DNA from: Psychroflexus sediminis | GTDB taxonomy: Bacteria; Bacteroidota; Bacteroidia; Flavobacteriales; Flavobacteriaceae | Assembly (NCBI RefSeq): GCF_900099815.1 | Contig: NZ_FNCW01000002.1 | Location: 124,001 to 188,000, forward strand | Length of the DNA: 64,000 nucleotides | Direction of reading: 5' to 3' | Shown: positions 1-64,000 of the stretch, piece after piece | How positions within the stretch are numbered: position 1 is the first letter of the stretch | How the letters are laid out: every line of letters begins with the position of its first letter | Made by a program: the position numbers and the translations under genes | The notes under the pieces: model-generated | What the model was told of the DNA's origin: nothing | The model's database searches: none | What the model saw: only the letters and a program-made list of their open reading frames with translations

Positions 1-945
1 AGAACAACCATTATTATAGGAGACTCTCCCAAGAGCCAGCAGTTAAAATCTTTCTTTGATGATAACCCTGAATACGGCTATCAATGTCAGAAGCTTTTTA
101 AAATCAGATCCAATTCCAATATTGAAAGCATACATAAGTTCGTTTTGGAAAATGAAGTCGATGAGATTTACTGTTCGATGGCAAAGCTCACTAATGAACA
201 GATCAATTCTATAATAAAATTTGCGGATAACAATCTGAAAGTTCTCAAGTTTTTACCGGATAACAAAGATGTGTATTCGAGAAAATTGAACTATGAGTAT
301 TATGGTTATCTGCCGATACTCTCACTTAGGAAAATTCCGATAGATATACCTGTGAATAGATTTTTAAAACGGTTTTTTGATATCCTCTTAAGCTTAGGGG
401 TGATCGTTTTTATCTTATCATGGCTAACCCCTTTGATAGCGATTTGTATAAAAATCGAAAGCAAAGGAGCCGTATTTTTTAAGCAAAAGCGCAATGGACT
501 GGATTACGAGGAATTTTACTGCTATAAATTCAGGTCGATGAAACCTAATCCGGAGGCCGATCTCCATCAGGCCAATAAAAACGATAAACGGATTACTAAA
601 ATCGGTAAATTTATGCGTAAAACGAGTATCGACGAATTGCCTCAGTTTTTTAATGTGTTTAAAGGGGATATGAGTGTGGTGGGACCAAGACCTCATATGG
701 TAAGCCATACGCATAACTTTGCAGAAAACGTAGACAAATTTATGGTGAGACATTTCATTAAACCGGGAATTACCGGTCTTGCTCAGGTTAGTGGTTACAG
801 GGGTGAAGTGGAAACCGATCAGGATATCATCAACAGGGTGAAATATGATATTTTTTACCTGGAAAACTGGTCCTTGCTCTTGGATATAAAGATTATTTTT
901 CAAACCGTTATGAATGCTGTTAAAGGCGAGAAAAAAGCGTACTAA
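1..945 (+). CDS. Polyprenyl glycosylphosphotransferase, 5'-truncated by the window edge
   Basis: The frame is open from base 1, so the gene starts outside the window. The visible 314 residues begin with a nucleotide-binding-like segment (TIIIGDSPKSQQL), followed by a membrane helix (DILLSLGVIVFILSWLTPL) and a bacterial sugar transferase domain with FFKQKRNG, the KFRSM motif, DELPQFFNVFKGDMSVVGPRP and PGITGLAQVSGYRG. Enzymes of this family move a sugar phosphate from a nucleotide sugar to undecaprenyl phosphate at the inner membrane, the first step of exopolysaccharide or O-antigen repeat synthesis. The stop overlaps the start of the next glycosyltransferase by one base, which fits an exopolysaccharide operon. 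Which sugar is transferred cannot be told. Confidence 0.93.
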   Translation, partial: RTTIIIGDSPKSQQLKSFFDDNPEYGYQCQKLFKIRSNSNIESIHKFVLENEVDEIYCSMAKLTNEQINSIIKFADNNLKVLKFLPDNKDVYSRKLNYEYYGYLPILSLRKIPIDIPVNRFLKRFFDILLSLGVIVFILSWLTPLIAICIKIESKGAVFFKQKRNGLDYEEFYCYKFRSMKPNPEADLHQANKNDKRITKIGKFMRKTSIDELPQFFNVFKGDMSVVGPRPHMVSHTHNFAENVDKFMVRHFIKPGITGLAQVSGYRGEVETDQDIINRVKYDIFYLENWSLLLDIKIIFQTVMNAVKGEKKAY

Positions 946-1697
946 TGTCAGATTTGGTCTCTATAATCACGCCCGTTTATAATGCTGAAAAATACATTAA
1001 AGAGACCTTAACATCAGTTAGAAACCAAACTCATGAACATTGGGAACATATTCTGGTCGACGATGGTTCATCGGACCAGTCGCTTAAACGCATAGAAGAA
1101 TTTTCGAAAACAGAGCCCAGAATCAGATTAATCAAATTGCCTGAAAATAGCGGTCCTGCAGTCGCCAGAAATAAGGCTATAAGCCTGGCTAAAGGAAGAT
1201 ACCTCGCTTTTTTGGATGCCGATGATATTTGGTTCGACTTTCACCTGAAGGACTCTTTAAAGGTCATGAAAACAAAAGACTATGCTTTTGTTTTTGCTTC
1301 CTATAAAAGATCTGACGAAGATTTAAATTTTGTATACCCAGATTTTGAAGTTCCCTCAAAAGTGTCCTATACCGATATTTTAAAGTCAAATTCCATAAGC
1401 TGTCTCACGGCTGTAGTTGATATTCATAAATTGGGTAAAAAAGAAATGCCTCTTATACGTAAGCGTCAGGACATGGGGCTATGGTTGAAATACCTCAAGG
1501 AAACACAATATGCTCACGGTATAAAACAACCTCATGCCATCTACAGAATACGAGAAAATTCGCTTTCGAGAAATAAATTCAACCTTATAAAATACCAGTG
1601 GGAATTTTATAGGAAGGTCGAGAATATCAATGCTTTAAGGTCTTTATACTATATAACACTGTGGACATATTTAGGGTATAAAAAATATAAAAAATAA
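945..1697 (+). CDS. Family 2 glycosyltransferase
   Basis: This 250-residue GT-A fold protein has the N-terminal SIITPVYNAEKYIKETLTSV nucleotide-sugar site, ILVDDGSSD, ARNKAI and the metal-binding LDADDIW motif, all typical of GT2 enzymes. No membrane helix is visible, so it is probably cytosolic or peripheral. Its ATG overlaps the stop of the sugar-phosphate transferase (TAATG), so the two are probably co-translated and it likely adds a later sugar to the undecaprenyl-linked repeat unit. No specific donor or acceptor can be assigned. It is the last gene of the polysaccharide operon: a new gene with its own leader follows after 64 bases. Confidence 0.92.
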   Translation: MSDLVSIITPVYNAEKYIKETLTSVRNQTHEHWEHILVDDGSSDQSLKRIEEFSKTEPRIRLIKLPENSGPAVARNKAISLAKGRYLAFLDADDIWFDFHLKDSLKVMKTKDYAFVFASYKRSDEDLNFVYPDFEVPSKVSYTDILKSNSISCLTAVVDIHKLGKKEMPLIRKRQDMGLWLKYLKETQYAHGIKQPHAIYRIRENSLSRNKFNLIKYQWEFYRKVENINALRSLYYITLWTYLGYKKYKK

Positions 1698-1761
1698 GCT
1701 TCTTAATTACTTCTTAATTTCTCAAATTAGATATATATTGCTAGCCTTCCAATCTGAGTAA

Positions 1762-4155
1762 ATGAAGTCACTTTATATCATTATAATCTGTTTTATTTTT
1801 AGCCTGTCCTCATATGGATATCATCCTGAAATAGATAGCTTAAAAGCCGAGTTAAAAACTACAAAAGTTGATACGATCCGGGTTCGCCTTCTCAATGAAA
1901 TCGCTTTTGAATTTATAGACGTAAGCTATGACAGCATATTACCTTATGCTCAAAAAGCGCTTAATTTATCTAATAAAATAAAATTTCCCAAAGGGAAAGG
2001 CATAGCCCTAAAAAACCAATCCATCTACTACTTCTATGCAGGCGACCAGACTGAAAGCAGAGAAAAAATGGAAGAAGCTATTCTCATTTTTAAGAAAATA
2101 CAGTCTGATCTTTTAGTGGCCAAAGCTTATCAAAGCTATGGCGTATTGCTCAAAAGTTATGGAGCTACCGATAAGGCTATAGAAAAATACCAACGGGCAA
2201 TACATTATTTCAGAAAAATTAAAAATGAAACCGGGACAGCAGATAACCTTATAAACCTGGGCAATGTATACCAGAACCAGGGTGATTTTGACAAGGCTTT
2301 GCAGGTATTTTCAGAAGCGAGAGGAATCAATGAAAATCTTAAAGACCTTCGCATAAAAGCCAGTATTCTTTCCGGAGAAGGACTTATTGCGGAAAAAAAA
2401 GGAGAGTTCGATAGAGCTGTTAAAAAACTATCTGAAAGTCTTGAACTCTTCAAAGAACTGGAGGTTCCCAGAATGGTACTTGGGATGTATAACAACCTGG
2501 CCAACATTGCCAGAAAACAAGGAAATTACTTAAAGTCTATTGAATATTTCGAAAACGCCTTGATCACTGCCGAGGATATAAATAATCCAAGATTGCAAGG
2601 TATAATCCTAAATAATTTGGCTAATTCTTATTTGGATATCAACGACGACGATAAAGCAGCTTCTTTATACAGACAGGCAATTGATTTAATAAAAGGCATA
2701 GATAAATCTACTTACGCAAGCTTATTGTCCAATTTGGCGATTATCCAAACCAATAAAAAGCAGTATGATAAAGCCCTGAAATCATTGGACTCAGCACTTA
2801 CTATTTATCGGGATCAGGGCAATAAAATTTATGTTGCCAATACCTTATCTAATATAGCAAACAATCACCTCAAACTGGAAAATATTTCAGAAGCCAAGAA
2901 CTTTTATAAAGAAGCCAAACTTATAGCCGAAGAAATGGATGATAAATATACCTGTACATCCATTTATAACGGTTTAGGAGAAGTTTGTCTGAAAGAAAAA
3001 AAATTAGACTCAGCCTATTTCTATGCTAAAAAAGCATATGCTATTTCCAAAGAAATAGAAGCTTTACCTGAAGAATATGCTGCTTCGGAATTGCTCTATA
3101 ACATTTCAAAATCTAAAGGGGATGCTTCTGAAGCCCTGAAACATATTGAAATATTTACAAAGCTTAAGGACAGTCTCTTCGATGAAGAAAAAAGCAAAGC
3201 TCTAGGCAAACTTGAAGCAGAATTAGGCTTCAAAAGTCTTAAAGAGCAAATGGAACTGGAAAAAGAAAAACAAAATTTAGAAAATGAGTTTAAGGTTGGT
3301 CAAAGGGAAAATTTTATCATTGGACTTAGCATTTCCTCTATTGCTTTAATTCTCGTCGTTATTTTATTACTTTATATTAAGAAGAATAAATCCAGAACAA
3401 ATCATTTGCTCAATCTTAAAAACAAAGAGATTGAAACACAAAACATTAAACTAAGGGAATCCAATCTTCAAAAAAATAAGCTCTTTTCAATCATTTCTCA
3501 TGATTTAAGAAGTCCGGTGAATAGCTTAAGTCAGATTTTCGACATGTATGTATCTGGACAAGTTTCTGAAGAAGAATTCAAAGAATGGGTGCCGGAAATC
3601 AATAAAAACATAACTTCTACACGGCTCTTAATAGACAATCTCCTGAAATGGGCCAGTGAATCTCTTCATGAATCTCAGGTGAACAAAACAGAATTTTTTG
3701 TTCGCGAAGAGATAGAAAATATGGAAGACTTTTTTAACTCAGCTTTAAAAGAGAAAAATCTGATTTTGAATAATAAAGTTTCAAAACAGTTTACAATGTA
3801 TATGGATGCTAACGCCTTTAAACTGGTGATTAGAAATATTATTTCCAATGCGATCAAATTCTGTAATTCCGGCGATGAAATTTCGATTTCAGCAACTACA
3901 CAGGATGATTTTAACAGGATTTGTATTCAGGATACTGGAGTGGGCATGGACCAGGATAAAGCACGGATGTTGTTTACGAACTCATCGATTATCTCATCTA
4001 TTGGCACTCAAAATGAAGATGGGAAAGGCATAGGCACCATGCTTTGTAGAACATATGTTGAAGAAAATGGTGGACTCATCTGGGTGGATTATTCCGAAGA
4101 AAACAGCGGCACCAGAATTTGTTTCGAAGTTCCGGTAAAAAGCGACTTTATTTAG
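1762..4155 (+). CDS. Tetratricopeptide sensor histidine kinase
   Basis: This 797-residue protein has a signal peptide (MKSLYIIIICFIFSLSSYGY), then about ten TPR-like helical repeats to about residue 470 (for example AKAYQSYGVLLKSYGATDKA and NLINLGNVYQNQGDFDKAL), a coiled linker, one membrane helix near 515-538 and a cytoplasmic kinase. The HisKA motif ISHDLRSPVN puts the phospho-accepting His near residue 580. The ATPase domain shows NIISNAIKFCNSG (N box), DTGVGMD (G1) and GKGIGTMLC (G2). It is a periplasmic TPR sensor kinase of a type common in Bacteroidota. No response regulator lies beside it, so partner and signal are unknown. Confidence 0.93.
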   Translation: MKSLYIIIICFIFSLSSYGYHPEIDSLKAELKTTKVDTIRVRLLNEIAFEFIDVSYDSILPYAQKALNLSNKIKFPKGKGIALKNQSIYYFYAGDQTESREKMEEAILIFKKIQSDLLVAKAYQSYGVLLKSYGATDKAIEKYQRAIHYFRKIKNETGTADNLINLGNVYQNQGDFDKALQVFSEARGINENLKDLRIKASILSGEGLIAEKKGEFDRAVKKLSESLELFKELEVPRMVLGMYNNLANIARKQGNYLKSIEYFENALITAEDINNPRLQGIILNNLANSYLDINDDDKAASLYRQAIDLIKGIDKSTYASLLSNLAIIQTNKKQYDKALKSLDSALTIYRDQGNKIYVANTLSNIANNHLKLENISEAKNFYKEAKLIAEEMDDKYTCTSIYNGLGEVCLKEKKLDSAYFYAKKAYAISKEIEALPEEYAASELLYNISKSKGDASEALKHIEIFTKLKDSLFDEEKSKALGKLEAELGFKSLKEQMELEKEKQNLENEFKVGQRENFIIGLSISSIALILVVILLLYIKKNKSRTNHLLNLKNKEIETQNIKLRESNLQKNKLFSIISHDLRSPVNSLSQIFDMYVSGQVSEEEFKEWVPEINKNITSTRLLIDNLLKWASESLHESQVNKTEFFVREEIENMEDFFNSALKEKNLILNNKVSKQFTMYMDANAFKLVIRNIISNAIKFCNSGDEISISATTQDDFNRICIQDTGVGMDQDKARMLFTNSSIISSIGTQNEDGKGIGTMLCRTYVEENGGLIWVDYSEENSGTRICFEVPVKSDFI

Positions 4156-4179
4156 CTTTTAGCATTAATTTATAGGCTA

Positions 4180-4214
4180 TTTGAAAATTTCAAGAGTTTC
4201 ATTTCTTAAATTTG
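4180..4214 (+). promoter_or_regulatory. Predicted Bacteroidota promoter of pncBA
   Basis: TTTG at 4180-4183 and TAAATTTG at 4207-4214 are separated by 23 bases, matching the Bacteroidota consensus TTTG, about 17-23 bases, TAnnTTTG. Transcription would begin near 4220, which favours ATG 4231 over TTG 4225 as the pncB start. Confidence 0.55.
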
Positions 4215-4230
4215 ATGAAACTCCTTGAAA

Positions 4231-5643
4231 ATGCATGATTTCACAGCAACTTACACCGATTTATATCAAATCAATATGGCTCAGGTTTACTTTCAGCAAG
4301 GTAAACATGAGCATAAGGCCGTTTTTGATTACTTTTTCAGAAAACTCCCTTTTGAAGGAGGATATGCTGTTTTTGCGGGTTTAGAGACCTTACTGGAGGT
4401 TTTAGAAGATTTTAAATTCTCGGATGATGATTTAGAGTTCCTAAAAGACCAGGGATTAGACTCTGAATTCCTGAACTATCTCAAGGGCTTTAGATTTGAA
4501 GGTAATATCATCAGTGCTACAGAAGGAGATATTGTTTTCCCCACCCGACCCGTCTTACAAGTTGAAGCCAATATGGTCGAAGCTCAATTGATAGAAACCA
4601 TTTTACTCAATATTCTCAATTTCCAGACCCTGGTGGCGACTAAAGCAAGCCGCATCAGAAAATCTGCCGGAGAGCAAATGCTCATCGATTTTGGAATGCG
4701 GCGCGCGCAAAGTACCGGGGCCTATCATGCCAGCAGAGCAGCTTTTATTGGCGGCTTTGAAGCGACCAGTAATGTGGTTGCGGGTAAAGATTTTAACATC
4801 CCGATTTCGGGAACCATGGCCCACTCTTTTGTTCAAAGTTATGATGACGAGCTTACTGCATTTCGGGATTTTGCAAATAGCCACCCAGAAAATACGATCT
4901 TGCTCATAGATACTTACGACACGCTTAAAATTGGTTTGCCCAACGCAATTACCGTAGGCAAAGAAATGAAATCGCGAGGTGAAGAATTAAAAGGGGTTCG
5001 TTTGGATAGCGGCGATTTGTCTTATCTCGCCAAAAAATGTAGAAAAGCTTTTGATGAAGCTGGATTGGAGCACGTGAAAATCGCTGCTTCCAATCAATTA
5101 GACGAATATGTCATTAGGAGCTTGAAAGAGCAAAAGGGGCCGATAGATGTTTTTGGTGTGGGTACTAATCTGGTTATTGGTGATCCCGATGCGGCTCTGG
5201 ATGGGGTTTATAAACTGGCTTTTGCGAATGATAAGCCGCGGATTAAACTTTCAGAAAACCTGGCCAAACTTACCCTGCCCCACAAAAAGCAAGTCTATAG
5301 ACTAAGAAATTCTGAAGGTAAACTAACCGGTGCTGACGCTGTCACTTTAAGAGATGAAACAGATATCAAACATATGAATCACCCGTTTGATGTTTCAAAA
5401 TCCCTGAGTTTCAAGAATTGCAATGAAGAAGCTTTATTGCATTATGTGATGAAAGATGGAATACGAACAGAGCCTCCTAAAAGATTAGAAGATATCAAAG
5501 TTTATTCGAGAAAGCGGCTTGCTGAATTTTCAGAAGAATTTCAGCGTTTCGAAAACCCACACCTCTATAAAATTGGAATTTCAGATCAACTGCTTAAAGA
5601 ACGAGAGGCACTGAGAAATCATTACAAAAATAAAGACGCATGA
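4231..5643 (+). CDS. pncB: Nicotinate phosphoribosyltransferase
   Basis: The enzyme converts nicotinate and PRPP (with ATP) to nicotinate mononucleotide in NAD salvage. Family features include the N-terminal TDLYQINMAQVY, DYFFRKLPFEGGYAVFAGLE, IDFGMRRAQS, the phospho-accepting His region GTMAHSF, and the phosphate-binding VRLDSGDL and FGVGTNLV. At about 470 residues it has the usual length. I start it at ATG 4231; an in-frame TTG at 4225 would add two residues but lies very close to the predicted transcription start. Its stop overlaps the start of the nicotinamidase gene by four bases, so the two consecutive steps of nicotinamide salvage are translationally coupled. Confidence 0.96.
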   Translation: MHDFTATYTDLYQINMAQVYFQQGKHEHKAVFDYFFRKLPFEGGYAVFAGLETLLEVLEDFKFSDDDLEFLKDQGLDSEFLNYLKGFRFEGNIISATEGDIVFPTRPVLQVEANMVEAQLIETILLNILNFQTLVATKASRIRKSAGEQMLIDFGMRRAQSTGAYHASRAAFIGGFEATSNVVAGKDFNIPISGTMAHSFVQSYDDELTAFRDFANSHPENTILLIDTYDTLKIGLPNAITVGKEMKSRGEELKGVRLDSGDLSYLAKKCRKAFDEAGLEHVKIAASNQLDEYVIRSLKEQKGPIDVFGVGTNLVIGDPDAALDGVYKLAFANDKPRIKLSENLAKLTLPHKKQVYRLRNSEGKLTGADAVTLRDETDIKHMNHPFDVSKSLSFKNCNEEALLHYVMKDGIRTEPPKRLEDIKVYSRKRLAEFSEEFQRFENPHLYKIGISDQLLKEREALRNHYKNKDA

Positions 5644-6230
5644 AAACCTTACTCATCGTAGACGCCCAACTCGATTTTATGCCCGGTGGCGGCTTGCCCG
5701 TGGAAAACGGAGATCAAATCATATCTCACATCAACTTGATTCAGTCTCAGTACGACCTGGTGTTAGCCACACAAGACTGGCATCTACAGCATCATATGAG
5801 TTTTGCCTCCAATCACGATAATTTCAAGCCATTTCAGGACAAAGAAATCGATGGTTACCAGCAAACTCTATGGCCAGACCACTGTGTACAAGGCACTGAA
5901 GGCTCAGAATTTCACCCCAACATGCGGACCAATTGCTTAGAAGCCATTTTCAGAAAAGGTACCGATCCCAACATCGATAGTTATAGTGCTTTTTACGACA
6001 ACCATCATAAAAAATCTACCGGACTTGCGGGCTATCTTAGAGATAAAGGCTGCGAAAGCTTAGACATCTGTGGACTTGCGGGCGATATTTGTGTGTATTT
6101 CACCATCAAAGATGCGCTCAAAGAAGGTTTTGAAGTGAGAGTTATGGAAAAAGCAACCAAATCTTTAGACCAGGATAGGTTTAATCAGCAGAAAGAAGAA
6201 CTAAAAGCAGAAGGGGTTGTATTTGTTTGA
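5640..6230 (+). CDS. pncA: Nicotinamidase
   Basis: This 196-residue isochorismatase-fold hydrolase deamidates nicotinamide to nicotinate, the substrate of the preceding gene. The catalytic triad is visible as Asp8 (IVDAQLDF), Lys106 (FRKGTDP) and Cys151 (AGDICVYFT). The metal ligands are Asp46 and His48 (TQDWH) and His81 (WPDHCVQGT). Length and motifs fit bacterial PncA. The ATG lies inside the pncB stop region (ATGA at 5640-5643), giving tight coupling. No terminator is evident after it; the next 544 bases are repeat-rich non-coding DNA. Confidence 0.96.
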   Translation: MKTLLIVDAQLDFMPGGGLPVENGDQIISHINLIQSQYDLVLATQDWHLQHHMSFASNHDNFKPFQDKEIDGYQQTLWPDHCVQGTEGSEFHPNMRTNCLEAIFRKGTDPNIDSYSAFYDNHHKKSTGLAGYLRDKGCESLDICGLAGDICVYFTIKDALKEGFEVRVMEKATKSLDQDRFNQQKEELKAEGVVFV

Positions 6231-6341
6231 TTTTTATTAAAGTCAGTGTAGGGTGATTGCTTAGGGTTTTTTCAGGTGATAAATCAACCTCAAATTTAAA
6301 ACCCAGATTAGCACAAATTATCAGATAGCGGCAGTGATTGT

Positions 6342-6470
6342 TTCTTTTGAATTTGCCGCTGCTAAATGTAAAGGCTGCCGATATCCAGCTTCATACTTGT
6401 TTTTCACTTTATGTAGCGCCCGAAGTTTAAGGTTTCGCCTGAAGCCGGCGTGAAGTTTAGGTGTAAGGGG
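6342..6470. repeat. Degenerate dispersed intergenic repeat, copy 1
   Basis: This non-coding block resembles 27970-28087. Shared blocks include a TTTGA..TTTGCC.CTGC segment, an ATGTrGCG segment and CTGAAGyCGGCGTG near the 3' end. No coding frame or transposase remnant is visible. It may be a decayed mobile or structured-RNA element that now survives only between genes. Confidence 0.4.
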
Positions 6471-6532
6471 ATGGGAATTAGAGTTTAGGATTTTTATTTT
6501 TTGTTTACCTCAGATATTTTAATTGTTGACCA

Positions 6533-6560
6533 GCCCGCCTGACTGACGCTAGTCGGGCAG
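6533..6560. repeat. GC-rich palindrome
   Basis: GCCCGCCTGACT and AGTCGGGCAGG face each other around a 6-base loop in otherwise AT-rich DNA. The motif TTGACCA occurs three times around it. It belongs with the other GCCTGCC/GGCAGG palindromes at 6709, 6745, 28248 and 38090. Confidence 0.6.
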
Positions 6561-6628
6561 GTTGACCAGTTGACCACTCTTTGTTCTATTTTCTTTTCTA
6601 CTTGTTTTTCATTTCAAATTTTTATTTT

Positions 6629-6705
6629 CGACTAACGACTAACGACTAACGACTAACGACTAACGACTAACGACTAACGACTAACGACTAACGACTAACG
6701 ACTCA
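6629..6705. repeat. Tandem array of a 7-base unit, CGACTAA
   Basis: Ten perfect copies of CGACTAA lie head to tail from 6629 to 6698, followed by an altered eleventh copy (CGACTCA). There are no spacers, so this is not CRISPR. The unit length would make the array prone to slippage. No gene overlaps it. Confidence 0.95.
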
Positions 6706-6708
6706 CGA

Positions 6709-6773
6709 CCTGCCTTTGCCAAGGAAACGCAGGCAGGCTCACCACCTGCCTTTGCCAGGGAAACGCAGGCAGG
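6709..6773. repeat. Two direct copies of a palindromic element
   Basis: A 29-base hairpin sequence (CCTGCCTTTGCC, then AAGG or AGGG, then AAACGCAGGCAGG) occurs at 6709-6737 and 6745-6773, a 36-base period, with one base difference. The CCTGCC/GGCAGG arms can pair. The second copy ends directly before the stop codon of the helicase gene on the minus strand, so it could act as its transcript end. Confidence 0.8.
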
Positions 6774-6774
6774 C

Positions 6775-9231
6775 TCATGACTTCTGCAATTTCTTGATCA
6801 TCTTTTGAATCCTGTCGCTGAGTTTTTCAGATGACAATTTTTCCCTAAGCCGGTCGGTGATGATAGGAAACGAAAAAGGAGTTGGTTTCTGACAGGATTT
6901 CCAGGTAATCTCCTGAGTGGCAATGCGCTCCAAAGCCTTTTGCAAACGCCCCTGCTCCAGAGAATGTTCAAAGGTTTCTGTAAAGGCTTGTTGATACAAT
7001 GGATTGTCAGGGTCAAAATCTTTAAAAACGTCGAAAATCAATTGGGAGCTGGATTGTAAATGTTTGTTTTTAATCAATTTGTTGGGGTAGCCCGTAAACA
7101 CCAGGCCGGCAATCACGGCAATATCTCTAAATTTCCGTCTGGCCATTTCGGTTGCGTTTAGACTTTTGGATAAATCATCCAAAAGATACTCTGCTGTAAA
7201 CAAATCATTATCCAGAACCGCCTGCATATCCACGGGCTGGTCAGACAACAGTTCAAACCCATAATCATTGAAGGCCAGTGAAAACGAAATCGGCGATAAC
7301 AAACTGATGCGATAAGCCAGCAAACTTCCCATGGCTTCGTGTACAAACCGACCTTCAAACGGATAGAAAATATGATGATAGCCATCCCGGGTCTTAAAGG
7401 TTTCAATCAAAAACTGATGAGGTTTTGGAACGATCGATTCTAAATTCTGGCGTTCAAAAATCGGTTCCAGTGCTTTCAGTTCCGGGCTCTTTCCTTCAGC
7501 ATCACTATTGTAAAGTTCCTCTCTCAAAAGTTCACTCATTTGAGACGTCAAGGTCAATCGGCCGCCCATCCAGCTCGGTACTTTGGACGTTTTGGACTTG
7601 GATTTTCTTACCAGTACTTGCATTTGCTTAATCCTGACCAATTCCAGATTCCGACCAGCAAAGGTGAACACATCCCCGGGTTTCAATTTGGATATAAACC
7701 ATTCTTCAATAGAACCAATAAAGCCGCCAGTCATGTATTTTACGCTCAGCACGGCATCACTCACAATCGTACCGATTTGCAGACGGTGCCGCATGGCAAT
7801 GCCTTTTCGGTTAACTTTATAGCGTCCATCGTCTTCAATGTCTACTTTTCTGTATTCATCGTAAGTTTGAAGTGCTTCCCCACCTTTAGTGATAAAATTG
7901 AGCGCCCAAACCCATTGATCTTCGCTCAGGGTCTGGAAACAAAAGGTCGATTGGATTTCTGGTAAAATGTCTTTGGGATAAAATCCATCAGATACCGCCA
8001 GAGTGGTCAGGTATTGAACCAATACATCAAAACTATTGAGGTAAGGCAACCTGTCTTCAACTACTTTGCTTTCTACTGCCTTTTGCAGGGCAGAAGCTTC
8101 AATCAACTCGATGGCGTGGGTGGGCAGGAAGTAAATCACACTGGTTTTCCCGGGCTGATGCCCACTTCTTCCGGCGCGTTGTAAGAAGCGTGCAACTCCT
8201 TTTGGGCCTCCAATCTGTATGATGGTTTCTACAGGCGCAAAGTCAACGCCCAGGTCCAAGCTGGAGGTGCAAACCACAGCTTTAAGGCTTTCATTTCTGA
8301 TGGCGCCTTCCACCCAAAGCCGGGTGTCTTTGTTGATACTGCCGTGATGCATGGCCAGTTCTCCGGCAAATTCCGGATGTTTTTCCAAAATCTTCTGGAA
8401 CCAAATTTCACATTGAGATCGGGTATTGGTAAACAATAGAGTGGTTTTGGAAGCCTTGATGATGGGTATGACGTCTTCCAGCAAATGCAAGCCCAGATGC
8501 CCGCGCCAGGGAAATTTATCCATGGTTTCAGGAATGATACTCTGGACATGGATATTCTTCTCCAAATCAGCTTTGATTAAAGTGGAATTATCCAATATTT
8601 TTGGGTTGACGCCCAGAAGTACCTCTCGGGCCTGTTCCAAATTACCAATCGTAGCAGAAATTCCCCAAATTCTTAAATCAGGATTGATGGTTTTAAACCT
8701 GGAAAGGGCCAATTCCATTTGCACGCCGCGCTTGGTGCCCAGCAATTCGTGCCACTCATCCACGACAATGGCCTGGCAATCTCTAAAGGTTTTAGGGTAG
8801 TCTTTGGAAGCCAGCAGCAGTTGCAGGCTTTCCGGAGTCGTGACCAAAAGATCCGGCATGTTGCGTTTTTGCCTGGCTCGTTCGTTTTGAGGTGTATCAC
8901 CCGTTCGAATACCAATTGTCATATCGAGATCCAGATCGGTGATGAGTTGCTCGGCGGCCTGTTGTATTTCAATAGAAAGGGCGCGAAGTGGTGTGATCCA
9001 AACCGCCTTCAGACTCGAAGTTTTACGTTTTTGCTGAGCCTTTAGCTTTAGGATGTCCAGAAAAATAGGCACCCAAAGGGCGTAGGTTTTTCCACTACCG
9101 GTCGGCGCATTTAATAAGCCATGTTTACCTTCAGCATAAGCCTGCCAGGTTTCGGTTTGGAACTCAAAGGGCGTCCAGCCTTTGGCAGCAAACCAGTTTG
9201 CAAATAGTGAAATATCTGGAGATTTCGACAT
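6775..9231 (-). CDS. Lhr-like DEXH-box DNA helicase, probably ligase-associated type
   Basis: This large superfamily 2 helicase of about 818 residues has Q-motif-like TPFEFQTETW, Walker A APTGSGKTYALW, motif Ia WITPLRALS, Walker B VVDEWHELLGT (DEWH), motif III SATIGN, motif IV LLFTNTRSQ, motif V SSLDLGVDFAPV and motif VI FLQRAGRSGHQPG, then a long Lhr-type C-terminal region. Length and architecture fit the helicase of the ligase-associated DNA repair clusters of Bacteroidota. The usual partners (ATP-dependent ligase, exonuclease, phosphoesterase) are not in this window. I chose the start MSKSPDISLF at 9231; in-frame ATGs at 9243 and 9261 would add only hydrophobic residues. Confidence 0.9.
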   Translation of the reverse strand: MSKSPDISLFANWFAAKGWTPFEFQTETWQAYAEGKHGLLNAPTGSGKTYALWVPIFLDILKLKAQQKRKTSSLKAVWITPLRALSIEIQQAAEQLITDLDLDMTIGIRTGDTPQNERARQKRNMPDLLVTTPESLQLLLASKDYPKTFRDCQAIVVDEWHELLGTKRGVQMELALSRFKTINPDLRIWGISATIGNLEQAREVLLGVNPKILDNSTLIKADLEKNIHVQSIIPETMDKFPWRGHLGLHLLEDVIPIIKASKTTLLFTNTRSQCEIWFQKILEKHPEFAGELAMHHGSINKDTRLWVEGAIRNESLKAVVCTSSLDLGVDFAPVETIIQIGGPKGVARFLQRAGRSGHQPGKTSVIYFLPTHAIELIEASALQKAVESKVVEDRLPYLNSFDVLVQYLTTLAVSDGFYPKDILPEIQSTFCFQTLSEDQWVWALNFITKGGEALQTYDEYRKVDIEDDGRYKVNRKGIAMRHRLQIGTIVSDAVLSVKYMTGGFIGSIEEWFISKLKPGDVFTFAGRNLELVRIKQMQVLVRKSKSKTSKVPSWMGGRLTLTSQMSELLREELYNSDAEGKSPELKALEPIFERQNLESIVPKPHQFLIETFKTRDGYHHIFYPFEGRFVHEAMGSLLAYRISLLSPISFSLAFNDYGFELLSDQPVDMQAVLDNDLFTAEYLLDDLSKSLNATEMARRKFRDIAVIAGLVFTGYPNKLIKNKHLQSSSQLIFDVFKDFDPDNPLYQQAFTETFEHSLEQGRLQKALERIATQEITWKSCQKPTPFSFPIITDRLREKLSSEKLSDRIQKMIKKLQKS

Positions 9232-9399
9232 ACTTACAAACATAAGTATATTTAAAATCAAGTTGTATCTCTGCCAGTATCAAAACGCCTCTTTAATCAG
9301 AGATAAGATTCAAACTCAGTTTCTTCCAGAAGGGGAGACTCCCGCTGAACAGGTTTTTAAAAATAAATTACCTTTACATTTATTTTAAACTTAACTCGC

Positions 9400-9882
9400 A
9401 TGAAATACTGTTTCCTTTTTTTAGCTCTGTTGACTGTTCAGGCAAGTTTTTCGCAAAGCGAACTCGAGACCTTACCGGAATTTAATATCTTCACTTTGGA
9501 GGGGGAGTCCTTTAATCAGGATGATATCAAAACGGGCAGTTCCAGTTATTTTATATATTATGATCCTTCCTGCGGGCATTGTGTAAGAGCTTTTAAAGTC
9601 CTGAATCTCAAATCAGAGCAGCTCAAAAATGCGGATGTTCAGATTTACACAGTTTCTGCAGGCACAGATTATCAGACCCTTACGTTTTTTGAGGAAATCG
9701 CTCCACGGCTTAAAACCCTTGACAATCTCCACATTTTAAAAGACAGAGATTATGCCTTTGCCGATATATTCTTTGTCGGACTATTCCCAAGTGGATATTT
9801 ATACGATGAAGAAAACAAACTCGTCAAAACCTATGAAGGCGAAGCTGAAGCGGTTCTTTTTTTAAACGATTTGCCTGAATAG
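9400..9882 (+). CDS. Exported thioredoxin-fold protein with CGHC motif
   Basis: This 160-residue protein has a signal peptide (MKYCFLFLALLTVQASFS) and a thioredoxin-like fold. The segment YFIYYDPSCGHCVRAF holds a Cys58-Gly-His-Cys61 redox pair, the motif found in protein disulfide isomerase-type and TlpA/redoxin-like proteins. It probably works in the periplasm on disulfides or as a reductant. No cytochrome-maturation or dsb gene is next to it, so a substrate cannot be named. It stands alone between a divergent helicase gene and the peptide-export island, and a terminator hairpin starts right after its stop. Confidence 0.8.
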   Translation: MKYCFLFLALLTVQASFSQSELETLPEFNIFTLEGESFNQDDIKTGSSSYFIYYDPSCGHCVRAFKVLNLKSEQLKNADVQIYTVSAGTDYQTLTFFEEIAPRLKTLDNLHILKDRDYAFADIFFVGLFPSGYLYDEENKLVKTYEGEAEAVLFLNDLPE

Positions 9883-9915
9883 AGAGGAAGCTAAAGCTTT
9901 AACCTCTTTTTTTTC
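9883..9915 (+). terminator. Intrinsic terminator after the redoxin gene
   Basis: AGAGG, AAGCT, AA, AGCTT, a 3-base bulge and CCTCT form a hairpin followed by a run of eight T. It starts one base after the redoxin stop codon. Confidence 0.75.
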
Positions 9916-9996
9916 TATGATGTATTTGAAAGTATGCCTATGAAAAGCATACAAGTAAGTATTTAAGCTTTCAAAAGTTTAACAGAAGTATCTTAG

Positions 9997-10036
9997 GTCA
10001 ACCCTGCGAGAGTTTCAAACCCTTGCAGGGCTTTTT
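9997..10036 (+). repeat. Terminator-like repeat at left edge of the peptide island
   Basis: GTCAACCCTGCGAGAGTTT, C, AAACCCTTGCAGGG forms a stem (CCCTGC/GCAGGG and GTTT/AAAC) followed by CTTTTT. A near-identical copy is at 16321-16357. Between this element and the next gene (10037-10202) the DNA is AT-rich and holds AAAGTGAAT and AAAGTAAT motifs (10114-10130) that may be regulatory. Confidence 0.7.
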
Positions 10037-10202
10037 GATTATTAACCAGTCGACTTCTTATAAATCTTTTTATTTCCTAAAGTTTAGAAATATATCTAGC
10101 TCAATAGATTCAAAAAGTGAATAAAGTAATCTAATTTAGATTTAAGTTGTCGATAAAGTTATAATTTTTTGCTCTTATATAGCTTTTCTTTATATTAAAA
10201 AA

Positions 10203-11357
10203 GTGAACTTCAGTTCTGACCCAGTTCATACACAGGAAAACTTAATCAATAAGTATTCTACCCAAACCAATTTGGTATATATTATTGTATTGCTTAGCCT
10301 TGTCGGGTTGTTGGTTTCCCTGCCTTTTATTAAAATAGATATCACTGCGCAAAGCAGAGGTATTGTAAGGAGTGAAATGGAAGATATTCCGCTTTTTTCT
10401 GTAGTAAGTGGAAGGATTGAATACATAGATCTTAAAAATAACCAACATGTCAATCTGGGTGATACTCTTCTTATCGTGGCCAAAGACATAATAGATGTCC
10501 AAAAAAAAATTCAGGAACAACTAAAGGATACTGATAGCCTGCTCTATGTAGATTATAATCACGCCATTAGTTCCCAAAAAGATTCTATTGAAACTACAAC
10601 TGTTCTGGAAGATTATATACAATATGAAGCCAGTCTAAATGAACTTAAAACCAGAGAAGAACAATCACGCGCTAACTTTAATCGATATAAAATTCTTTAT
10701 GAAAAAGGGGTGATTGCAAAAATGGAATACGAACACTATTTATACAAACTCCGCCAAGACCAGAGGGCCTTATCTGCTTTAAAAAAAAGGCAAATAGCCG
10801 ACTGGGAATTTCAGAAAAGAAACCTCCTTGAAAAACTTCAACAACAAAAAGGAAGTCTGGAAAGACTAGATGCTGAAGAAGAAAATTACTTTATCACTGC
10901 TCCAGAAAAAGGAACTATAGATCGTTTTGTCGGTTTACAGGAACATTCTTTTATTATGCCACAACAAGCTATAGCTTACTTGTCTCCAGACAACATATTA
11001 ATTGTAGAAAATATGGTAAGTCCTCGGGATATTGGACTTATCAAAATAGGACAAGAGGTGAAATTCCAGTTAGATGCTTTCAATTACAACCAATGGGGTC
11101 TCTTAACTGGTAAAGTATATGACATCGCTCAAAATGTGACTATCGAAAACGAAAAAGTGTTTTTTAGAGTTCGCTCAGAGTTAGACGAGACGACATTAAG
11201 CCTAAAAAACGGGTATGCCGCTTCTATAAGTAAAGGAATGACTCTTACCTCCAGGTTTATTATTACTGAAAGAAGTCTTTATGATTTGATTTTTGATAAA
11301 GTAGATGATTGGCTTAATCCAAAATTAATGACCCAATATGGCATCCTTACAAATTAA
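10203..11357 (+). CDS. HlyD-type membrane fusion protein of a peptide exporter
   Basis: This 384-residue protein starts with GTG. It has a cytoplasmic N-terminus, one membrane helix (LVYIIVLLSLVGLLVSLPFI), a lipoyl/barrel-sandwich half (SRGIVRSEMEDIPLFSVVSG and GDTLLIV), a coiled-coil hairpin (about residues 110-220) and the returning half (APEKGTIDRFVGLQEHSFI). This is the layout of adaptor proteins that bridge an inner-membrane ABC exporter to the outer membrane. It overlaps the C39-peptidase ABC transporter gene by 20 bases, so the two are co-translated and should work together exporting the double-glycine peptides encoded downstream. No outer-membrane TolC partner is present in the window. 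Confidence 0.88.
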   Translation: MNFSSDPVHTQENLINKYSTQTNLVYIIVLLSLVGLLVSLPFIKIDITAQSRGIVRSEMEDIPLFSVVSGRIEYIDLKNNQHVNLGDTLLIVAKDIIDVQKKIQEQLKDTDSLLYVDYNHAISSQKDSIETTTVLEDYIQYEASLNELKTREEQSRANFNRYKILYEKGVIAKMEYEHYLYKLRQDQRALSALKKRQIADWEFQKRNLLEKLQQQKGSLERLDAEEENYFITAPEKGTIDRFVGLQEHSFIMPQQAIAYLSPDNILIVENMVSPRDIGLIKIGQEVKFQLDAFNYNQWGLLTGKVYDIAQNVTIENEKVFFRVRSELDETTLSLKNGYAASISKGMTLTSRFIITERSLYDLIFDKVDDWLNPKLMTQYGILTN

Positions 11358-13497
11358 ACAACATGATATAAAAGACTGCGGAGCAGCTTGCTTAGCTTCT
11401 ATTGGCAACCATTATAACGTCAATCTGCCCATAGCTAGAATAAGACAAATCGCTCATACAGATAAACGTGGCACCAATGTTTTGGGCATGATAGAAGCTG
11501 CCGAAAAAATGGGCTTTACCGCAAAAGGGGTAAAAGGAGGGCTGGATGCTTTAGACCAAATACCTTTACCTGCTGTTGCTCATGTTGTTTTAAAAAATCA
11601 ACTGCAACATTATGTGGTTATCTATAAAGTTTCCCTGAAAGGGGAAGGGAAACTAAAAGTCATGGATCCTGGTCTTGGTAAGTTTAAAACCTATACTGCC
11701 AGGGAGTTTCAGGAAATATGGAGCGGAGTTCTCATTTTATTTGCCAAAAGCAACGACTTTAAAATCTATAATGAACAAATTTCACCCATCAAACGTTTTT
11801 ATGACTTAATACATCCTCATAAATCTATTCTTTTTCAGGCTTTATTTGGTGCTATTGTATTTACGCTTCTTGGATTAGCCATGTCTATTTATATTCAGAA
11901 AATAACGGACTATGTACTGGTTGAAGGCAATAGAAATTTATTGAATCTTTTGAGTTTTGGAATGATCGGGATTATTTTACTAAGGCTTTTTGTAGGAGCA
12001 TCCAAAAGTATAATTGTACTCAAAACAGGACAAATCATAGATACCAAACTTATTTTGGGATACTATAAGCACTTGCTCAAACTTCCACAAACCTTTTTTG
12101 ATACCATGCAGATTGGAGAAATCACTTCTCGGGTTAGCGATGCCGTAAAAATAAGAGCCTTTATAAACGATGTCGCCATAGATATGGTAGTCAACATCTT
12201 TATTGTGGTCTTTTCCTTTGGGCTGATGTTTACCTTTTACTGGAAACTGGCATTAGTCATCTTACTCGTCATCCCACTTTATATTATCATTTATGCCATC
12301 ATGAACTACTTCAACAAAAAGGTGGAACGGCGAATGATGGAAAATGCGGCTTCACTGGAAACGCAACTTGTGGAAAGTCTAAGCAATATAAGAACCGTAA
12401 AAGAATTTGGAATTGAAGGTTACTCTAATATTAAAACCGAAAACCGATTTGTAAAGCTATTATTTACCACCTATACCTCTGGATTAAACTCTGTATTTGC
12501 AGGTAGCTCCACACAGTTTATAGCGTCTATTTTTACGGTAATTTTGATGTGGGTGGGGGCAGGTTATGTGATTGACCAGGAAATTACCCCGGGAGAACTG
12601 TTCTCGTTTTATGCCTTAATAGGCTACTTTACAGGCCCTATCGCTTCGCTTATTGGCATGAACAAAACCATACAAAATGCCCTTATAGCTTCAGACCGTC
12701 TTTTTGAAATCATGGATTTGGAACGCGAGGAAACGACGCATAAATCCCATTTACCCAAAGAAGAAGTAGGCGATATTCGGTTTGAAAATGTAAGCTTTAG
12801 ATACGGTTCCAGGGTGCAAGTCTTTGAAAATTTCTCATGCCACTTCCCTAAAAATCAAACGACCGCCATCGTGGGTGAAAGCGGTTGCGGAAAAACGACA
12901 CTCATTTCTTTAATACAAGCCTTATATCCTCTAAAGGAAGGAAAAATTTATATAGGAAATTTTGACTTAAATTATGTAAGTAAAGAATCCTTAAGAAAAA
13001 GTATAGGTGTTATCCCGCAAGAACTCAAATTATTTACAGGAACAATTATAGAAAACATTGCTTTAGGTGAAGAATTCACCAACATGCAACGTGTTTTAAC
13101 TTTGTCTAAAGAGCTAGGGATAAATGAATTTGTAGAAAAACTACCCATGGGTTTTGAAACCCAGGTTGGGGAAAATGGAGCTATGCTTTCTGGCGGACAA
13201 AAACAACGTATAGCTATAGCACGTGCCTTATATAAAGATCCTGCTATTTTGCTTATGGACGAAGCTACTTCAGCGTTAGATACAACTTCAGAAGAAGTGG
13301 TACAAACTGCAATAGAAAATTTTAAAACCGATAATAAAACCGTTATAGTAATTGCTCACCGCTTAAGCACTATACAAAATGCAGACCGTATTTTGGTAAT
13401 GAAAGGCGGGGAAATAAAAGAAGAAGGAAATCACAAAGACTTAATAAGCTATAAAGGTTTGTACTATGAACTTTGGGAAAAACAAAGCTTAGTTTGA
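11338..13497 (+). CDS. Peptidase-containing ABC transporter (C39 peptidase, membrane domain, ATPase)
   Basis: This 719-residue bacteriocin-type exporter is a three-domain protein. The N-terminal C39 peptidase cuts after Gly-Gly in leader peptides: Cys14 (KDCGAACLAS), His91 (LQHYVVIY) and Asp110 (VMDPG) form its active site. A six-helix membrane domain follows (about 160-440), then an ATPase with Walker A GESGCGKTT, signature LSGGQKQR, Walker B AILLMDEATSAL and switch His IAHRLS. All catalytic residues are intact. It overlaps the adaptor gene upstream and its last 9 bases overlap the convergent XRE regulator gene. The substrate is most likely the peptide encoded at 14034. Confidence 0.96.
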   Translation: MASLQIKQHDIKDCGAACLASIGNHYNVNLPIARIRQIAHTDKRGTNVLGMIEAAEKMGFTAKGVKGGLDALDQIPLPAVAHVVLKNQLQHYVVIYKVSLKGEGKLKVMDPGLGKFKTYTAREFQEIWSGVLILFAKSNDFKIYNEQISPIKRFYDLIHPHKSILFQALFGAIVFTLLGLAMSIYIQKITDYVLVEGNRNLLNLLSFGMIGIILLRLFVGASKSIIVLKTGQIIDTKLILGYYKHLLKLPQTFFDTMQIGEITSRVSDAVKIRAFINDVAIDMVVNIFIVVFSFGLMFTFYWKLALVILLVIPLYIIIYAIMNYFNKKVERRMMENAASLETQLVESLSNIRTVKEFGIEGYSNIKTENRFVKLLFTTYTSGLNSVFAGSSTQFIASIFTVILMWVGAGYVIDQEITPGELFSFYALIGYFTGPIASLIGMNKTIQNALIASDRLFEIMDLEREETTHKSHLPKEEVGDIRFENVSFRYGSRVQVFENFSCHFPKNQTTAIVGESGCGKTTLISLIQALYPLKEGKIYIGNFDLNYVSKESLRKSIGVIPQELKLFTGTIIENIALGEEFTNMQRVLTLSKELGINEFVEKLPMGFETQVGENGAMLSGGQKQRIAIARALYKDPAILLMDEATSALDTTSEEVVQTAIENFKTDNKTVIVIAHRLSTIQNADRILVMKGGEIKEEGNHKDLISYKGLYYELWEKQSLV

Positions 13498-13884
13498 TAA
13501 GCGGAGTTGTTCTAGACTTAATTGTAATTCCCTGATGAGATGATCTTTATCTTTGATGCGCTCCTCATATAAATCAATAATTTTTAAAAGTTGGTCTTTG
13601 CTTTCTTGCTGAAAGCTGGGCATTCGTTGTAGGTATGCGGTAAGGTTTTCTTTACTGGCTTGGGTAAATTGGTATTTAATACCTGTTTCTAATAAGTCTT
13701 CAAGTTCTACTTCTAGGATCTCTGCAATTTTGAATAAACGCTCTACACTGAGTTTAGTTTGATTGCGTTCAATTTTAGAATAAGCAGCCTGACTTATATC
13801 TAAACAAATGGCCATATAATCATGTGAATAGTATTTATTCTTTCTTACACGTTCAATATTTTTTAACACCTTTATGATTTCCAT
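13489..13884 (-). CDS. XRE-family helix-turn-helix regulator
   Basis: This protein has about 131 residues. The N-terminal 70 form a Cro/CI-type HTH (KNIERVRKNKYYSHDYMAI, LDISQAAYSKIERNQTKLS, VERLFKIAEILEVELEDLLE). The C-terminal part is a charged helix, probably a coiled-coil dimerisation region (LLKIIDLYEERIKDKDHLIR). I start it at ATG 13884; a longer frame to 13944 would add a hydrophobic stretch unlike the family. The gene is convergent with the exporter and divergent from the double-glycine peptide gene, a position typical of a local regulator. Repeated AAAGTAATG motifs in the divergent intergenic region are candidate binding sites. Confidence 0.88.
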   Translation of the reverse strand: MEIIKVLKNIERVRKNKYYSHDYMAICLDISQAAYSKIERNQTKLSVERLFKIAEILEVELEDLLETGIKYQFTQASKENLTAYLQRMPSFQQESKDQLLKIIDLYEERIKDKDHLIRELQLSLEQLRLSN

Positions 13885-13904
13885 AAGTGATAAAGTTTTT
13901 ATTA

Positions 13905-13933
13905 AAAGTAATGAAATATTATATAAAGTAATG
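13905..13933. promoter_or_regulatory. Candidate operator: AAAGTAATG direct repeats
   Basis: AAAGTAATG occurs at 13905-13913 and again at 13925-13933, exactly 20 bases (about two helical turns) apart, between the XRE regulator and the peptide gene. AAAGTAAT also occurs at 14002-14009 and at 10123-10130 before the exporter operon. The motif is AT-rich, so chance is possible. Confidence 0.35.
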
Positions 13934-14033
13934 GAAGGCAACAAGTTAACCTTTTAATTTTATATTATCAAAATATCTCGAGAAAAACTTTTGATGCGAT
14001 TAAAGTAATTTATTAACTTAAATCTTAGAAATC

Positions 14034-14240
14034 ATGAATTTAAAAAATTTAAATGTGACTGAGCTGAGCACTCAGGAAGTTCAAGAAACTGAAGGAGGGT
14101 TTTTTGGAGAATGGGGCTCTGTCCTATTTGATCTTTATTATGGTAATGGTGCTGGTTGGGTACATTACAAATGTGGTGAAGCATGGAATAGAAGGCATAA
14201 TGATATAGATGCTTCGCTCAACACAGGCGTTCAAGCTTAA
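14034..14240 (+). CDS. Double-glycine leader peptide, bacteriocin-like precursor
   Basis: The 68-residue precursor has a classic leader: MNLKNLNVTELSTQEVQ, then ETEGG, with the conserved hydrophobic and acidic positions (L, ELS, QE) seen in substrates of C39-peptidase exporters. Cleavage after Gly-Gly would release a 46-residue, Gly- and aromatic-rich peptide beginning FFGEWGSVLFDLYYGNGAGW and holding a single Cys. There are no lanthipeptide or sactipeptide modification genes nearby, so an unmodified class II-like peptide is most likely; a signalling role is also possible. The gene is followed by its own strong terminator. It is the best candidate cargo of the exporter at 11338. Confidence 0.82.
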   Translation: MNLKNLNVTELSTQEVQETEGGFFGEWGSVLFDLYYGNGAGWVHYKCGEAWNRRHNDIDASLNTGVQA

Positions 14241-14264
14241 TTTTTTTAAATTGAATAAGGTTTG

Positions 14265-14310
14265 AAGCAATTTGGTTTTTGTTTTCCATACCAAATTGCT
14301 TTTTCTTTTT
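14265..14310 (+). terminator. Intrinsic terminator after the double-glycine peptide gene
   Basis: AAGCAATTTGGT (14265-14276) and ACCAAATTGCTT (14290-14301) form a perfect 12-base stem followed by T-rich sequence. Confidence 0.9.
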
Positions 14311-14366
14311 ACTCTTAATTTTTAATAGTTAAAATTCTATAATTATTTACTGGATTCTTCATTTAA

Positions 14367-15224
14367 ATGCCTTATAAAAATTCACATATTAAAGGTTGGG
14401 TCAGAGTTCTATTTGTCATAATAGCTTACCTTTTTGTAGGAAATGTGTTTAAATTAATAGGTGTTGTAGTGGCGGGTATTGATATGTATACACAATTTAA
14501 TCAAGCCACTATATTACAATTGCTCACAGTTACTTTTTTTGATTTTATAGGAATTGTAGCTGTTCTGTTTCTTTTTTTAAAAATAATTGATAAAGAGTCC
14601 TTTATCGGTATTGGATTATGTTTAAGAAATAGATCTGTTGATATTCTCATAGGGATATTAATAGGTTTCTTTACAATGAGTTTGGGTATATTAGCTTTGA
14701 TATCAATTGATGCTATAAGTTACAAAGGAGTCAATTTAGACCTATATGAACTATGCTATATGTTTTTTCTTTATATTATAGTTGCTCTAAAGGAGGAATT
14801 ATTGTATCGGGCTTATATTTTACGTAATTTGATGTATTCTTTCAACAAATATAAAGCCTTACTTATATCTGCTGTTTTGTTTGCTTTAATGCATAGTATG
14901 AATTCAAATTTATCTGTTTTAACATTTATAAATATTTTTTTAGGAGGGATTATGCTAGGGCTACCGTACATGTTAAATAAAAATTTATGGTTCCCAATAA
15001 CTCTTCATTTTAGTTGGAATTTTTTTCAATCTTTATTCGGTGTTAATGCTGGAGATGCCCCATATTCTTTATTTGTATTCCAGAAATCTGGAAGTGGCAT
15101 GATAAATATTGGTGAATCTTACTTTGAACAGCCTCTTTTGTTTACCCTGATGTATATGGTTTTGATTATCGCTATATATATCTGGTATCGTAAAAAGCAG
15201 GCTTCAACCCATGCAACAGAGTAA
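14367..15224 (+). CDS. CPBP family intramembrane metalloprotease
   Basis: This 285-residue protein has about seven or eight membrane helices and the three CPBP/Abi motifs: Glu143-Glu144 in KEELLYRAYILR (EExxxR), His176 in FALMHSMN, and His214 with Asn218 in HFSWNFFQS. Members of this family cleave prenylated proteins in eukaryotes; in bacteria they often sit in bacteriocin loci, where some act in immunity or peptide maturation. Its position between the double-glycine peptide and a run of small membrane peptides supports such a role here, but this is inference from context. Its last 14 bases overlap a small ORF at 15211. Confidence 0.9.
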   Translation: MPYKNSHIKGWVRVLFVIIAYLFVGNVFKLIGVVVAGIDMYTQFNQATILQLLTVTFFDFIGIVAVLFLFLKIIDKESFIGIGLCLRNRSVDILIGILIGFFTMSLGILALISIDAISYKGVNLDLYELCYMFFLYIIVALKEELLYRAYILRNLMYSFNKYKALLISAVLFALMHSMNSNLSVLTFINIFLGGIMLGLPYMLNKNLWFPITLHFSWNFFQSLFGVNAGDAPYSLFVFQKSGSGMINIGESYFEQPLLFTLMYMVLIIAIYIWYRKKQASTHATE

Positions 15225-15366
15225 AAATTATCTAAGAACGATTAATATTCAAAATGATGATACATTATTCAAGAGTGTTGAGGTAAAAATTCTTATCTAT
15301 TTGATTATGTATGTTCTTAAAGATTTAGACTCGGTCCAAAAATTTTTAGCTTGGTTGGTTTTATAA
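15211..15366 (+). CDS. Small ORF A, 51 residues, overlapping the CPBP gene end
   Basis: The ATG lies 14 bases inside the end of the CPBP gene in another frame, which suggests translational coupling. The product begins MQQSKNYLRTINIQNDD and has a C-terminal hydrophobic part (KILIYLIMYVLKDL, then SVQKFLAWLVL). The region from 15284 to 15367 is repeated at 15622-15710 with a mix of silent and conservative codon changes, as expected for coding DNA. A 4-base deletion relative to the second copy (near 15348) changes the frame and ends this product early after LAWLVL. No known family is recognised. Confidence 0.45.
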   Translation: MQQSKNYLRTINIQNDDTLFKSVEVKILIYLIMYVLKDLDSVQKFLAWLVL

Positions 15367-15367
15367 C
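15284..15367 (+). repeat. Direct repeat, copy 1 (copy 2 at 15622-15710)
   Basis: About 85 bases are repeated 338 bases downstream at roughly 90 percent identity by eye, with a 4-base deletion near the end of copy 1 and a 1-base difference near the start. Copy 1 is part of small ORF A and copy 2 of small ORF C, so this is a local duplication of a small gene. Confidence 0.85.
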
Positions 15368-15432
15368 TGTGATTGGGTAAGGATCTAGAGAGATGAGTAA
15401 TTAGAATCAGCAATATTTTTAATAAAAATTAT

Positions 15433-15534
15433 ATGTTTAAGAAATCGGAAAGTTTTCTAATTTTATTATCAATTCTGTTAATAAGCTTATTGATAATCTA
15501 TACTTTAGGTAAGTACTTGGGCCGATATTTATAG
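15433..15534 (+). CDS. Small ORF B, single-helix peptide with YxLGKxLG tail
   Basis: This ORF of 33 residues has a short polar start (MFKKSES), one hydrophobic helix (FLILLSILLISLLII) and the tail YTLGKYLGRYL. The tail matches those of small ORFs D and E and of the degenerate double-glycine peptide at 15907. It includes a GxxxG motif (GKYLG), of the sort that packs helices in two-peptide bacteriocins and in membrane-helix dimers. There is no signal peptide cleavage site or double-glycine leader. The shared tail in several adjacent frames is the reason to call it a gene. It could be a partner, immunity or toxin-like membrane peptide. Confidence 0.5.
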   Translation: MFKKSESFLILLSILLISLLIIYTLGKYLGRYL

Positions 15535-15645
15535 GGTCTACGATTTTAAATTATTAATGAAATCGAACAGAATTCTAGCCTATAACTTTAAAAAGTGATG
15601 TGCTTATTTAACTTATCTGCATAAAAATATCTTATCTACTTGATT

Positions 15646-15762
15646 ATGTATGTTCTTAAAGAGTTAGACTCGGTTCAAAATTTTTTAGCCTATTTGGTTG
15701 GTTTTATAACGGATATACGGGATGGAGTTTTAGAAGCGATCGAAGAACATAATTCAAATTAA
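15646..15762 (+). CDS. Small ORF C, 38 residues, duplicated copy of ORF A region
   Basis: It begins MYVLKELDSVQNFLAYLVGF and ends ITDIRDGVLEAIEEHNSN. Compared with ORF A it keeps the hydrophobic YVLK.LDSVQ.FLA segment but reads on through the point where ORF A is frame-shifted, giving an amphipathic acidic end. An in-frame TTG at 15640 could extend it by two residues. It lies 6 bases before small ORF D, so the two may be co-translated. No family is recognised. Coding support comes from the conserved frame between the two copies. Confidence 0.45.
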   Translation: MYVLKELDSVQNFLAYLVGFITDIRDGVLEAIEEHNSN

Positions 15763-15768
15763 AAAGTT

Positions 15769-15906
15769 ATGACAAGAGAACAGATTAAACCATTAATTTA
15801 CCTATTATCAAGCATTTTAGGGATATTATTATATTTAAGTATAGCGGATATATCATATGATTTTGGTAAAGAACTAGGGGTTTATTTATGCTCTCTCCAA
15901 AAGTAA
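15769..15906 (+). CDS. Small ORF D, single-helix peptide with YDFGKELG tail
   Basis: This ORF of 45 residues begins MTREQIKPLIYLLSSILGIL, continues as a membrane helix, and carries ISYDFGKELGVYL before a short end CSLQK. The ISYxxGKxLG segment aligns with ORF B, ORF E and the double-glycine remnant that follows. The final CSLQK goes beyond where ORF B stops, and the stop codon is in the same frame as the peptide remnant at 15907, so a deletion may have fused the end of ORF D to the lost start of that gene. It follows ORF C after 6 bases. Confidence 0.5.
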   Translation: MTREQIKPLIYLLSSILGILLYLSIADISYDFGKELGVYLCSLQK

Positions 15907-16080
15907 AAATGTGTTTATAAATCAAATGCAACTGAGCTTACTCAGCAAGAACAAAGGAATATTAATGGAGGTGCTTGGTGGATAGTTGTAGCAGCTTGCA
16001 TAACTGCAGTTAATGAATTAGGTGATATTGCCTACAATATAGGATACGACATAGGTGAGTCTATGGTTAAAAATCAATAG
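15907..16080 (+). pseudogene. Double-glycine bacteriocin-like peptide lacking a start codon
   Basis: This open frame encodes a leader-like stretch KSNATELTQQEQRNINGG followed by a core AWWIVVAACITAVNELGDIA, then YNIGYDIGESMVKNQ. The leader resembles that of the peptide at 14034 (NVTELSTQE...GG). The core has a hydrophobic helix and the same Y-x-I-G-x-x-I-G tail as the small ORFs around it, as in class IIb-type peptides. No ATG, GTG or TTG lies between the stop of ORF D (same frame, 15904-15906) and the leader, so it looks inactivated at its 5' end unless read-through or a rare start is used. An inverted repeat ATACCGT/ACGGTAT (16088-16118) follows. Confidence 0.6.
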
Positions 16081-16142
16081 TTTTATTATACCGTAATAAT
16101 GAGAAGTTACAACGGTATGTTTTAACATTAATAAATTTAATT

Positions 16143-16274
16143 ATGGAAGTGAAATTTGATTCTATTTATGAAACTGTTCTATTTTATATTTTTGTTCTGA
16201 TAATTCTTATTAATTCGATCGGTAACATTATGTATGAATTAGGAAAAACATTGGGGAGAGGCTTAATAGATTAG
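16143..16274 (+). CDS. Small ORF E, single-helix peptide with YELGKTLGR tail
   Basis: This ORF of 43 residues begins MEVKFDSIYETVLFYIFVLI, continues with a hydrophobic helix, and ends GNIMYELGKTLGRGLID. The tail is closest to ORF B (YTLGKYLGRYL) and ORF D (YDFGKELGVYL). It has no double-glycine leader, so it would not be a C39 substrate; it may insert in the membrane directly. A terminator-like repeat follows 46 bases after its stop. It is the last recognisable member of the small-peptide run. No database family is recognised by eye. Confidence 0.5.
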   Translation: MEVKFDSIYETVLFYIFVLIILINSIGNIMYELGKTLGRGLID

Positions 16275-16320
16275 TTTTCAAACTTAATCCCCCTAGTTAT
16301 TATTTTTTTTTAATCTTTAT

Positions 16321-16402
16321 GTCAACCCTGCGAGAGTTTTAAACTCTTACAGGGTTTTCTTGGTCAAAAAACTCCCATTACCGGCGATATTTTCTCGCAG
16401 GG
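16321..16402 (+). repeat. Terminator-like repeat at right edge of the peptide island
   Basis: 16321-16357 repeats the element at 9997-10036 with a few substitutions (GTCAACCCTGCGAGAGTTTT, then AAACTCTTACAGGG and a T-rich tail). An inverted copy of its arm, TCTCGCAGGG, is at 16393-16402, pairing with CCCTGCGAGA at 16326-16335. The rest of the stretch to 16608 holds no convincing gene. Confidence 0.7.
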
Positions 16403-16608
16403 CATTACTTCATTCTATAAAACACCTTAAAATAATCCTTTCCACTAGACCTATCATAACATTCTATCAAAATTGGCTATTGTTAAAATTCAGTGCTTTA
16501 ATTTTGAAGACTATAATGAATATTATGAAATGGGTCATGCAATTTTAATTACGAACTGAATTGTTTGTGAGAGAATGGTATCTGACTCATTGAGAAAAAA
16601 ACGAACAG

Positions 16609-17643
16609 ATGAAAGGAGTATTATTAGTCAATTTAGGTTCGCCCAAATCCACCGATCCCAAAGATGTGAAAACTTACCTGGGAGAGTTTTTGATGGACGA
16701 GCGCGTCATAGATGTACCCAAATTTTTCAGAACTATTCTCGTTAAGGGGATTGTGTTGAATACAAGACCCAAAAAATCTGCAGAAGCCTATGCCAAAATT
16801 TGGTGGAAGGAAGGTTCGCCGCTTATTGTATTATCAGAGCGCCTTCAGAAGGGAGTTGATGAGCATACGAGTGTCCCTATTTCTCTGGCCATGCGTTACG
16901 GACAGCCGACTATAAAATCAGGTTTACAGGAACTTCATGACCAGGGCGTAGATGAGGTGTTGCTGGTTCCTTTATATCCTCAGTTTGCTATGGCAACCAC
17001 GGAAACCATTTTGGTGCTGGCCGAAGAATTAAGACGCGAACACTTTCCGGAAATGTCGTTTACCACTTTACCCCCATTTTATAACCATCCCGACTATGTG
17101 ACGGTTTTATCCAGAAGCATCGGAGAAAAACTGGATGAATTTGATTATGATCACCTGTTGTTTAGTTATCATGGAGTTCCTGAGCGACACATCAGAAAAA
17201 GTGACATCACCAATTCGCATTGTAAGATCGACGGGTCCTGTTGTCAGACCCCTTCCAAAGCCCATCAGTTTTGCTACAGGCACCAGTGTTTTGAGACCAC
17301 ACGCGGAGTGGCAAAAACCTTAGGCCTTAAAGAAGGAACTTACAGCACCTCCTTTCAATCTCGATTGGGATTCGACCCGTGGCTAAGGCCTTACACCGAC
17401 AGAACCGTTGAGAAATTAGGATTGGAAGGCACCAAAAAATTGGCGGTGGTTTCTCCAGCCTTTGTTTCGGATTGCTTAGAAACTTTAGAAGAGATCAATA
17501 TGGAAGCTCGCGAGATATTTGAGGAGTCCGGAGGTGATGATTTTATGTTTATTCCTTGCTTAAATGATCGTGAAGACTGGGTTAAAACCATGAGCCGATG
17601 GATCGACGAATGGGCTCATCAAAACGAAAAGGTAAACGCATAA
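16609..17643 (+). CDS. hemH: Ferrochelatase
   Basis: This 344-residue enzyme inserts iron into protoporphyrin IX (or coproporphyrin III in some bacteria). It begins GVLLVNLGSPKSTDPKDVKTYLGEF and shows SLAMRYGQPT, LVPLYPQFAMATTET, the catalytic His region LLFSYHGVPERHI, and TYSTSFQSRLG...WLRPYT. The Cys-rich insert HCKIDGSCCQ and CYRHQCFET may be a metal-binding site or iron-sulfur cluster. The MATE transporter starts 4 bases downstream and hemJ follows that, so heme genes are clustered here; hemB and hemE are within 7 kb. Confidence 0.96.
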   Translation: MKGVLLVNLGSPKSTDPKDVKTYLGEFLMDERVIDVPKFFRTILVKGIVLNTRPKKSAEAYAKIWWKEGSPLIVLSERLQKGVDEHTSVPISLAMRYGQPTIKSGLQELHDQGVDEVLLVPLYPQFAMATTETILVLAEELRREHFPEMSFTTLPPFYNHPDYVTVLSRSIGEKLDEFDYDHLLFSYHGVPERHIRKSDITNSHCKIDGSCCQTPSKAHQFCYRHQCFETTRGVAKTLGLKEGTYSTSFQSRLGFDPWLRPYTDRTVEKLGLEGTKKLAVVSPAFVSDCLETLEEINMEAREIFEESGGDDFMFIPCLNDREDWVKTMSRWIDEWAHQNEKVNA

Positions 17644-17647
17644 ATAC

Positions 17648-19021
17648 ATGAATAGAGCCAATTCAGATGAATTAGGTAAAAAGCCTATTGGCAAGCTTCT
17701 AATACAGCAGGCTGTTCCTGCATCCATAGGAATCCTGGTGATGTCCATCAATATTTTAGTGGACACTATTTTTGTAGGAAACTGGATTGGTTCCACGGCT
17801 ATTGCGGCGATTAATGTCGTTTTACCCGTCTCCTTTTTCATTGCTGCTTTGGGGATGGCCATTGGAATTGGCGGATCTTCTATCATTTCTCGAGCCCTTG
17901 GAGCAAATGATGATAAGAAAGCTTTAAAAACCTTTGGAAACCAGATCACCATTACACTTTTGGTAACCATCAGCATGGTGGTGGTTGGTTTGACTTTTAT
18001 CGATGAACTGATTCCGGCCTTTGGAGGCAAAGGTGAAATTTTTGCTCCTGCCAAAATTTACTACAGAGTTGTTCTTTACGGAGTTCCTGTTTTGGCTTTA
18101 GCCATGATGGGAAACACAGTGATACGGGCTGAAGGCAAACCCAAATTTGCCATGGTGGCTATGATTATTCCATCGGTTGGAAATCTCATCATGGATTACG
18201 TTTTTATCAATGTTTTAGATTATGGGATGTTAGGAGCAGCATGGGCCACAACAGGTTCCTATATTTTATGTATGGGGTATATCCTCTGGTTTTTTCTTTC
18301 CAAAAATTCAGAGTTGAAGATTCGGTTTTCTGATTTTGGAATTGATTTCAGTATCTTAAAGGAGATGGGCGCTTTAGGTTTTGTAACGCTTTCTCGACAA
18401 GCTGTGGTGAGTGTCATCTATCTTCTTTTGAATAATATTCTTTTTGAACTCGGAGGTGAATCCTCGGTAGCGGTTTATGCCATCGTCGCTCGAATGCTCA
18501 TGTTTGCCTTATTTCCTGTACTTGGAGTTACCCAGGGATTTCTGCCTATCGCAGGGTATAATTATGGGGCAAATTATTATGAACGCGTTAGAGAAAGCAT
18601 CAATAAAGCTATACTTTACGCCTCAGGTGTTGCCATTTTAGTGTTTGCAGTGATCATGATATTTCCTGAAGAAATAGCTTCTGTTTTCACTCGGGACCAG
18701 CAGGTTATCAGGGACACGCCAAGTGCTATGCGCTGGGTCTTTGCGGCAATCCCCATAATTTCTATACAACTCATTGGGAGCGCCTATTTTCAGGCCATTG
18801 GCAAAGCTGTTCCTGCCCTTCTTCTTACCATATCACGCCAGGGGATTGCTTTTATACCGCTGATATTAATTTTGCCGAAATACTATGGCGAACTGGGGGT
18901 TTGGATTTCTTTTCCTCTGGCGGACCTTTTGTCTACCATCGTCACCGGGTATTTTTTGAGGAGAGAAGTAAAATCAACGCTGATCACAAGCGATGAAACC
19001 AAAGAAGTAGAAACATCTTAG
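17648..19021 (+). CDS. MATE family multidrug/cation efflux transporter
   Basis: This 457-residue inner-membrane protein has twelve hydrophobic helices in two similar halves. Family features include the N-terminal KLLIQQAVPASIGILVMSIN, DTIFVGNWIG, ISRALGA and the second-half GVTQGFLPIAGYNYGA. MATE proteins expel cationic or organic compounds using a sodium or proton gradient. It starts 4 bases after hemH, so it is probably in the same transcript; a role in porphyrin export is conceivable but not shown by the sequence. The substrate is unknown. Confidence 0.93.
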   Translation: MNRANSDELGKKPIGKLLIQQAVPASIGILVMSINILVDTIFVGNWIGSTAIAAINVVLPVSFFIAALGMAIGIGGSSIISRALGANDDKKALKTFGNQITITLLVTISMVVVGLTFIDELIPAFGGKGEIFAPAKIYYRVVLYGVPVLALAMMGNTVIRAEGKPKFAMVAMIIPSVGNLIMDYVFINVLDYGMLGAAWATTGSYILCMGYILWFFLSKNSELKIRFSDFGIDFSILKEMGALGFVTLSRQAVVSVIYLLLNNILFELGGESSVAVYAIVARMLMFALFPVLGVTQGFLPIAGYNYGANYYERVRESINKAILYASGVAILVFAVIMIFPEEIASVFTRDQQVIRDTPSAMRWVFAAIPIISIQLIGSAYFQAIGKAVPALLLTISRQGIAFIPLILILPKYYGELGVWISFPLADLLSTIVTGYFLRREVKSTLITSDETKEVETS

Positions 19022-19076
19022 CGAACAAAGTCTTTTAGTAATGTTTATCTTTGAATTACTAATTCAATAGTGTAAC

Positions 19077-19622
19077 GTGGAATACAATTACATCAAGGCG
19101 CTTCATCTCATTTTTGTAATCACCTGGTTTGCCGGTTTATTTTACATTCCCAGGCTTTTTATTTATCATATTGAAGCCAGGCAAAAACCACAGCCTGATC
19201 GTGACATCTTAAGCGACCAGCTCAAAATCATGGAAAAGCGTTTGTGGTATATCATCACCTGGCCTTCAGCCATTTTAGCGACCATTTTTGCCGTATGGCT
19301 GTTGATTTTAATCCCTGGATGGCTCGAGCAAGCCTGGATGCACGTGAAATTGGCTTTTGTAGCCCTGCTTTTTGGGTATCATATCAAAAATCATTTCATT
19401 TTTAAACAATTTCAAAAAGAGGATATCAGATGGACTTCCAACGGCATGCGTCTCTGGAATGAAGGCGCAACTCTTATTTTATTTGCCATTGTGTTTTTAG
19501 TCATTTTGAAAAGTGCTATCAGTTGGATCTGGGGTTTGGTAGGCTTAATTGGTCTAGGTCTTGTGCTGATGCTTGGCATTAAATTATACAAACGACTTAG
19601 AAATCGAAATCCTTCTGCATGA
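19077..19622 (+). CDS. hemJ: HemJ-type protoporphyrinogen IX oxidase
   Basis: This 181-residue membrane protein has four or five helices and a GTG start. The N-terminal YNYIKALHLIFVITWFAGLF with YIPRLFIYH gives the two conserved His that bind heme in HemJ, and MEKRLWYIITWPS is the second conserved block. HemJ oxidises protoporphyrinogen IX to protoporphyrin IX, just before ferrochelatase, encoded 1.4 kb upstream. The stop overlaps the start of the next histidine kinase gene by four bases. A TATCTTTG box at 19046-19053 could be its own -7 element, though no good upstream TTTG is seen. Confidence 0.9.
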   Translation: MEYNYIKALHLIFVITWFAGLFYIPRLFIYHIEARQKPQPDRDILSDQLKIMEKRLWYIITWPSAILATIFAVWLLILIPGWLEQAWMHVKLAFVALLFGYHIKNHFIFKQFQKEDIRWTSNGMRLWNEGATLILFAIVFLVILKSAISWIWGLVGLIGLGLVLMLGIKLYKRLRNRNPSA

Positions 19623-21088
19623 TGTTCAATTACAGGCAATCTTTACGAACACGAATATTCATCTCTATGATAGCCCTAGTGGTGGGGGCTTCCGTTTTGA
19701 TTGCCGGGGTTACCATTTATCAATTCACCGAGGAAGCTAAAGAATTGCATCTGGAAAAACTGAACAGAAAAGAAAATGCTATTCTGGCAAACATCAATTA
19801 TGTTTTGAGAACCACTACTTATCCGGTAGATACTGATAATTTGCCTCTTATTTTTAAGGAGAAAATTTACGAAATACAAGATATTCATAATACCGAAATC
19901 AATATCTACGATTTAGACGGCTATCTTTTAAAGTCTTCTTTTGCTACATTTTACATGGATTCCATCGAAACGCGAATGGCACCGGAAAAACTGGAAGCTC
20001 TTGAAAACTCTGCTGACAAAAAATATGTTGAAAACTTTAAAATCAACGATCAAAACTATCAGTCGTCTTACACCTACATTTTAGACAATTATTTTAAGCC
20101 TATAGGTATTTTGAATTTGCCTTATATTGAAGATGATGGATTTCTGCAAAATGAGCTTAGGGATTTTCTGATTCTTTTGTCTCAAGTTTATTTATTTATG
20201 CTGATTGCCGCTATCGTTTTAGCTTATTTTTTATCCAGGTATATCACGAGCTCTCTTCAAAGCATCAGTAAAAAAATAACCAGAACACGGCTGGATCAGG
20301 CCAATCCTAAAATATCATATAAAGAAATCAGCTATGAGATTAAACCACTGGTTAAGGCTTATAATGAAATGATCGACGAGCTGGAAGATAGTGCTATAAA
20401 GCTTGCCAGAACTGAACGCGAGGAAGCCTGGAGGCAGATGGCAAGACAGGTAGCCCATGAGATCAAAAATCCACTAACGCCCATGCGCTTGAGCATGCAA
20501 AGTTTCGAGCGTAATTTCGATCCGGAGCATCCTGATATTGAGATAAAAGTTAAGGAATTTTCGAAAACTATCATTCAGCAAATCGATAATTTAAGTGCCA
20601 TTGCCGGAGCCTTTTCAGACTTTGCCAAAATGCCGGCTCAGCAAAAAGAAAGTTTAAATGCTGTTGAAATCATTAAACTTGCTCTTGATATTTTCAATGA
20701 TTATAAAATTCAATTTATTTCTGAAAAAGACAATATTCAGATCAAATTTGATAGAAGTCAGTTGATCAGAATCATCACCAACTTGGTTAAAAATGCAATT
20801 CAGGCTACTGAACATCTTGAGTTTCCAGTTATTTTGGTAAGAATCTTTACCGAAGAAGACAAGGTTATCATTAGCGTTGAAGACAATGGAGTTGGGGTTC
20901 CTGTAGACATGCAGGAGCGAATTTTTGAACCGAGATTCACCACCAAATCCAGCGGCATGGGCCTTGGTCTGGGTATGGTTAAAAATATTGTCAAAACTTA
21001 TAAAGGAGATATAAAACTGACCTCAAAACCTCACGAAGGCAGTATCTTTACACTCAAATTTCCAAAATCCGATACTCATGACATTTGA
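19619..21088 (+). CDS. NtrY-like membrane sensor histidine kinase
   Basis: This 489-residue protein has an N-terminal helix (IFISMIALVVGASVLIAGVT), a periplasmic sensor domain, a second helix near 185-205, a HAMP linker (LSRYITSSLQSISKKITRTR), a HisKA motif with His280 (RQVAHEIKNPLTPMRLSM) and an ATPase domain (NLVKNAIQAT, EDNGVGVP, SGMGLGLGMVKNIV). The EIKNPLTP form of the H box is typical of NtrY-like kinases. It overlaps hemJ by 4 bases and the crotonase gene by 11, so all three are likely co-expressed. Its response regulator is not in the window and the signal is unknown. Confidence 0.93.
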   Translation: MMFNYRQSLRTRIFISMIALVVGASVLIAGVTIYQFTEEAKELHLEKLNRKENAILANINYVLRTTTYPVDTDNLPLIFKEKIYEIQDIHNTEINIYDLDGYLLKSSFATFYMDSIETRMAPEKLEALENSADKKYVENFKINDQNYQSSYTYILDNYFKPIGILNLPYIEDDGFLQNELRDFLILLSQVYLFMLIAAIVLAYFLSRYITSSLQSISKKITRTRLDQANPKISYKEISYEIKPLVKAYNEMIDELEDSAIKLARTEREEAWRQMARQVAHEIKNPLTPMRLSMQSFERNFDPEHPDIEIKVKEFSKTIIQQIDNLSAIAGAFSDFAKMPAQQKESLNAVEIIKLALDIFNDYKIQFISEKDNIQIKFDRSQLIRIITNLVKNAIQATEHLEFPVILVRIFTEEDKVIISVEDNGVGVPVDMQERIFEPRFTTKSSGMGLGLGMVKNIVKTYKGDIKLTSKPHEGSIFTLKFPKSDTHDI

Positions 21089-21854
21089 AAATTTAAAAGT
21101 TAATATTAAAGATCGCATAGCGACTGTTTATATCAACAGGCCAAAAAAACTAAACGCACTGAACAGAGCTACTATTGAAGAGCTTCATCAGGCATTTAAA
21201 TCTCTTCGGGAGGATACGGAGGCTGCAGTTATCATTCTTACCGGTAGCGGCGAAAAAGCTTTTGTAGCCGGAGCTGATATTTCAGAATTTTCAGACTACA
21301 ACGTTGAACAGGGAAAGGATCTTGCCGCTAAAGGTCAGGAACAGGTGTTTGATTATATCGCCGATTTCCCCAAACCAGTGATTGCAGCGGTCAACGGTTT
21401 TGCCCTGGGTGGTGGACTGGAACTGGCCATGTCTGCGCATTTCAGAATCGCAAGTGACAACGCCAGATTGGGCCTGCCTGAAACCTCTCTGGGAGTGATT
21501 CCCGGCTATGGCGGAACTCAGCGCTTACCACAATTGGTAGGGAAAGGTAGAGCTATGGAAATGATCATGACTGCCGGGATGATAGATGCGCAAACCGCCA
21601 AAGATTACGGTTTGGTCAACCATGTTACCACCATAGAGGAATTAATTCCGTTTGCTGAAAAATTGGCCTTTAAGATTTTAAACAATTCAAGGCAAGCGAT
21701 TTCTGCCGCTATTGAAGCTGTCAATGATAACTATAAAGATGGTGTCAATGGGTTCGAAACCGAAGTCAGAAACTTCGGAAAATCCTTTGGAACCGAAGAT
21801 TTTAAGGAAGGAACCCAGGCTTTTTTAAACAAGCAAAAGCCAAATTTCAAGTAA
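21078..21854 (+). CDS. Enoyl-CoA hydratase/crotonase family protein
   Basis: This 258-residue soluble enzyme has crotonase features: FVAGADISEF (first oxyanion-hole strand), AAVNGFALGGGLELAMSAHF (second oxyanion hole with GGG) and the catalytic Glu region LGLPETSLGVIPGYGGTQRLP. It would hydrate trans-2-enoyl-CoA in fatty-acid or amino-acid breakdown. The start lies 11 bases inside the kinase gene, and hemB begins 1 base after its stop, so it is embedded in a mixed operon. Its presence among heme genes is probably organisational rather than functional. Confidence 0.93.
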   Translation: MTFENLKVNIKDRIATVYINRPKKLNALNRATIEELHQAFKSLREDTEAAVIILTGSGEKAFVAGADISEFSDYNVEQGKDLAAKGQEQVFDYIADFPKPVIAAVNGFALGGGLELAMSAHFRIASDNARLGLPETSLGVIPGYGGTQRLPQLVGKGRAMEMIMTAGMIDAQTAKDYGLVNHVTTIEELIPFAEKLAFKILNNSRQAISAAIEAVNDNYKDGVNGFETEVRNFGKSFGTEDFKEGTQAFLNKQKPNFK

Positions 21855-21855
21855 T

Positions 21856-22842
21856 ATGTTTCCATTGCAAAGATACCGACGCTTAAGACAAAGCGAAGCC
21901 ATAAGGGCATTGACGAGAGAACATTATCTGAGTCCGAATGACTTTATCGTTCCGCTTTTTGTGGTTGAAGGAAAAGGCGTGAAAGATGAAATTGCTTCTA
22001 TGCCCAATTACTTCAGGTTTAGTCTAGACCTGTTGGCTAAAGAAGTCAAAGAACTTTGGCAGATGGGCTTAAAGTCAGTTTTGCTTTTTGTGAAAGTGGA
22101 TGAAAGGCTAAAAGACAATAGAGGTGAGGAAGCGGTCAATCCTAGTGGATTGATGCAAAGAGCTATCAAAACGGTTAAAGATGCTGTGCCGGAAATGCTG
22201 GTCATGACTGATGTGGCTTTAGACCCGTACTCCGTTTACGGGCATGATGGGATCGTAGATCAGGGTAAAATCGTCAATGACAGAACCAATTCTTTTCTTG
22301 CCCAGATGGCTTTAAGCCATGCTCAGGCCGGAGCTGATTTTGTTGCTCCTAGCGATATGATGGACGGCCGGGTACTGGAGATACGAAGCGTTTTGGAAGA
22401 TGCACATTTCACCGATGTAGGGATTATGAGTTATTCAGCCAAATTTGCCTCTGCATTCTATGGCCCGTTTAGAGATGCCCTAGACTCAGCACCTGTAGAT
22501 GTGAAAGATATTCCTAAGGATAAAAAAACCTACCAGATGGATCCTGCCAATAGAAGCGAAGCTTTAAAAGAAGCTTTTACAGATATCGACGAAGGCGCGG
22601 ATATCGTCATGGTGAAACCTGGTTTATGTTATCTGGATATTGTGAGAGACCTGGCTAATGAAGTAGAAGTTCCTGTAGCGGTTTACCAGGTGAGTGGGGA
22701 GTATGCCATGATTAAAGCAGCATCAGAAAAAGGCTGGCTAAATCATGATGAAGTCATGCTGGAACAGTTAACAGCCATAAAAAGAGCAGGAGCAACGATG
22801 ATTGCGAGTTATTTTGCAAAAGATGCGGTTAAGTTGCTTTAA
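21856..22842 (+). CDS. hemB: Delta-aminolevulinic acid dehydratase (porphobilinogen synthase)
   Basis: This 328-residue enzyme condenses two 5-aminolevulinate molecules into porphobilinogen. Signature regions are RLRQSEAIRALTREH, IVPLFVVEGKG, MTDVALDPYSVYGHDG, the Lys region VGIMSYSAKFASAFYGPFRDA, and the Schiff-base Lys in DIVMVKPGLCYLDIV. The metal segment reads DVALDPYSVYGHDG, without the Cys triad of zinc-type enzymes, so a magnesium-type enzyme is expected. It follows the crotonase gene after one base. Uroporphyrinogen decarboxylase lies 230 bases downstream behind a repeat. Confidence 0.96.
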   Translation: MFPLQRYRRLRQSEAIRALTREHYLSPNDFIVPLFVVEGKGVKDEIASMPNYFRFSLDLLAKEVKELWQMGLKSVLLFVKVDERLKDNRGEEAVNPSGLMQRAIKTVKDAVPEMLVMTDVALDPYSVYGHDGIVDQGKIVNDRTNSFLAQMALSHAQAGADFVAPSDMMDGRVLEIRSVLEDAHFTDVGIMSYSAKFASAFYGPFRDALDSAPVDVKDIPKDKKTYQMDPANRSEALKEAFTDIDEGADIVMVKPGLCYLDIVRDLANEVEVPVAVYQVSGEYAMIKAASEKGWLNHDEVMLEQLTAIKRAGATMIASYFAKDAVKLL

Positions 22843-22860
22843 TAGCATTGCTTTTACGTG

Positions 22861-22938
22861 TTTCATCATCGAGCGGAGTCGAGATGAAGCTGGTTCTCGA
22901 CTTTAGTTTATCCTGAGCAAAGTCGAAGGGCTCGAACC
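22861..22938. repeat. Intergenic hairpin repeat between hemB and hemE
   Basis: Two nested inverted repeats are visible: TTCATC/GATGAA around GAGCGGAGTC, and GGTTCTCGACTTT (22892-22904) against AAAGTCGA and GGCTCGAACC (22919-22938). A partial relative (CTGAGCTTTTGTCGAAG) is at 30050-30066. Elements of this CTGAGCrnAGTCGAAG type are common between genes in flavobacterial genomes, from general knowledge. It may end the hemB transcript. Confidence 0.75.
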
Positions 22939-23072
22939 TAAACAAAACAGTTTGTATGTCAAGAAATTTAATAAAAATGCTATTAATAATAAAGTCTTAA
23001 GTTCAATTAAAACTTGGCAATTATTAAAGTAATATATTAGAATTAATATATCGAATTATCAATTCAGAATAC

Positions 23073-24095
23073 ATGATTAAAAACGACTTATTTCTAAAAG
23101 CCTTAAAGGGAGAAACTGTAGAGAGACCACCGGTGTGGATGATGCGACAGGCAGGACGCTACTTGCCGGATTTCATGAAATTGAAAGAAAAATACGATTT
23201 CTTTACCCGCTGTAGAATTCCGGAACTCGCTACTGAAATTACGGTAATGCCAATTCATCAGGTAGGAACAGATGCAGCGATTTTGTTTAGCGATATTCTC
23301 GTGGTTCCTCAAGCGATGAATATAGAAGTGGAGATGAAACCAGGTCTTGGACCCTGGCTGCCGAATCCTATCCGAGACAGAAAAACTCTGGATCAAGTTA
23401 TTGTTCCCAATGTTTATGAAGAACTTGGTTATGTGTATGAGGCTATCAAGATGACCAAAAAGGAACTCAATGATGAAGTTCCGCTTATTGGTTTTGCAGG
23501 TTCTCCCTGGACCATCTTTTGTTACTGTGTGCAGGGGCAAGGTTCCAAAAACTTCGATAAAGCCAAAGAATTTTGTTTCACTGAGCCTGAAATGGCGCAT
23601 GAGTTACTTCAAAAAATTACAGATACAACCATAGCCTATCTAAAAGGAAAAGTAGAAGCCGGAGTGGATGCTGTGCAGGTTTTTGACTCCTGGGGAGGCA
23701 TGCTTTCACCGGTGGATTATCTCAAATTTTCCTGGCCTTATATTCAGCAAATCATCGACGCGCTGAAGGATGAAATTCCAGTGATTGCCTTTGGAAAAGG
23801 TTGCTGGTTCGCTCTGGATACCATGTCCAAATCAGGAGCCTCGGCACTGGGCGTAGACTGGACCTGTTCGGCACAATATGCTCGTCAATTTTCTGGTGGA
23901 AACATTACGCTGCAAGGTAATTTTGATCCGTCACGATTGTTTTCTCCCCCAAAAGAGATTAAAAAAATGGTGCACCAAATGATAGATCAGTTTGGTAAAG
24001 ACCGCTATATCGTTAATTTAGGTCATGGTATCTTACCCAACATTTCTGTTGAAAATGCCAAAGCCTTTGTCGATGCCGTAAAAGAATATAAATAG
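23073..24095 (+). CDS. hemE: Uroporphyrinogen decarboxylase
   Basis: This 340-residue enzyme removes four carboxyl groups from uroporphyrinogen III to give coproporphyrinogen III. The family marks are [17 protein letters not shown] near the N-terminus, [13 protein letters not shown] with the catalytic Asp, [29 protein letters not shown] and [10 protein letters not shown]. It has its own leader of about 230 bases, containing a hairpin repeat, and a strong terminator after the stop, so it may be transcribed on its own. It completes a set of four heme genes (hemH, hemJ, hemB, hemE) within 7.5 kb. Confidence 0.96.
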
Positions 24096-24116
24096 ACTCT
24101 AAATCTATGAGTAGTT

Positions 24117-24151
24117 TAAAAACCATCTGTCTCAGGCAGATGGTTTTTTTT
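24117..24151 (+). terminator. Intrinsic terminator after hemE
   Basis: AACCATCTG and CAGATGGTT form a stem with a 7-base loop, followed by seven T. Confidence 0.9.
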
Positions 24152-24283
24152 GTAAAAAATGAAAGCCTTCTTTTTAAGAATTAAGCATTCCCTCGACTTG
24201 TGAGATAAACCCACTGACTATAAGTCGATTATAAAGACACAGCCAAACTAAGCTTCTTCACTGGCTAATGTAATCTTTAAACC

Positions 24284-24322
24284 TTACGGTTTTCCCGTAC
24301 TTAAACAACGGTCAAACCGTAA
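24284..24322. repeat. Inverted repeat in the 427-base gap before the subtilase
   Basis: TTACGGTTT and AAACCGTAA are perfect 9-base inverted arms around a 21-base centre. It could be an operator or a weak hairpin. The remainder of 24152-24522 is AT-rich and shows no gene or convincing promoter. Confidence 0.4.
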
Positions 24323-24522
24323 ATGATTTCAAAATAATCAGGCGTTATTTACAATAAAAGTAAAATTAACGCAATTTTGAGGTATTTCAAAAATCACCCG
24401 TTTATTCATCATTTTATTCTCTCTAAAATCATTTTATCACATGTTTTTCGCTGACAGGTTTATCGAACACAGTATCTAAACTAACTATAAGACCCTTATT
24501 TTTTAATTTAAACATGTAACAA

Positions 24523-27500
24523 ATGATTCAAAATTTACTTAACCGGGCTACAAGCTTAGTAGCTATTGTTGGCTTTTCTCTTTTAGGAGTCGCACAAACC
24601 GCGGAAAAGCAGGCAGAAATTACCTCAAGTTATAATACCTCAGTTTTAAATACACTTGAAAAGGAATTCAAATCAAAATCAGAACAACAAGATCTCAAGA
24701 TCAGGCAATATGTAAAATCCAATTCAGTGCAAACTGAACTTATTTTAGAAGATGGCGGGTATGCGCAGCTTCAGCGCATTGAAGAGGATGGCAGTCTGAT
24801 TTATTACAGAACCTATAACGTGGCCTCAGCCAGATCTACACGTGTCAACCACGTCAATTCAGGAGGTTCTTTAGGACTTAGCCTGGATGGCCAGAATATG
24901 ATTTCTTATGTCTGGGATGGTGGTCATCCCCGGGTAACCCATCAGGAATATGATGGTGTAGGGGGGAGTAACAGAGTTTCTATTCAGGATGCAACCGCAG
25001 AAGGCGGTGTTCAGCTTAATTTTCATGCGGCTCATGTTACGGGAACCATTCTTGCCTCAGGTGTTGTAGCCAATGCCAAAGGCATGGCTCCACAGGCCAA
25101 GGCTAAAGCCTATAAATGGAATGATGATTTGGCCGAAGCCACTTCAGCAGCAGGCAGCGGGATGCTGATCTCCAACCATTCTTACGGATACAATTCGGAG
25201 GCTGTTCCCGATTACTATTTTGGAGCTTATATTGGCGATTCCAGAGACTGGGATAATTTACAGTACAATGCGCCCTATTATCTTATGGTTGTAGCAGCTG
25301 GTAATGACGGGACGGCGACTTATAATGCTTCTCCGCTTAACCCTACCTATCCCCAGTACGATAAACTCACAGGACATTCGGTTTCTAAAAATACCATGGT
25401 CGTTGCCAGTGCTCAGGATGCTAGTATTGATACCTCAGGCAATCTGGTTTCCGTCAACATAAGTTCATTCAGCAGTCAGGGACCAACCGATGATTACAGA
25501 ATCAAACCAGATATAACAGGGAACGGTCAAGGGGTGTATTCTACCTATGATAACAGTGATACAGCATACAATAGCATTTCCGGAACTTCAATGGCTTCGC
25601 CGAATGTGGCCGGATCCTTGCTTTTATTACAACAGCACGCCAATAACACAACTGGAAATTATTTAAAAGCCTCCACCTTAAAAGGAATTGCTTTACATAC
25701 TGCCGACGATGCCGGTTCAACCGGTCCCGATGCCATTTTTGGCTGGGGGTTGATGAACACTAAACGAGCTGCAGAGGCGATTTCAAATAATGGGCAGGCG
25801 GCGCTTATCAGTGAATTAACGCTGGCATCCGGACAAAGCTATTCTGTGGAAGTCGAAAGCGATGGCGTCAATGACTTGCTGGCTTCTATTTCATGGACAG
25901 ATCCGGCAGGAACAACCACGACCACATTAAATTCTTCGGAAGCAAGACTGGTGAATGATTTGGATATCCGTGTGACTAAAAACTCAACGTCATTTTTACC
26001 TTGGCGATTAACCGGTGTAAATACGAATGGCAAAGGGGATAACACCAGGGATCCTATTGAACGTGTAGACGTGAGCAATGCTTCTGGAACTTATACCATT
26101 ACGGTAACACATAAAGGGTCTCTAAGCAGCGGAAGTCAGGATTATAGCCTGGTCGTGACTGGCTTGACCTCAGCTCCCGTTGCCTGTGATGCGGTGACAC
26201 CAGCAGGGCTAGCAGCTTCAGGCATAGGCTCTAACACAGCAATCTTGAATTGGAATAGCGTAGATACGGCAACCTATGCAGTGAGGTATAGACCTTCCGG
26301 AACCTCGACCTGGACCACAACTCTTTCAGATAATGCGTCGATGACGCTTGAAGGTTTGACTGCAGAAACCACTTACGAAGCTCAGGTCAAAAGTATATGC
26401 GGTTCAAGCAGTTCTGCCTATTCTTCATCGATTAGCTTCACAACGACCGCTCAGGAGCTGGTCTACTGCGATTCTAAAGGGAACAGCGTTGCAGATGAAT
26501 ATATCGGAAATTTTGAACTGAATACTATCGCTAATTCATCCGGGGGTGGAAATGGATATTCAGATTTCACATCTATCTCTGCAGCATTAGCCAGCAGTCA
26601 GACTTATAGTTTTACAATAACTCCAGCCTGGACCGGAACGGTTTACAACGAAGGCTATGCCCTATGGATAGATTATAATAAAGATGGTGATTTTACAGAT
26701 GCTGGTGAACTAGTATTTTCGAAAGCAGCCTCCAATGCCTCATCGGTAACGGGAAGCTTTACAGTACCCAGTACAGTTGTGGAAGGCGCTACAAGACTAC
26801 GTGTTTCCATGAAATACAATGCTATTCCAGGTTCATGCGAAGCCTTCTCTTATGGTGAAGTAGAAGATTATACAGTGAACCTCAGTGCGAATGCAGCAGA
26901 CACCCAGGCGCCAAGTACGCCAACTGCTTTTGCAGCGTCCAATGTCACAGAGACTTCAGTGAGTCTGTCCTGGAATGCCTCTACCGATAACATAGGTGTG
27001 GAGGGCTATGAAATTTTACAGGGCTCCAGTGTTTTGGGAAGTACGGCAAATACCAGTGTGGAGATCAGCGGCCTTTCTGCAGGTACTGCCTATACATTTG
27101 CTGTCAGAGCAAAAGATGCAGCAGGAAATACCTCGGCAAGTGCAACACTGAGTGTAACCACAACTTCAAGTGTAACTTATTGCACTTCCAGCGGAAACAA
27201 TTCTTCCTACGAATGGATTGATTTTGTCGGACTTAACAATATATCCAAGACCAGCGCAGACGATTCCGGTTATGCAGACCACACGAATTTGGTAGCGAAT
27301 TTGCCTTATGGTTCTAATACCATACAGATAAGTGCCGGATTCTCGGGACAGGCGTATACTGAGTTTTGGAAAGTGTGGATAGATTACAACAAAAACGGAG
27401 TCTTTGAAACCAGTGAACTGGTGGTGAGTGGATCGTCTTCAAGTGCAGCTAATTTAAGTGCAACTTTCAACGTGCCAGCCACAGCAATTTCGGGTCCAAC

Positions 27501-27885
27501 CCGTATGCGAGTTTCCATGAAGTACAATGCTGCACAAACCGCCTGTGAAAGCTTTGCTTATGGCGAAGTAGAAGATTATACGGTGAATGTGGGTCAGGCT
27601 ACCAGCACTTATGCAACATTGAATGCTACAGAAAGACTGGGCAATGAAACGGCTCCCCTGGGTATGCAGCTGTATCCTAATCCTTTGAAAGGAAACTTTG
27701 TGAAGATAAAAGCCTCTTCCAAAACGCAACTGAACTATAGCATCTTTGACCTTTCCGGAAGGGAATTGAGTCAGGGGCAGGTGAGGAATCAAAGTATTCC
27801 TACACATAACTTATCTACTGGAGTTTATCTTATCAAACTGGATGATGGCCAAAAATCCTTCACTAGAAAATTGATAAAAGAATAA
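24523..27885 (+). CDS. Secreted subtilisin-like (S8) protease with Fn3, GEVED and type IX sorting domains
   Basis: This multidomain protein has 1120 residues. After a signal sequence (SLVAIVGFSLLGVAQ) comes an S8 peptidase with likely catalytic Asp132 (VWDGGHP), His171 (HAAHVTGTI), Asn in VAAGNDGT and Ser356 (SGTSMASPNVAGS). Then come a beta-sandwich region, two Fn3 domains (about 560-650 and 800-880), each followed by a GEVED domain ending GEVEDYTV, and a C-terminal type IX sorting domain (LYPNPLKG, IFDLSGRELSQGQV, LSTGVYLIKL, TRKLIKE). It should be exported by Sec, moved across the outer membrane by the type IX system (sprA is encoded at the window end) and used to digest extracellular protein. 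Confidence 0.95.
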   Translation: MIQNLLNRATSLVAIVGFSLLGVAQTAEKQAEITSSYNTSVLNTLEKEFKSKSEQQDLKIRQYVKSNSVQTELILEDGGYAQLQRIEEDGSLIYYRTYNVASARSTRVNHVNSGGSLGLSLDGQNMISYVWDGGHPRVTHQEYDGVGGSNRVSIQDATAEGGVQLNFHAAHVTGTILASGVVANAKGMAPQAKAKAYKWNDDLAEATSAAGSGMLISNHSYGYNSEAVPDYYFGAYIGDSRDWDNLQYNAPYYLMVVAAGNDGTATYNASPLNPTYPQYDKLTGHSVSKNTMVVASAQDASIDTSGNLVSVNISSFSSQGPTDDYRIKPDITGNGQGVYSTYDNSDTAYNSISGTSMASPNVAGSLLLLQQHANNTTGNYLKASTLKGIALHTADDAGSTGPDAIFGWGLMNTKRAAEAISNNGQAALISELTLASGQSYSVEVESDGVNDLLASISWTDPAGTTTTTLNSSEARLVNDLDIRVTKNSTSFLPWRLTGVNTNGKGDNTRDPIERVDVSNASGTYTITVTHKGSLSSGSQDYSLVVTGLTSAPVACDAVTPAGLAASGIGSNTAILNWNSVDTATYAVRYRPSGTSTWTTTLSDNASMTLEGLTAETTYEAQVKSICGSSSSAYSSSISFTTTAQELVYCDSKGNSVADEYIGNFELNTIANSSGGGNGYSDFTSISAALASSQTYSFTITPAWTGTVYNEGYALWIDYNKDGDFTDAGELVFSKAASNASSVTGSFTVPSTVVEGATRLRVSMKYNAIPGSCEAFSYGEVEDYTVNLSANAADTQAPSTPTAFAASNVTETSVSLSWNASTDNIGVEGYEILQGSSVLGSTANTSVEISGLSAGTAYTFAVRAKDAAGNTSASATLSVTTTSSVTYCTSSGNNSSYEWIDFVGLNNISKTSADDSGYADHTNLVANLPYGSNTIQISAGFSGQAYTEFWKVWIDYNKNGVFETSELVVSGSSSSAANLSATFNVPATAISGPTRMRVSMKYNAAQTACESFAYGEVEDYTVNVGQATSTYATLNATERLGNETAPLGMQLYPNPLKGNFVKIKASSKTQLNYSIFDLSGRELSQGQVRNQSIPTHNLSTGVYLIKLDDGQKSFTRKLIKE

Positions 27886-27911
27886 TCCGTTAATTTTTTT
27901 CAATCATGGTT

Positions 27912-27942
27912 AAGCCGCCCGCCTCATGCGGGCGGCTTTTTT
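27912..27942 (+). terminator. Intrinsic terminator after the subtilase
   Basis: AAGCCGCCCGC and GCGGGCGGCTT form an 11-base GC-rich stem followed by a run of T. Confidence 0.93.
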
Positions 27943-27969
27943 GTGTGATAAGAATAAGTTTTGGTGCAT

Positions 27970-28087
27970 TTTTTTGATTTTGCCACTGCAGACCTAAACT
28001 TTTATGACATCGAGTTTATGCAGGATTCTCAGAGAATGTGGCGTCCAGGGGTTGTGATTTCTACTGAAGTCGGCGTGTAGGCTCAAT
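27970..28087. repeat. Degenerate dispersed intergenic repeat, copy 2
   Basis: It resembles 6342-6470: TTTGATTTTGCCACTGC, an ATGTGGCGTCC segment and CTGAAGTCGGCGTGTAG in the same order and similar spacing. An antisense open frame across it (27994-28287) shows no protein-like features and includes a palindrome, so I treat the region as non-coding. Confidence 0.4.
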
Positions 28088-28164
28088 ATTTTTATAAAAT
28101 TCAAGATACGCGAGGGTTTGAGTTTGGGTAAACATGAAAACCCCCTATAGTAAAAGTATTTTAA

Positions 28165-28206
28165 ACTAAAAACCTGGTCAAGCGCCTCGAAGCTCTTGCC
28201 AGGTTT
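28165..28206 (-). terminator. Hairpin, probable transcript end for the M20 dipeptidase
   Basis: AAACCTGG-T-CAAG and CTTG-CCAGGTTT pair over 12 bases with one bulge. On the minus strand the stem is followed by TTTAG, downstream of the dipeptidase stop at 28315. Confidence 0.55.
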
Positions 28207-28247
28207 ATAGTTTTTTGGCTTTTTACTGAAATGGCTTGAATCAGATA

Positions 28248-28273
28248 GCCTGCCTTTGTAGGCAGTCAGGCCC
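28248..28273. repeat. GCCTGCC/GGCAG palindrome
   Basis: CTGCCT and AGGCAG surround TTGT, flanked by a GCC/GGC extension. It is the same family as the palindromes at 6533, 6709, 6745 and 38090 and lies just downstream of the dipeptidase gene. Confidence 0.65.
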
Positions 28274-28314
28274 GACTCCCTCTCCAAGGCTTTAGGAAGA
28301 GAAACGCCCGAATC

Positions 28315-29712
28315 TTACTGCTTGTGTTCCTCATACAGCTTTGTAAAATGCTCGTAGAAATAAGGAATTGTTTCGATGCCTTTGAGGTAATTCCAAATCC
28401 CAAAGTGCTCGTTAGGGGAATGGATGGCATCCGAATTGAGACCAAATCCCATGAGCACGGTTTTGCTATCGAGGTACTTTTCAAAAAGGGACACGATAGG
28501 GATACTGCCTCCGCTTCGCTGTGGAACCGCCGGTTTGCCAAAGGCCTCCTGAAAGGCGAGATCTGCCGCCTGGTACTCAATGCCATCGATAGGCGTCACA
28601 TAGCCCTGCCCGCCGTGATGAGGCTTGACTTTTACTTTCACGCTATCGGGAGCGATGTTTTCAAAATGCGTTTTGAAGAGTTCTGTAATTTCTCTCCAGT
28701 CCTGATTCGGGACTAAACGCATGGAAATTTTAGCAAAAGCCTTACTCGGAATGACGGTTTTAGCGCCCTCGCCTGTATAACCGCCCCAAATGCCGTTCAC
28801 ATCCAGAGTGGGCCGTATGGAATTGCGCTCGTTGGTCGAATAGCCTTTTTCTCCGTGAACATCGGGGATGCCGATGTGTTTTTTGTAATCTTCCAGATCA
28901 AAAGGCGCTTCTGCCATTTTTGCTCTTTCCTCATCGCTCAATTCTTCCACTTTATCGTAAAAACCGGGTATGGTGATGTGGTTATCTTCATCATGAAGCG
29001 ATGCAATCATTTTGGAGAGTATATTAATAGGATTTGCCACGGCTCCGCCGTATAAGCCTGAATGTAAGTCTCGATTTGGACCTTCCACTTCCACTTCTAC
29101 ATAGCTCAAGCCTCGCAGTCCGGTAGTGATGGAAGGCACTTCCTTGCTAATCATGCCCGTATCTGAAATCAGGATGACATCATTGGCAAGTTTTTCTTTA
29201 TTGTTTTCCAGAAACCATTCTAAACTCACACTGCCGACTTCTTCCTCGCCCTCGATCATGAATTTGATGTTGCAGGGTAAAGCTTCATTTTGAATCATGA
29301 CTTCCAGGGCTTTCACGTGCATATACATCTGTCCTTTGTCATCACAGGCTCCGCGAGCATAGATAGCACCTTCGGGATGAATTTCGGTAGTTTCGATAAT
29401 CGGCTCAAACGGAGGACTGTTCCATAAATCCACGGGATCTGGCGGCTGCACATCATAGTGGCCGTAAACCAAAACTGTTGGCAGGGATTCATCAATTATC
29501 TTTTCTGCATATACAATCGGAAAACCGGGGGTTTCGCAAATTTCTACTTTATCACAGCCAGCCGCTTCCAAATTGATTTTCACAGCGCCAGCAGTCATCA
29601 AGACTTCTTTTTTGAAGCTGGGATCTGCACTCACCGAGGGAAGTTTAAGAAGCTCCATAAGCTCGTCTATAAATCGTTGTTTATGCTTTTCGATATAAGG
29701 TCTAGTATTCAT
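28315..29712 (-). CDS. M20 family dipeptidase (carnosinase-like)
   Basis: This 465-residue di-zinc peptidase has the two-metal ligand set in order: VYGHYDVQPPDP (His), GACDDKGQMYM (bridging Asp), MIEGEEEVGS (general base and ligand Glu), ISDTGM (Asp), and a C-terminal His in SDAIHSPNEHFG. A dimerisation (lid) domain lies between about 200 and 340 (RDLHSGLYGGAV). Relatives hydrolyse dipeptides with broad specificity in the cytosol. No signal peptide is seen. It is a single gene on the minus strand, divergent from the tRNA-Leu gene, and fits as a consumer of peptides released by the secreted protease nearby, which is inference. Confidence 0.93.
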   Translation of the reverse strand: MNTRPYIEKHKQRFIDELMELLKLPSVSADPSFKKEVLMTAGAVKINLEAAGCDKVEICETPGFPIVYAEKIIDESLPTVLVYGHYDVQPPDPVDLWNSPPFEPIIETTEIHPEGAIYARGACDDKGQMYMHVKALEVMIQNEALPCNIKFMIEGEEEVGSVSLEWFLENNKEKLANDVILISDTGMISKEVPSITTGLRGLSYVEVEVEGPNRDLHSGLYGGAVANPINILSKMIASLHDEDNHITIPGFYDKVEELSDEERAKMAEAPFDLEDYKKHIGIPDVHGEKGYSTNERNSIRPTLDVNGIWGGYTGEGAKTVIPSKAFAKISMRLVPNQDWREITELFKTHFENIAPDSVKVKVKPHHGGQGYVTPIDGIEYQAADLAFQEAFGKPAVPQRSGGSIPIVSLFEKYLDSKTVLMGFGLNSDAIHSPNEHFGIWNYLKGIETIPYFYEHFTKLYEEHKQ

Positions 29713-29761
29713 GGTGTTATGTTTGAGTTGTCACAATATAAAATATTTTATTGAAACTTAA

Positions 29762-29791
29762 TTTGAAAGTTGTAATTATTATCTATATTTG
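29762..29791 (+). promoter_or_regulatory. Predicted promoter of tRNA-Leu
   Basis: TTTG (29762-29765), an 18-base spacer and TATATTTG (29784-29791) match the Bacteroidota consensus. The mature tRNA starts 18 bases after the -7 box. Confidence 0.75.
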
Positions 29792-29808
29792 CAATCGCAA
29801 AAAATAAT

Positions 29809-29890
29809 GCGGGCGTGGTGGAATTGGTAGACACGCTAGACTTAGGATCTAGTGCCGCAAGGTGTGAGAGTTCGAGTCTCTCCGCCCGTA
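29809..29890 (+). tRNA. tRNA-Leu (anticodon UAG)
   Basis: This 82-base class II tRNA has acceptor stem GCGGGCG/CGCCCGT, a D arm containing GGTGGAATTGGTAGACAC, anticodon stem CTAGA/TCTAG with loop CTTAGGA (anticodon TAG), a long variable arm TGCCGCAAGGTG and a T arm GAGAGTTCGAGTCTCTC. The discriminator base is A and CCA is not encoded. It reads CUA and probably other CUN codons. Pieces of its 3' end are repeated downstream at 29946-29982 and 30067-30087. Confidence 0.97.
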
Positions 29891-29894
29891 CTTC

Positions 29895-29924
29895 AAAAGC
29901 TTCTCTTTTCGAGAAGCTTTTTTT
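29895..29924 (+). terminator. Intrinsic terminator of tRNA-Leu
   Basis: AAAAGCTTCTC and GAGAAGCTTTT form an 11-base stem, then continuous T. Confidence 0.9.
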
Positions 29925-29945
29925 ATGAAAATACATTGAGGTTTC

Positions 29946-30087
29946 GAGAGTTCTCCCGAAGCTTCGGGATCCGCCCGTACTTGTAAACCCGGCAATCTTG
30001 AAAAAGATTGCCGGGTTTTTTATTTAAGAAGAGTCTCGTAGTTTATACTGAGCTTTTGTCGAAGTACCCGTACTTCAAAAGCTTCTC
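29946..30087. repeat. Partial copies of the tRNA-Leu 3' end and its flank
   Basis: 29946-29953 and 29970-29982 repeat the T-arm start (GAGAGTTC) and the acceptor end with flank (TCCGCCCGTACTT), separated by a small CCCGAAGCTTCGGG hairpin. 30067-30087 repeats 21 bases of the acceptor end and terminator arm (29885-29905) exactly. Such tRNA-end duplications are what integration and loss of an element can leave behind. No integrase is present. Confidence 0.7.
29985..30021 (+). terminator. Strong intrinsic terminator
   Basis: AAACCCGGCAATCTT and AAGATTGCCGGGTTT form a perfect 15-base stem with a GAAA loop and a T tail. It lies between the tRNA-end copies, although the tRNA already has its own terminator. 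Confidence 0.92.
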
Positions 30088-30306
30088 GCAAAGATTAGCT
30101 TTTTTTTTATTGTAAAAACTCATAACTTATATTTGAATTAATACAAAATCAATCTGTTTTAAGTTTTCGCCAAAATAACTTAAAATGTATAAAATCATTT
30201 TATCATCAATTTCTCGATATTCAGTAAAAAGTTATAGATTTCAAATCTATTCTTGACTCTGGACTGTTCTTTTATAGTCTTGATAGTTGAAAAACGACAC
30301 CTACTT

Positions 30307-30510
30307 ATGACTCTACAAGAAGCTAAGATTGCTGATAAATGCTTTAAAAAAATATATGATATTCATGTTTCACCTTTAAGGAGAGCAGATACTTATAAAG
30401 CTTTAAACTTTTTAAAGGATGAGGATAAAGATAATGGTAGACATGTAATAAAGGATGAATATTTGTCTTTACTAGTAAGTGAAAACCTTATTAACTCTAC
30501 ATATAGTTAG
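30307..30510 (+). CDS. Hypothetical protein, 67 residues
   Basis: I do not recognise this gene. From ATG 30307 the product is a small, charged, probably helical cytosolic protein beginning MTLQEAKIADKCFKKIYDIH and including RRADTYKALNFLKDEDKDNG. A longer frame to 30253 would add a hydrophobic stretch that looks like translated leader. It lies 21 bases before the next gene and could be co-transcribed with it. Base composition is more AT-rich than its neighbours, and no regulatory or binding motif is visible. Coding status is moderately supported by an uninterrupted frame with plausible composition. Confidence 0.45.
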   Translation: MTLQEAKIADKCFKKIYDIHVSPLRRADTYKALNFLKDEDKDNGRHVIKDEYLSLLVSENLINSTYS

Positions 30511-30531
30511 CTAAGTTTAATAAGTTTACTT

Positions 30532-31269
30532 GTGAAAAAATTCCTTTTCCTTCTGATTTTTAGCTCTATTAGTACTTACGCCCAAGAGATTGAAGGCTAT
30601 GTGTATGATGCTGAAGGTAGAGTTTCTCGAGTCCGGATCCATAATTTAAGTCAGGACCTTTTTGAGGTGTCAAATCCGTACGGCTATTTCAGAGTGGAAG
30701 CAGCCGTGGGAGATACGGTTCACTTTTCTTATGTTGCCTACGACTTATATGAGTTGATTGTCCAAAAACAGGATCTTGAGAAAAAAATTGTTGTAGAACT
30801 GAAGTTTTCAACCCTGGATGAAGTGAAAATCACTGGCTATCGATCCAGAAACACGGCTGTTGAAGATTTAGATGATGAACTCGCGAGTCAGATCCAAAAA
30901 GACATTAAAAAGCACCCCAATTATTACAGAACCTCTAAAGGAAATATTGGGAATATCATCCAGTCGGTTGTTGATCTTTTCAAAAGGGATCAAACCTTAG
31001 AGCCAGCAGATCCAGAACCAGAATTTATAAGTGTTGAAGATTTTGAAGTCTTATTTCTAAGAGATGACTTCTTTGATGAAGAATTTCTAAGTCAGGAGCT
31101 CGGTATCCCTAAAGAAAATCATAAATTGTTTTATGAATTCCTGGCTTTACAGCAACTAGAGTATTATTATTTAGAAAAATTGAATAAACTTGATTTAATT
31201 GAAAAGCTTTACAACTACAGCGAAAAGTATATGGATTGGTGGAACTCAACTAAATCTAAAAACAACTAA
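30532..31269 (+). CDS. Exported protein with carboxypeptidase-like regulatory domain
   Basis: This 245-residue protein has a GTG start and signal peptide (MKKFLFLLIFSSISTYAQ). Residues about 19-95 form a CarboxypepD_reg-like beta-sandwich (EIEGYVYDAEGRVSRVRIHN, NPYGYFRVEAAVGDTVHFSY), the domain that often heads TonB-dependent receptors in Bacteroidota. The rest is charged and helical (DDELASQIQKDIKKHPNYY) with no barrel, so this is a periplasmic or lipid-associated stand-alone form. Proteins of this layout are widespread in flavobacteria without a known function. The cell-wall amidase follows 162 bases downstream. Confidence 0.8.
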   Translation: MKKFLFLLIFSSISTYAQEIEGYVYDAEGRVSRVRIHNLSQDLFEVSNPYGYFRVEAAVGDTVHFSYVAYDLYELIVQKQDLEKKIVVELKFSTLDEVKITGYRSRNTAVEDLDDELASQIQKDIKKHPNYYRTSKGNIGNIIQSVVDLFKRDQTLEPADPEPEFISVEDFEVLFLRDDFFDEEFLSQELGIPKENHKLFYEFLALQQLEYYYLEKLNKLDLIEKLYNYSEKYMDWWNSTKSKNN

Positions 31270-31431
31270 AATGAAGGGGGCAGTGTAATATAGTGAAAAT
31301 CAATTTTTTGAATTATTTTGCCCTGAGGCTATTCAGTTTGATGCCAATGTTAAAAAAATAATATTCTCATAAGAAAACCTTAATTTTCTAAAAAATTATA
31401 TTTAAATTAGGCTATCTGAAAATTGAGTGTT

Positions 31432-32034
31432 ATGAGATTATTTTGCCTTTTATTTGTTTTGTGCGTGGGATTCAATTTTGCCTCTGCAGACCCTACTCAT
31501 CCCAATAAAAATAAAATCAAAGTCGTTATTGATGCTGGTCACGGAGGTTCAGATTCCGGTGCTATAAATAATACTGTTTTAGAAAAACAGATCGTTGCAG
31601 ACGTATCTTCTCATCTAAAAGAACTTTGCAAAGATAAAAATATCGAGATCATCCTTTTGAGAACCGAAGATAAGTTCATGTCTCTTCAGGAACGGATAAG
31701 CAAAATAGAAGCTCTTTCACCAGATTTAGTCATTTCTCTTCATGCTAATTACTCAAAGGACAGGGAAAGAAATGGAGTTGAGGTTTTTGTAGCAGAAAAT
31801 GAATTCACCATAAAATCCTCTTACTTCGGAACCAAAATACTGGAGTCCTTTAAACGTAAAGAATTTAAAACTTCAAGTCTAAAATCTGCTAATTTCTTTC
31901 TTATGAGAAATTTAAACTGCCCGGCAGTTACAGTTGAACTTGGCTTCTTGTCCAATCCTGAGGACATGAAGTATCTCAATTCTGAATTTGGACAAAAGTT
32001 TTTGGCCAAACAAATCGCCTCTTCCTTAGATTAA
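31432..32034 (+). CDS. N-acetylmuramoyl-L-alanine amidase (Amidase_3)
   Basis: This protein of about 200 residues has a signal peptide (MRLFCLLFVLCVGFNFASA) and a zinc amidase domain: VVIDAGHGGSDSGA (first His), the Glu in VLEKQIV, SLHANYS (second His) and the catalytic Glu in VTVELGFLSNPED. It cuts the bond between muramic acid and the stem peptide in the periplasm, a step in cell division and wall turnover. There is no SPOR, LysM or other targeting domain. I place the start at ATG 31432; an in-frame TTG at 31423 adds three residues. Confidence 0.92.
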   Translation: MRLFCLLFVLCVGFNFASADPTHPNKNKIKVVIDAGHGGSDSGAINNTVLEKQIVADVSSHLKELCKDKNIEIILLRTEDKFMSLQERISKIEALSPDLVISLHANYSKDRERNGVEVFVAENEFTIKSSYFGTKILESFKRKEFKTSSLKSANFFLMRNLNCPAVTVELGFLSNPEDMKYLNSEFGQKFLAKQIASSLD

Positions 32035-32068
32035 TTGACTGGCAAAAGCATCTATTCCTTTACTTTTG
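32035..32068 (+). promoter_or_regulatory. Predicted promoter very close to the flavoprotein start codon
   Basis: TTG (32035-32037), 23 bases, then TACTTTTG (32061-32068). The start codon begins at 32073, four bases after the box, so the mRNA would have almost no leader. Confidence 0.5.
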
Positions 32069-32072
32069 CTGA

Positions 32073-33338
32073 ATGAAAATTACAGAAACAGATGTAGCCA
32101 TAATTGGTGGTGGAGCAGCAGGATTTTTCGCAGGTATTAATCTTGCAGCCTCAAATTCAGCAGCAAAAATAGTCATACTGGAAAAGGGAAAGCAGGTCTT
32201 GAGTAAGGTTAAAATTTCTGGCGGGGGACGTTGCAATGTGACTCATGCCGAATTTGATCCTAAACTTTTGGCCAAAAATTATCCACGTGGTCATAAAGAA
32301 CTTCTTGGTCCATTTCATCAATTTATGACGGGTGATATTTTTGCCTGGCTGGAGGAGAGAGGTGTTGAGCTCAAAATAGAAGAGGATGGTCGTGTTTTTC
32401 CCACATCAGACTCTTCGCAAACCATCATTGATTGTTTTCAAAATGAAGCAGACAAACTAGGTGTTGAGGTCAAAACCAATACGGGTATAGATGTGATTAC
32501 CAAATTGGAAGACCAGGATTATTCCTGGGAACTGAAGGGAAAGGATATTCATATAAAGGCCAGACAACTCATTATTGCCTCAGGCAGTAGCCCAAAAATG
32601 TGGCGATTGATCCAAAGCCTTGGTCATGAAGTTGTAGAGCCGGTGCCCTCCTTGTTTACTTTTAATATAAAAGATGAGCGTCTGCAGAGTCTTTCAGGGA
32701 TTAGTCTTCCTGCCGAGGTTGAAGTGTTCACCACCAAAGACAGGGGTGTTTCCAGGTCAAAACTCAAAAGCTTACAATCCTCTGGTCCCCTGTTGATAAC
32801 CCATTGGGGGATGAGTGGTCCCTGCATTTTAAAACTTTCGGCCTGGGGGGCCAGAATCTTTTATGAATTGAATCATCAGTTTCAAATGAGAGTGAATTGG
32901 TTGCCACAACACCATGTGGAATCTTTGAAATCTCTGTTTGAAGAGTTTAAACTATCTCAGCCTAAACAATTCTTATACACCAGGCCTCTGGAAGGCCTGC
33001 CTAAACGGTTTTGGCAAAGCCTTTTGGATCATATTTCTATTGATCAGGATTTGAATTGGTCGAATATCAGTAAACATCAAATTCAAACTCTAGCGGAAGA
33101 ACTTTGCGCCGGAGAGTTTCATGTGAACGGTAAAAGCACTTTCAAAGATGAATTTGTAACTGCAGGAGGAGTGAATTTGAAAGAAGTCAATTTCAAAACC
33201 TTCCAAAGTAAATTGCATGCAAATTTATATTTTGTCGGAGAAGTTTTGGATGTCGATGCCGTAACCGGAGGATTTAATTTTCAGGCTGCATGGACGAGTT
33301 CATACGTTTGTGCTAGACATATTGCCGAGGTTCTGTAA
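32073..33338 (+). CDS. HI0933/YhiN family FAD-dependent oxidoreductase
   Basis: This 421-residue flavoprotein has the N-terminal dinucleotide-binding motif DVAIIGGGAAGFFAGINLA, the family motif KVKISGGGRCNVTHA, LIIASGS, THWGMSGPCILKLSAWGAR and the C-terminal TAGGVNLKEVNFKT...VGEVLDVDAVTGGFNFQAAW. These match the HI0933-like (YhiN) family, whose reaction is not established. It is cytosolic with no signal. It appears to be transcribed alone from a promoter just before its start. Length is normal. Confidence 0.92.
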   Translation: MKITETDVAIIGGGAAGFFAGINLAASNSAAKIVILEKGKQVLSKVKISGGGRCNVTHAEFDPKLLAKNYPRGHKELLGPFHQFMTGDIFAWLEERGVELKIEEDGRVFPTSDSSQTIIDCFQNEADKLGVEVKTNTGIDVITKLEDQDYSWELKGKDIHIKARQLIIASGSSPKMWRLIQSLGHEVVEPVPSLFTFNIKDERLQSLSGISLPAEVEVFTTKDRGVSRSKLKSLQSSGPLLITHWGMSGPCILKLSAWGARIFYELNHQFQMRVNWLPQHHVESLKSLFEEFKLSQPKQFLYTRPLEGLPKRFWQSLLDHISIDQDLNWSNISKHQIQTLAEELCAGEFHVNGKSTFKDEFVTAGGVNLKEVNFKTFQSKLHANLYFVGEVLDVDAVTGGFNFQAAWTSSYVCARHIAEVL

Positions 33339-33416
33339 TGTTAAAATTCTGTTTAGCCTAAAGGTTTGTCCCTTATTTCTGTTAAATTGATGTCATTAAC
33401 TTAAAAACTAAACACT

Positions 33417-34001
33417 ATGAAAAGGAAGATTTTTATTTGTGGAGCCCTGTCAATGACATTATTAAGCACAAGTTGCTTGGGTTCCTTCAGTGCCTTTAAT
33501 TCGTTAAGGGACTGGAATGACGGAGTGACAAACAATAAGTTTATAGACAATTTAATTTTTTGGGCCTTAAATATCGTTCCTGTTTATGGATTATTTATAG
33601 CAGGTGATGTATTATTTTTTAATGTTTTAGAATTTTGGACAGGAAATAATCCTATCGCCATGGCAGAAGGTGAAAAAGAAACGCAGTATGCCACAATAAA
33701 CGGCGAAGATGTAAAAATGACCGCCACTAAAAATCACTTTAATATTGAAATTCTTTCCGGTGATAATAAAGGACAAAGCTTAGAGATGGTTTACACACCC
33801 GAAAATAAAACGTGGAACACCATTGACGAAAACGGAGAGCTCATTAAACTCGCCTCCATGAAAGATGGATTTTATATGGTGTATACTCCAGAAGGTGATG
33901 CTATACAAATGGATCCTACAGCCTCTAAAGAGCAAAACATGGCTATTTTACAAGGTAAAGTAGCAGATTATGAAGCCTCTATGTGGGCTGAAGCTAAATA
34001 A
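33417..34001 (+). CDS. DUF3332 family lipoprotein
   Basis: This 194-residue protein has a lipoprotein signal (ICGALSMTLLSTSC, Cys20 as lipid site) followed by the hallmark region LGSFSAFNSLRDWNDGVTNN, a hydrophobic helix (FWALNIVPVYGLFIAGDVLF) and a soluble C-terminal part of short beta-strand-like stretches. The pattern, including NxxxxDWN and the VPVYG helix, matches DUF3332 proteins, of unknown function and found widely in Gram-negative bacteria. It stands alone, with a terminator after it. Confidence 0.85.
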   Translation: MKRKIFICGALSMTLLSTSCLGSFSAFNSLRDWNDGVTNNKFIDNLIFWALNIVPVYGLFIAGDVLFFNVLEFWTGNNPIAMAEGEKETQYATINGEDVKMTATKNHFNIEILSGDNKGQSLEMVYTPENKTWNTIDENGELIKLASMKDGFYMVYTPEGDAIQMDPTASKEQNMAILQGKVADYEASMWAEAK

Positions 34002-34026
34002 GCTTACGCCTAGATTGAAATTTTAT

Positions 34027-34058
34027 AAAGACCGAAGTCATTTGACTTCGGTCTTTTT
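34027..34058 (+). terminator. Intrinsic terminator after the DUF3332 gene
   Basis: AAAGACCGAAGTCA and TGACTTCGGTCTTT pair perfectly over 14 bases with a 2-base loop and T tail. Confidence 0.93.
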
Positions 34059-34074
34059 GCTTTAGTTACCTTTG
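34041..34074 (+). promoter_or_regulatory. Predicted promoter of the ABC ATPase gene
   Basis: TTTG (34041-34044) lies inside the terminator stem. TACCTTTG (34067-34074) follows after 22 bases. The gene starts 16 bases after the box. Confidence 0.5.
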
Positions 34075-34089
34075 TATAAATAAGTATTC

Positions 34090-35058
34090 ATGCTCAAAGT
34101 AAAAGATCTCGCCTACTTTCATAAAGGGGATACCGGTATTACCGAGATCAATTTTGAATTACAGAAAGGAGATCATTTGGCTGTAATTGGTGAAAGTGGC
34201 TGTGGTAAAAGCACTCTTATCAAGTCTGTATATGGCTTTTTTGATTTGCAGAAGGGGTCAGTTTATTGGAAAGATGAAGAAATTCTTGGACCCGCATTTA
34301 ATTTGGTTCCTGGCTTCCGGAAATTCAAACACCTGTCTCAGGAATTTGATTTGATGCCCTTTACCACTTCCGAAGAAAATATCCAGAAGTTTTTATCGAG
34401 AGAAACACCAAGTCAAAACAAGAAAAGAAGTGACGAACTCATCGACTTATTTGATCTTGAAGAAGTGAAGCACCAAAAAGTAAAAACTCTGAGTGGTGGT
34501 CAGAAGCAAAGAGTGGCTATTGCTCAGGCTCTCGCCAACCCGCCGGAATTGATTTTACTGGACGAGCCCTTCAGTCATATCGATCAATTTTTGAAACACA
34601 GACTGAGACGGCGTCTGTTTCAATTTCTTAAAAAAAATAAAATCACCTGTATGTTTGCTACACATGACGCGGAAGATGTCCTGCCATTTTCAGATTTTAC
34701 AATGATTTTAAAGGATGGTAAATCTATAGATTTTAGACCTACTTTTCAGGTGTATAACCAGCCTAAAAATGTCTATTGTGCTTCCCTTTTTGGTGATGTC
34801 AATAGTTTAGAGGCCTCAGAATTCGGTCTGGAAGGCCATCAGGAGAAGGTCTTGGTTTATCCTCATGAAATTGATATTCAGGAAAATGCCACTTATAAAG
34901 GGCGAATTATATCAAGCTATTTTAAAGGTTCGCATTACCTTGTAGAAATAGATTATAAGTTCACCTCAATTTTTGCAACTTCCAAAGCAGAAGTATATAT
35001 AGGCGATGAGATTAGTTTTGGATTGGATAAGGAAAAAATAATGAAACGGCTTAATTGA
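34090..35058 (+). CDS. ABC transporter ATP-binding protein without adjacent permease
   Basis: This 322-residue ATPase has Walker A GESGCGKSTL, Q-loop region HLSQEFDLMPF, signature LSGGQKQRVAIAQAL, Walker B LILLDEPFSHID and switch His FATHDAEDV, followed by a TOBE-like domain (about 255-320, VYPHEIDIQ, YKGRIISSYFKG). The ATPase-plus-TOBE layout is that of importers for ions, polyamines or sugars. No permease or binding-protein gene is adjacent, so the transporter cannot be named. The gene ends 8 bases into a convergent lipoprotein gene. Confidence 0.9.
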   Translation: MLKVKDLAYFHKGDTGITEINFELQKGDHLAVIGESGCGKSTLIKSVYGFFDLQKGSVYWKDEEILGPAFNLVPGFRKFKHLSQEFDLMPFTTSEENIQKFLSRETPSQNKKRSDELIDLFDLEEVKHQKVKTLSGGQKQRVAIAQALANPPELILLDEPFSHIDQFLKHRLRRRLFQFLKKNKITCMFATHDAEDVLPFSDFTMILKDGKSIDFRPTFQVYNQPKNVYCASLFGDVNSLEASEFGLEGHQEKVLVYPHEIDIQENATYKGRIISSYFKGSHYLVEIDYKFTSIFATSKAEVYIGDEISFGLDKEKIMKRLN

Positions 35059-35476
35059 AAATTCTAAGTATTCCGCCGCTTTCTGTAACTCGATAGGCAA
35101 ATAAAGGATACCTCAAATTTTCCACAAGAGGTTGTCCAGTGATAAGGCTGTAGCTATTTGGAGAATTATCGCAGCTAGATTCAGCATTGAGACCCTCTAT
35201 AATAAGCCTGGAGCAATCGCGCGGAACCAAATTGGGATCTGCTGCATCCCAGGCTAAAAAACTACTTCCGGAATTTACAATGATAAGCCCAAGATTACCC
35301 TGGCCAGGAACATAAACGGAATTGCCGCTGAAGTTGAGGTTATTGAATTGTGGGAGACTCAAATCGGCTTCATAGTTTACATTGATGTTGAGCAAATTGG
35401 GATTTCTCCTAAGGCTGTCATCGCTTTCACAACTCAATAAAAATGAGAGTCCAATAAGAAGAACAATAGCTTTCAT
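35051..35476 (-). CDS. Lipoprotein, Rieske-like fold with degenerate ligands
   Basis: This protein of about 141 residues has a lipoprotein signal (MKAIVLLIGLSFLLSCESDD). The C-terminal half (LAWDAADPNLVPRDCSRL, SSCDNSPNSYSLITGQPL, YPLFAYRVTESGGILRI) recalls the Rieske fold of small flavobacterial lipoproteins in which C-x-H and C-x-x-H bind a 2Fe-2S cluster. Here the His ligands are absent (DPN and DNS in the equivalent places), so cluster binding is unlikely. The family link is inference by eye. The longer frame to 35542 has an implausible N-terminus, so the start is ATG 35476. It overlaps the convergent ABC gene by 8 bases. Confidence 0.7.
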   Translation of the reverse strand: MKAIVLLIGLSFLLSCESDDSLRRNPNLLNINVNYEADLSLPQFNNLNFSGNSVYVPGQGNLGLIIVNSGSSFLAWDAADPNLVPRDCSRLIIEGLNAESSCDNSPNSYSLITGQPLVENLRYPLFAYRVTESGGILRIFN

Positions 35477-35518
35477 ATTAATTTTTAGATGTTTATGACT
35501 TTGAAACCACAAAAATAT

Positions 35519-35566
35519 TATATTTGCTTTATAGAATCTCAAAAAGCCGTGAGATTCTTTTTTTGT
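35519..35566 (+). promoter_or_regulatory. greA leader: -7 box followed by a terminator hairpin
   Basis: TATATTTG (35519-35526) is followed by AGAATCTCA/TGAGATTCT (35533-35541 with 35550-35558) and eight T, all before the greA start at 35589. Nothing upstream on this strand needs a terminator for 470 bases. A TTTG lies at 35500-35503, but the 15-base spacing is short. Confidence 0.5.
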
Positions 35567-35588
35567 TATATATATAAACGACAGGATT

Positions 35589-36065
35589 ATGAGTAAAGTA
35601 TCTTATTATACAGAAGAAGGCTTGAAAAAGCTGAGAGCAGAACTCGACCAGTTGAGAGATGTGGAACGTCCTAAAGCTTCTCAGGATATTGCCGATGCCA
35701 GAGATAAAGGAGATCTGAGTGAAAATGCCGAATACGATGCTGCTAAGGAAGCTCAGGGCATGCTGGAAATGCGTATTGCAAAACTTGAAGAAGTAGTCGC
35801 CAATGCAAGAGTCATAGATGAGTCACAATTGGACACCTCCAAAGTTTTAATTCATAGTAAGGTGAGGTTAAAAAGCACCAAAATGAACCAGGAGATGACC
35901 TATAAGCTGGTTGCTCAGAGTGAAGCTGACTTAAAAACAGGAAAAATTTCGGTGGATTCACCAATCGGAAAAGGTCTTCTTGGGAAAAAAGCCGGAGACA
36001 CCGCAGAAATTGAAGTGCCTAACGGTAAAATTACTTTTGAAATCCTTGAAGTCTCAAGAGATTAA
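35589..36065 (+). CDS. greA: Transcription elongation factor GreA
   Basis: This 158-residue protein has an N-terminal coiled coil (EEGLKKLRAELDQLR, ARDKGDLSENAEYDAAKEAQ) whose acidic tip residues enter the RNA polymerase secondary channel, then an FKBP-like C-terminal domain (KVRLKSTKMNQEMTYKLV, ISVDSPIGKGLLGKKAGD, VEVPNGK-like IEVPNGKITFEI). GreA rescues backtracked polymerase by stimulating RNA cleavage. Length and motifs are standard. A terminator hairpin sits in its leader. The gene is convergent with a GIN-domain lipoprotein gene. Confidence 0.96.
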   Translation: MSKVSYYTEEGLKKLRAELDQLRDVERPKASQDIADARDKGDLSENAEYDAAKEAQGMLEMRIAKLEEVVANARVIDESQLDTSKVLIHSKVRLKSTKMNQEMTYKLVAQSEADLKTGKISVDSPIGKGLLGKKAGDTAEIEVPNGKITFEILEVSRD

Positions 36066-36071
36066 AAATTT

Positions 36072-36095
36072 TCAGCTTATTCAAAAATAAGCTGA
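36072..36095 (-). terminator. Terminator shared between greA and the GIN-domain gene
   Basis: TCAGCTTATT and AATAAGCTGA form a 10-base stem with a CAAA loop. It overlaps the minus-strand stop codon and is followed on that strand by AAAATTTTT. Confidence 0.7.
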
Positions 36096-36826
36096 CCCGT
36101 ATAAAATACATCAACCTCCACTTGTGGAGGTTTTTTTGTGCTGATTAGATTCCCTGAAGATCTTATTTCTCCTTTTAAAGACTGTATAGGAGTAATAATG
36201 GCTTCTCTGAAGGAGCGATGAAAAAAAGTAATTTCCTGCGCTTCTAAATGTCTTGCCAGAATAGTCCCTGAGCCGGAGGCCGTATTAAAGTGAAACTGCT
36301 GTGTCTTTCCCGAAATTTCGAAATCTGATATCCCATTTCCCACCAGGTTTAGTCTTTTATTGTTTACTTCTATCTTGAAATTTCCTAGATTCAAGGCACC
36401 AGGGTCATTAAAATCCTCAGATATCAAAGTAAGATTTTCAAACTCTAAAGTATTGGTGCTTACGACCTCGAATTGTGAAGAATTCCTTACATACGTTAGT
36501 TTTGAACTTCTTAATTTTAAGACGATAGGCGCTTCAGAAAATCCGGTAGTACAAAGGCTACTGACCTTAAATTCATATTCGTTTCCATTTTGACTGATCT
36601 CGAGTTGATTCAGATGGTGTTCACCACCAACGGCTTCAAGGCTTTCCTCGTCGCTATAGGTAATCTCAATCCTTAGGTTTTCTCTGATGATGATTCTTTC
36701 CAAATCAGAAATTTCAAAAATCCGTGTTTCAACCTTGCCTTTTCCTTGTAAGCAATCCTTTGAGCTATCTGGATCACAGCCAGTGATGAAGAGAGCAAAG
36801 ATGAATAAAGCAGCTAATTTTTTCAT
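36077..36826 (-). CDS. GIN-domain (DUF2807) lipoprotein
   Basis: This protein of about 249 residues has a lipoprotein signal (MKKLAALFIFALFITGC) and a long right-handed repeat of short strands (RIFEISDLERIIIRENLRIE, AVGGEHHLNQLEI, SSQFEVVSTNTLEFENLTLI), the pattern of the putative auto-transporter adhesin head GIN domain. It begins KGKVETRIFEISDLERI as usual for the family. It probably sits on the periplasmic or outer face of a membrane; its role is unknown. I start at ATG 36826 rather than the in-frame TTG at 36835. Confidence 0.85.
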   Translation of the reverse strand: MKKLAALFIFALFITGCDPDSSKDCLQGKGKVETRIFEISDLERIIIRENLRIEITYSDEESLEAVGGEHHLNQLEISQNGNEYEFKVSSLCTTGFSEAPIVLKLRSSKLTYVRNSSQFEVVSTNTLEFENLTLISEDFNDPGALNLGNFKIEVNNKRLNLVGNGISDFEISGKTQQFHFNTASGSGTILARHLEAQEITFFHRSFREAIITPIQSLKGEIRSSGNLISTKKPPQVEVDVFYTGQLIFE

Positions 36827-36857
36827 TGTATTCAATTAAGAGTATCTAACCAGGACT

Positions 36858-37958
36858 TCATAAGCGTATGCCTATTCCAAATTCTATGGCTTCCGCTTTA
36901 GAATAATGGGATTTGAGTAAAAGGGAGGCATAAAATTGATCTGTGAAGTAGCGCCGAACTCCGACTTTCAAATATTCTCTGTTTAGGTAATCAATAGGAT
37001 AATACACATAATACCCGATTTGCGATAACACACTCCAGTTCCCCAAATACAGTTCATGACCCAGAAATAAACCAGCTCGTCTCCAGTCTTCATCGCCCTG
37101 AAACTGATTTTCTTCAGGGAAGGCTGCTGCTTTATACTCTATATACGTTTTCACAGAAGGTGTAAAAAAAGCATCTACACCCAGACTTAACCCACTGCGG
37201 TGAGAAAGCCGTTTGTTAACCGAAGTCGTTAGCGTTAAAAAAGCCTCATTATCTTCTCCCCAGATGCCACTGTCGTTGGCTCCTGTAGCCGCCACAAGAT
37301 CCCAGGACCAGGATTTAGTGATTGGTTTTAAAACAGGAGTTTTATATCTCTTTTCTGTTTCTGAAAACTGATGGCTGAGTCCGATTTGAACCCCGTAATT
37401 ATTGGTGCTGGTATTGGGTGATTTGGTTTTGCCATTGGAATAATGCACCAGAAACCCACCAAATTTGAAATCGATGGGTGAGCCAAAAATTTGCTTAAGT
37501 CGATATTCCAAGCCAAAGATAATCGAAGCCGTGAGTGACGAGCCGTAAGCTGTATTTCTAGGATTTTCAATGGGATCATAAGTATTGGGAATATAGCCTG
37601 CACCAAGTCCGGCTTTCAGGCTGAGCTGTCGCTCCCAAAAGAAAAACCTGTACTCGCCGTGGAGGCTATACACTCGGCCCAAGTCTGGGGAGCCCATATC
37701 TTGGACTAATAAAGAGGCGCCATAACTTGGGTAGTTATACAGCTGCTGCCAGTTTTTTTTACCGTAGGTTTTGCGTTCCCATGACAATAAAATGCCTTGG
37801 GTAGGACCCTGGATAAGGTGTAGGATTTGCGGACTGTGCCTCATAATTTTACCATAGAGGTAGTCCACATGAAAAGCATCGGAATGGTTTTTTTCCTGCG
37901 CTATGCTTGAGTGTAAGCACAGAAAAAGCCATAAGCATAACAGGTAGTTTGTTTTCAT
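36858..37958 (-). CDS. PagL-like acyloxyacyl hydrolase (lipid A deacylase family)
   Basis: This 366-residue outer-membrane protein has a signal peptide (MKTNYLLCLWLFLCLHSSIAQ) and alternating beta-strands suggesting a barrel. The motif GGFLVHYSNGKTKSPN holds the His-x-Ser-Asn seen at the active site of PagL-type lipid A 3-O-deacylases, and GLGAGYIP and FGLEYRL fit the family. At this length it has about 150 more C-terminal residues than PagL, also with strand character. It lies 31 bases upstream of the GIN-domain gene in the same direction, so the two may be co-transcribed. Confidence 0.78.
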   Translation of the reverse strand: MKTNYLLCLWLFLCLHSSIAQEKNHSDAFHVDYLYGKIMRHSPQILHLIQGPTQGILLSWERKTYGKKNWQQLYNYPSYGASLLVQDMGSPDLGRVYSLHGEYRFFFWERQLSLKAGLGAGYIPNTYDPIENPRNTAYGSSLTASIIFGLEYRLKQIFGSPIDFKFGGFLVHYSNGKTKSPNTSTNNYGVQIGLSHQFSETEKRYKTPVLKPITKSWSWDLVAATGANDSGIWGEDNEAFLTLTTSVNKRLSHRSGLSLGVDAFFTPSVKTYIEYKAAAFPEENQFQGDEDWRRAGLFLGHELYLGNWSVLSQIGYYVYYPIDYLNREYLKVGVRRYFTDQFYASLLLKSHYSKAEAIEFGIGIRL

Positions 37959-38038
37959 TGATTAGTCAACTGGAATCTGCAAACTTAAACTTTATTTGAT
38001 GAAGTGAACTTAAGTTTTGCAAGCCCCTTTTCATAAGA

Positions 38039-38114
38039 CCTGTGAGGTTTTAGAAACCTCACAGGCCTATTTCTCTGAGTTATCAAAAGCCCGCCTGTTT
38101 TGTAGACAGGCCCG
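38039..38114. repeat. Two palindromes downstream of the purine nucleoside phosphorylase
   Basis: CCTGTGAGGTTT-TAG-AAACCTCACAGG (38039-38065) is a perfect 12-base inverted repeat. GCCCGCCTGT-TTTGTAG-ACAGGC (38090-38114) belongs to the GCC/GGC palindrome family seen at 6533, 6709, 6745 and 28248. Either may end the minus-strand transcript. Confidence 0.75.
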
Positions 38115-38122
38115 TAAACACC

Positions 38123-38935
38123 CTAAAGCGTCTCAATTAAACTGGAAAAAAGTTTAACCAACTTAGGTTCGGCCTCATTGGCGACGGCGATGATCTCTTC
38201 GATGTTTACTGGCTGTAAGTTATCCGGATCGCATTCGTCGGTCAATACCGAAATAGCGGCAACCGGTAGCTTGAGGTGGTTGGCCACTATAATTTCTGGA
38301 ATGGTGCTCATACCTACTGCATCGGCCCCAATGATTTTCAAATAGCGGTATTCGGCCCGGGTTTCCAGCTGAGGGCCTACCACCGACGCATAAACCCCTT
38401 CGTGCAAGGTGATGTCGTTTTCCCTGGCAATATCCTTGAATTTTGCATTCATCTCCTTGTCGTAAGGTGCCAGCATGTCCACAAAACGCTCCCCAAATTG
38501 TGAAACGCCTTTAAAAGCCAGCGGTGAACCGCCCTGCAGATTGATGTGGTCGTCAATCAACATCAATTCACCTTTCTTATAGCCTTTGTTAATGGCTCCA
38601 GCAGCATTGGAAACCAGGAGTTTTTTGATGCCCAGCTCTTTCATGATGCGAACAGGGTAGGTGATGTCCTGAAGGGAATAGCCTTCGTAAAAGTGAAAAC
38701 GCCCTTGCATCACCACTACTTTTTTGCCGGCCAGATTCCCGAAGATGAATTTACCCTGGTGAAACTCTACAGTAGCAGTGGGAAAGTGCGGAATATGATT
38801 GTAACTGATTTCCTTTTCAATGTCAATTTTATCGATGAGTTTTCCAAGTCCGGTACCGAGAATAATGCCGATTTCCGGGTTTGAAAAGCCTTTTTCTTCG
38901 AGGTAACTTACTGTTCTGTTGAGTCTTTCTTTCAT
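38123..38935 (-). CDS. Purine-nucleoside phosphorylase
   Basis: This 270-residue trimeric-type enzyme has IGIILGTGLGKL (phosphate site), GRFHFYEGY, VSNAAGAINKGYKKGELM and the purine-site region GPQLETRAEYRYLKIIGADAVGMSTIPE. It splits purine nucleosides with phosphate into base and (deoxy)ribose 1-phosphate. The ATG overlaps the stop of the preceding glycosyltransferase gene (ATGA), so it is the last member of the arsenosugar-type cluster. In that setting it could act on an arsenical deoxyadenosine, releasing adenine, which is inference. A housekeeping salvage role is equally possible. Confidence 0.94.
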   Translation of the reverse strand: MKERLNRTVSYLEEKGFSNPEIGIILGTGLGKLIDKIDIEKEISYNHIPHFPTATVEFHQGKFIFGNLAGKKVVVMQGRFHFYEGYSLQDITYPVRIMKELGIKKLLVSNAAGAINKGYKKGELMLIDDHINLQGGSPLAFKGVSQFGERFVDMLAPYDKEMNAKFKDIARENDITLHEGVYASVVGPQLETRAEYRYLKIIGADAVGMSTIPEIIVANHLKLPVAAISVLTDECDPDNLQPVNIEEIIAVANEAEPKLVKLFSSLIETL

Positions 38936-39567
38936 AGGTCTTTAGATAATTTTCTTAACATTTGAGCGGGAATGTAAGGATGAAACTCCGGATGTTTAGC
39001 CAGGTCTTCCACGGTGTCAATATCGGTTTTGGTATCGAGAAAAGCAAGGCTTAATCCTTTTAAATCTTCAAGGGTTTTTTGCAAAACTATTTCGGTACTC
39101 CATGCTTTTTTCAGGAAAGCATTTTTATAAAATCGGGACATACCCATCAGATAATAACCGCCGTCGTTGGCTGGTCCAAAGACCGCATCGTTTTGATCCA
39201 ATTTCAGAAAGGCGTTCTCTAGGTCTGAGGCTCTAAGTTCAAATAAATCGCTGCCTACAATGCAGATTTTAGAAAAGCCTTGCGCAAAGCCCCAGGCAAA
39301 AGCGGCCTGCATTTTCTGTCCTAAATGCCCTTTGCTTTGTACTTGTTTCTGGAATTTGGTATCACTCCATAAATCTCCACTCCGAATTTCTTCGGAATAA
39401 AAGACGGCACGATTAGCCTTGACCTTGCCTATAGTTCTAGCAGTGTGTTTGAGGAGTTCCTTGTAAACTTCAAGCGCCTTTTCATCCCCTATACTTTTGG
39501 CTAAACGCGTTTTACACTTGCCAGGCTGCGGGTTTTTAGCAAAAACGATAACCAGGTTATTCATCAA
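38932..39567 (-). CDS. DUF2064/TIGR04282-type glycosyltransferase of arsenosugar clusters
   Basis: This 211-residue GT-A-like protein has VIVFAKNPQPGKCKTRLAKS at the nucleotide site, AFAWGFAQGFSKICIVGSDL, and FGPANDGGYYLMGMSRF. This matches the TIGR04282 glycosyltransferase-like family often found beside ArsS and ArsM genes. It is coupled at both ends: the start overlaps the rhodanese gene stop and the stop overlaps the purine nucleoside phosphorylase start. It probably handles the sugar part of the arsenosugar product. A second, more divergent member is at 42635. Confidence 0.88.
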   Translation of the reverse strand: MMNNLVIVFAKNPQPGKCKTRLAKSIGDEKALEVYKELLKHTARTIGKVKANRAVFYSEEIRSGDLWSDTKFQKQVQSKGHLGQKMQAAFAWGFAQGFSKICIVGSDLFELRASDLENAFLKLDQNDAVFGPANDGGYYLMGMSRFYKNAFLKKAWSTEIVLQKTLEDLKGLSLAFLDTKTDIDTVEDLAKHPEFHPYIPAQMLRKLSKDL

Positions 39568-40058
39568 TATACTTTTTGACCTTTCTTAAGGTATCTGCTC
39601 CAGAATATATCGTAAGCATGGATTTTTTCGGTGGGTTCACCTTTTTGGTCGTAAACCTTACGGCCTTGATTTACCCAGTCAAAAATACCTCCATAGAGAT
39701 TGAAAACATGTTTGTAATCCGCCTTTTGAAGCCGTTCTCCAATATCTTCAGAACGCACTCCTATGGAGCAGTAGACCACAATTGTGTCTTGCTTGTTGAT
39801 TTTATCTTGGATAGCTGTTAGTTTAAAATTTTCATACCCAGCATAAATGGCATTTTGAATATGACTGATGCTATATTCTGAAGCTTGTCTGGTGTCGAGT
39901 AATTTTATGTTTCGATCGGAGTCTTTAAGTTCAGCTAATTCCTGAACGCTTATGTATTCAACTTTGTGTTCGTTATATTTTTGGATTGCTTCGTCAATAC
40001 TTTGGGAATAAGCAAGTAGTGGAAATATAAGAATAAGTAAGATTAACCTGGGTTTCAT
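39564..40058 (-). CDS. Exported rhodanese-like protein
   Basis: This 164-residue protein has a signal peptide (MKPRLILLILIFPLLAYSQ) and one rhodanese domain: LLDTRQASEYSISHIQNAIY, then the active loop VVYCSIGVRSEDIGERL with catalytic Cys in YCSIGVRS, and FNLYGGIFDWVNQG. It would bind and transfer sulfur as a persulfide, or carry related thiol chemistry, in the periplasm. It sits between arsM and the glycosyltransferase gene, overlapping the latter by 4 bases. A sulfur or arsenic thiol role is suggested by context only. Confidence 0.9.
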   Translation of the reverse strand: MKPRLILLILIFPLLAYSQSIDEAIQKYNEHKVEYISVQELAELKDSDRNIKLLDTRQASEYSISHIQNAIYAGYENFKLTAIQDKINKQDTIVVYCSIGVRSEDIGERLQKADYKHVFNLYGGIFDWVNQGRKVYDQKGEPTEKIHAYDIFWSRYLKKGQKVY

Positions 40059-40149
40059 GTAAATTAAATTATACAGTTTAGAGGTAGCTTTGGCAAAGTT
40101 AGGCGCTTATTTTTGGCCGAACTCTACTTTATAATTTCTTGCTGTTTAT

Positions 40150-41118
40150 TTAACAACATCCGCCGCCATCATAGTGAAATGTAGATTCACTGATGTAGAT
40201 ATCTTCTCTTCTCAAATCTGATAGCGCCTTAGCGGTTTTATCACAAATAGCCAGAGGCTGATTTTGCAATAAAATGTGACCTTTTTGATCGTCGAAGAAG
40301 GGTTTGTCGCCATAATAAATCGCTGCTTTTCCCGTAAAAATGCAGGGACCGTCATCGGGCATAGGATCTTTGATGGCCGCTACTTCTACCGACTCTATGT
40401 AAATCAATTCGTCGGTTGGATAATGTTTCGGGTCCAGAATGCGATAAGGTTTTCTGGCGCGTATCTCAATGGTACCAAACCCGGCATCTGTAAGGGCCTT
40501 CACATAATCAGCCAAAGGCAAACTGCCGCTTAAGCAAAGTGCCCTCAGCCTGTCGTCGTTTCTCAGGGTGTCATTCATGTGCTGCTCGCAGGTAGGATCG
40601 CTCATCACCAGTTTGCCATTGGGTTTCAGCACGCGGTACATTTCTTCAATGGCTTTCTTCAGATCTTCTGCTTTGAATATATTAAAAAGGCAATTTTGAG
40701 CAGCGACATCTATACTCTTGTCTTCCACAGGAAGATTTAGGGCGTCTCCTTTTTTGAGAGCCACAAAATCGCTTTTAAACCAGGGATTCATTTGCTCTGC
40801 TTCTTTGAAGTTTTTCCTGGAAGCCTCCAGCATTTCGTCTACCATATCTACGCCTATCACTCCGTCTTTCTGGCGATTGAAATAAGCAAACTGCAGCAAT
40901 TCCATCCCCCCTCCAACGCCTACGTAAAGCAGTTTAGGGTTGTTGGAAAGGTCCCTGGCATGAACGGTGCTTCCGCAACCATAATTCATTTCCTGCATGA
41001 TCTTGGGAATTTTAAGCCCTGGTAATTCCCAGATGGGATTTGTTGTGCAGCATAGCCCCACATCCGGCTTAAGTGCAGCGTCTTTATAGACGTCGTAAGT
41101 AGTTTTTAAATAACTCAT
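40150..41118 (-). CDS. arsM: Arsenite methyltransferase of arsenosugar type
   Basis: This 322-residue SAM-dependent methyltransferase has the SAM site LYVGVGGGMELLQFAY, GVDMVDEMLEASR and NCLFNIFKAEDLKKAIEEMYRVLKPNGKLVMSDPT. Cysteines suited to As(III) binding appear as GLCCTTNP near the N-terminus, AQNCLFN and DPTCEQH, and the protein ends GGGCC. These fit the ArsM form found next to ArsS. It would methylate arsenite to dimethylated arsenic, the substrate for ArsS. The gene lies 20 bases after arsS in the same transcript. Confidence 0.9.
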   Translation of the reverse strand: MSYLKTTYDVYKDAALKPDVGLCCTTNPIWELPGLKIPKIMQEMNYGCGSTVHARDLSNNPKLLYVGVGGGMELLQFAYFNRQKDGVIGVDMVDEMLEASRKNFKEAEQMNPWFKSDFVALKKGDALNLPVEDKSIDVAAQNCLFNIFKAEDLKKAIEEMYRVLKPNGKLVMSDPTCEQHMNDTLRNDDRLRALCLSGSLPLADYVKALTDAGFGTIEIRARKPYRILDPKHYPTDELIYIESVEVAAIKDPMPDDGPCIFTGKAAIYYGDKPFFDDQKGHILLQNQPLAICDKTAKALSDLRREDIYISESTFHYDGGGCC

Positions 41119-41137
41119 TCTTTACTTTTCATTTGTT

Positions 41138-42190
41138 TTAAACCACACTCCCCTGACAGGAGCTTCCAGCGCCAGCCGTACATCCGTAGCAGTGCTGTGA
41201 GACACATATAGATCTCTCCTGCAGTTGCTCTTCGTTATAGTCTTTGATATGTTGAATCGGACTTTCCACTTTCATTTCCAGCATTTGATTGAAGTCGCAG
41301 TCATAAAGCCAGCCATCCCAGCTTACAGAAAGCGTATTCCTGCACATTACATTTTTGACCGCAGCAGGATTGTAGGCCTCTACCAGTTTGTACATATAAT
41401 CCTCATAATTATCTGAGGCGATGAGGTAGTCCAGATATCGGGAGATGGGCAAATTGGTGATGGTAAACAAACTGTTGAAGTCAATACCGAAATCTTCTTT
41501 GAGCGCCTTTTTGAAATCCTGTTCCAAAGCCTCCTGGTTGGAAGGTAAAAACGCCCCGGACGGGTTGTAAACCAAATCCAGTTTAAGGGGAGAATCGGGT
41601 AACCCATAGCCTATGGCATTCAGGTCCTGCAGCGCTTTTATAGATTTATCAAAAACACCGCTACCTCGCTGTTTATCGGTTTTTCCTTTGGTCCAGTGGG
41701 GCATGGAACTCACGACATGAACATTGTGTTTTTTGAAAAATTCAGGCAGGTCATAATACTTTTTATTTGCTCGTATGATGGTCAGATTGGACCTGACGAT
41801 GAAATCTTTGACACCAAGTTTGGCCGCTTCTTCCACAAACCATCTGAAATTGGGATTCATTTCCGGAGCACCTCCGGTCAGATCCAAAGTATGTGCCTTG
41901 GTCGTTTTAATGACCTCCAGGCATTGCTGCATGGTTCCTCTGGTCATGATCTCCTTTCTATCCGGACCTGCATCTACGTGACAATGCTCGCAAACCTGGT
42001 TACACATATAGCCCAGATTGAGCTGGAGAATTTCCAGTGCCTTAGGCTTTAGCGGGAAATCTTCGATCTTTTCCAACTGATGCCTGAAGGTAGGAAGTTC
42101 ATCTTTGAAAATTCCGTTAGACAGGAACTTGAGCTGCTCCTCGGCTTTAGCCATCAGTTTCTTTCTTGCAAGCAGAGATTTCGTTGCCAT
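41138..42190 (-). CDS. arsS: Arsenosugar biosynthesis radical SAM protein
   Basis: This 350-residue radical SAM enzyme has the cluster motif Cys63-x3-Cys67-x2-Cys70 in GYMCNQVCEHCHVDAG, followed by LDLTGGAPEMNPNF. A DUF3641-type C-terminal region carries more Cys (VMCRNTLSVSWDGWLYDCDF and CVSQHCYGCTAGAGSSCQ), probably binding further clusters. ArsS enzymes couple a 5'-deoxyadenosyl group to dimethylarsenic, giving a precursor of arsenosugars; this has been shown for the cyanobacterial protein. It is directly upstream of arsM. Family assignment is strong; activity here is inferred. Confidence 0.92.
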   Translation of the reverse strand: MATKSLLARKKLMAKAEEQLKFLSNGIFKDELPTFRHQLEKIEDFPLKPKALEILQLNLGYMCNQVCEHCHVDAGPDRKEIMTRGTMQQCLEVIKTTKAHTLDLTGGAPEMNPNFRWFVEEAAKLGVKDFIVRSNLTIIRANKKYYDLPEFFKKHNVHVVSSMPHWTKGKTDKQRGSGVFDKSIKALQDLNAIGYGLPDSPLKLDLVYNPSGAFLPSNQEALEQDFKKALKEDFGIDFNSLFTITNLPISRYLDYLIASDNYEDYMYKLVEAYNPAAVKNVMCRNTLSVSWDGWLYDCDFNQMLEMKVESPIQHIKDYNEEQLQERSICVSQHCYGCTAGAGSSCQGSVV

Positions 42191-42235
42191 GGTTGATTAA
42201 TTTTAAAGGTTTAAATCGCGGTTTAAGTCCGTCTT

Positions 42236-42571
42236 TTAATGACTTAACTTGTCGTATTTTTTCATCATTTGCGTCGCGTGTACCAGAGTGGCGCCAGACT
42301 CAATGGCAGCTCCGGCGTGTACAGCTTCCATCATTTCTTCTTTGGTAATGCCGCGTTGGAGCCCGTCCTGGGTGTAAGCGTCAATGCAATACGGGCACTT
42401 CACCACATGAGAAACGGCGAGAGCAATCAGTGATTTTTCGCGTTCAGAAAGCGCTCCTTTTTCAAAAACTTTACCGTAGTATTCGAAAAATTTGTCGCCC
42501 AGTTCCTGATTCCAGTCTGTGATTTTCGGGAATTTTCTGAGGTCTTTAGGATCGTAATATGAATCTGCCAT
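42236..42571 (-). CDS. AhpD-like carboxymuconolactone decarboxylase family protein of arsenosugar clusters
   Basis: This 111-residue all-helical protein has the AhpD redox motif CPYCIDAYTQDG (C-x-x-C with the following acidic residue) preceded by SLIALAVSHVVKCPY and followed by MMEAVHAGAAIESGATLVHA. It matches the small peroxidase-like protein regularly encoded with ArsS and ArsM. It could reduce a disulfide or an oxidised arsenical. It lies 45 bases upstream of arsS on the same strand, in the same likely operon. Confidence 0.88.
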   Translation of the reverse strand: MADSYYDPKDLRKFPKITDWNQELGDKFFEYYGKVFEKGALSEREKSLIALAVSHVVKCPYCIDAYTQDGLQRGITKEEMMEAVHAGAAIESGATLVHATQMMKKYDKLSH

Positions 42572-42634
42572 AGTATGAGATTAGGGGCAATTGCCCGGGG
42601 TTATGTAAAACTATAAATCTTATGTTGCTGTTTC

Positions 42635-43315
42635 TTAAGCTCTAGAAAGCAGAGGTGGAGCTTTGTTGAGAAAAGACCCAGAAATGATGTTTTTGACATA
42701 CAAAGAAGGACTTTGAAAACCAAAATCATAAGATTTGTGCATGGTTTTTAATATCAAAATAACATCGGTGTAGAGTTGCTTTGAAAAATTGAGCAAGCCT
42801 GAAAAGTCAGACTGCTTATCGATATCCTTTAAAGTAGGAGTAAAACTGACTTCAGCTTTGGTGCTGAGCAATTGAATAACTTCTGAACTTACATCTGACG
42901 TATTCCAGCTTAGATTTAAAAAGTCAGAATGATTGAAATGCTTTTTTTGAATGGCCAGCAGGTAGAATCCGCCATCAAAAGATTTGCCCAAACACGCCTT
43001 GCCAGAATGGAGAGCATCTATTCCAGACTGAAGGTGTTTGTATTTTAACTGGGGGCAGTCATTACCTATGACGATGACCTTGTCATATCCTCTTGAAAAT
43101 ACTGAAGAAAGAGCATTGCAAAAACGTTCCCCGAACGTGTTTCCCTGTTGTTGATGTTCGTCATGATTGAAAACATCAAGCCCTGTTTTGGAACACAGTT
43201 TTTTAAGTCGATTTTCCTGACTTTGAAAAAAAAGCTGATTGCCGGCAAAACCCTTGAAACTACATTCAGCTTCTACAGATCTGGAGAAAATTAAAAGGGC
43301 TACAGATGTCTTCAT
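42635..43315 (-). CDS. Second DUF2064 glycosyltransferase-like protein
   Basis: This 226-residue protein shares the DUF2064 core with the gene at 38932: FSRGYDKVIVIGNDCPQL, LGKSFDGGFYLLAIQKKHF and the equivalent of LKDIDKQSDF. The N-terminal motif is changed (LLIFSRSVEAECSFK in place of AKNPQPGKCKTRL), so it may have another donor or be a non-catalytic partner. It is the first gene of the arsenosugar-type cluster, 63 bases before the AhpD-like gene. The end of the protein (HKSYDFGFQSPSLYVKNIIS) is not recognised. Confidence 0.8.
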   Translation of the reverse strand: MKTSVALLIFSRSVEAECSFKGFAGNQLFFQSQENRLKKLCSKTGLDVFNHDEHQQQGNTFGERFCNALSSVFSRGYDKVIVIGNDCPQLKYKHLQSGIDALHSGKACLGKSFDGGFYLLAIQKKHFNHSDFLNLSWNTSDVSSEVIQLLSTKAEVSFTPTLKDIDKQSDFSGLLNFSKQLYTDVILILKTMHKSYDFGFQSPSLYVKNIISGSFLNKAPPLLSRA

Positions 43316-43417
43316 GTATACTTAGTCTCATCGGTGATCAAAACCTTACTGGAGTTATTCACCTTATTTGTGGTAAAATCGATTTTCTGCCAGGTTTGGT
43401 TACGATAAAATCAGATC

Positions 43418-43789
43418 TTATTTCCCAGGACGAATAATAAGCGTGTTGGGGTATTCAGAGTTTATTTTATCAAAAGCCCTGTCTGCTTGTATCCGGTTTC
43501 TGAAATCACCCACCCAAACCTTGTAATTCGGAGTTTGATAAATGATTTTAGACGTAATATCGAGTTGTAAGGATTCAAACTTTTGTTGATTTTCTTCTGC
43601 TTCCTCCAGGGAGCCGGAAAAAATTTGAAGTTTATAAGTCGTTTTGAGTTCATGATTGGATTCCAGGTCATGTTTGACCTTGATGAGATTTTCAATTGTA
43701 TTGAGTTCTGTCGAATTGAGTTTTTGAGCCCAGCCTGACAGTGTTGAAAATAAAAATATGAAACTAACAAAAATCAAATTTTTTAACAT
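43418..43789 (-). CDS. SPOR domain protein, exported
   Basis: This 123-residue protein has a signal peptide (MLKNLIFVSFIFLFSTLSGWA) and a SPOR domain from about residue 48 to the end (YKLQIFSGSLEEAEENQQKF, YKVWVGDFRNRIQADRAFDKI). SPOR domains bind peptidoglycan strands bare of stem peptides, such as those at division sites. It probably sits in the periplasm, anchored by binding alone. It is divergent from the respiratory operon (201 bases between starts) and not obviously tied to the arsenosugar genes, which begin 102 bases downstream. Confidence 0.88.
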   Translation of the reverse strand: MLKNLIFVSFIFLFSTLSGWAQKLNSTELNTIENLIKVKHDLESNHELKTTYKLQIFSGSLEEAEENQQKFESLQLDITSKIIYQTPNYKVWVGDFRNRIQADRAFDKINSEYPNTLIIRPGK

Positions 43790-43989
43790 CGTATTGGTTT
43801 TGAAGCAAATGTACAGTTAAACGTAAAATAAAGGCTTCAAATTGTAATTTAGAAAGATTATAAATTGCCATTTAACATATGTAGGTATTCCAGAAACGTT
43901 CTTTAAGTGTTACTTTTGTTGTCAATTTTTTTGATGCCTAATCGCACGTTTTTATGGGTATCACATTGAAATAGGTTAATAAATATTAT

Positions 43990-45330
43990 ATGAAAAAGTC
44001 GATGGAACGCCCATTTATTCTGAAACATTTCCTTCTAGTGTCCTTTTTGCTTTTAACTTTTACAGCTTTTGCTCAGGATGGAGCGGAGGCCGGAGAAGAA
44101 AGTAGTGGGTACGGGTCCTATGTGCCTGAAGTGGTTGTGAATTCAGATCCTGCAAAGGGAAAAGAATTGTTTAATTCACTTTGTGCGGCTTGCCACAAGC
44201 GCTATAAGAATGCTACTGGTCCTTCTCTTCACGGTGTAACCGAGCGAAGAGAGATGGAGTGGTTGTATGAATGGATTAAAAATAGTCAGGAACTTATAAA
44301 ATCTGGTGATGACCAGGCTGTTGAGCTTTACAACGAGTGGAATAAAGTAGCGATGAATGCTTTTCCTCAGTTGAGCAATCAGGATATCAATGATATTTTG
44401 GCTTATGTTGAAGAGCCAAAACCAGAGCCAAAAGCGGATGTAGCTGCAGCTCCTGGAGCAGAGGCTCAGGGCGGAGCTGGAATTTCTACGGAAATTGTAC
44501 TCGGGCTATTGGCTATAGTTTTATTAGTGCTTTCGGTTATACTTTATCTGGTTAATAAAACCCTTAACCGTTTTGCTGAGGCTAACGGTATCCCAATAAA
44601 AGCAGATAAGCCCAAGGGCAAGCCTATTTGGGTAGCCTTTGCTGAAAATCAATTTTTGATTTTTGTCGCTGTTATTTTCTTGTTGCTTGCAGTGGCCTGG
44701 GGAGGTTATGGTTTCTTGATGCAGGTTGGAGTCGACCAGGGTTACGCGCCAATTCAGCCAATTCACTATTCCCACAGAATACACGCTGGTGAAAACCAAA
44801 TTGAATGTAAGTATTGTCATTCTTCTGCAAGGGTGTCCAAGCATTCAGGAATTCCTTCGCTTAATGTATGTATGAACTGCCATAAGCAGATTGCTGAGGT
44901 AGCGGAAGAAACTCAGGCGGAAGGCAAGGAAGAATATGGGGTCGATTATAATGCGGAAATCCAAAAACTTTACGAAGCTACAGGCTGGGATACGTCTACG
45001 CAATCCTATACCGGAGAAACCAAGCCTGTAAAATGGATCAGAATTCATAATTTACCTGATTTCGCTTACTTCAATCACTCTCAGCATGTTAGCGTCGCTG
45101 GAATTGAATGTCAGACCTGTCACGGTCCGGTAGAGACCTATGAGATTCAAAAGCAATATGCGCCCTTAACCATGGGCTGGTGTATTAATTGTCACCGGGA
45201 ATCTAAAATTAAGGTTGGAGATAACGCGTATTACGAAAAAATTCATGAAGAGCTTTCCGAGAAGTATGGTGTAGAAGAGTTTACCGTCGCCGATATGGGT
45301 GGTCTGGAATGCGGAAAGTGTCATTATTAA
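43990..45330 (+). CDS. actA: Alternative complex III subunit A, multiheme cytochrome c
   Basis: This 446-residue protein has a signal peptide and six C-x-x-C-H heme sites: CAACH (65-69) in an N-terminal monoheme domain, then CKYCH, CMNCH, CQTCH, CINCH and CGKCH in the C-terminal multiheme domain. Two membrane helices lie between (EIVLGLLAIVLLVLSVILYL and FLIFVAVIFLLLAVAWGGYG). It is the periplasmic electron-transfer subunit of the menaquinol:cytochrome c oxidoreductase that replaces complex III in many Bacteroidota. It starts the actABCDEF-cox operon; a TACTTTTG box at 43911-43918 may be its -7 element, although no clear TTTG lies upstream. Confidence 0.95.
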   Translation: MKKSMERPFILKHFLLVSFLLLTFTAFAQDGAEAGEESSGYGSYVPEVVVNSDPAKGKELFNSLCAACHKRYKNATGPSLHGVTERREMEWLYEWIKNSQELIKSGDDQAVELYNEWNKVAMNAFPQLSNQDINDILAYVEEPKPEPKADVAAAPGAEAQGGAGISTEIVLGLLAIVLLVLSVILYLVNKTLNRFAEANGIPIKADKPKGKPIWVAFAENQFLIFVAVIFLLLAVAWGGYGFLMQVGVDQGYAPIQPIHYSHRIHAGENQIECKYCHSSARVSKHSGIPSLNVCMNCHKQIAEVAEETQAEGKEEYGVDYNAEIQKLYEATGWDTSTQSYTGETKPVKWIRIHNLPDFAYFNHSQHVSVAGIECQTCHGPVETYEIQKQYAPLTMGWCINCHRESKIKVGDNAYYEKIHEELSEKYGVEEFTVADMGGLECGKCHY

Positions 45331-45358
45331 TATTAATTTAGAAAAATTAAAGTTCAAT

Positions 45359-48300
45359 ATGTCATCAGAAAAGAAATATTGGAAAAGTGCTGAGCAGCTT
45401 AAGGAAAACAGTCCTTTGGTTGAAGCGCTTGAACAAAAAGAATTTGCAGAACATATTCCTGCAGATGAGTTTTTAGGTGATAAGGAAAAGTTAGAGGGTT
45501 CTCAAACTTCGCGTAGAGATTTCCTAAAGTATGTTGGGTTTAGTACAGCTGCTGCATCCTTGGCAGCCTGTGAAGGTCCCGTTATCAAATCTATTCCTTA
45601 TGTTGTCCAGCCAGAGCGTATTGTGCCGGGTGTTGCGGATTATTACGCTACAACCATTGCCAATGGGTTTGATTTTGCAAGTGTTCTTGTGAAAACAAGA
45701 GAAGGACGCCCTATCAAAATTGAAAAGAATAAAGAAGCGACTGGACTTTCTGCTGGTAAGGCCAGAGTTTACGGTTCAGTTTTGGATTTATATGACATCA
45801 AGCGTCTACAGAATCCACAGATTGAAAACAGAGATGTGACCTGGACTGAGTTCTTCGCCTCTCTAGAGTCTGACTTAAAAGCTAAAGCAGATAAGAAAAC
45901 CTATCTTTTAACGCAAACCTTTGCTTCACCTTCTACAGATAAGCTCATCAAAGAATTTCAGGAGAACTATCCTAATGTAGTTCATCTTGTATACGATACG
46001 GTTTCTGATGAAGCTGCTGTCGATGCTTTTGCAGCTAAGTATGGTTACAGAGCGCTTCCTAACTACGACTTTTCCAAATCGGAGATGATTGTTTCTGTAG
46101 GCGCAGATTTCCTTGCAGACTGGCAGGGTGGAGCTTTTGATTCTGGTTACAGCAAAAGCAGAGTTCCGAAGAACGGAAAAATGTCCCGCCACGTCCAGTT
46201 TGAAGCCAACATGACTTTAACTGGTGCAAATGCCGATAAAAGAGTTTCGGTTAAGCCCTCTTTGCAAAAACAAATTGTAGTTGAGGTTTATAACCAAATC
46301 GTTGGTAAAGTCGCCACTACAAATCTAAACAGTGCGCTTAAAAATCAGGTTGATAGCGTGGTTTCAAGCTTGAAATCCAAAGCTTCTGGTGGAGCTGTTT
46401 TCGTAACAGGTTTAGATTCTGTTGAAGCTCAGGCGATGGCCTTAGAAATCAACGAAAAATTATCGAGCAGGGCTTTGGATACTGAAAACCCTCGCTTGAT
46501 TCGTCAGGGTCAAAATTCTAAAATCCAGACCTTAATTTCTGACATGAAAGCCGGAAATGTTGGTGCTTTGATGATTGCAGGTGCAAATCCAGCCTACTCC
46601 CTGCCTAATGCGGATGAGTTTACTGCTGCTATGGCTAATGTGGATACTACCGTGAGTTTTTCTATGAAGAAAGATGAAACGGCTAAGCTCTGCAAGTATA
46701 TAGCTGCAACTCCTCATTACTTAGAATCCTGGGGAGACGTTAGGTTTACTAAAAAAGACTTTAGTCTGATGCAGCCAACCATCAAGCCACTGTTCAATAC
46801 CAGGCAGTTCGAAGACTGTTTGTTGAAATTGAACGGTAATTCTGCAAAATATTATGAATACATAAAAGCAAACTTCAAGTCGACTTACGAGGGCTTATCC
46901 TGGAATAAATCTCTTCATGACGGAAGTTATGTTTTTGATATGGACCTGCCAAAGACCTCTGATGTCCCTGCTATAGATATTCCTGCTGGAGCTAAAAAAC
47001 TGGTTTCTCAGAGTGATTCAGAAGGACTGGAACTGACGTTGTATACCAAGGTTTCTATGGGTGATGGTTCTTATGCCAATAACCCATGGTTGCAGGAAAT
47101 GCCAGACCCAATCACCAGAACTTCCTGGGATAACTATGTTACCGTTTCTCAATCTGATGCACAGGCGCTAGGTTTAGAAAATTCAAATGTTGCCAATGGT
47201 GCTTTGAACGGAGACTACGTGACGGTAACTTTAGGTGATAAAAAATTAGAAAAACTACCTGTTATTATACAGCCCGGACAAGCTCCAGGTTCTATCGGTA
47301 TTGCTTTAGGTTACGGTAAAACCGAGGCTATCCAGGAAGAAATGCAGGTTGGTGTTAATGCGTTTCCCTTGTACCAAAACTTTGATGCTCACCAAACCGT
47401 GCGTCTCGAAAAGGTGAGTGGTGTGCATGAGTTTGCCTGTGTGCAGCTTCAGCATACCATGATGGGTAGACGAGATATCGTAAAGGAAACGACTTTAGAG
47501 ATTTTCAATACCAAAGACAAGCATTACTGGAATGCAACTCCCGAGGTTTCACTTAACCATCAGGAAGTTGAGGTTACCAGTCCTGAGGTGGATTTATGGG
47601 ATGAATTTGACCGTTCTATTGGACATCATTTCAATCTGTCTATAGACCTTAATGCTTGTACAGGTTGTGGTGCCTGTGTTATCGCCTGTCACAGTGAGAA
47701 CAATGTTCCTGTAGTTGGAAAAAGTGAAATCCGTAAGAGCAGGGATATGCACTGGTTAAGAATTGACCGTTATTATTCTTCAGAAGACACCATACAGGGA
47801 GATTATGAGCTTAAAAACGATATTTCCGGTTTAAATAGTGCTATAGATACCTATGGTGATCTTGAAAATGCTTCAGAAGGAGACCTTCAGGTAATCTTTC
47901 AGCCTGTGATGTGTCAGCATTGTAATCATGCGCCATGTGAGACGGTTTGTCCGGTTGCTGCTTCAGCTCACGGGCGTCAGGGCCAAAACCATATGACCTA
48001 TAACCGTTGTGTGGGTACAAGGTATTGCGCTAACAACTGTCCTTACAAAGTAAGACGATTCAACTGGTTCTTATACAATCAAAACGATGAGTTTGATTAC
48101 CACATGAATAACGATTTAGGTCGAATGGTATTGAATCCGGATGTGACTGTAAGGTCTCGTGGGGTCATGGAAAAATGTTCCATGTGTATCCAAATGACTC
48201 AAAAAACAATTCTTGATGCCAAGCGCGAGGGAAGAGTTATAGAGGATGGCGAATTTAAGACGGCATGTTCTTCTGCCTGTGATAATGGCGCTATTCTGTT

Positions 48301-48436
48301 TGGAGATATCAATGACAAAGAGAGTGTTGTGTACAAAAAAACACAGGATGATAGAATGTATCATTTGCTTGAGTACTTAGGAACTAAACCAAATGTGATG
48401 TATCAGACTAAAGTTCGAAATACAACCGAAGCATAA
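45359..48436 (+). CDS. actB: Alternative complex III subunit B, molybdopterin-like and iron-sulfur protein
   Basis: This protein of about 1025 residues has a Tat-like signal (SRRDFLKYVGFSTAAASLAAC) in the position usual for this family, about 60 residues in. A long molybdopterin oxidoreductase-like domain follows, then a ferredoxin-like domain with four Cys clusters: CTGCGACVIACHSENNVP, CQHCNHAPCETVCPVAA, CVGTRYCANNCPY, and CSMCIQM...CSSACD. In studied enzymes the molybdopterin domain does not bind cofactor and the clusters carry electrons to ActA. I chose ATG 45359; the longer frame to 45299 overlaps the end of actA and looks unlike a start. Confidence 0.94.
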   Translation: MSSEKKYWKSAEQLKENSPLVEALEQKEFAEHIPADEFLGDKEKLEGSQTSRRDFLKYVGFSTAAASLAACEGPVIKSIPYVVQPERIVPGVADYYATTIANGFDFASVLVKTREGRPIKIEKNKEATGLSAGKARVYGSVLDLYDIKRLQNPQIENRDVTWTEFFASLESDLKAKADKKTYLLTQTFASPSTDKLIKEFQENYPNVVHLVYDTVSDEAAVDAFAAKYGYRALPNYDFSKSEMIVSVGADFLADWQGGAFDSGYSKSRVPKNGKMSRHVQFEANMTLTGANADKRVSVKPSLQKQIVVEVYNQIVGKVATTNLNSALKNQVDSVVSSLKSKASGGAVFVTGLDSVEAQAMALEINEKLSSRALDTENPRLIRQGQNSKIQTLISDMKAGNVGALMIAGANPAYSLPNADEFTAAMANVDTTVSFSMKKDETAKLCKYIAATPHYLESWGDVRFTKKDFSLMQPTIKPLFNTRQFEDCLLKLNGNSAKYYEYIKANFKSTYEGLSWNKSLHDGSYVFDMDLPKTSDVPAIDIPAGAKKLVSQSDSEGLELTLYTKVSMGDGSYANNPWLQEMPDPITRTSWDNYVTVSQSDAQALGLENSNVANGALNGDYVTVTLGDKKLEKLPVIIQPGQAPGSIGIALGYGKTEAIQEEMQVGVNAFPLYQNFDAHQTVRLEKVSGVHEFACVQLQHTMMGRRDIVKETTLEIFNTKDKHYWNATPEVSLNHQEVEVTSPEVDLWDEFDRSIGHHFNLSIDLNACTGCGACVIACHSENNVPVVGKSEIRKSRDMHWLRIDRYYSSEDTIQGDYELKNDISGLNSAIDTYGDLENASEGDLQVIFQPVMCQHCNHAPCETVCPVAASAHGRQGQNHMTYNRCVGTRYCANNCPYKVRRFNWFLYNQNDEFDYHMNNDLGRMVLNPDVTVRSRGVMEKCSMCIQMTQKTILDAKREGRVIEDGEFKTACSSACDNGAILFGDINDKESVVYKKTQDDRMYHLLEYLGTKPNVMYQTKVRNTTEA

Positions 48437-48468
48437 TCAACTAACTAAGAATAAATTTATAATAAATT

Positions 48469-49935
48469 ATGTCTCATTACGAATCGCCTATTAGAAAACC
48501 CTTAGTTACAGGAGATAAGTCTTACCATGATGTTACATTGGACGTGGTCAGACCTGTGGAAGGGAAGGCAAATAAATCATGGTGGGTTGTCTTTTCGATA
48601 GCACTCATCGCCTTTTTATGGGGTTTAGGCTGTATAATTTATACCGTATCCGAAGGGATCGGTGTCTGGGGTCTCAACAAGACTGTGGGTTGGGCCTGGG
48701 ATATCACCAACTTTGTATGGTGGGTAGGTATTGGTCACGCAGGAACGCTTATTTCTGCCGTACTTTTACTATTCAGACAAAAATGGAGAATGGCTATTAA
48801 CCGCTCTGCGGAAGCCATGACTATTTTCTCTGTTATCCAGGCAGGTCTTTTCCCGATTATCCACATGGGGCGTCCCTGGCTGGCTTTTTGGGTGTTACCT
48901 ATACCAAACCAATTCGGATCATTATGGGTGAACTTTAACTCGCCCTTGCTTTGGGATGTGTTTGCGATTTCTACTTATCTTTCTGTGTCTCTGGTATTCT
49001 GGTGGACAGGTTTGCTTCCGGATTTTGCAATGATAAGAGACAGAGCTGTCAAACCCTTTCAGAAGCACATCTACGGGATTTTATCTTTTGGATGGAGCGG
49101 TAGAGCCAAAGACTGGCAGCGTTTTGAGGAAGTTTCCCTGGTGCTTGCCGGTTTAGCAACTCCACTTGTACTTTCTGTACACACCATCGTATCTTTTGAC
49201 TTTGCGACCTCCGTCATTCCGGGATGGCATACCACGATATTCCCTCCTTACTTTGTTGCAGGGGCTGTATTTTCAGGATTTGCCATGGTGAACACGCTTC
49301 TTATCATTATGAGAAAAGTATCCAGTCTTGAAAATTATATCACGATTCAGCATATCGAGCTGATGAATATCGTGATCATGATTACGGGATCTATTGTGGG
49401 TGTCGCCTACATTACCGAATTGTTTATGGCCTGGTATTCCGGGGTTGAATACGAACAGTATGCCTTCCTAAACAGGGCTACCGGTCCTTATTGGTGGGCT
49501 TACTGGGCGATGATGACCTGTAATGTGTTCTCCCCACAGTTCATGTGGTTCCCGAGATTGAGAAGAAGTATTATGTTTTCTTTCTTTATTTCGATAGTCG
49601 TAAATATCGGAATGTGGTTTGAGCGTTTTGTAATTATCGTAACTTCACTTCACAGAGATTATATGCCATCGGCATGGACGATGTTCTCTCCAACATTTGT
49701 GGATATTGGGATATTTATAGGGACTATCGGATTCTTTTTTGTATTATTCTTATTATACGCCAGAACATTCCCTGTTATTGCGCAGGCAGAAGTGAAGTCT
49801 ATATTAAAATCTTCTGGAGAAAAATATAAAAAGATAAGAGCTGAAAAGGGTGAGGATGCGAAGTTGTATGATGAGCCAGAACAGGAACCTTTACCAGATT
49901 TTTCAGCACAGTTTAATTCTAAATCGAACTCATAA
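48469..49935 (+). CDS. actC: Alternative complex III subunit C, NrfD-like quinol-binding membrane protein
   Basis: This 488-residue integral membrane protein has about ten helices. Family features include WWVVFSIALIAFLWGLGCII, VWWVGIGHAGTLISAVLLLF and the charged GRPWLAFWVLP loop. NrfD/PsrC-type subunits bind menaquinol and hand its electrons to the iron-sulfur subunit; they may also move protons. It lies 32 bases after actB and overlaps actD by one base. The soluble C-terminal tail (about 440-488) is charged and probably cytoplasmic. Confidence 0.95.
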   Translation: MSHYESPIRKPLVTGDKSYHDVTLDVVRPVEGKANKSWWVVFSIALIAFLWGLGCIIYTVSEGIGVWGLNKTVGWAWDITNFVWWVGIGHAGTLISAVLLLFRQKWRMAINRSAEAMTIFSVIQAGLFPIIHMGRPWLAFWVLPIPNQFGSLWVNFNSPLLWDVFAISTYLSVSLVFWWTGLLPDFAMIRDRAVKPFQKHIYGILSFGWSGRAKDWQRFEEVSLVLAGLATPLVLSVHTIVSFDFATSVIPGWHTTIFPPYFVAGAVFSGFAMVNTLLIIMRKVSSLENYITIQHIELMNIVIMITGSIVGVAYITELFMAWYSGVEYEQYAFLNRATGPYWWAYWAMMTCNVFSPQFMWFPRLRRSIMFSFFISIVVNIGMWFERFVIIVTSLHRDYMPSAWTMFSPTFVDIGIFIGTIGFFFVLFLLYARTFPVIAQAEVKSILKSSGEKYKKIRAEKGEDAKLYDEPEQEPLPDFSAQFNSKSNS

Positions 49936-50462
49936 TGGCATCAAAAGTTTTACATGCGATTTTTACAGACGATGATATATTGATGCAGGCCGTTAAAGCT
50001 TTGCGTGAAAAAAAATATAGTATTGACGAGGTATTTTGTCCATTTCCCGTTCACGGACTGGATAAAGCCATGGGCTTGCCACATACCCGACTCGCAATCA
50101 CTTCTTTCCTTTATGGATTGGTGGGCCTTGCGGTGGCGACCTGGATGATGAATTTTATGATGATAGAGGACTGGCCTCAAAACATTGGTGGTAAACCAAG
50201 TTTTAGTTACTTGGAAAACATGCCGGCTTTCGTTCCGATCATGTTTGAAATGACTGTTTTCTTTGCCGCACACCTTATGGTGATAACCTTTTATATGAGA
50301 AGCAAATTATGGCCTTTCAAAAAAGCCGAAAACCCAGATGTAAGAACCACCGATGATAAGTTTTTGATGGAAATTTCAGTTAATGAAAACAATGTGCAAG
50401 CGATTGCAGAAGTGCTTCATGAAAACGGAGCCTCTGAAATTAAATTAATAGATAATAAATAA
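49935..50462 (+). CDS. actD: Alternative complex III subunit D (DUF3341)
   Basis: This 175-residue protein has an N-terminal cytoplasmic alpha/beta domain (VLHAIFTDDDILMQAVKALR, VFCPFPVHGLDKAMGL) followed by two membrane helices (SFLYGLVGLAVATWMMNFMM and MFEMTVFFAAHLMVITF) and a C-terminal helical tail (EISVNENNVQAIAEVLHENG). This is the DUF3341 layout of ActD. It is a structural subunit linking the membrane part of the complex. Its start overlaps the actC stop and actE begins 4 bases after its end, so all are co-translated. Confidence 0.95.
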   Translation: MASKVLHAIFTDDDILMQAVKALREKKYSIDEVFCPFPVHGLDKAMGLPHTRLAITSFLYGLVGLAVATWMMNFMMIEDWPQNIGGKPSFSYLENMPAFVPIMFEMTVFFAAHLMVITFYMRSKLWPFKKAENPDVRTTDDKFLMEISVNENNVQAIAEVLHENGASEIKLIDNK

Positions 50463-50466
50463 ATTT

Positions 50467-51054
50467 ATGAAAAGTTTGTTTACCATAGTACTTATAGCTT
50501 TTAGCCTGGCTTTTATCTCCTGTTCCGATAAAAGAGAGCGTAACTATCAGTATTTTCCAAATATGTACGTTTCAGTTCCTTACGATACCTACGGGGAGTA
50601 TGAAATCTTTCCCCAGGAGCAGGAAGCTTTATTGATAGCTGACGGGACTATATCCAGAGGTTTTACGCCGTATGAATATGAGGATGATACTGAAGGCTAT
50701 AACAAAGCGAAAGCAGAGCTAGAAAATACGCTTCCTTATACTGAAGAAAACTTAGCCAAAGGAAAAGAGCTTTACAATATATACTGTGCGATCTGTCACG
50801 GTGAAAATGGGAAAGGCAAAGGTTATTTGGTAGAGCGCGAAAAGATTCTTGGTGTGCCGAGTTATGATGACCAGGGTAGAGCCATAACAGAAGGCAGCGT
50901 TTATCACGTCATGTGGTATGGTATTAATACCATGGGCTCTTATGCTTCCCAAATGAACAATGAAGAATTATGGATGGTAGATCACTACGTCATGAAGCTG
51001 AAGGCAGAACTGGAAGGTGAGGATCCAAGGGAATTTGAAACAGAATCAGAATAA
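50467..51054 (+). CDS. actE: Alternative complex III subunit E, monoheme cytochrome c lipoprotein
   Basis: This 195-residue protein has a lipoprotein signal (LFTIVLIAFSLAFISC) and one cytochrome c domain with C-A-I-C-H (YCAICHGENGKGKGYLVERE) and a distal Met in YGINTMGSYASQM. It is the likely exit point for electrons toward the oxidase. An N-terminal proline- and aromatic-rich stretch (YQYFPNMYVSVPYD) is typical of ActE. It is 4 bases after actD and 29 before actF. Confidence 0.95.
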   Translation: MKSLFTIVLIAFSLAFISCSDKRERNYQYFPNMYVSVPYDTYGEYEIFPQEQEALLIADGTISRGFTPYEYEDDTEGYNKAKAELENTLPYTEENLAKGKELYNIYCAICHGENGKGKGYLVEREKILGVPSYDDQGRAITEGSVYHVMWYGINTMGSYASQMNNEELWMVDHYVMKLKAELEGEDPREFETESE

Positions 51055-51083
51055 AACTAATTATAATACATAGCTGATATATT

Positions 51084-52391
51084 ATGTACACAATGTCAAA
51101 TAAAATAAAATTATTCTCTTTAATCCTTATCATTATAGGGGCTATTGGTTTAGTTGTCAGTTTCATCAATGCTCCATCTTCTGTAGAAGAGGTCAAGGAA
51201 ATGCTCCATGCTGAGAGTGCATCGCACGGTGGTGAAAGTGTGGCCATGGTAGGTGACGACCACGCTTCAGAAGATGCTCATGCTGATGAACATGCGGAGC
51301 ATGTTTACCATCAGTTACAAAACAAACCCTGGGCTGCTCTTTACGTTCCGGCTTTATTCATTTTTCTGATTTCTTTGGGTGTCTTTGTGTTCTATGCTTT
51401 ACAGAATGCTGCTCAGGCAGGCTGGTCCCCCGTTTTATTCAGAGTCATGGAAGGCATTGCCTCCTATTTAGTACCTGGGGGTATCCTGGTTTATTTATTG
51501 CTGGTGCTTTCCAGCTTACACCTTAACCACCTTTTTGTCTGGATGGATCCCGATGTTGTTGCCCACGATGAGATTATTCAGAATAAAACCGCATACCTCA
51601 ATACGCCTTTCTTCTTAATAAGAGCATCCATTTATATCCTCGGCTGGATTTTATTTTCGAAACTGATTATTAAGAACTCGAGAAAGATGGACGAAGGTTT
51701 CGATTTAAGCCTTCATAAGCGTAACTTCAAGTTATCTGCTGGTTTTCTGGTCTTTTTCATCGTCACTGAATCTATGATGTCCTGGGACTGGATCATGAGC
51801 ATAGACACACACTGGTTTAGTACCTTGTTTGGCTGGTTTGTTTTGGCTAGCATTTTGGTCTCTGCTGTAACCACAATTGCGTTGGTAACCATTTATCTGA
51901 AAGGTAAAGGCTACCTAGAGTATGTGAATAACAGCCATATTCATGATTTAGCAAAATTCATGATGGGTTTCTCTATTTTCTGGGCTTACTTATGGTTTTC
52001 ACAATTTCTATTGATATGGTATTCCAACATTCCTGAAGAAGTGACTTACTATGCCGCCAGGCTTCAGGATTACCCTGTCCTGTTCTTTGGAACTGTTATT
52101 TTAAACTGGGCGTTACCTATGCTGATTCTTATCAATTCAGATTTCAAAAGAATCAACTGGATTGTTGTTTTTGCGGGTATCATTATTTTGGTTGGAAATT
52201 ACCTCAATTTCTTTGTGATGATTATGCCTGGAACCGTTGGAGAATCCTGGAGTATCGGTATTCCTGAAGTTAGTTCCATATTGCTTATCTCCGGAATATT
52301 TATATTTACAGTGTTCAAAGCACTGGCTAAAGCTCCGCTTACCGTCAAACACAGTGCTTTCTTGGAAGAAAGTAAACAATATCACTATTAA
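51084..52391 (+). CDS. actF: Alternative complex III subunit F
   Basis: This 435-residue membrane protein has about ten helices and is related in fold to ActC. A His- and Asp-rich soluble loop (HASEDAHADEHAEHVYHQ) follows the first helix, as in other flavobacterial ActF proteins. Conserved family regions include TPFFLIRASIYILGWILFS, SMMSWDWIMSIDTHWFSTLF and FAYLWFSQ-like FWAYLWFSQFLLIWYSNIPE. An alternative ATG (51093) would shorten it by three residues. It completes the act set and is followed after 25 bases by the oxidase subunit II gene. Confidence 0.94.
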   Translation: MYTMSNKIKLFSLILIIIGAIGLVVSFINAPSSVEEVKEMLHAESASHGGESVAMVGDDHASEDAHADEHAEHVYHQLQNKPWAALYVPALFIFLISLGVFVFYALQNAAQAGWSPVLFRVMEGIASYLVPGGILVYLLLVLSSLHLNHLFVWMDPDVVAHDEIIQNKTAYLNTPFFLIRASIYILGWILFSKLIIKNSRKMDEGFDLSLHKRNFKLSAGFLVFFIVTESMMSWDWIMSIDTHWFSTLFGWFVLASILVSAVTTIALVTIYLKGKGYLEYVNNSHIHDLAKFMMGFSIFWAYLWFSQFLLIWYSNIPEEVTYYAARLQDYPVLFFGTVILNWALPMLILINSDFKRINWIVVFAGIIILVGNYLNFFVMIMPGTVGESWSIGIPEVSSILLISGIFIFTVFKALAKAPLTVKHSAFLEESKQYHY

Positions 52392-52416
52392 AACATATTT
52401 AAAAGAAAGATAGAAG

Positions 52417-53463
52417 ATGATCGCATTACTTATAATTCTAGTCGCCGCTTTATTGGGAATTACGATTTGGCAGATTTCAAAAATCTTCAAATTATCTCAG
52501 CCTGTTGAAAGCGATGACTCACAAATAGCAAACAACAAAGACAATGAAAAGCAGGGTAAATTGTTTTTGGTGTTCATTGTTTTCCTCTATGGATTGATGA
52601 TTTACTCCTTCTGGGAACTGAGTAAATTTTACGCACCAGGAGCTTCTGATCATGCCGCTGAATATGATCAGCTGTTCTTTATCTCACTTGGTCTTATCAT
52701 GTTTGTTCAGGTCATTATCCAGTTTTTAATTCACTGGTTTTCCTATAAGTACCGTGGACAAAAAGGAAGGAAAGCGCTTTTCTATGCGGATAATGATAAA
52801 CTCGAATTCATCTGGACGATTATTCCGGTTATTACGCTTGCAGCCTTGATTATTTATGGTTTGTTTAGCTGGTCTAAAATTATGAACGTTGAAGAAACCG
52901 ATGAAACTTTGGTGATTGAGATTTACGCTTACCAATTCGACTGGAGAGCAAGATACTCCGGAGAAGACAGAACACTGGGTGAAGCCAACGTAAGATTTAT
53001 CGAAGGTGTAAACCAGCTGGGCCTTAATGAATCCGATCCTTATGCCCAGGATGATATCATCACCACAGAGCTTCACTTACCTGTGGACAGACCTGTTTTA
53101 TTCAAGTTCAGGTCTCAGGATGTTCTGCACTCTGCCTATTTTCCGTTTTTCAGATCCCAGATGAATGTTGTTCCAGGTATGATTACCCAGTTTGGTTTTA
53201 CCCCTACAACAACTTCTAAAGAAATCCGAAATAGCGAATACATGGTTGAAAAAGTTAGAAATATCAACGAAATTCGCGAAAACAACGACAATTTAGGTCC
53301 TGACGAAAAAGAATATGAATTTGAATATTATCTGTTGTGTAACAAAATTTGTGGTGTATCCCACTACAACATGCAGATGAAAATTGTTGTTGAAACCGAA
53401 GAGGAATATCAGAAGTGGATAGAAGAACAACAATCGTTTGGAGAATTAACAGCCCAAAATTAA
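52417..53463 (+). CDS. coxB: Cytochrome c oxidase subunit II
   Basis: This 348-residue protein has an N-terminal helix, then two membrane helices (about 45-65 and 83-105) and a periplasmic cupredoxin domain. The CuA site is intact: His in DVLHSAYF and CNKICGVSHYNM (Cys-x3-Cys-x3-His-x2-Met). It receives electrons from cytochrome c or ActE and passes them to subunit I. An extra segment (EKVRNINEIRENNDNLGPDE) lies before the CuA loop. It is 24 bases before coxA in the same operon. Subunit III is not encoded next to it. Confidence 0.95.
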   Translation: MIALLIILVAALLGITIWQISKIFKLSQPVESDDSQIANNKDNEKQGKLFLVFIVFLYGLMIYSFWELSKFYAPGASDHAAEYDQLFFISLGLIMFVQVIIQFLIHWFSYKYRGQKGRKALFYADNDKLEFIWTIIPVITLAALIIYGLFSWSKIMNVEETDETLVIEIYAYQFDWRARYSGEDRTLGEANVRFIEGVNQLGLNESDPYAQDDIITTELHLPVDRPVLFKFRSQDVLHSAYFPFFRSQMNVVPGMITQFGFTPTTTSKEIRNSEYMVEKVRNINEIRENNDNLGPDEKEYEFEYYLLCNKICGVSHYNMQMKIVVETEEEYQKWIEEQQSFGELTAQN

Positions 53464-53486
53464 TTATAAAATAAATAAGAATATAT

Positions 53487-53717
53487 ATGTCAGTAGCTGC
53501 ACAACCACTTGCTAACGATCATGCACACGAGGGAGGTCATCATGAGCCCACTTTCATAGAAAAGTACATCTTCAGTACCGATCATAAGATGATCGCTAAG
53601 CAATATTTAATAACCGGACTCATCATGGGGGTTATTGGGATATCTATGTCCATGCTGATGAGACTACAGTTGGCCTGGCCAAATGAATCCTTTTGGATTT
53701 ATGAAGTCTTGTGTTAG
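53487..53717 (+). CDS. coxA: Cytochrome c oxidase subunit I, N-terminal piece before a frameshift
   Basis: This 76-codon frame begins MSVAAQPLANDHAHEGGHHE and contains the first membrane helix (YLITGLIMGVIGISMSMLMR) with the subunit I marks STDHKMIAKQY and LQLAWPN. It ends in FWIYEVLC and a stop at 53715-53717. In family members this region reads on as YEVLLGKFG and so on, which is found in the next frame from 53711. The sequence CTTGTGTTAGG has two extra bases compared with the expected CTTGTTAGG. The two pieces are one broken gene, or a sequencing error. Confidence 0.8.
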   Translation: MSVAAQPLANDHAHEGGHHEPTFIEKYIFSTDHKMIAKQYLITGLIMGVIGISMSMLMRLQLAWPNESFWIYEVLC

Positions 53718-55309
53718 GCAAATTTGGTGAAGGCGGTGTCATGGATCCAAGTATCTATTTGGCACTTTCTACAATTCACGGGACCATCATGGTGTTTTAT
53801 GTGTTAACCGCCGGACTTAGCGGTACATTTAGTAACCTGCTTATCCCCTTACAAATTGGTGCAAGAGATATGGCTTCAGGTTTTATGAACATGATTTCTT
53901 ACTGGCTGTTTTTTATCTCATCCATTGTCATTGTCAGTTCATTTTTCGTCGAAGCAGGACCTGCTTCAGCCGGCTGGACGGTGTATCCGCCTTTAAGTGC
54001 ATTGCCACAGGCTATTGGCGGTTCAGGACTTGGTATGACCTTATGGCTGGTAGCCATTACTATATTTATAGCATCTTCTTTGTTAGGTTCTCTTAATTAT
54101 ATTGTGACGGTGCTTAACCTGAGGACAGAGGGCATGTCTATGACTAGACTTCCGCTTACCATATGGGCTTTCTTTGTTACAGCTATCATTGGGGTGGTTT
54201 CCTTCCCGGTTTTGTTAGCGGCGGGTTTATTATTGCTGATGGACAGAAGTTTTGGAACGTCTTTCTTTTTAAGTGACATATACATCCAAGGCGAAGTATT
54301 ATCCTATCAAGGAGGTTCGCCAGTATTGTACGAACACTTATTCTGGTTTTTAGGTCACCCGGAAGTTTACATTGTTTTGCTTCCAGCACTGGGTATCACC
54401 TCAGAAATAATAGCCACCAACTCGAGAAAACCTATTTTTGGTTACAGAGCTATGATCGCTTCTATTTTAGCCATTGCTTTCTTATCGACCGTCGTTTGGG
54501 GTCACCACATGTTCGTGTCCGGTATGAATCCTTTCTTAGGTTCCGTATTTACATTTACAACTTTATTAATTGCAATTCCATCAGGTGTCAAAGCCTTCAA
54601 CTACATCACCACGCTTTGGAAGGGTAATTTACAGCTAAACCCGGCGATGCTGTTTTCTATCGGTTTGGTTTCAACCTTCGTTACTGGTGGTTTAACGGGA
54701 ATCATTCTGGGAGATAGTACCTTAGATATCAACGTTCACGATACCTATTTTGTTATTGCTCACTTTCACTTAGTGATGGGTATATCCGCATTATATGGAT
54801 TACTGGCAGGTGTATACCACTGGTTTCCAAAAATGTTCGGAAGGATGATGAACAAAAACCTGGGTTATGTTCACTTCTGGATCACAGCAGTTGGTGCTTA
54901 TGGAATCTTTTTCCCGATGCATTTTATAGGTATGGCAGGCTTACCAAGACGTTACTATAAATTTACAGAATTTCCATATTTCGATGATTTAGCGGATACC
55001 AATATTTTAATCTCCGTCTTTGCCTTTATCACGGCTTCAGCTCAATTGTTCTTTGTATATAATTTCATTCACTCTATTTTCTATGGAAAGAAAGCTGAAC
55101 AAAACCCATGGAAATCGAATACATTGGAGTGGACTACGCCTGTGAAACACATTCACGGGAACTGGCCGGGTGAAATTCCAAAAGTTTACAGATGGCCTTA
55201 CGATTACAGTAAAATGAATAAGGACGAAACGGAGTATGTTATTCCTGGGCAGGATTTTGTCCCTCAAAACGTTCCTTTACAAGAGAACGAAGAAGAGTTA
55301 AATGAATAA
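53711..55309 (+). CDS. coxA: Cytochrome c oxidase subunit I, main part after a frameshift
   Basis: This 532-codon frame (opening GTG) holds nearly all of subunit I: heme a ligand His in STIHGTIMVFY, the CuB His-Tyr pair in FLGHPEVYIVLLPALG, WGHHMFVSGMNP, and the heme ligands in DTYFVIAHFHLVMG. All active-site residues are present, so only the join near 53711 is damaged. The GTG overlaps the stop of the N-terminal piece, so coupled re-start would give a protein missing the first helix, which is unlikely to work. A terminator follows at 55329. The enzyme reduces oxygen and pumps protons. Confidence 0.9.
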   Translation: MLGKFGEGGVMDPSIYLALSTIHGTIMVFYVLTAGLSGTFSNLLIPLQIGARDMASGFMNMISYWLFFISSIVIVSSFFVEAGPASAGWTVYPPLSALPQAIGGSGLGMTLWLVAITIFIASSLLGSLNYIVTVLNLRTEGMSMTRLPLTIWAFFVTAIIGVVSFPVLLAAGLLLLMDRSFGTSFFLSDIYIQGEVLSYQGGSPVLYEHLFWFLGHPEVYIVLLPALGITSEIIATNSRKPIFGYRAMIASILAIAFLSTVVWGHHMFVSGMNPFLGSVFTFTTLLIAIPSGVKAFNYITTLWKGNLQLNPAMLFSIGLVSTFVTGGLTGIILGDSTLDINVHDTYFVIAHFHLVMGISALYGLLAGVYHWFPKMFGRMMNKNLGYVHFWITAVGAYGIFFPMHFIGMAGLPRRYYKFTEFPYFDDLADTNILISVFAFITASAQLFFVYNFIHSIFYGKKAEQNPWKSNTLEWTTPVKHIHGNWPGEIPKVYRWPYDYSKMNKDETEYVIPGQDFVPQNVPLQENEEELNE

Positions 55310-55328
55310 TGTATAATTATACACTGAG

Positions 55329-55364
55329 AAGCCTCCAGGAATCAAACTCCTTGGGGGCTTTTTT
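55329..55364 (+). terminator. Intrinsic terminator of the act-cox operon
   Basis: AAGCCTCCAGGA and TCCTTGGGGGCTT pair with one bulge, followed by a run of T. Confidence 0.88.
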
Positions 55365-55367
55365 ATT

Positions 55368-55375
55368 TATCTTTG
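55368..55375 (+). promoter_or_regulatory. -7 box directly before ruvB
   Basis: TATCTTTG matches TAnnTTTG and lies only four bases before the ruvB ATG. A TTG at 55351-55353 is 14 bases upstream, shorter than usual spacing. Confidence 0.4.
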
Positions 55376-55379
55376 TTTT

Positions 55380-56402
55380 ATGAATGAAAATTTAGATGCT
55401 AGCGGGGATAATCTTTCAAATCAGGATCAGGAAGTAGAAAGAGCCTTAAGACCCCTTTCTTTTGATGATTTTGCAGGTCAGTCTCATGTGTTAGAAAACC
55501 TGCAGGTTTTTGTTAAAGCGGCCAATTTACGTGGTGAAGCGCTGGATCATACCCTTTTCCATGGTCCTCCAGGACTGGGAAAAACAACCTTAGCCCATAT
55601 TCTGGCCAACGAATTACAGACAGGTATTAAAATCACCTCCGGTCCTGTTATAGATAAGCCTGGGGATCTCGCAGGTTTATTGACCAACCTGGAGCCGCGA
55701 GACGTCCTGTTTATCGATGAGATTCATAGGTTAAGCTCTGTGGTTGAAGAGTATCTGTACTCTGCTATGGAAGATTTCAAGATTGATATCATGATAGAGT
55801 CTGGGCCCAATGCCAGAAGTGTGGAAATCCATCTAAATCCTTTCACACTAGTGGGCGCCACAACGCGCTCAGGTTTGCTTACAGCACCTATGCGGGCCAG
55901 GTTTGGTATTTCCAGCCGGCTCGAATATTATACAACCGAACTCTTAAGCGACATTGTACTTAGAAGTGCGTCTATACTTGGCGTGTCCATCACCACTGAA
56001 GCAGCTATCGAAATTGCAGGCAGAAGTCGAGGAACTCCAAGAATTGCTAATGCTTTGCTGAGACGAGTAAGAGATTTCGCTCAGATAAAAGGGAATGGTA
56101 AAATCGATATGGAGATTTCCAAATACAGTCTTAAAGCTTTAAATGTAGATGCTTTTGGGCTGGACGATATGGATAATAAAATCCTGCTTACCATCATAGA
56201 AAAATTCAAAGGAGGTCCGGTAGGGCTCTCAACCTTATCTACAGCGGTAAGTGAAAATGCAGAAACCATTGAGGAAGTTTACGAGCCTTTTCTGATTCAG
56301 AAAGGCTTTATCAACAGAACTCCACGCGGCAGAGAAGTAACCGATACTGCCTATAAACATCTTGGAAAGCTTAGAGAAAGCAAACAGGGTGGCTTATTTT
56401 AA
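55380..56402 (+). CDS. ruvB: Holliday junction branch migration ATPase RuvB
   Basis: This 340-residue AAA+ motor has [12 protein letters not shown] at the start, Walker [13 protein letters not shown], Walker [11 protein letters not shown], sensor [12 protein letters not shown], the arginine finger region APMRARFGI and the C-terminal winged helix ([20 protein letters not shown]). With RuvA (encoded at 61244) it moves Holliday junctions during recombination. The two genes are 5 kb apart here, with P450, queG and maeB between. A P450 gene starts 9 bases after the stop. Confidence 0.97.
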
Positions 56403-56411
56403 TCAAATGAT

Positions 56412-57734
56412 ATGTATAGTCTTAAACAGCTTCCGGAAGTCCCTTTTATAGAATTTTTTAAACATGCGGGTAGCATTTTAAAAAATCCATTACCCTTTCA
56501 TCACAAAAATTTTGAAGCTCTAGGCGATACCTTCAGATTGAATTTGGGCCTTGGTAACTCCGTGGTGTTTTCCAGAGATCCGGAATTTGCGATTTATGCC
56601 TTGAGGGACAACCAAAAAAACTTTAGAAAAACAGAAATCCAAACCAAGGATTTAGCCAAATATGTGGGACATGGATTACTGACCGCGGAAGGTGAAAACT
56701 GGAAATTTCAGCGGAAACTGATTCAGCCTGCGTTTCATAGAAAGAACTTGTACACGCTTTTAGACTTTATGGTAGAGGCTATAGACAAGGAACTGCATCG
56801 GATTGAAGTGGATAAAACCATAGATATTTTCCCCGTGTTCAATGATCTGGCCTTTAAAGTGGTGGTGAAAAGCTTATTCAGCGATGCCATAAATTCAGAA
56901 GAAATTTCAAGATTACAGTTTATAACCGAGGAAACTCAAAAAATGCTGGTCAAGGAATTAAGGCAGCCTTATAAAAAGTGGTGGTTTACACTAAGTGGTG
57001 AACTCCGGCGTAATCTAAACTTAAGTCAGGAAGCTAGAGATTTGCTATTAGGCATCATCAAAAGGAGGGAAAACGCTGACCAGGAAGGAAAAGACCTTTT
57101 GGATATGCTGATGGCTTTAAGGTATGAAGACGGCTCTAAAATGAGCGAAGAGCAACTCATCGATGAAATTCTCATCCTGTTTATAGCAGGACATGAAACC
57201 ACATCCAATGCGCTGTCGTTCACGATCCAGCTGATTGGTCAAAAGCAGGAGGTTCAGGATAAGTTGGTGTCAGAAATCCGGGGCTTGGGAAGCTCGTCTT
57301 ATTTTGATATCCTAAAGGAAAGTCAGTATACACAGCATGTGATTGAAGAGTCCATGCGCTTATTTCCGCCGGTATATTTTATCGACCGGCAAAACATCGA
57401 AGCCGATGTCTTTAAAGGTTTTGAAATTCCTAAGCATACCAACTTGCTGTTCTCCGTCCATCAGATTCATAGAAATGCAGAAAACTGGGAAAAACCTACC
57501 GAGTTTAAACCGGAGCGTTTCGCCGAGTCCAGGAGTGTAAGTGATTTTTATTTTCCCTTTGGAGCAGGGCCGCGCAAGTGTATTGGGAATAACTTTGCGA
57601 TGTATGAAATCACTTTAGCCATTCACCGACTTTTAAAAACCTATAGGATTGAAGAGGTGAAACCTGAAATCGAAATTCAGCCTTTGATAAGTCTGAAGCC
57701 TAAGAATGCCTATGTAAAATTCTCAAAACGATAA
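56412..57734 (+). CDS. Cytochrome P450
   Basis: This 440-residue soluble P450 has the I-helix AGHETTSNAL, the K-helix ExxR in EESMRLFPP, the PERF region FKPERF and the heme loop FPFGAGPRKCIGNNFAMYE with the Cys ligand. There is no N-terminal membrane anchor; the N-terminus KQLPEVPFIEFFKHAGSILK resembles bacterial relatives of fatty-acid or steroid hydroxylases. No ferredoxin or reductase is adjacent. It lies 9 bases after ruvB and 3 bases before the probable queG coding start. The substrate is unknown. Confidence 0.94.
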   Translation: MYSLKQLPEVPFIEFFKHAGSILKNPLPFHHKNFEALGDTFRLNLGLGNSVVFSRDPEFAIYALRDNQKNFRKTEIQTKDLAKYVGHGLLTAEGENWKFQRKLIQPAFHRKNLYTLLDFMVEAIDKELHRIEVDKTIDIFPVFNDLAFKVVVKSLFSDAINSEEISRLQFITEETQKMLVKELRQPYKKWWFTLSGELRRNLNLSQEARDLLLGIIKRRENADQEGKDLLDMLMALRYEDGSKMSEEQLIDEILILFIAGHETTSNALSFTIQLIGQKQEVQDKLVSEIRGLGSSSYFDILKESQYTQHVIEESMRLFPPVYFIDRQNIEADVFKGFEIPKHTNLLFSVHQIHRNAENWEKPTEFKPERFAESRSVSDFYFPFGAGPRKCIGNNFAMYEITLAIHRLLKTYRIEEVKPEIEIQPLISLKPKNAYVKFSKR

Positions 57735-57737
57735 CCT

Positions 57738-58664
57738 ATCACACCAAAAGAAAACTATAGCAAACTCATCAAAGCTGAAGCGGAACGCTTGGGGTTTTTG
57801 TCGTGTGGGATATCCAAGGCAGAATTTCTGGAAGAAGAAGCGCCGCGACTGGAACACTGGTTGAAGCAGAATGCTCACGGGGAGATGCAGTATATGGAAA
57901 ATCACTTCGACAAGCGTCTGGATCCTACCAAACTTGTAGAAGGTTCCAAAAGTGTGATTTCCCTGCTGTACAATTACTTTCCGGCAGAAACCCAAAGAGA
58001 GGATACCTATAAAATCAGCAAATATGCTTACGGCAGAGATTATCACCACGTCATCAAGTCCAAACTGAAGGAAATGATGCATACCCTCAATGCGGAAATC
58101 GGTGAAATAGGCGGACGAGCTTTTGTGGATTCTGCCCCTGTTTTAGAAAAAGCCTGGGCTGCCAAAAGCGGACTTGGCTGGGTGGGAAAACACTCTAATC
58201 TATTATCCAAACAAACCGGTTCGTTTTACTTTATTGCTGAATTGATTTTGGACATCGAACTGGAAACCGATACACCTGTTACAGACCACTGTGGAACATG
58301 TACCAAATGCATAGACGCCTGTCCTACCGATGCCATTTATGAACCTTATAAAGTAGATGGCAGCAAGTGTATTTCTTATTTCACGATAGAACTGAAAAAC
58401 GAAATTCCCACGGGCTACGAGGATAAATTTGAAGACTGGATGTTTGGCTGTGACATCTGCCAGGATGTATGTCCCTGGAACCGTTTTAGCAAAGCCCACA
58501 ACGAACCCTTATTCAATCCTCATCCAGATTTGCTTAGCCACGACAAAAAAGACTGGGAAGAAATCACCAAAGATGTTTTCAATGACATCTTTAGAAAATC
58601 CGCAGTCAAGCGCACTAAGTTTGAAGGTTTAAAAAGAAATATCAACTATATCCAATCCAGTTAA
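57738..58664 (+). CDS. queG: Epoxyqueuosine reductase, unusual start
   Basis: The enzyme reduces epoxyqueuosine to queuosine in tRNA using a corrinoid and two 4Fe-4S clusters. Motifs include [31 protein letters not shown] and [13 protein letters not shown], plus the catalytic Asp region [10 protein letters not shown]. The frame is open back to the P450 stop and encodes family-like [20 protein letters not shown] before the first TTG (57789), but there is no ATG, GTG or TTG in this part. I place the start at the ATC codon 57738 as the best candidate; a start at TTG 57789 would lose about 17 conserved residues. Confidence 0.85.
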
Positions 58665-58782
58665 AGACCTGAATACTAAACTATTAAGCTTTTACCTTTT
58701 CTGAAAAGTATGTTGTAATTAAGCTCAAAGTCTATTCAGTAAGCTGTTAGTATTCAACTTTCAATCCTAATATCAGTAAGGA

Positions 58783-58816
58783 TTTGTTTCAAAATAACTC
58801 TTAAGGCTTACCTTTG
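58783..58816 (+). promoter_or_regulatory. Predicted promoter of maeB
   Basis: TTTG (58783-58786), a 22-base spacer and TACCTTTG (58809-58816) match the Bacteroidota consensus, giving a leader of about 45 bases. No other feature is seen between 58665 and 58866. Confidence 0.6.
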
Positions 58817-58866
58817 TTTTACGTAATAGCTAAAGTACAATCTGCTTTAGTTGTAATAAAAACACT

Positions 58867-61152
58867 ATGAGTTCACCAAGAAAACGAAGAGAAGCCTTAG
58901 TATATCATGCAAAACCAAGGCCAGGAAAAATTGAAGTTGTACCCACCAAAAAACACAGTTCACAGCGCGATTTAGGACTCGCTTATTCTCCAGGTGTTGC
59001 AGAACCCTGTAAAGAAATCGAAAAGGATAAGCAAAATGCTTATAAATATACCAACAAAGGGAATCTTGTTGCGGTAATATCCAATGGAACCGCTGTTTTA
59101 GGTCTTGGTGATATTGGGGCGGAAGCCTCCAAACCGGTGATGGAAGGAAAAGCCCTGCTTTTTAAGATCTTTGCAGATATCGATGTATTTGATATTGAAG
59201 TTGATACTAAAAATATTGATGAATTTATTGAGACGGTCAAAAATATAGCACCCACTTTTGGGGGGATAAACCTGGAAGATATCAAAGCTCCGGAAGCTTT
59301 CGAAATCGAAGAGCGTCTCAAAGCTGAATTGCCCATTCCTGTGATGCATGATGATCAGCATGGAACGGCGATTATTTCGGCAGCCGCTCTTTTGAATGCT
59401 CTTGAACTTGCAGATAAGAAAATTGATGAGGTACAGGTTGTGGTTTCCGGTGCGGGATCTGCAGCCATTGCCTGTACTAAGCTTTATGTCTTGCTTGGTG
59501 TGAAAAAAGAGAACATCCTGATGTTTGACAGTACAGGAATCATCAATAAGGAAAGAGATGACCTGTCTGAAAAGCAAACTGAATTTGCTACCTCAAGAAG
59601 CGTTGAGACTCTTTCTGAAGCTGTAGAGAATGCCGATGTATTTCTTGGGCTGTCTGTAGGCGGTGTACTTAAGCCTGAAATGCTTTCCAAAATGGCGTCC
59701 AATCCTATAGTATTTGCAATGGCCAATCCAGATCCGGAGATCGATTACGATTTAGCCTTGGAAACCCGGGATGATGTGATAATGGCCACGGGACGAACAG
59801 ACTATCCCAACCAGGTGAATAATGTTCTGGGCTTCCCATATATTTTCAGAGGAGCACTCGATGTAAGAGCAACTCAGATCAATGAAGAAATGAAAATGGC
59901 GGCTGTTAAGGCACTGGCCAGGCTGGCTAAAGAACCCGTTCCTGAGCAGGTCAATATTGCTTACGCAGAAACCCGGCTCAACTTTGGAAGGGATTACATC
60001 ATTCCAAAGCCTTTCGATCCTCGTCTTATTGCCGAAATCCCACCTGCCGTTGCCAAAGCCGCGATGGAGTCTGGTGTGGCACAAAATCCTATCGAAGACT
60101 GGGAGGCTTACAAAGAAGACCTTCTGGAAAGGATGGGAAGTGAAGATAAAATCACCAGACTTCTCATCAACCGGGCGAAGCAAAATCCGAAACGCATTGT
60201 GTATGCAGAGGCCGATCATTTAGACGTTCTTAAAGCTGCTCAGCAGGTGTATGATGAAAAGATAGCGACTCCCATTCTCCTTGGGCGAAGAGATGTGATT
60301 TTAGAATTGATGCATGAGATTGAATTTGAGGGAGAGGATATCCTAATCATCGATCCAAAGTCTGATGAAGAACGGGAACAAAGGTATCAATACGCAGAGG
60401 CTTTATGGAAAAAGAGAGGCCGAAAGGGAGTAACGTTTTACGATGCCAAAAAGCTGATAAGAGAGCGAAATTACTTTGCGGCGATGATGGTAGAAAATGG
60501 AGATGCTGATGCGATGTTATCCGGATACTCCAGAGCTTATCCTTCTGTCCTAAAGCCTATATTAGAGTTGATCGGTAAAGAAAGCGGAATTTCCAGTGTC
60601 GCAGCTACCAATTTGATGAATACAAAACGCGGTCCAATCTTCATAAGCGATACATCTATCAATATAAATCCAGACGCTACTTTGCTGGCCAAAATAGCAC
60701 AGATGACAGCCAAAACCGTGAAGATGTTTGGTATAGATCCTGTGATTGCCATGGCTTCCTATTCCAATTTTGGGTCTTCCAAAAATCCCAATGCTTCAAA
60801 AGTAAAAGAAGCTGTAGACTATTTGCATAAAAATTTCCCTGAAATTGCAGTTGACGGAGAATTGCAGGTGGATTTTGCGTTAAATAAAAAAATGAGAATG
60901 GATAAATTTCCGTTTTCAAAACTGAATGGAAAAAAAGTCAATACGCTTATTTACCCAAACCTGGATTCTGCAAACAGCACCTATAAATTATTGAAGGAGC
61001 TCAATAGCGCAGGATCTATAGGGCCTATTTTAATGGGACTCAATAAACCCGCCCATGTCTTTCAACTTGGCGCAAGTGTGGATGAAATGGTAAATATGTC
61101 TGCTGTTGCAGTCGTAGATGCCCAGCAAAAAAGCAAGCGAAAATCGGTTTAG
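58867..61152 (+). CDS. maeB: NADP-type malic enzyme with phosphotransacetylase-like C-terminal domain
   Basis: This 761-residue two-domain protein has an N-terminal malic enzyme part (about 1-420) with SQRDLGLAYSPGVAEPC, FGGINLEDIKAP, the metal-binding MHDDQHGTAIISAAAL and a dinucleotide fold VVSGAGSAAIACTKL. Its C-terminal part (about 430-755) resembles phosphate acetyltransferase (RIVYAEADHLDVLKAAQQVY, FAAMMVENGDADAMLSGYSR) but in this family acts as a regulatory, acetyl-CoA-sensing domain. It oxidatively decarboxylates malate to pyruvate, giving NADPH. The gene has its own promoter and no partner genes. Confidence 0.95.
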   Translation: MSSPRKRREALVYHAKPRPGKIEVVPTKKHSSQRDLGLAYSPGVAEPCKEIEKDKQNAYKYTNKGNLVAVISNGTAVLGLGDIGAEASKPVMEGKALLFKIFADIDVFDIEVDTKNIDEFIETVKNIAPTFGGINLEDIKAPEAFEIEERLKAELPIPVMHDDQHGTAIISAAALLNALELADKKIDEVQVVVSGAGSAAIACTKLYVLLGVKKENILMFDSTGIINKERDDLSEKQTEFATSRSVETLSEAVENADVFLGLSVGGVLKPEMLSKMASNPIVFAMANPDPEIDYDLALETRDDVIMATGRTDYPNQVNNVLGFPYIFRGALDVRATQINEEMKMAAVKALARLAKEPVPEQVNIAYAETRLNFGRDYIIPKPFDPRLIAEIPPAVAKAAMESGVAQNPIEDWEAYKEDLLERMGSEDKITRLLINRAKQNPKRIVYAEADHLDVLKAAQQVYDEKIATPILLGRRDVILELMHEIEFEGEDILIIDPKSDEEREQRYQYAEALWKKRGRKGVTFYDAKKLIRERNYFAAMMVENGDADAMLSGYSRAYPSVLKPILELIGKESGISSVAATNLMNTKRGPIFISDTSININPDATLLAKIAQMTAKTVKMFGIDPVIAMASYSNFGSSKNPNASKVKEAVDYLHKNFPEIAVDGELQVDFALNKKMRMDKFPFSKLNGKKVNTLIYPNLDSANSTYKLLKELNSAGSIGPILMGLNKPAHVFQLGASVDEMVNMSAVAVVDAQQKSKRKSV

Positions 61153-61243
61153 AATTGTTTTGGTTGCAGAAGCTTTAAAACGTATTCAGCCTTTAAGTTC
61201 TTAACTTAATTTTGTTACATTTGATTCCTAAAATTAAGTTAAG

Positions 61244-61825
61244 ATGATTACTCAGCTTCGAGGGAAACTTTTAGAAAAAAACCCAACACATATCGTTGTA
61301 GACTGCAATGGAATAGGGTATGAAGTGAATATTTCACTTCATACCTTTTCGCGTTTAAAAGACGAGGAATTAATCACGATTTATACCCACCTTCAGGTTA
61401 AAGAAGATTCACACACGCTTTATGGCTTTATAGATAAAGCAGAGCGCTTAGTGTTTAGGCAGCTCCTTTCCGTCTCTGGAATCGGGGCCAGTACCGCACG
61501 CGTCATGCTGTCATCACTTACCTCAGAGCAAGTTATCGAAGCGATTTCTACTGAAGATACAGAGACGATCCAAAGCGTAAAAGGCATTGGTAAAAAAACT
61601 GCTCAACGGGTTATTTTAGATCTCAAAGATAAAATGCAAAGCACAGAAGCTTTGACAGAAATTCTGCAGTCCCCAAGTCATGCCAATAAAGAAGAAGCTT
61701 TGTCAGCTTTAGAAACTTTAGGCTATACCAGAAAACAATCTGGCAAAATTATTACTAGAATTTGTAATAATAATCCAAATGCAAACGTTGAAGAGATAAT
61801 CAAACTGGCCTTAAAAAACCTATAA
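61244..61825 (+). CDS. ruvA: Holliday junction DNA helicase subunit RuvA
   Basis: This 193-residue protein has an N-terminal OB fold (MITQLRGKLLEKNPTHIVVD, IYTHLQVKEDSHTLYGF), two helix-hairpin-helix motifs (LLSVSGIGASTARVMLSS and IQSVKGIGKKTAQRVILDL) and a C-terminal UBA-like domain (KEEALSALETLGYTRKQS) that binds RuvB. It grips the Holliday junction as a tetramer. A TACATTTG box at 61216-61223 may be its -7 element. sprA follows after 5 bases, an order also known from other flavobacteria. Confidence 0.96.
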   Translation: MITQLRGKLLEKNPTHIVVDCNGIGYEVNISLHTFSRLKDEELITIYTHLQVKEDSHTLYGFIDKAERLVFRQLLSVSGIGASTARVMLSSLTSEQVIEAISTEDTETIQSVKGIGKKTAQRVILDLKDKMQSTEALTEILQSPSHANKEEALSALETLGYTRKQSGKIITRICNNNPNANVEEIIKLALKNL

Positions 61826-61830
61826 AACTC

Positions 61831-64000
61831 TTGAAGTTTACTCAAAAAGCTTTTAATCCATCTTTTAGTCCACTCGTATTCCTAGTTTTTATTTCATTGT
61901 TAACAGTGAAAGCCTATGCTCAGGAAGAACAAGACTCTATTTCAAAAGGAGCTTCCTTTGGGGAAATAACTATGCCCAACCCTGCAAGTATCATAACAAA
62001 ATATGAGTATGATGCTGTTTTGGATAGATACATTTATACCGAAAAAATTGGTTCTGTGAATATCAAGTATCCGATAGTTCTTACTCCTGAAGAATTTGAG
62101 GCTTTAGTGCTTGAAGAACAAATGAAGGCTTATTTCAAGGAGAAGTCTGATGCAGCTCTTGGAAAGGGCGATGAAGAAAGTCAAAAGAACTTAATTCCGA
62201 TTTTTTATGTGAATAATTCTTTCTTTCAGTCTGTTTTTGGAAGTGATGAAATCGAGGTAATCCCAAGGGGTTCGGTTGCTGTGGATATGGGGATACTTTA
62301 TAGCAAACAGGACAATCCCGCGCTCTCCCCTAGAAATCAAAGTAATCTCACCTTCGACTTTAACCAGCAGATAAGCTTGAGCATGCAAGCTAGAGTAGGA
62401 ACACGGCTTCAGGTCAATGCTGAGTATGATACTCAGTCTACTTTCGATTTTCAGAATCAAATCAAATTGGAATATACTCCTACTGAAGATGATATCATTC
62501 AAAAAATCGAGGTAGGGAATGTTCAAATGACCACTAATAGCTCGCTTATTCAAGGTTCACAAAGTTTATTCGGGGTTAAAACGCAACTCCAATTTGGAAA
62601 AACGACCATAACCGGAGTCTTTTCAGAGTTAAATTCAGAGCGGCAAAGTGTGAACATTCAGGGAGGCGCAAGAGTTAGAGAGTTCGATAAGTTTGTTCTG
62701 GATTATGATGTTAACAGGCATTTTTTCCTGTCACATTATTTTAGAGATCAATACAATACTTCCCTAAATAATTATCCTTTCATCAATAGCAGGATTCAAA
62801 TTACCAGAATTCAGGTCTGGGTAACCAACAGAACCAATAACTCTCAAACCACTTCCAGCTCAAGAAATATTGTCGCTATACAGGATCTCGGTGAAAGTTC
62901 TCCGGAGAATTTGGGTCTTCTTAAAGATAATTCAGGCAATCCCATCATATCGCCAGTTCCTAATTTTATTTTGAATCCAAACGAAAGGCCGAATAACCCC
63001 AACAACTTATTCAATCCCAGAGGTATTGGTATAAGAGGTCAGTCTACATTAACCAGTCAAATAAGAGATTTTGCTACTGTACAGCAAGGTTTTGGAGCGG
63101 CGCAGCCTTACGTTTCCGAGGGACGGGATTATGCTATTTTGGAAAATGCTAGAGAATTACAACCCAACGAATATTATCTGGATACGCAATTGGGATATAT
63201 CTCTTTGAATCAGCGTTTAAATAACGATGAAGTTCTCGGGGTTGCTTATGAATATACGACAACTGATGGAAGGGTTTTTCAAGTTGGAGAGTTTGGTAAT
63301 GGGGGCCCTGCCGCAACTGGAACTCAGGTAAACCCTGAAGTAGAAGGTGAGCAAATAGCACTCAACCAAAACTTGATTGTAAAGCTTCTTAAAAGCCCTG
63401 TCACATTCGTTGAAGAGCCAGTTTGGGACTTGATGATGAAAAACTTCTATGATCTGGGGGCCTTAGATCTAGAACAGGAAGGATTTAGTCTTAATATTTT
63501 ATACGCTGATCCGCAGCCGGTTAATTTTATTAGTCAAGCTCCGGAAAGTTCTATTCCACTCCCGGAAGATGTCAGGGAGACCAATCTTTTGCAGGTATTT
63601 GATTTGGATAGATTGAATTTTAACAACGATCCTGTTAATGGAGGAGACGGGTTTTTTGATTTTGTTCCTAATATCACCATAGATCCCCAAAATGGGGTTT
63701 TGAAATTTACCAAAGTAGAACCCTTTGGGGAATACCTCTTCAATAAGTTAGATCTTACCCCAGCCTCTGGTCCAGAAAACTATGCAAATCCTGACACTTA
63801 TAACGATAATCAATCCCAGTACGTTTTCAGAAGTCTTTACAGGACAACCAAAACACAAGCTCAGCAAGAAGGAGCGGAAAAAAATAAATTTCGCCTGTCT
63901 GGGCGGTATAAATCTGCGAATGCAGGGGGAATCCCTATAGGAGCCTTTAATGTTCCACGTGGATCTGTAAGGGTTTCCGCCGGAGGAAGAATCTTACAAG
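61831..64000 (+). CDS. sprA: Gliding motility/type IX secretion translocon protein SprA, 3'-truncated by the window edge
   Basis: The frame is open from TTG 61831 to the window end (723 codons seen of a protein normally well over 2000 residues). A signal peptide (SPLVFLVFISLLTVKAYAQ) is followed by FGEITMPNPASIITKYEYD, VNIKYPIVLTPEEFEALVLE, IEVIPRGSVAVDMGILY and the repeated QISLSMQARVGTRLQVNAEY strands typical of the SprA N-terminal region. SprA forms the very large outer-membrane barrel that exports type IX substrates such as the protease at 24523. No ATG lies before the signal sequence, so TTG is the likely start. It follows ruvA after 5 bases. Confidence 0.93.
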   Translation, partial: MKFTQKAFNPSFSPLVFLVFISLLTVKAYAQEEQDSISKGASFGEITMPNPASIITKYEYDAVLDRYIYTEKIGSVNIKYPIVLTPEEFEALVLEEQMKAYFKEKSDAALGKGDEESQKNLIPIFYVNNSFFQSVFGSDEIEVIPRGSVAVDMGILYSKQDNPALSPRNQSNLTFDFNQQISLSMQARVGTRLQVNAEYDTQSTFDFQNQIKLEYTPTEDDIIQKIEVGNVQMTTNSSLIQGSQSLFGVKTQLQFGKTTITGVFSELNSERQSVNIQGGARVREFDKFVLDYDVNRHFFLSHYFRDQYNTSLNNYPFINSRIQITRIQVWVTNRTNNSQTTSSSRNIVAIQDLGESSPENLGLLKDNSGNPIISPVPNFILNPNERPNNPNNLFNPRGIGIRGQSTLTSQIRDFATVQQGFGAAQPYVSEGRDYAILENARELQPNEYYLDTQLGYISLNQRLNNDEVLGVAYEYTTTDGRVFQVGEFGNGGPAATGTQVNPEVEGEQIALNQNLIVKLLKSPVTFVEEPVWDLMMKNFYDLGALDLEQEGFSLNILYADPQPVNFISQAPESSIPLPEDVRETNLLQVFDLDRLNFNNDPVNGGDGFFDFVPNITIDPQNGVLKFTKVEPFGEYLFNKLDLTPASGPENYANPDTYNDNQSQYVFRSLYRTTKTQAQQEGAEKNKFRLSGRYKSANAGGIPIGAFNVPRGSVRVSAGGRILQ

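Follow-up and report, generated by a model that had tools for sequence, protein, structure and literature searches.

Leaderless one-helix peptides resembling neighbouring double-glycine bacteriocins: candidate immunity peptides at C39-exporter loci of Psychroflexus sediminis and other Bacteroidota

CbnZ, the tested immunity protein of carnobacteriocin XY, is a peptide of 42 aa with one transmembrane domain in N-in/C-out orientation; its gene lies immediately downstream of cbnXY and gives 250-fold protection in trans (PMC6957408). The mechanism of CbnZ immunity is termed a mystery in the same report, whose abstract, introduction, results and discussion make no mention of a likeness between CbnZ and its bacteriocin (PMC6957408). 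Similar to the Bacteroidota peptides described here, CbnZ is tiny, has one helix and is encoded just downstream of peptides with a double-glycine (GG) leader. Its demonstrated N-in/C-out topology would be compatible with the charge bias of the Bacteroidota peptides, in which K and R are more frequent ahead of the helix. In contrast to them, it comes from a Gram-positive host and bears a weak likeness to its bacteriocin peptide CbnX.

Other known systems can be compared with the peptides found in the 64 kb of Psychroflexus sediminis DNA that we analysed (hereafter the window). As far as described in the available text (PMC8538875), the Abi/CPBP proteins PlnI, PlnL and SkkI also provide membrane immunity against two-peptide bacteriocins, but they are large multi-helix putative proteases, whereas the window peptides are 33-45 aa long with one helix. 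Class IIb microcin immunity peptides are also small, TM-bearing and encoded beside GG/GA-leader toxins, in Gram-negatives; the description available includes no likeness between toxin and immunity peptide, and it is by this description only that we set them apart (PMC11634061). Bacteroidetocins of the Bacteroidota are likewise GG-leader peptides exported by C39 transporters; according to the portion of the report available, they inhibit their own producers, and no immunity protein could be identified (PMC6671954). In a search for other published short immunity proteins, the ABP-118 alpha core found nothing in the plasmid collection, and CbnZ alone was therefore compared. In phage holin/antiholin pairs, the killer is inhibited by a variant form of its own membrane helix. 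This is a functional comparison only, and no phage genes are involved in the case of the leaderless peptides. Our searches of openly licensed papers turned up no account of an immunity peptide whose tail imitates that of its bacteriocin, and an earlier one elsewhere is possible.

The locus studied here is organized around a C39-peptidase ABC exporter (Table 1), which scored 515.4 bits against NCBIfam TIGR01193, slightly under the cut-off of 523.85. A small helix-turn-helix-like regulator (13489-13944, minus strand; domain judged by eye) faces the peptide genes. The core of the first GG-leader peptide contains YYGNGAGWVHYKCGEAW and a single cysteine. This stretch resembles the YGNG box of class IIa, the pediocin-like bacteriocins of Gram-positives. 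Pfam and NCBIfam searches with this peptide up to E 1 gave no match. Large immunity proteins against bacteriocins are usually CPBP membrane proteases, and it may be the one at 14367 that actually confers immunity at the window locus. The frames at 15211-15366 and 15640-15762, partial copies less than 450 bp apart, are possibly decayed immunity cassettes.

Table 1. Coordinates of the exporter, its neighbours and the small peptide frames in the window
Feature	Coordinates	Strand	Basis or remarks
HlyD-type periplasmic adaptor of exporter	10203..11357	+	Pfam HlyD_3 1e-12
C39-peptidase ABC exporter, cuts GG leaders	11338..13497	+	Pfam Peptidase_C39 3e-34, ABC_membrane 7e-50, ABC_tran 1.5e-31
GG-leader peptide, 68 aa, YGNG in core	14034..14240	+	ORF and leader judged by eye
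CPBP (Abi/Rce1-like) membrane protease	14367..15224	+	Pfam Rce1-like 2.3e-19
Small frame, partial copy of 15640-15762	15211..15366	+	translations have YLIMYVLK-LDSVQ-FLA in common
Leaderless one-helix peptide 1, 33 aa, tail YTLGKYLGRYL	15433..15534	+	ATG ORF
Doubtful gene starting at TTG, 40 aa, the longer copy of the small frame 15211-15366	15640..15762	+	
Leaderless one-helix peptide 2, 45 aa, tail SYDFGKELGVYL	15769..15906	+	ATG ORF
GG-leader bacteriocin frame, startless here	15907..16080	+	core 15973-16077, tail AYNIGYDIGESM
Leaderless one-helix peptide 3, 43 aa, tail MYELGKTLGRGL	16143..16274	+	ATG ORF

A preliminary description of this DNA had pointed to four neighbouring frames with alike tails, each including a GxxxG, and all four were confirmed, at 15433, 15769, 15907 and 16143. 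The three leaderless peptides each consist of one hydrophobic segment and a Y-x-h-G-x-x-h-G tail, where h is I, L, V, M, F or A. Six-frame translation of the whole window (127,996 codons) contains seven occurrences of this motif, and four of these are the frames in question (at 15499, 15856, 16033 and 16233, all on the plus strand). The claim that only the third frame bears a GG leader was correct in that the leader is present there and absent from the other three, but the frame is startless in this genome. It opens at 15907 in the reading frame of the 15769 ORF, right behind the stop codon of that ORF, and no ATG, GTG or TTG was found ahead of the GG in 15907-16080. The leader-bearing peptide is therefore an incomplete ORF here. 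It scored 21.0 bits (E 2.2e-4) against TIGR03949 (class IIb bacteriocin, lactobin A/cerein 7B), under the cut-off of 21.5, in an alignment that spans the leader and GG.

The 15769 and 16143 tails score higher with the third-frame core than with any unrelated GG core of the pool. The tail of 15433 was not significant against the third-frame core, with 18% of unrelated cores scoring as high; it aligns well with the 15769 and 16143 peptides. The 16143 gene is downstream of the matching core frame, and 15433 and 15769 are upstream of it. Searches of 24 leaderless peptides, three of them from the window, against Pfam, NCBIfam and PHROGs gave no significant profile match; the best E values were 0.03, 0.022 and 0.017, respectively, with at most two members per matched family. 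The preliminary description had named no fitting family, but CbnZ, which has the same build, had already been described.

Within the genus, the exporter was found in two of the 27 genomes searched, namely the window's own and that of P. curvus (G151, locus L018), and the two transporters are 95% identical. The P. curvus locus retains all four frames, and the leader-bearing gene there has an ATG (L018:8092-8283). A one-nucleotide length difference lies just upstream of this frame, and the DNA of its core differs at only 3 of 159 positions, so its startlessness in the window is either a recent change or a sequencing error. Between the window and P. curvus, the four frames taken together had a pN/pS of 0.34 (12 synonymous and 15 non-synonymous differences; Fisher p = 0.006), and each leaderless peptide had a lower pN than pS (0.039 and 0.092 for 15433-15534, 0.060 and 0.212 for 15769-15906, 0.039 and 0.110 for 16143-16274). 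The frames are neither lost nor unconstrained in this relative; loss, or breakage with no codon-level constraint, is what the preliminary description had named as grounds for abandoning its reading. Their conservation together with this ratio indicates that they are real coding sequence, and the possibility that all four are chance ORFs was rejected. The regulator also has a P. curvus counterpart (L018:5439-5891). The stretch that separates the exporter from the four frames differs between the two genomes in its GG peptides and its CPBP-like gene (L018:5984-6864 against 14034-15224 of the window). In the first half of the P. curvus locus, there are two GG peptides other than that of the window, the CPBP-like ORF is shorter, and a leaderless one-helix peptide of 45 aa is present as well. 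The sequence comparison suggests that toxin and immunity cassettes have been exchanged at this locus.

With the aim of sampling similar loci, the CPBP gene was tried as a search anchor (present in 8 of 149 family genomes). It led mostly to loci that by eye looked unrelated to bacteriocins, with GG peptides in L024 and L026, and the C39 exporter was taken as the anchor instead. Among 397 family genomes, 32 had an exporter match at E <= 1e-150, giving 29 regions besides L018-L026; among 395 order genomes, 23 had a match, giving 17 more regions. The best 80 named loci of a longer list from GTDB genomes were added. L024, in which no exporter was found, was dropped, and removal of 9 duplicates from 129 loci left a first set of 120. 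Since the ORF and leader rules were set after inspection of these loci, the first set is not blind. A hold-out was then processed with frozen rules. It began as 100 further loci, of which 20 were dropped as duplicates (exporter DNA identity 97%), and the remaining 80 partly share genera with the first set. The combined set comprises 200 C39-exporter loci, 171 of them with a GG peptide, and 454 GG peptides in all.

Test ORFs were leaderless, began with ATG, contained a hydrophobic segment and lay on the exporter's strand. The C-terminal 28 residues of each were scored with the GG cores found at the same locus, and the best score was ranked against unrelated cores from other loci. In the first set, 22/110 ORFs reached p<0.05 and 12/110 reached p<0.01, with 11 outscoring all unrelated cores; the antisense ORFs gave 3/44 and 0/44. 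The hold-out gave 11/69 and 7/69, all seven of the latter outscoring every unrelated core, as compared to 1/31 and 0/31 antisense. Among ORFs of the combined set lying no more than 300 bp from a GG peptide, the counts were 28/78 at p<0.05 and 19/78 at p<0.01, where permutation gave means of 3.29 and 0.73 and maxima of 9 and 4 (200 permutations). Own-locus tail likeness recurs among small ORFs near C39 exporters of Bacteroidota, which is where the preliminary description had advised a search. At 300-1500 bp the counts at the two thresholds were 4/67 and 1/67, and beyond 3000 bp on the same strand 8/105 and 3/105. Antisense ORFs gave 3/68 and 0/68 within 1500 bp, and 4/111 and 1/111 beyond 3000 bp. 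Composition-shuffled tails of the near set gave 9/78 and 1/78, and the weaker signal is therefore owed in part to composition. Taken together, the distance, antisense and shuffle controls restrict the signal to nearby same-strand ORFs and show it to depend mostly on residue order.

For a closer look at the likeness, we considered 31 pairs of a leaderless peptide (the copy) and its matched core, namely the 33 rows at p<0.05 from the first set and hold-out minus two longer than 56 aa (L089, L218). Some of the 31 carry caveats: one L033 row, which starts MKQTGGG, probably represents a core whose leader is cut, L077 falls in a longer, different-looking group, and L221 and L032 are more than 1200 bp from their cores. 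The copies, none longer than 56 aa, lie downstream of the matched core in 29/31 pairs. Counting upstream from the copy, the matched core is encoded by the first GG gene in 14 pairs, by the second in 12 and by the third in one. Alignments end no more than five residues from the C-terminus in 27/31 copies and 23/31 cores, and a GxxxG occurs within the last 24 residues of 25/31 copies as compared to 4/240 antisense TM ORFs. The [YF]-x-h-G-x-x-h-G tail was found in 22/101 near ORFs, 9/67 at 300-1500 bp, 3/101 beyond 3000 bp and 1/221 antisense. No leader-like stretch lies in frame upstream of any copy (0/31). In 11/11 homologous pairs, pN/pS was below 1 (0.12-0.66, pooled 0.375), although these pairs were picked by protein similarity, which lowers the ratio. 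Copy helices contain less Gly+Ala than core helices (0.14 against 0.33; lower in 27/31) and are more hydrophobic, the latter being weak evidence as the copies were selected for hydropathy. The copies average 2.65 K/R before the helix and 1.55 after it, which is a charge bias only.

Several pairs illustrate the likeness. The leaderless tail IGYEFGKDIYHILN lies beside the core AGYTVGKDLYHLMN in L035, and WNDFISGISGGI beside WDGFKAGISGGI in L034. In Flavobacterium amniphilum (L085) the tail FEFGENYGRTLA is found beside the core FEKGEAYGRSLA, and in a Cruoricaptor MAG (L105) GYAIGKFMAHWENSK beside GYAIGKFHAHSENNK, with the stretch GYAIGKF-AH-EN-K in common. In Zobellia (L127), GYVDAR of the leaderless peptide lies beside GYRDAR of the core. 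A second type of leaderless tail, W/N-x-x-F/h-x-x-G-h-x-x-G (for example ILKNWNDFISGISGGI), was observed in L034, L018:7104-7241, L227, L251 and L152, and these peptides adjoin GG cores that end in DW-x-x-hK-x-G.

The paper on CbnZ prints no sequence. From length, place and build, we infer that CbnZ is the product of L253:2816-2944 (+), the sole 42-aa plus-strand ORF just downstream of two GG peptides on a Carnobacterium plasmid. This presumed cbnZ is absent from the plasmid gene tables of NZ_CP016845.1 / NZ_LN846932.1, where the table is incomplete. The presumed CbnZ ends in AMFIGRSIGSLF, with the tail pattern h-x-h-G-R-x-h-G. Its 28-residue tail scored 28 against CbnX, which is reached by 2.4% of the 454 unrelated Bacteroidota cores, and 17 against CbnY, which is reached by 63% of unrelated cores. 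With two cores tried, the likeness of the putative CbnZ to CbnX is weak and at most suggestive. Tails of the window peptides and CbnZ gave raw, uncalibrated local scores of 19-24. A tblastn search of 72,556 plasmids with CbnZ found nothing above chance level outside Carnobacterium.

Based on these observations, we consider it probable that the leaderless peptides are dedicated immunity peptides of the exported GG bacteriocins and act by resembling the toxin. The observed basis is the common tail, the own-locus specificity, the gene order, the lack of a leader and the purifying selection, whereas expression, topology, protection and the choice of mechanism are what we infer. The preliminary description had suggested that exported peptides are the ancestors or partners of the leaderless ones, which would perhaps be immunity or decoy helices, a view favoured by the own-locus test and the downstream position as well as by purifying selection. 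The anatomy of CbnZ, which matches that of the leaderless peptides, likewise favours this view. In the arrangement we envisage, the copy begins with a short N-terminus in the cytoplasm, continues as a single, strongly hydrophobic helix and ends in a tail; this tail, and often the helix register too, reproduces that of the core whose gene lies one or two places upstream. Without a leader, the copy would stay in the producer's inner membrane with its tail in the periplasm, and an incoming core would meet its own likeness there. The core's GxxxG helix could then pack against the copy, which would block the killing complex in the manner of a dominant-negative subunit; alternatively, the copy may already sit at the toxin's docking site on a membrane target. 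We regard the dominant-negative subunit as slightly more likely than occupancy of the docking site. Pairs alike in both helix and tail (L034, L165, L204) would favour joint assembly, and pairs alike only in the last 15-18 residues (L035, L105) would favour occupancy of a surface site.

A further possibility is that the peptides do confer immunity but their common tail is incidental, being a generic membrane-helix end while protection is achieved by other means. GxxxG and Y/F-x-h-G are indeed common helix-packing and interface patterns, the likeness of CbnZ to CbnX is weak, and 50/78 near ORFs miss p<0.05, which counts against immunity by resemblance. The same goes for the startless matching core of the window, for the CPBP protease at 14367 and for the 3/105 same-strand ORFs beyond 3000 bp that reach p<0.01. 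The unmatched leaderless peptides may be orphan immunity genes against toxins no longer present. In L067 there is a close relative of the L191 copy, yet the two listed GG cores of L067 look unlike that peptide by eye, and the window, with three leaderless peptides and a startless core, fits the orphan-immunity picture. We consider an incidental tail unlikely, as the core of the own locus is preferred over unrelated cores with similar helices, and some pairs have long specific stretches in common, such as that of L105.

Two-peptide bacteriocins pair via GxxxG helices, and the leaderless peptides could thus be part of the weapon, reaching the target by another route to complete a multi-peptide bacteriocin. 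Leaderless bacteriocins do exist (PMC8538875). Against such a role, many loci already have two GG peptides, and the copy helices are Gly+Ala-poorer and (partly by ORF selection) more hydrophobic, as would be expected of a retained anchor. In addition, the C39 exporter requires a GG leader. Taking this evidence together, we find a weapon component distinctly improbable. It is similarly improbable that the peptides are helpers of export or regulation that dock by their tail on the exporter or precursor, for example to keep the core inactive before export. Such helpers would be expected to adjoin the exporter and to be specific for their own core, as the leaderless peptides are, but CbnZ, with the same build, protects cells without bacteriocin genes (as reported in the available text of PMC6957408), and the predicted N-in/C-out topology places the tail opposite to the precursor's side. 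Functionless decay of duplicated bacteriocin genes, which the startless bacteriocin frame and the repeated small frame of the window locus might suggest, was rejected as the main reading and is very unlikely given the pN/pS of 0.34 for the window frames, ratios below 1 in 11/11 pairs elsewhere (pairs chosen by protein similarity), leader remnants in 0/31 copies and the recurrence of the same design across several families.

In conclusion, immunity by resemblance to the toxin remains our preferred explanation of the leaderless peptides. Tiny one-helix immunity proteins as such are already known from CbnZ. More tentatively, toxin and immunity peptide may be built on the same helix and co-diverge across Bacteroidota, and perhaps in the CbnZ type of Gram-positives too, such that a leaderless copy kept in the membrane protects against pore-forming GG bacteriocins; this generalization is plausible, and we are well short of certain of it. 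If the smallest bacteriocin immunity proteins are copies of the toxin's own membrane end, their mode of protection becomes testable with point mutants. Sequence alone would then suffice to find immunity genes and to assign each to its toxin, with one sequence predicting the other, and annotation would gain a class of genes of about 30-55 aa that are invisible to the profile libraries tried. For the Bacteroidota, in which immunity to exported GG peptides is largely undescribed in the text available to us, such peptides would provide a simple means of self-protection.
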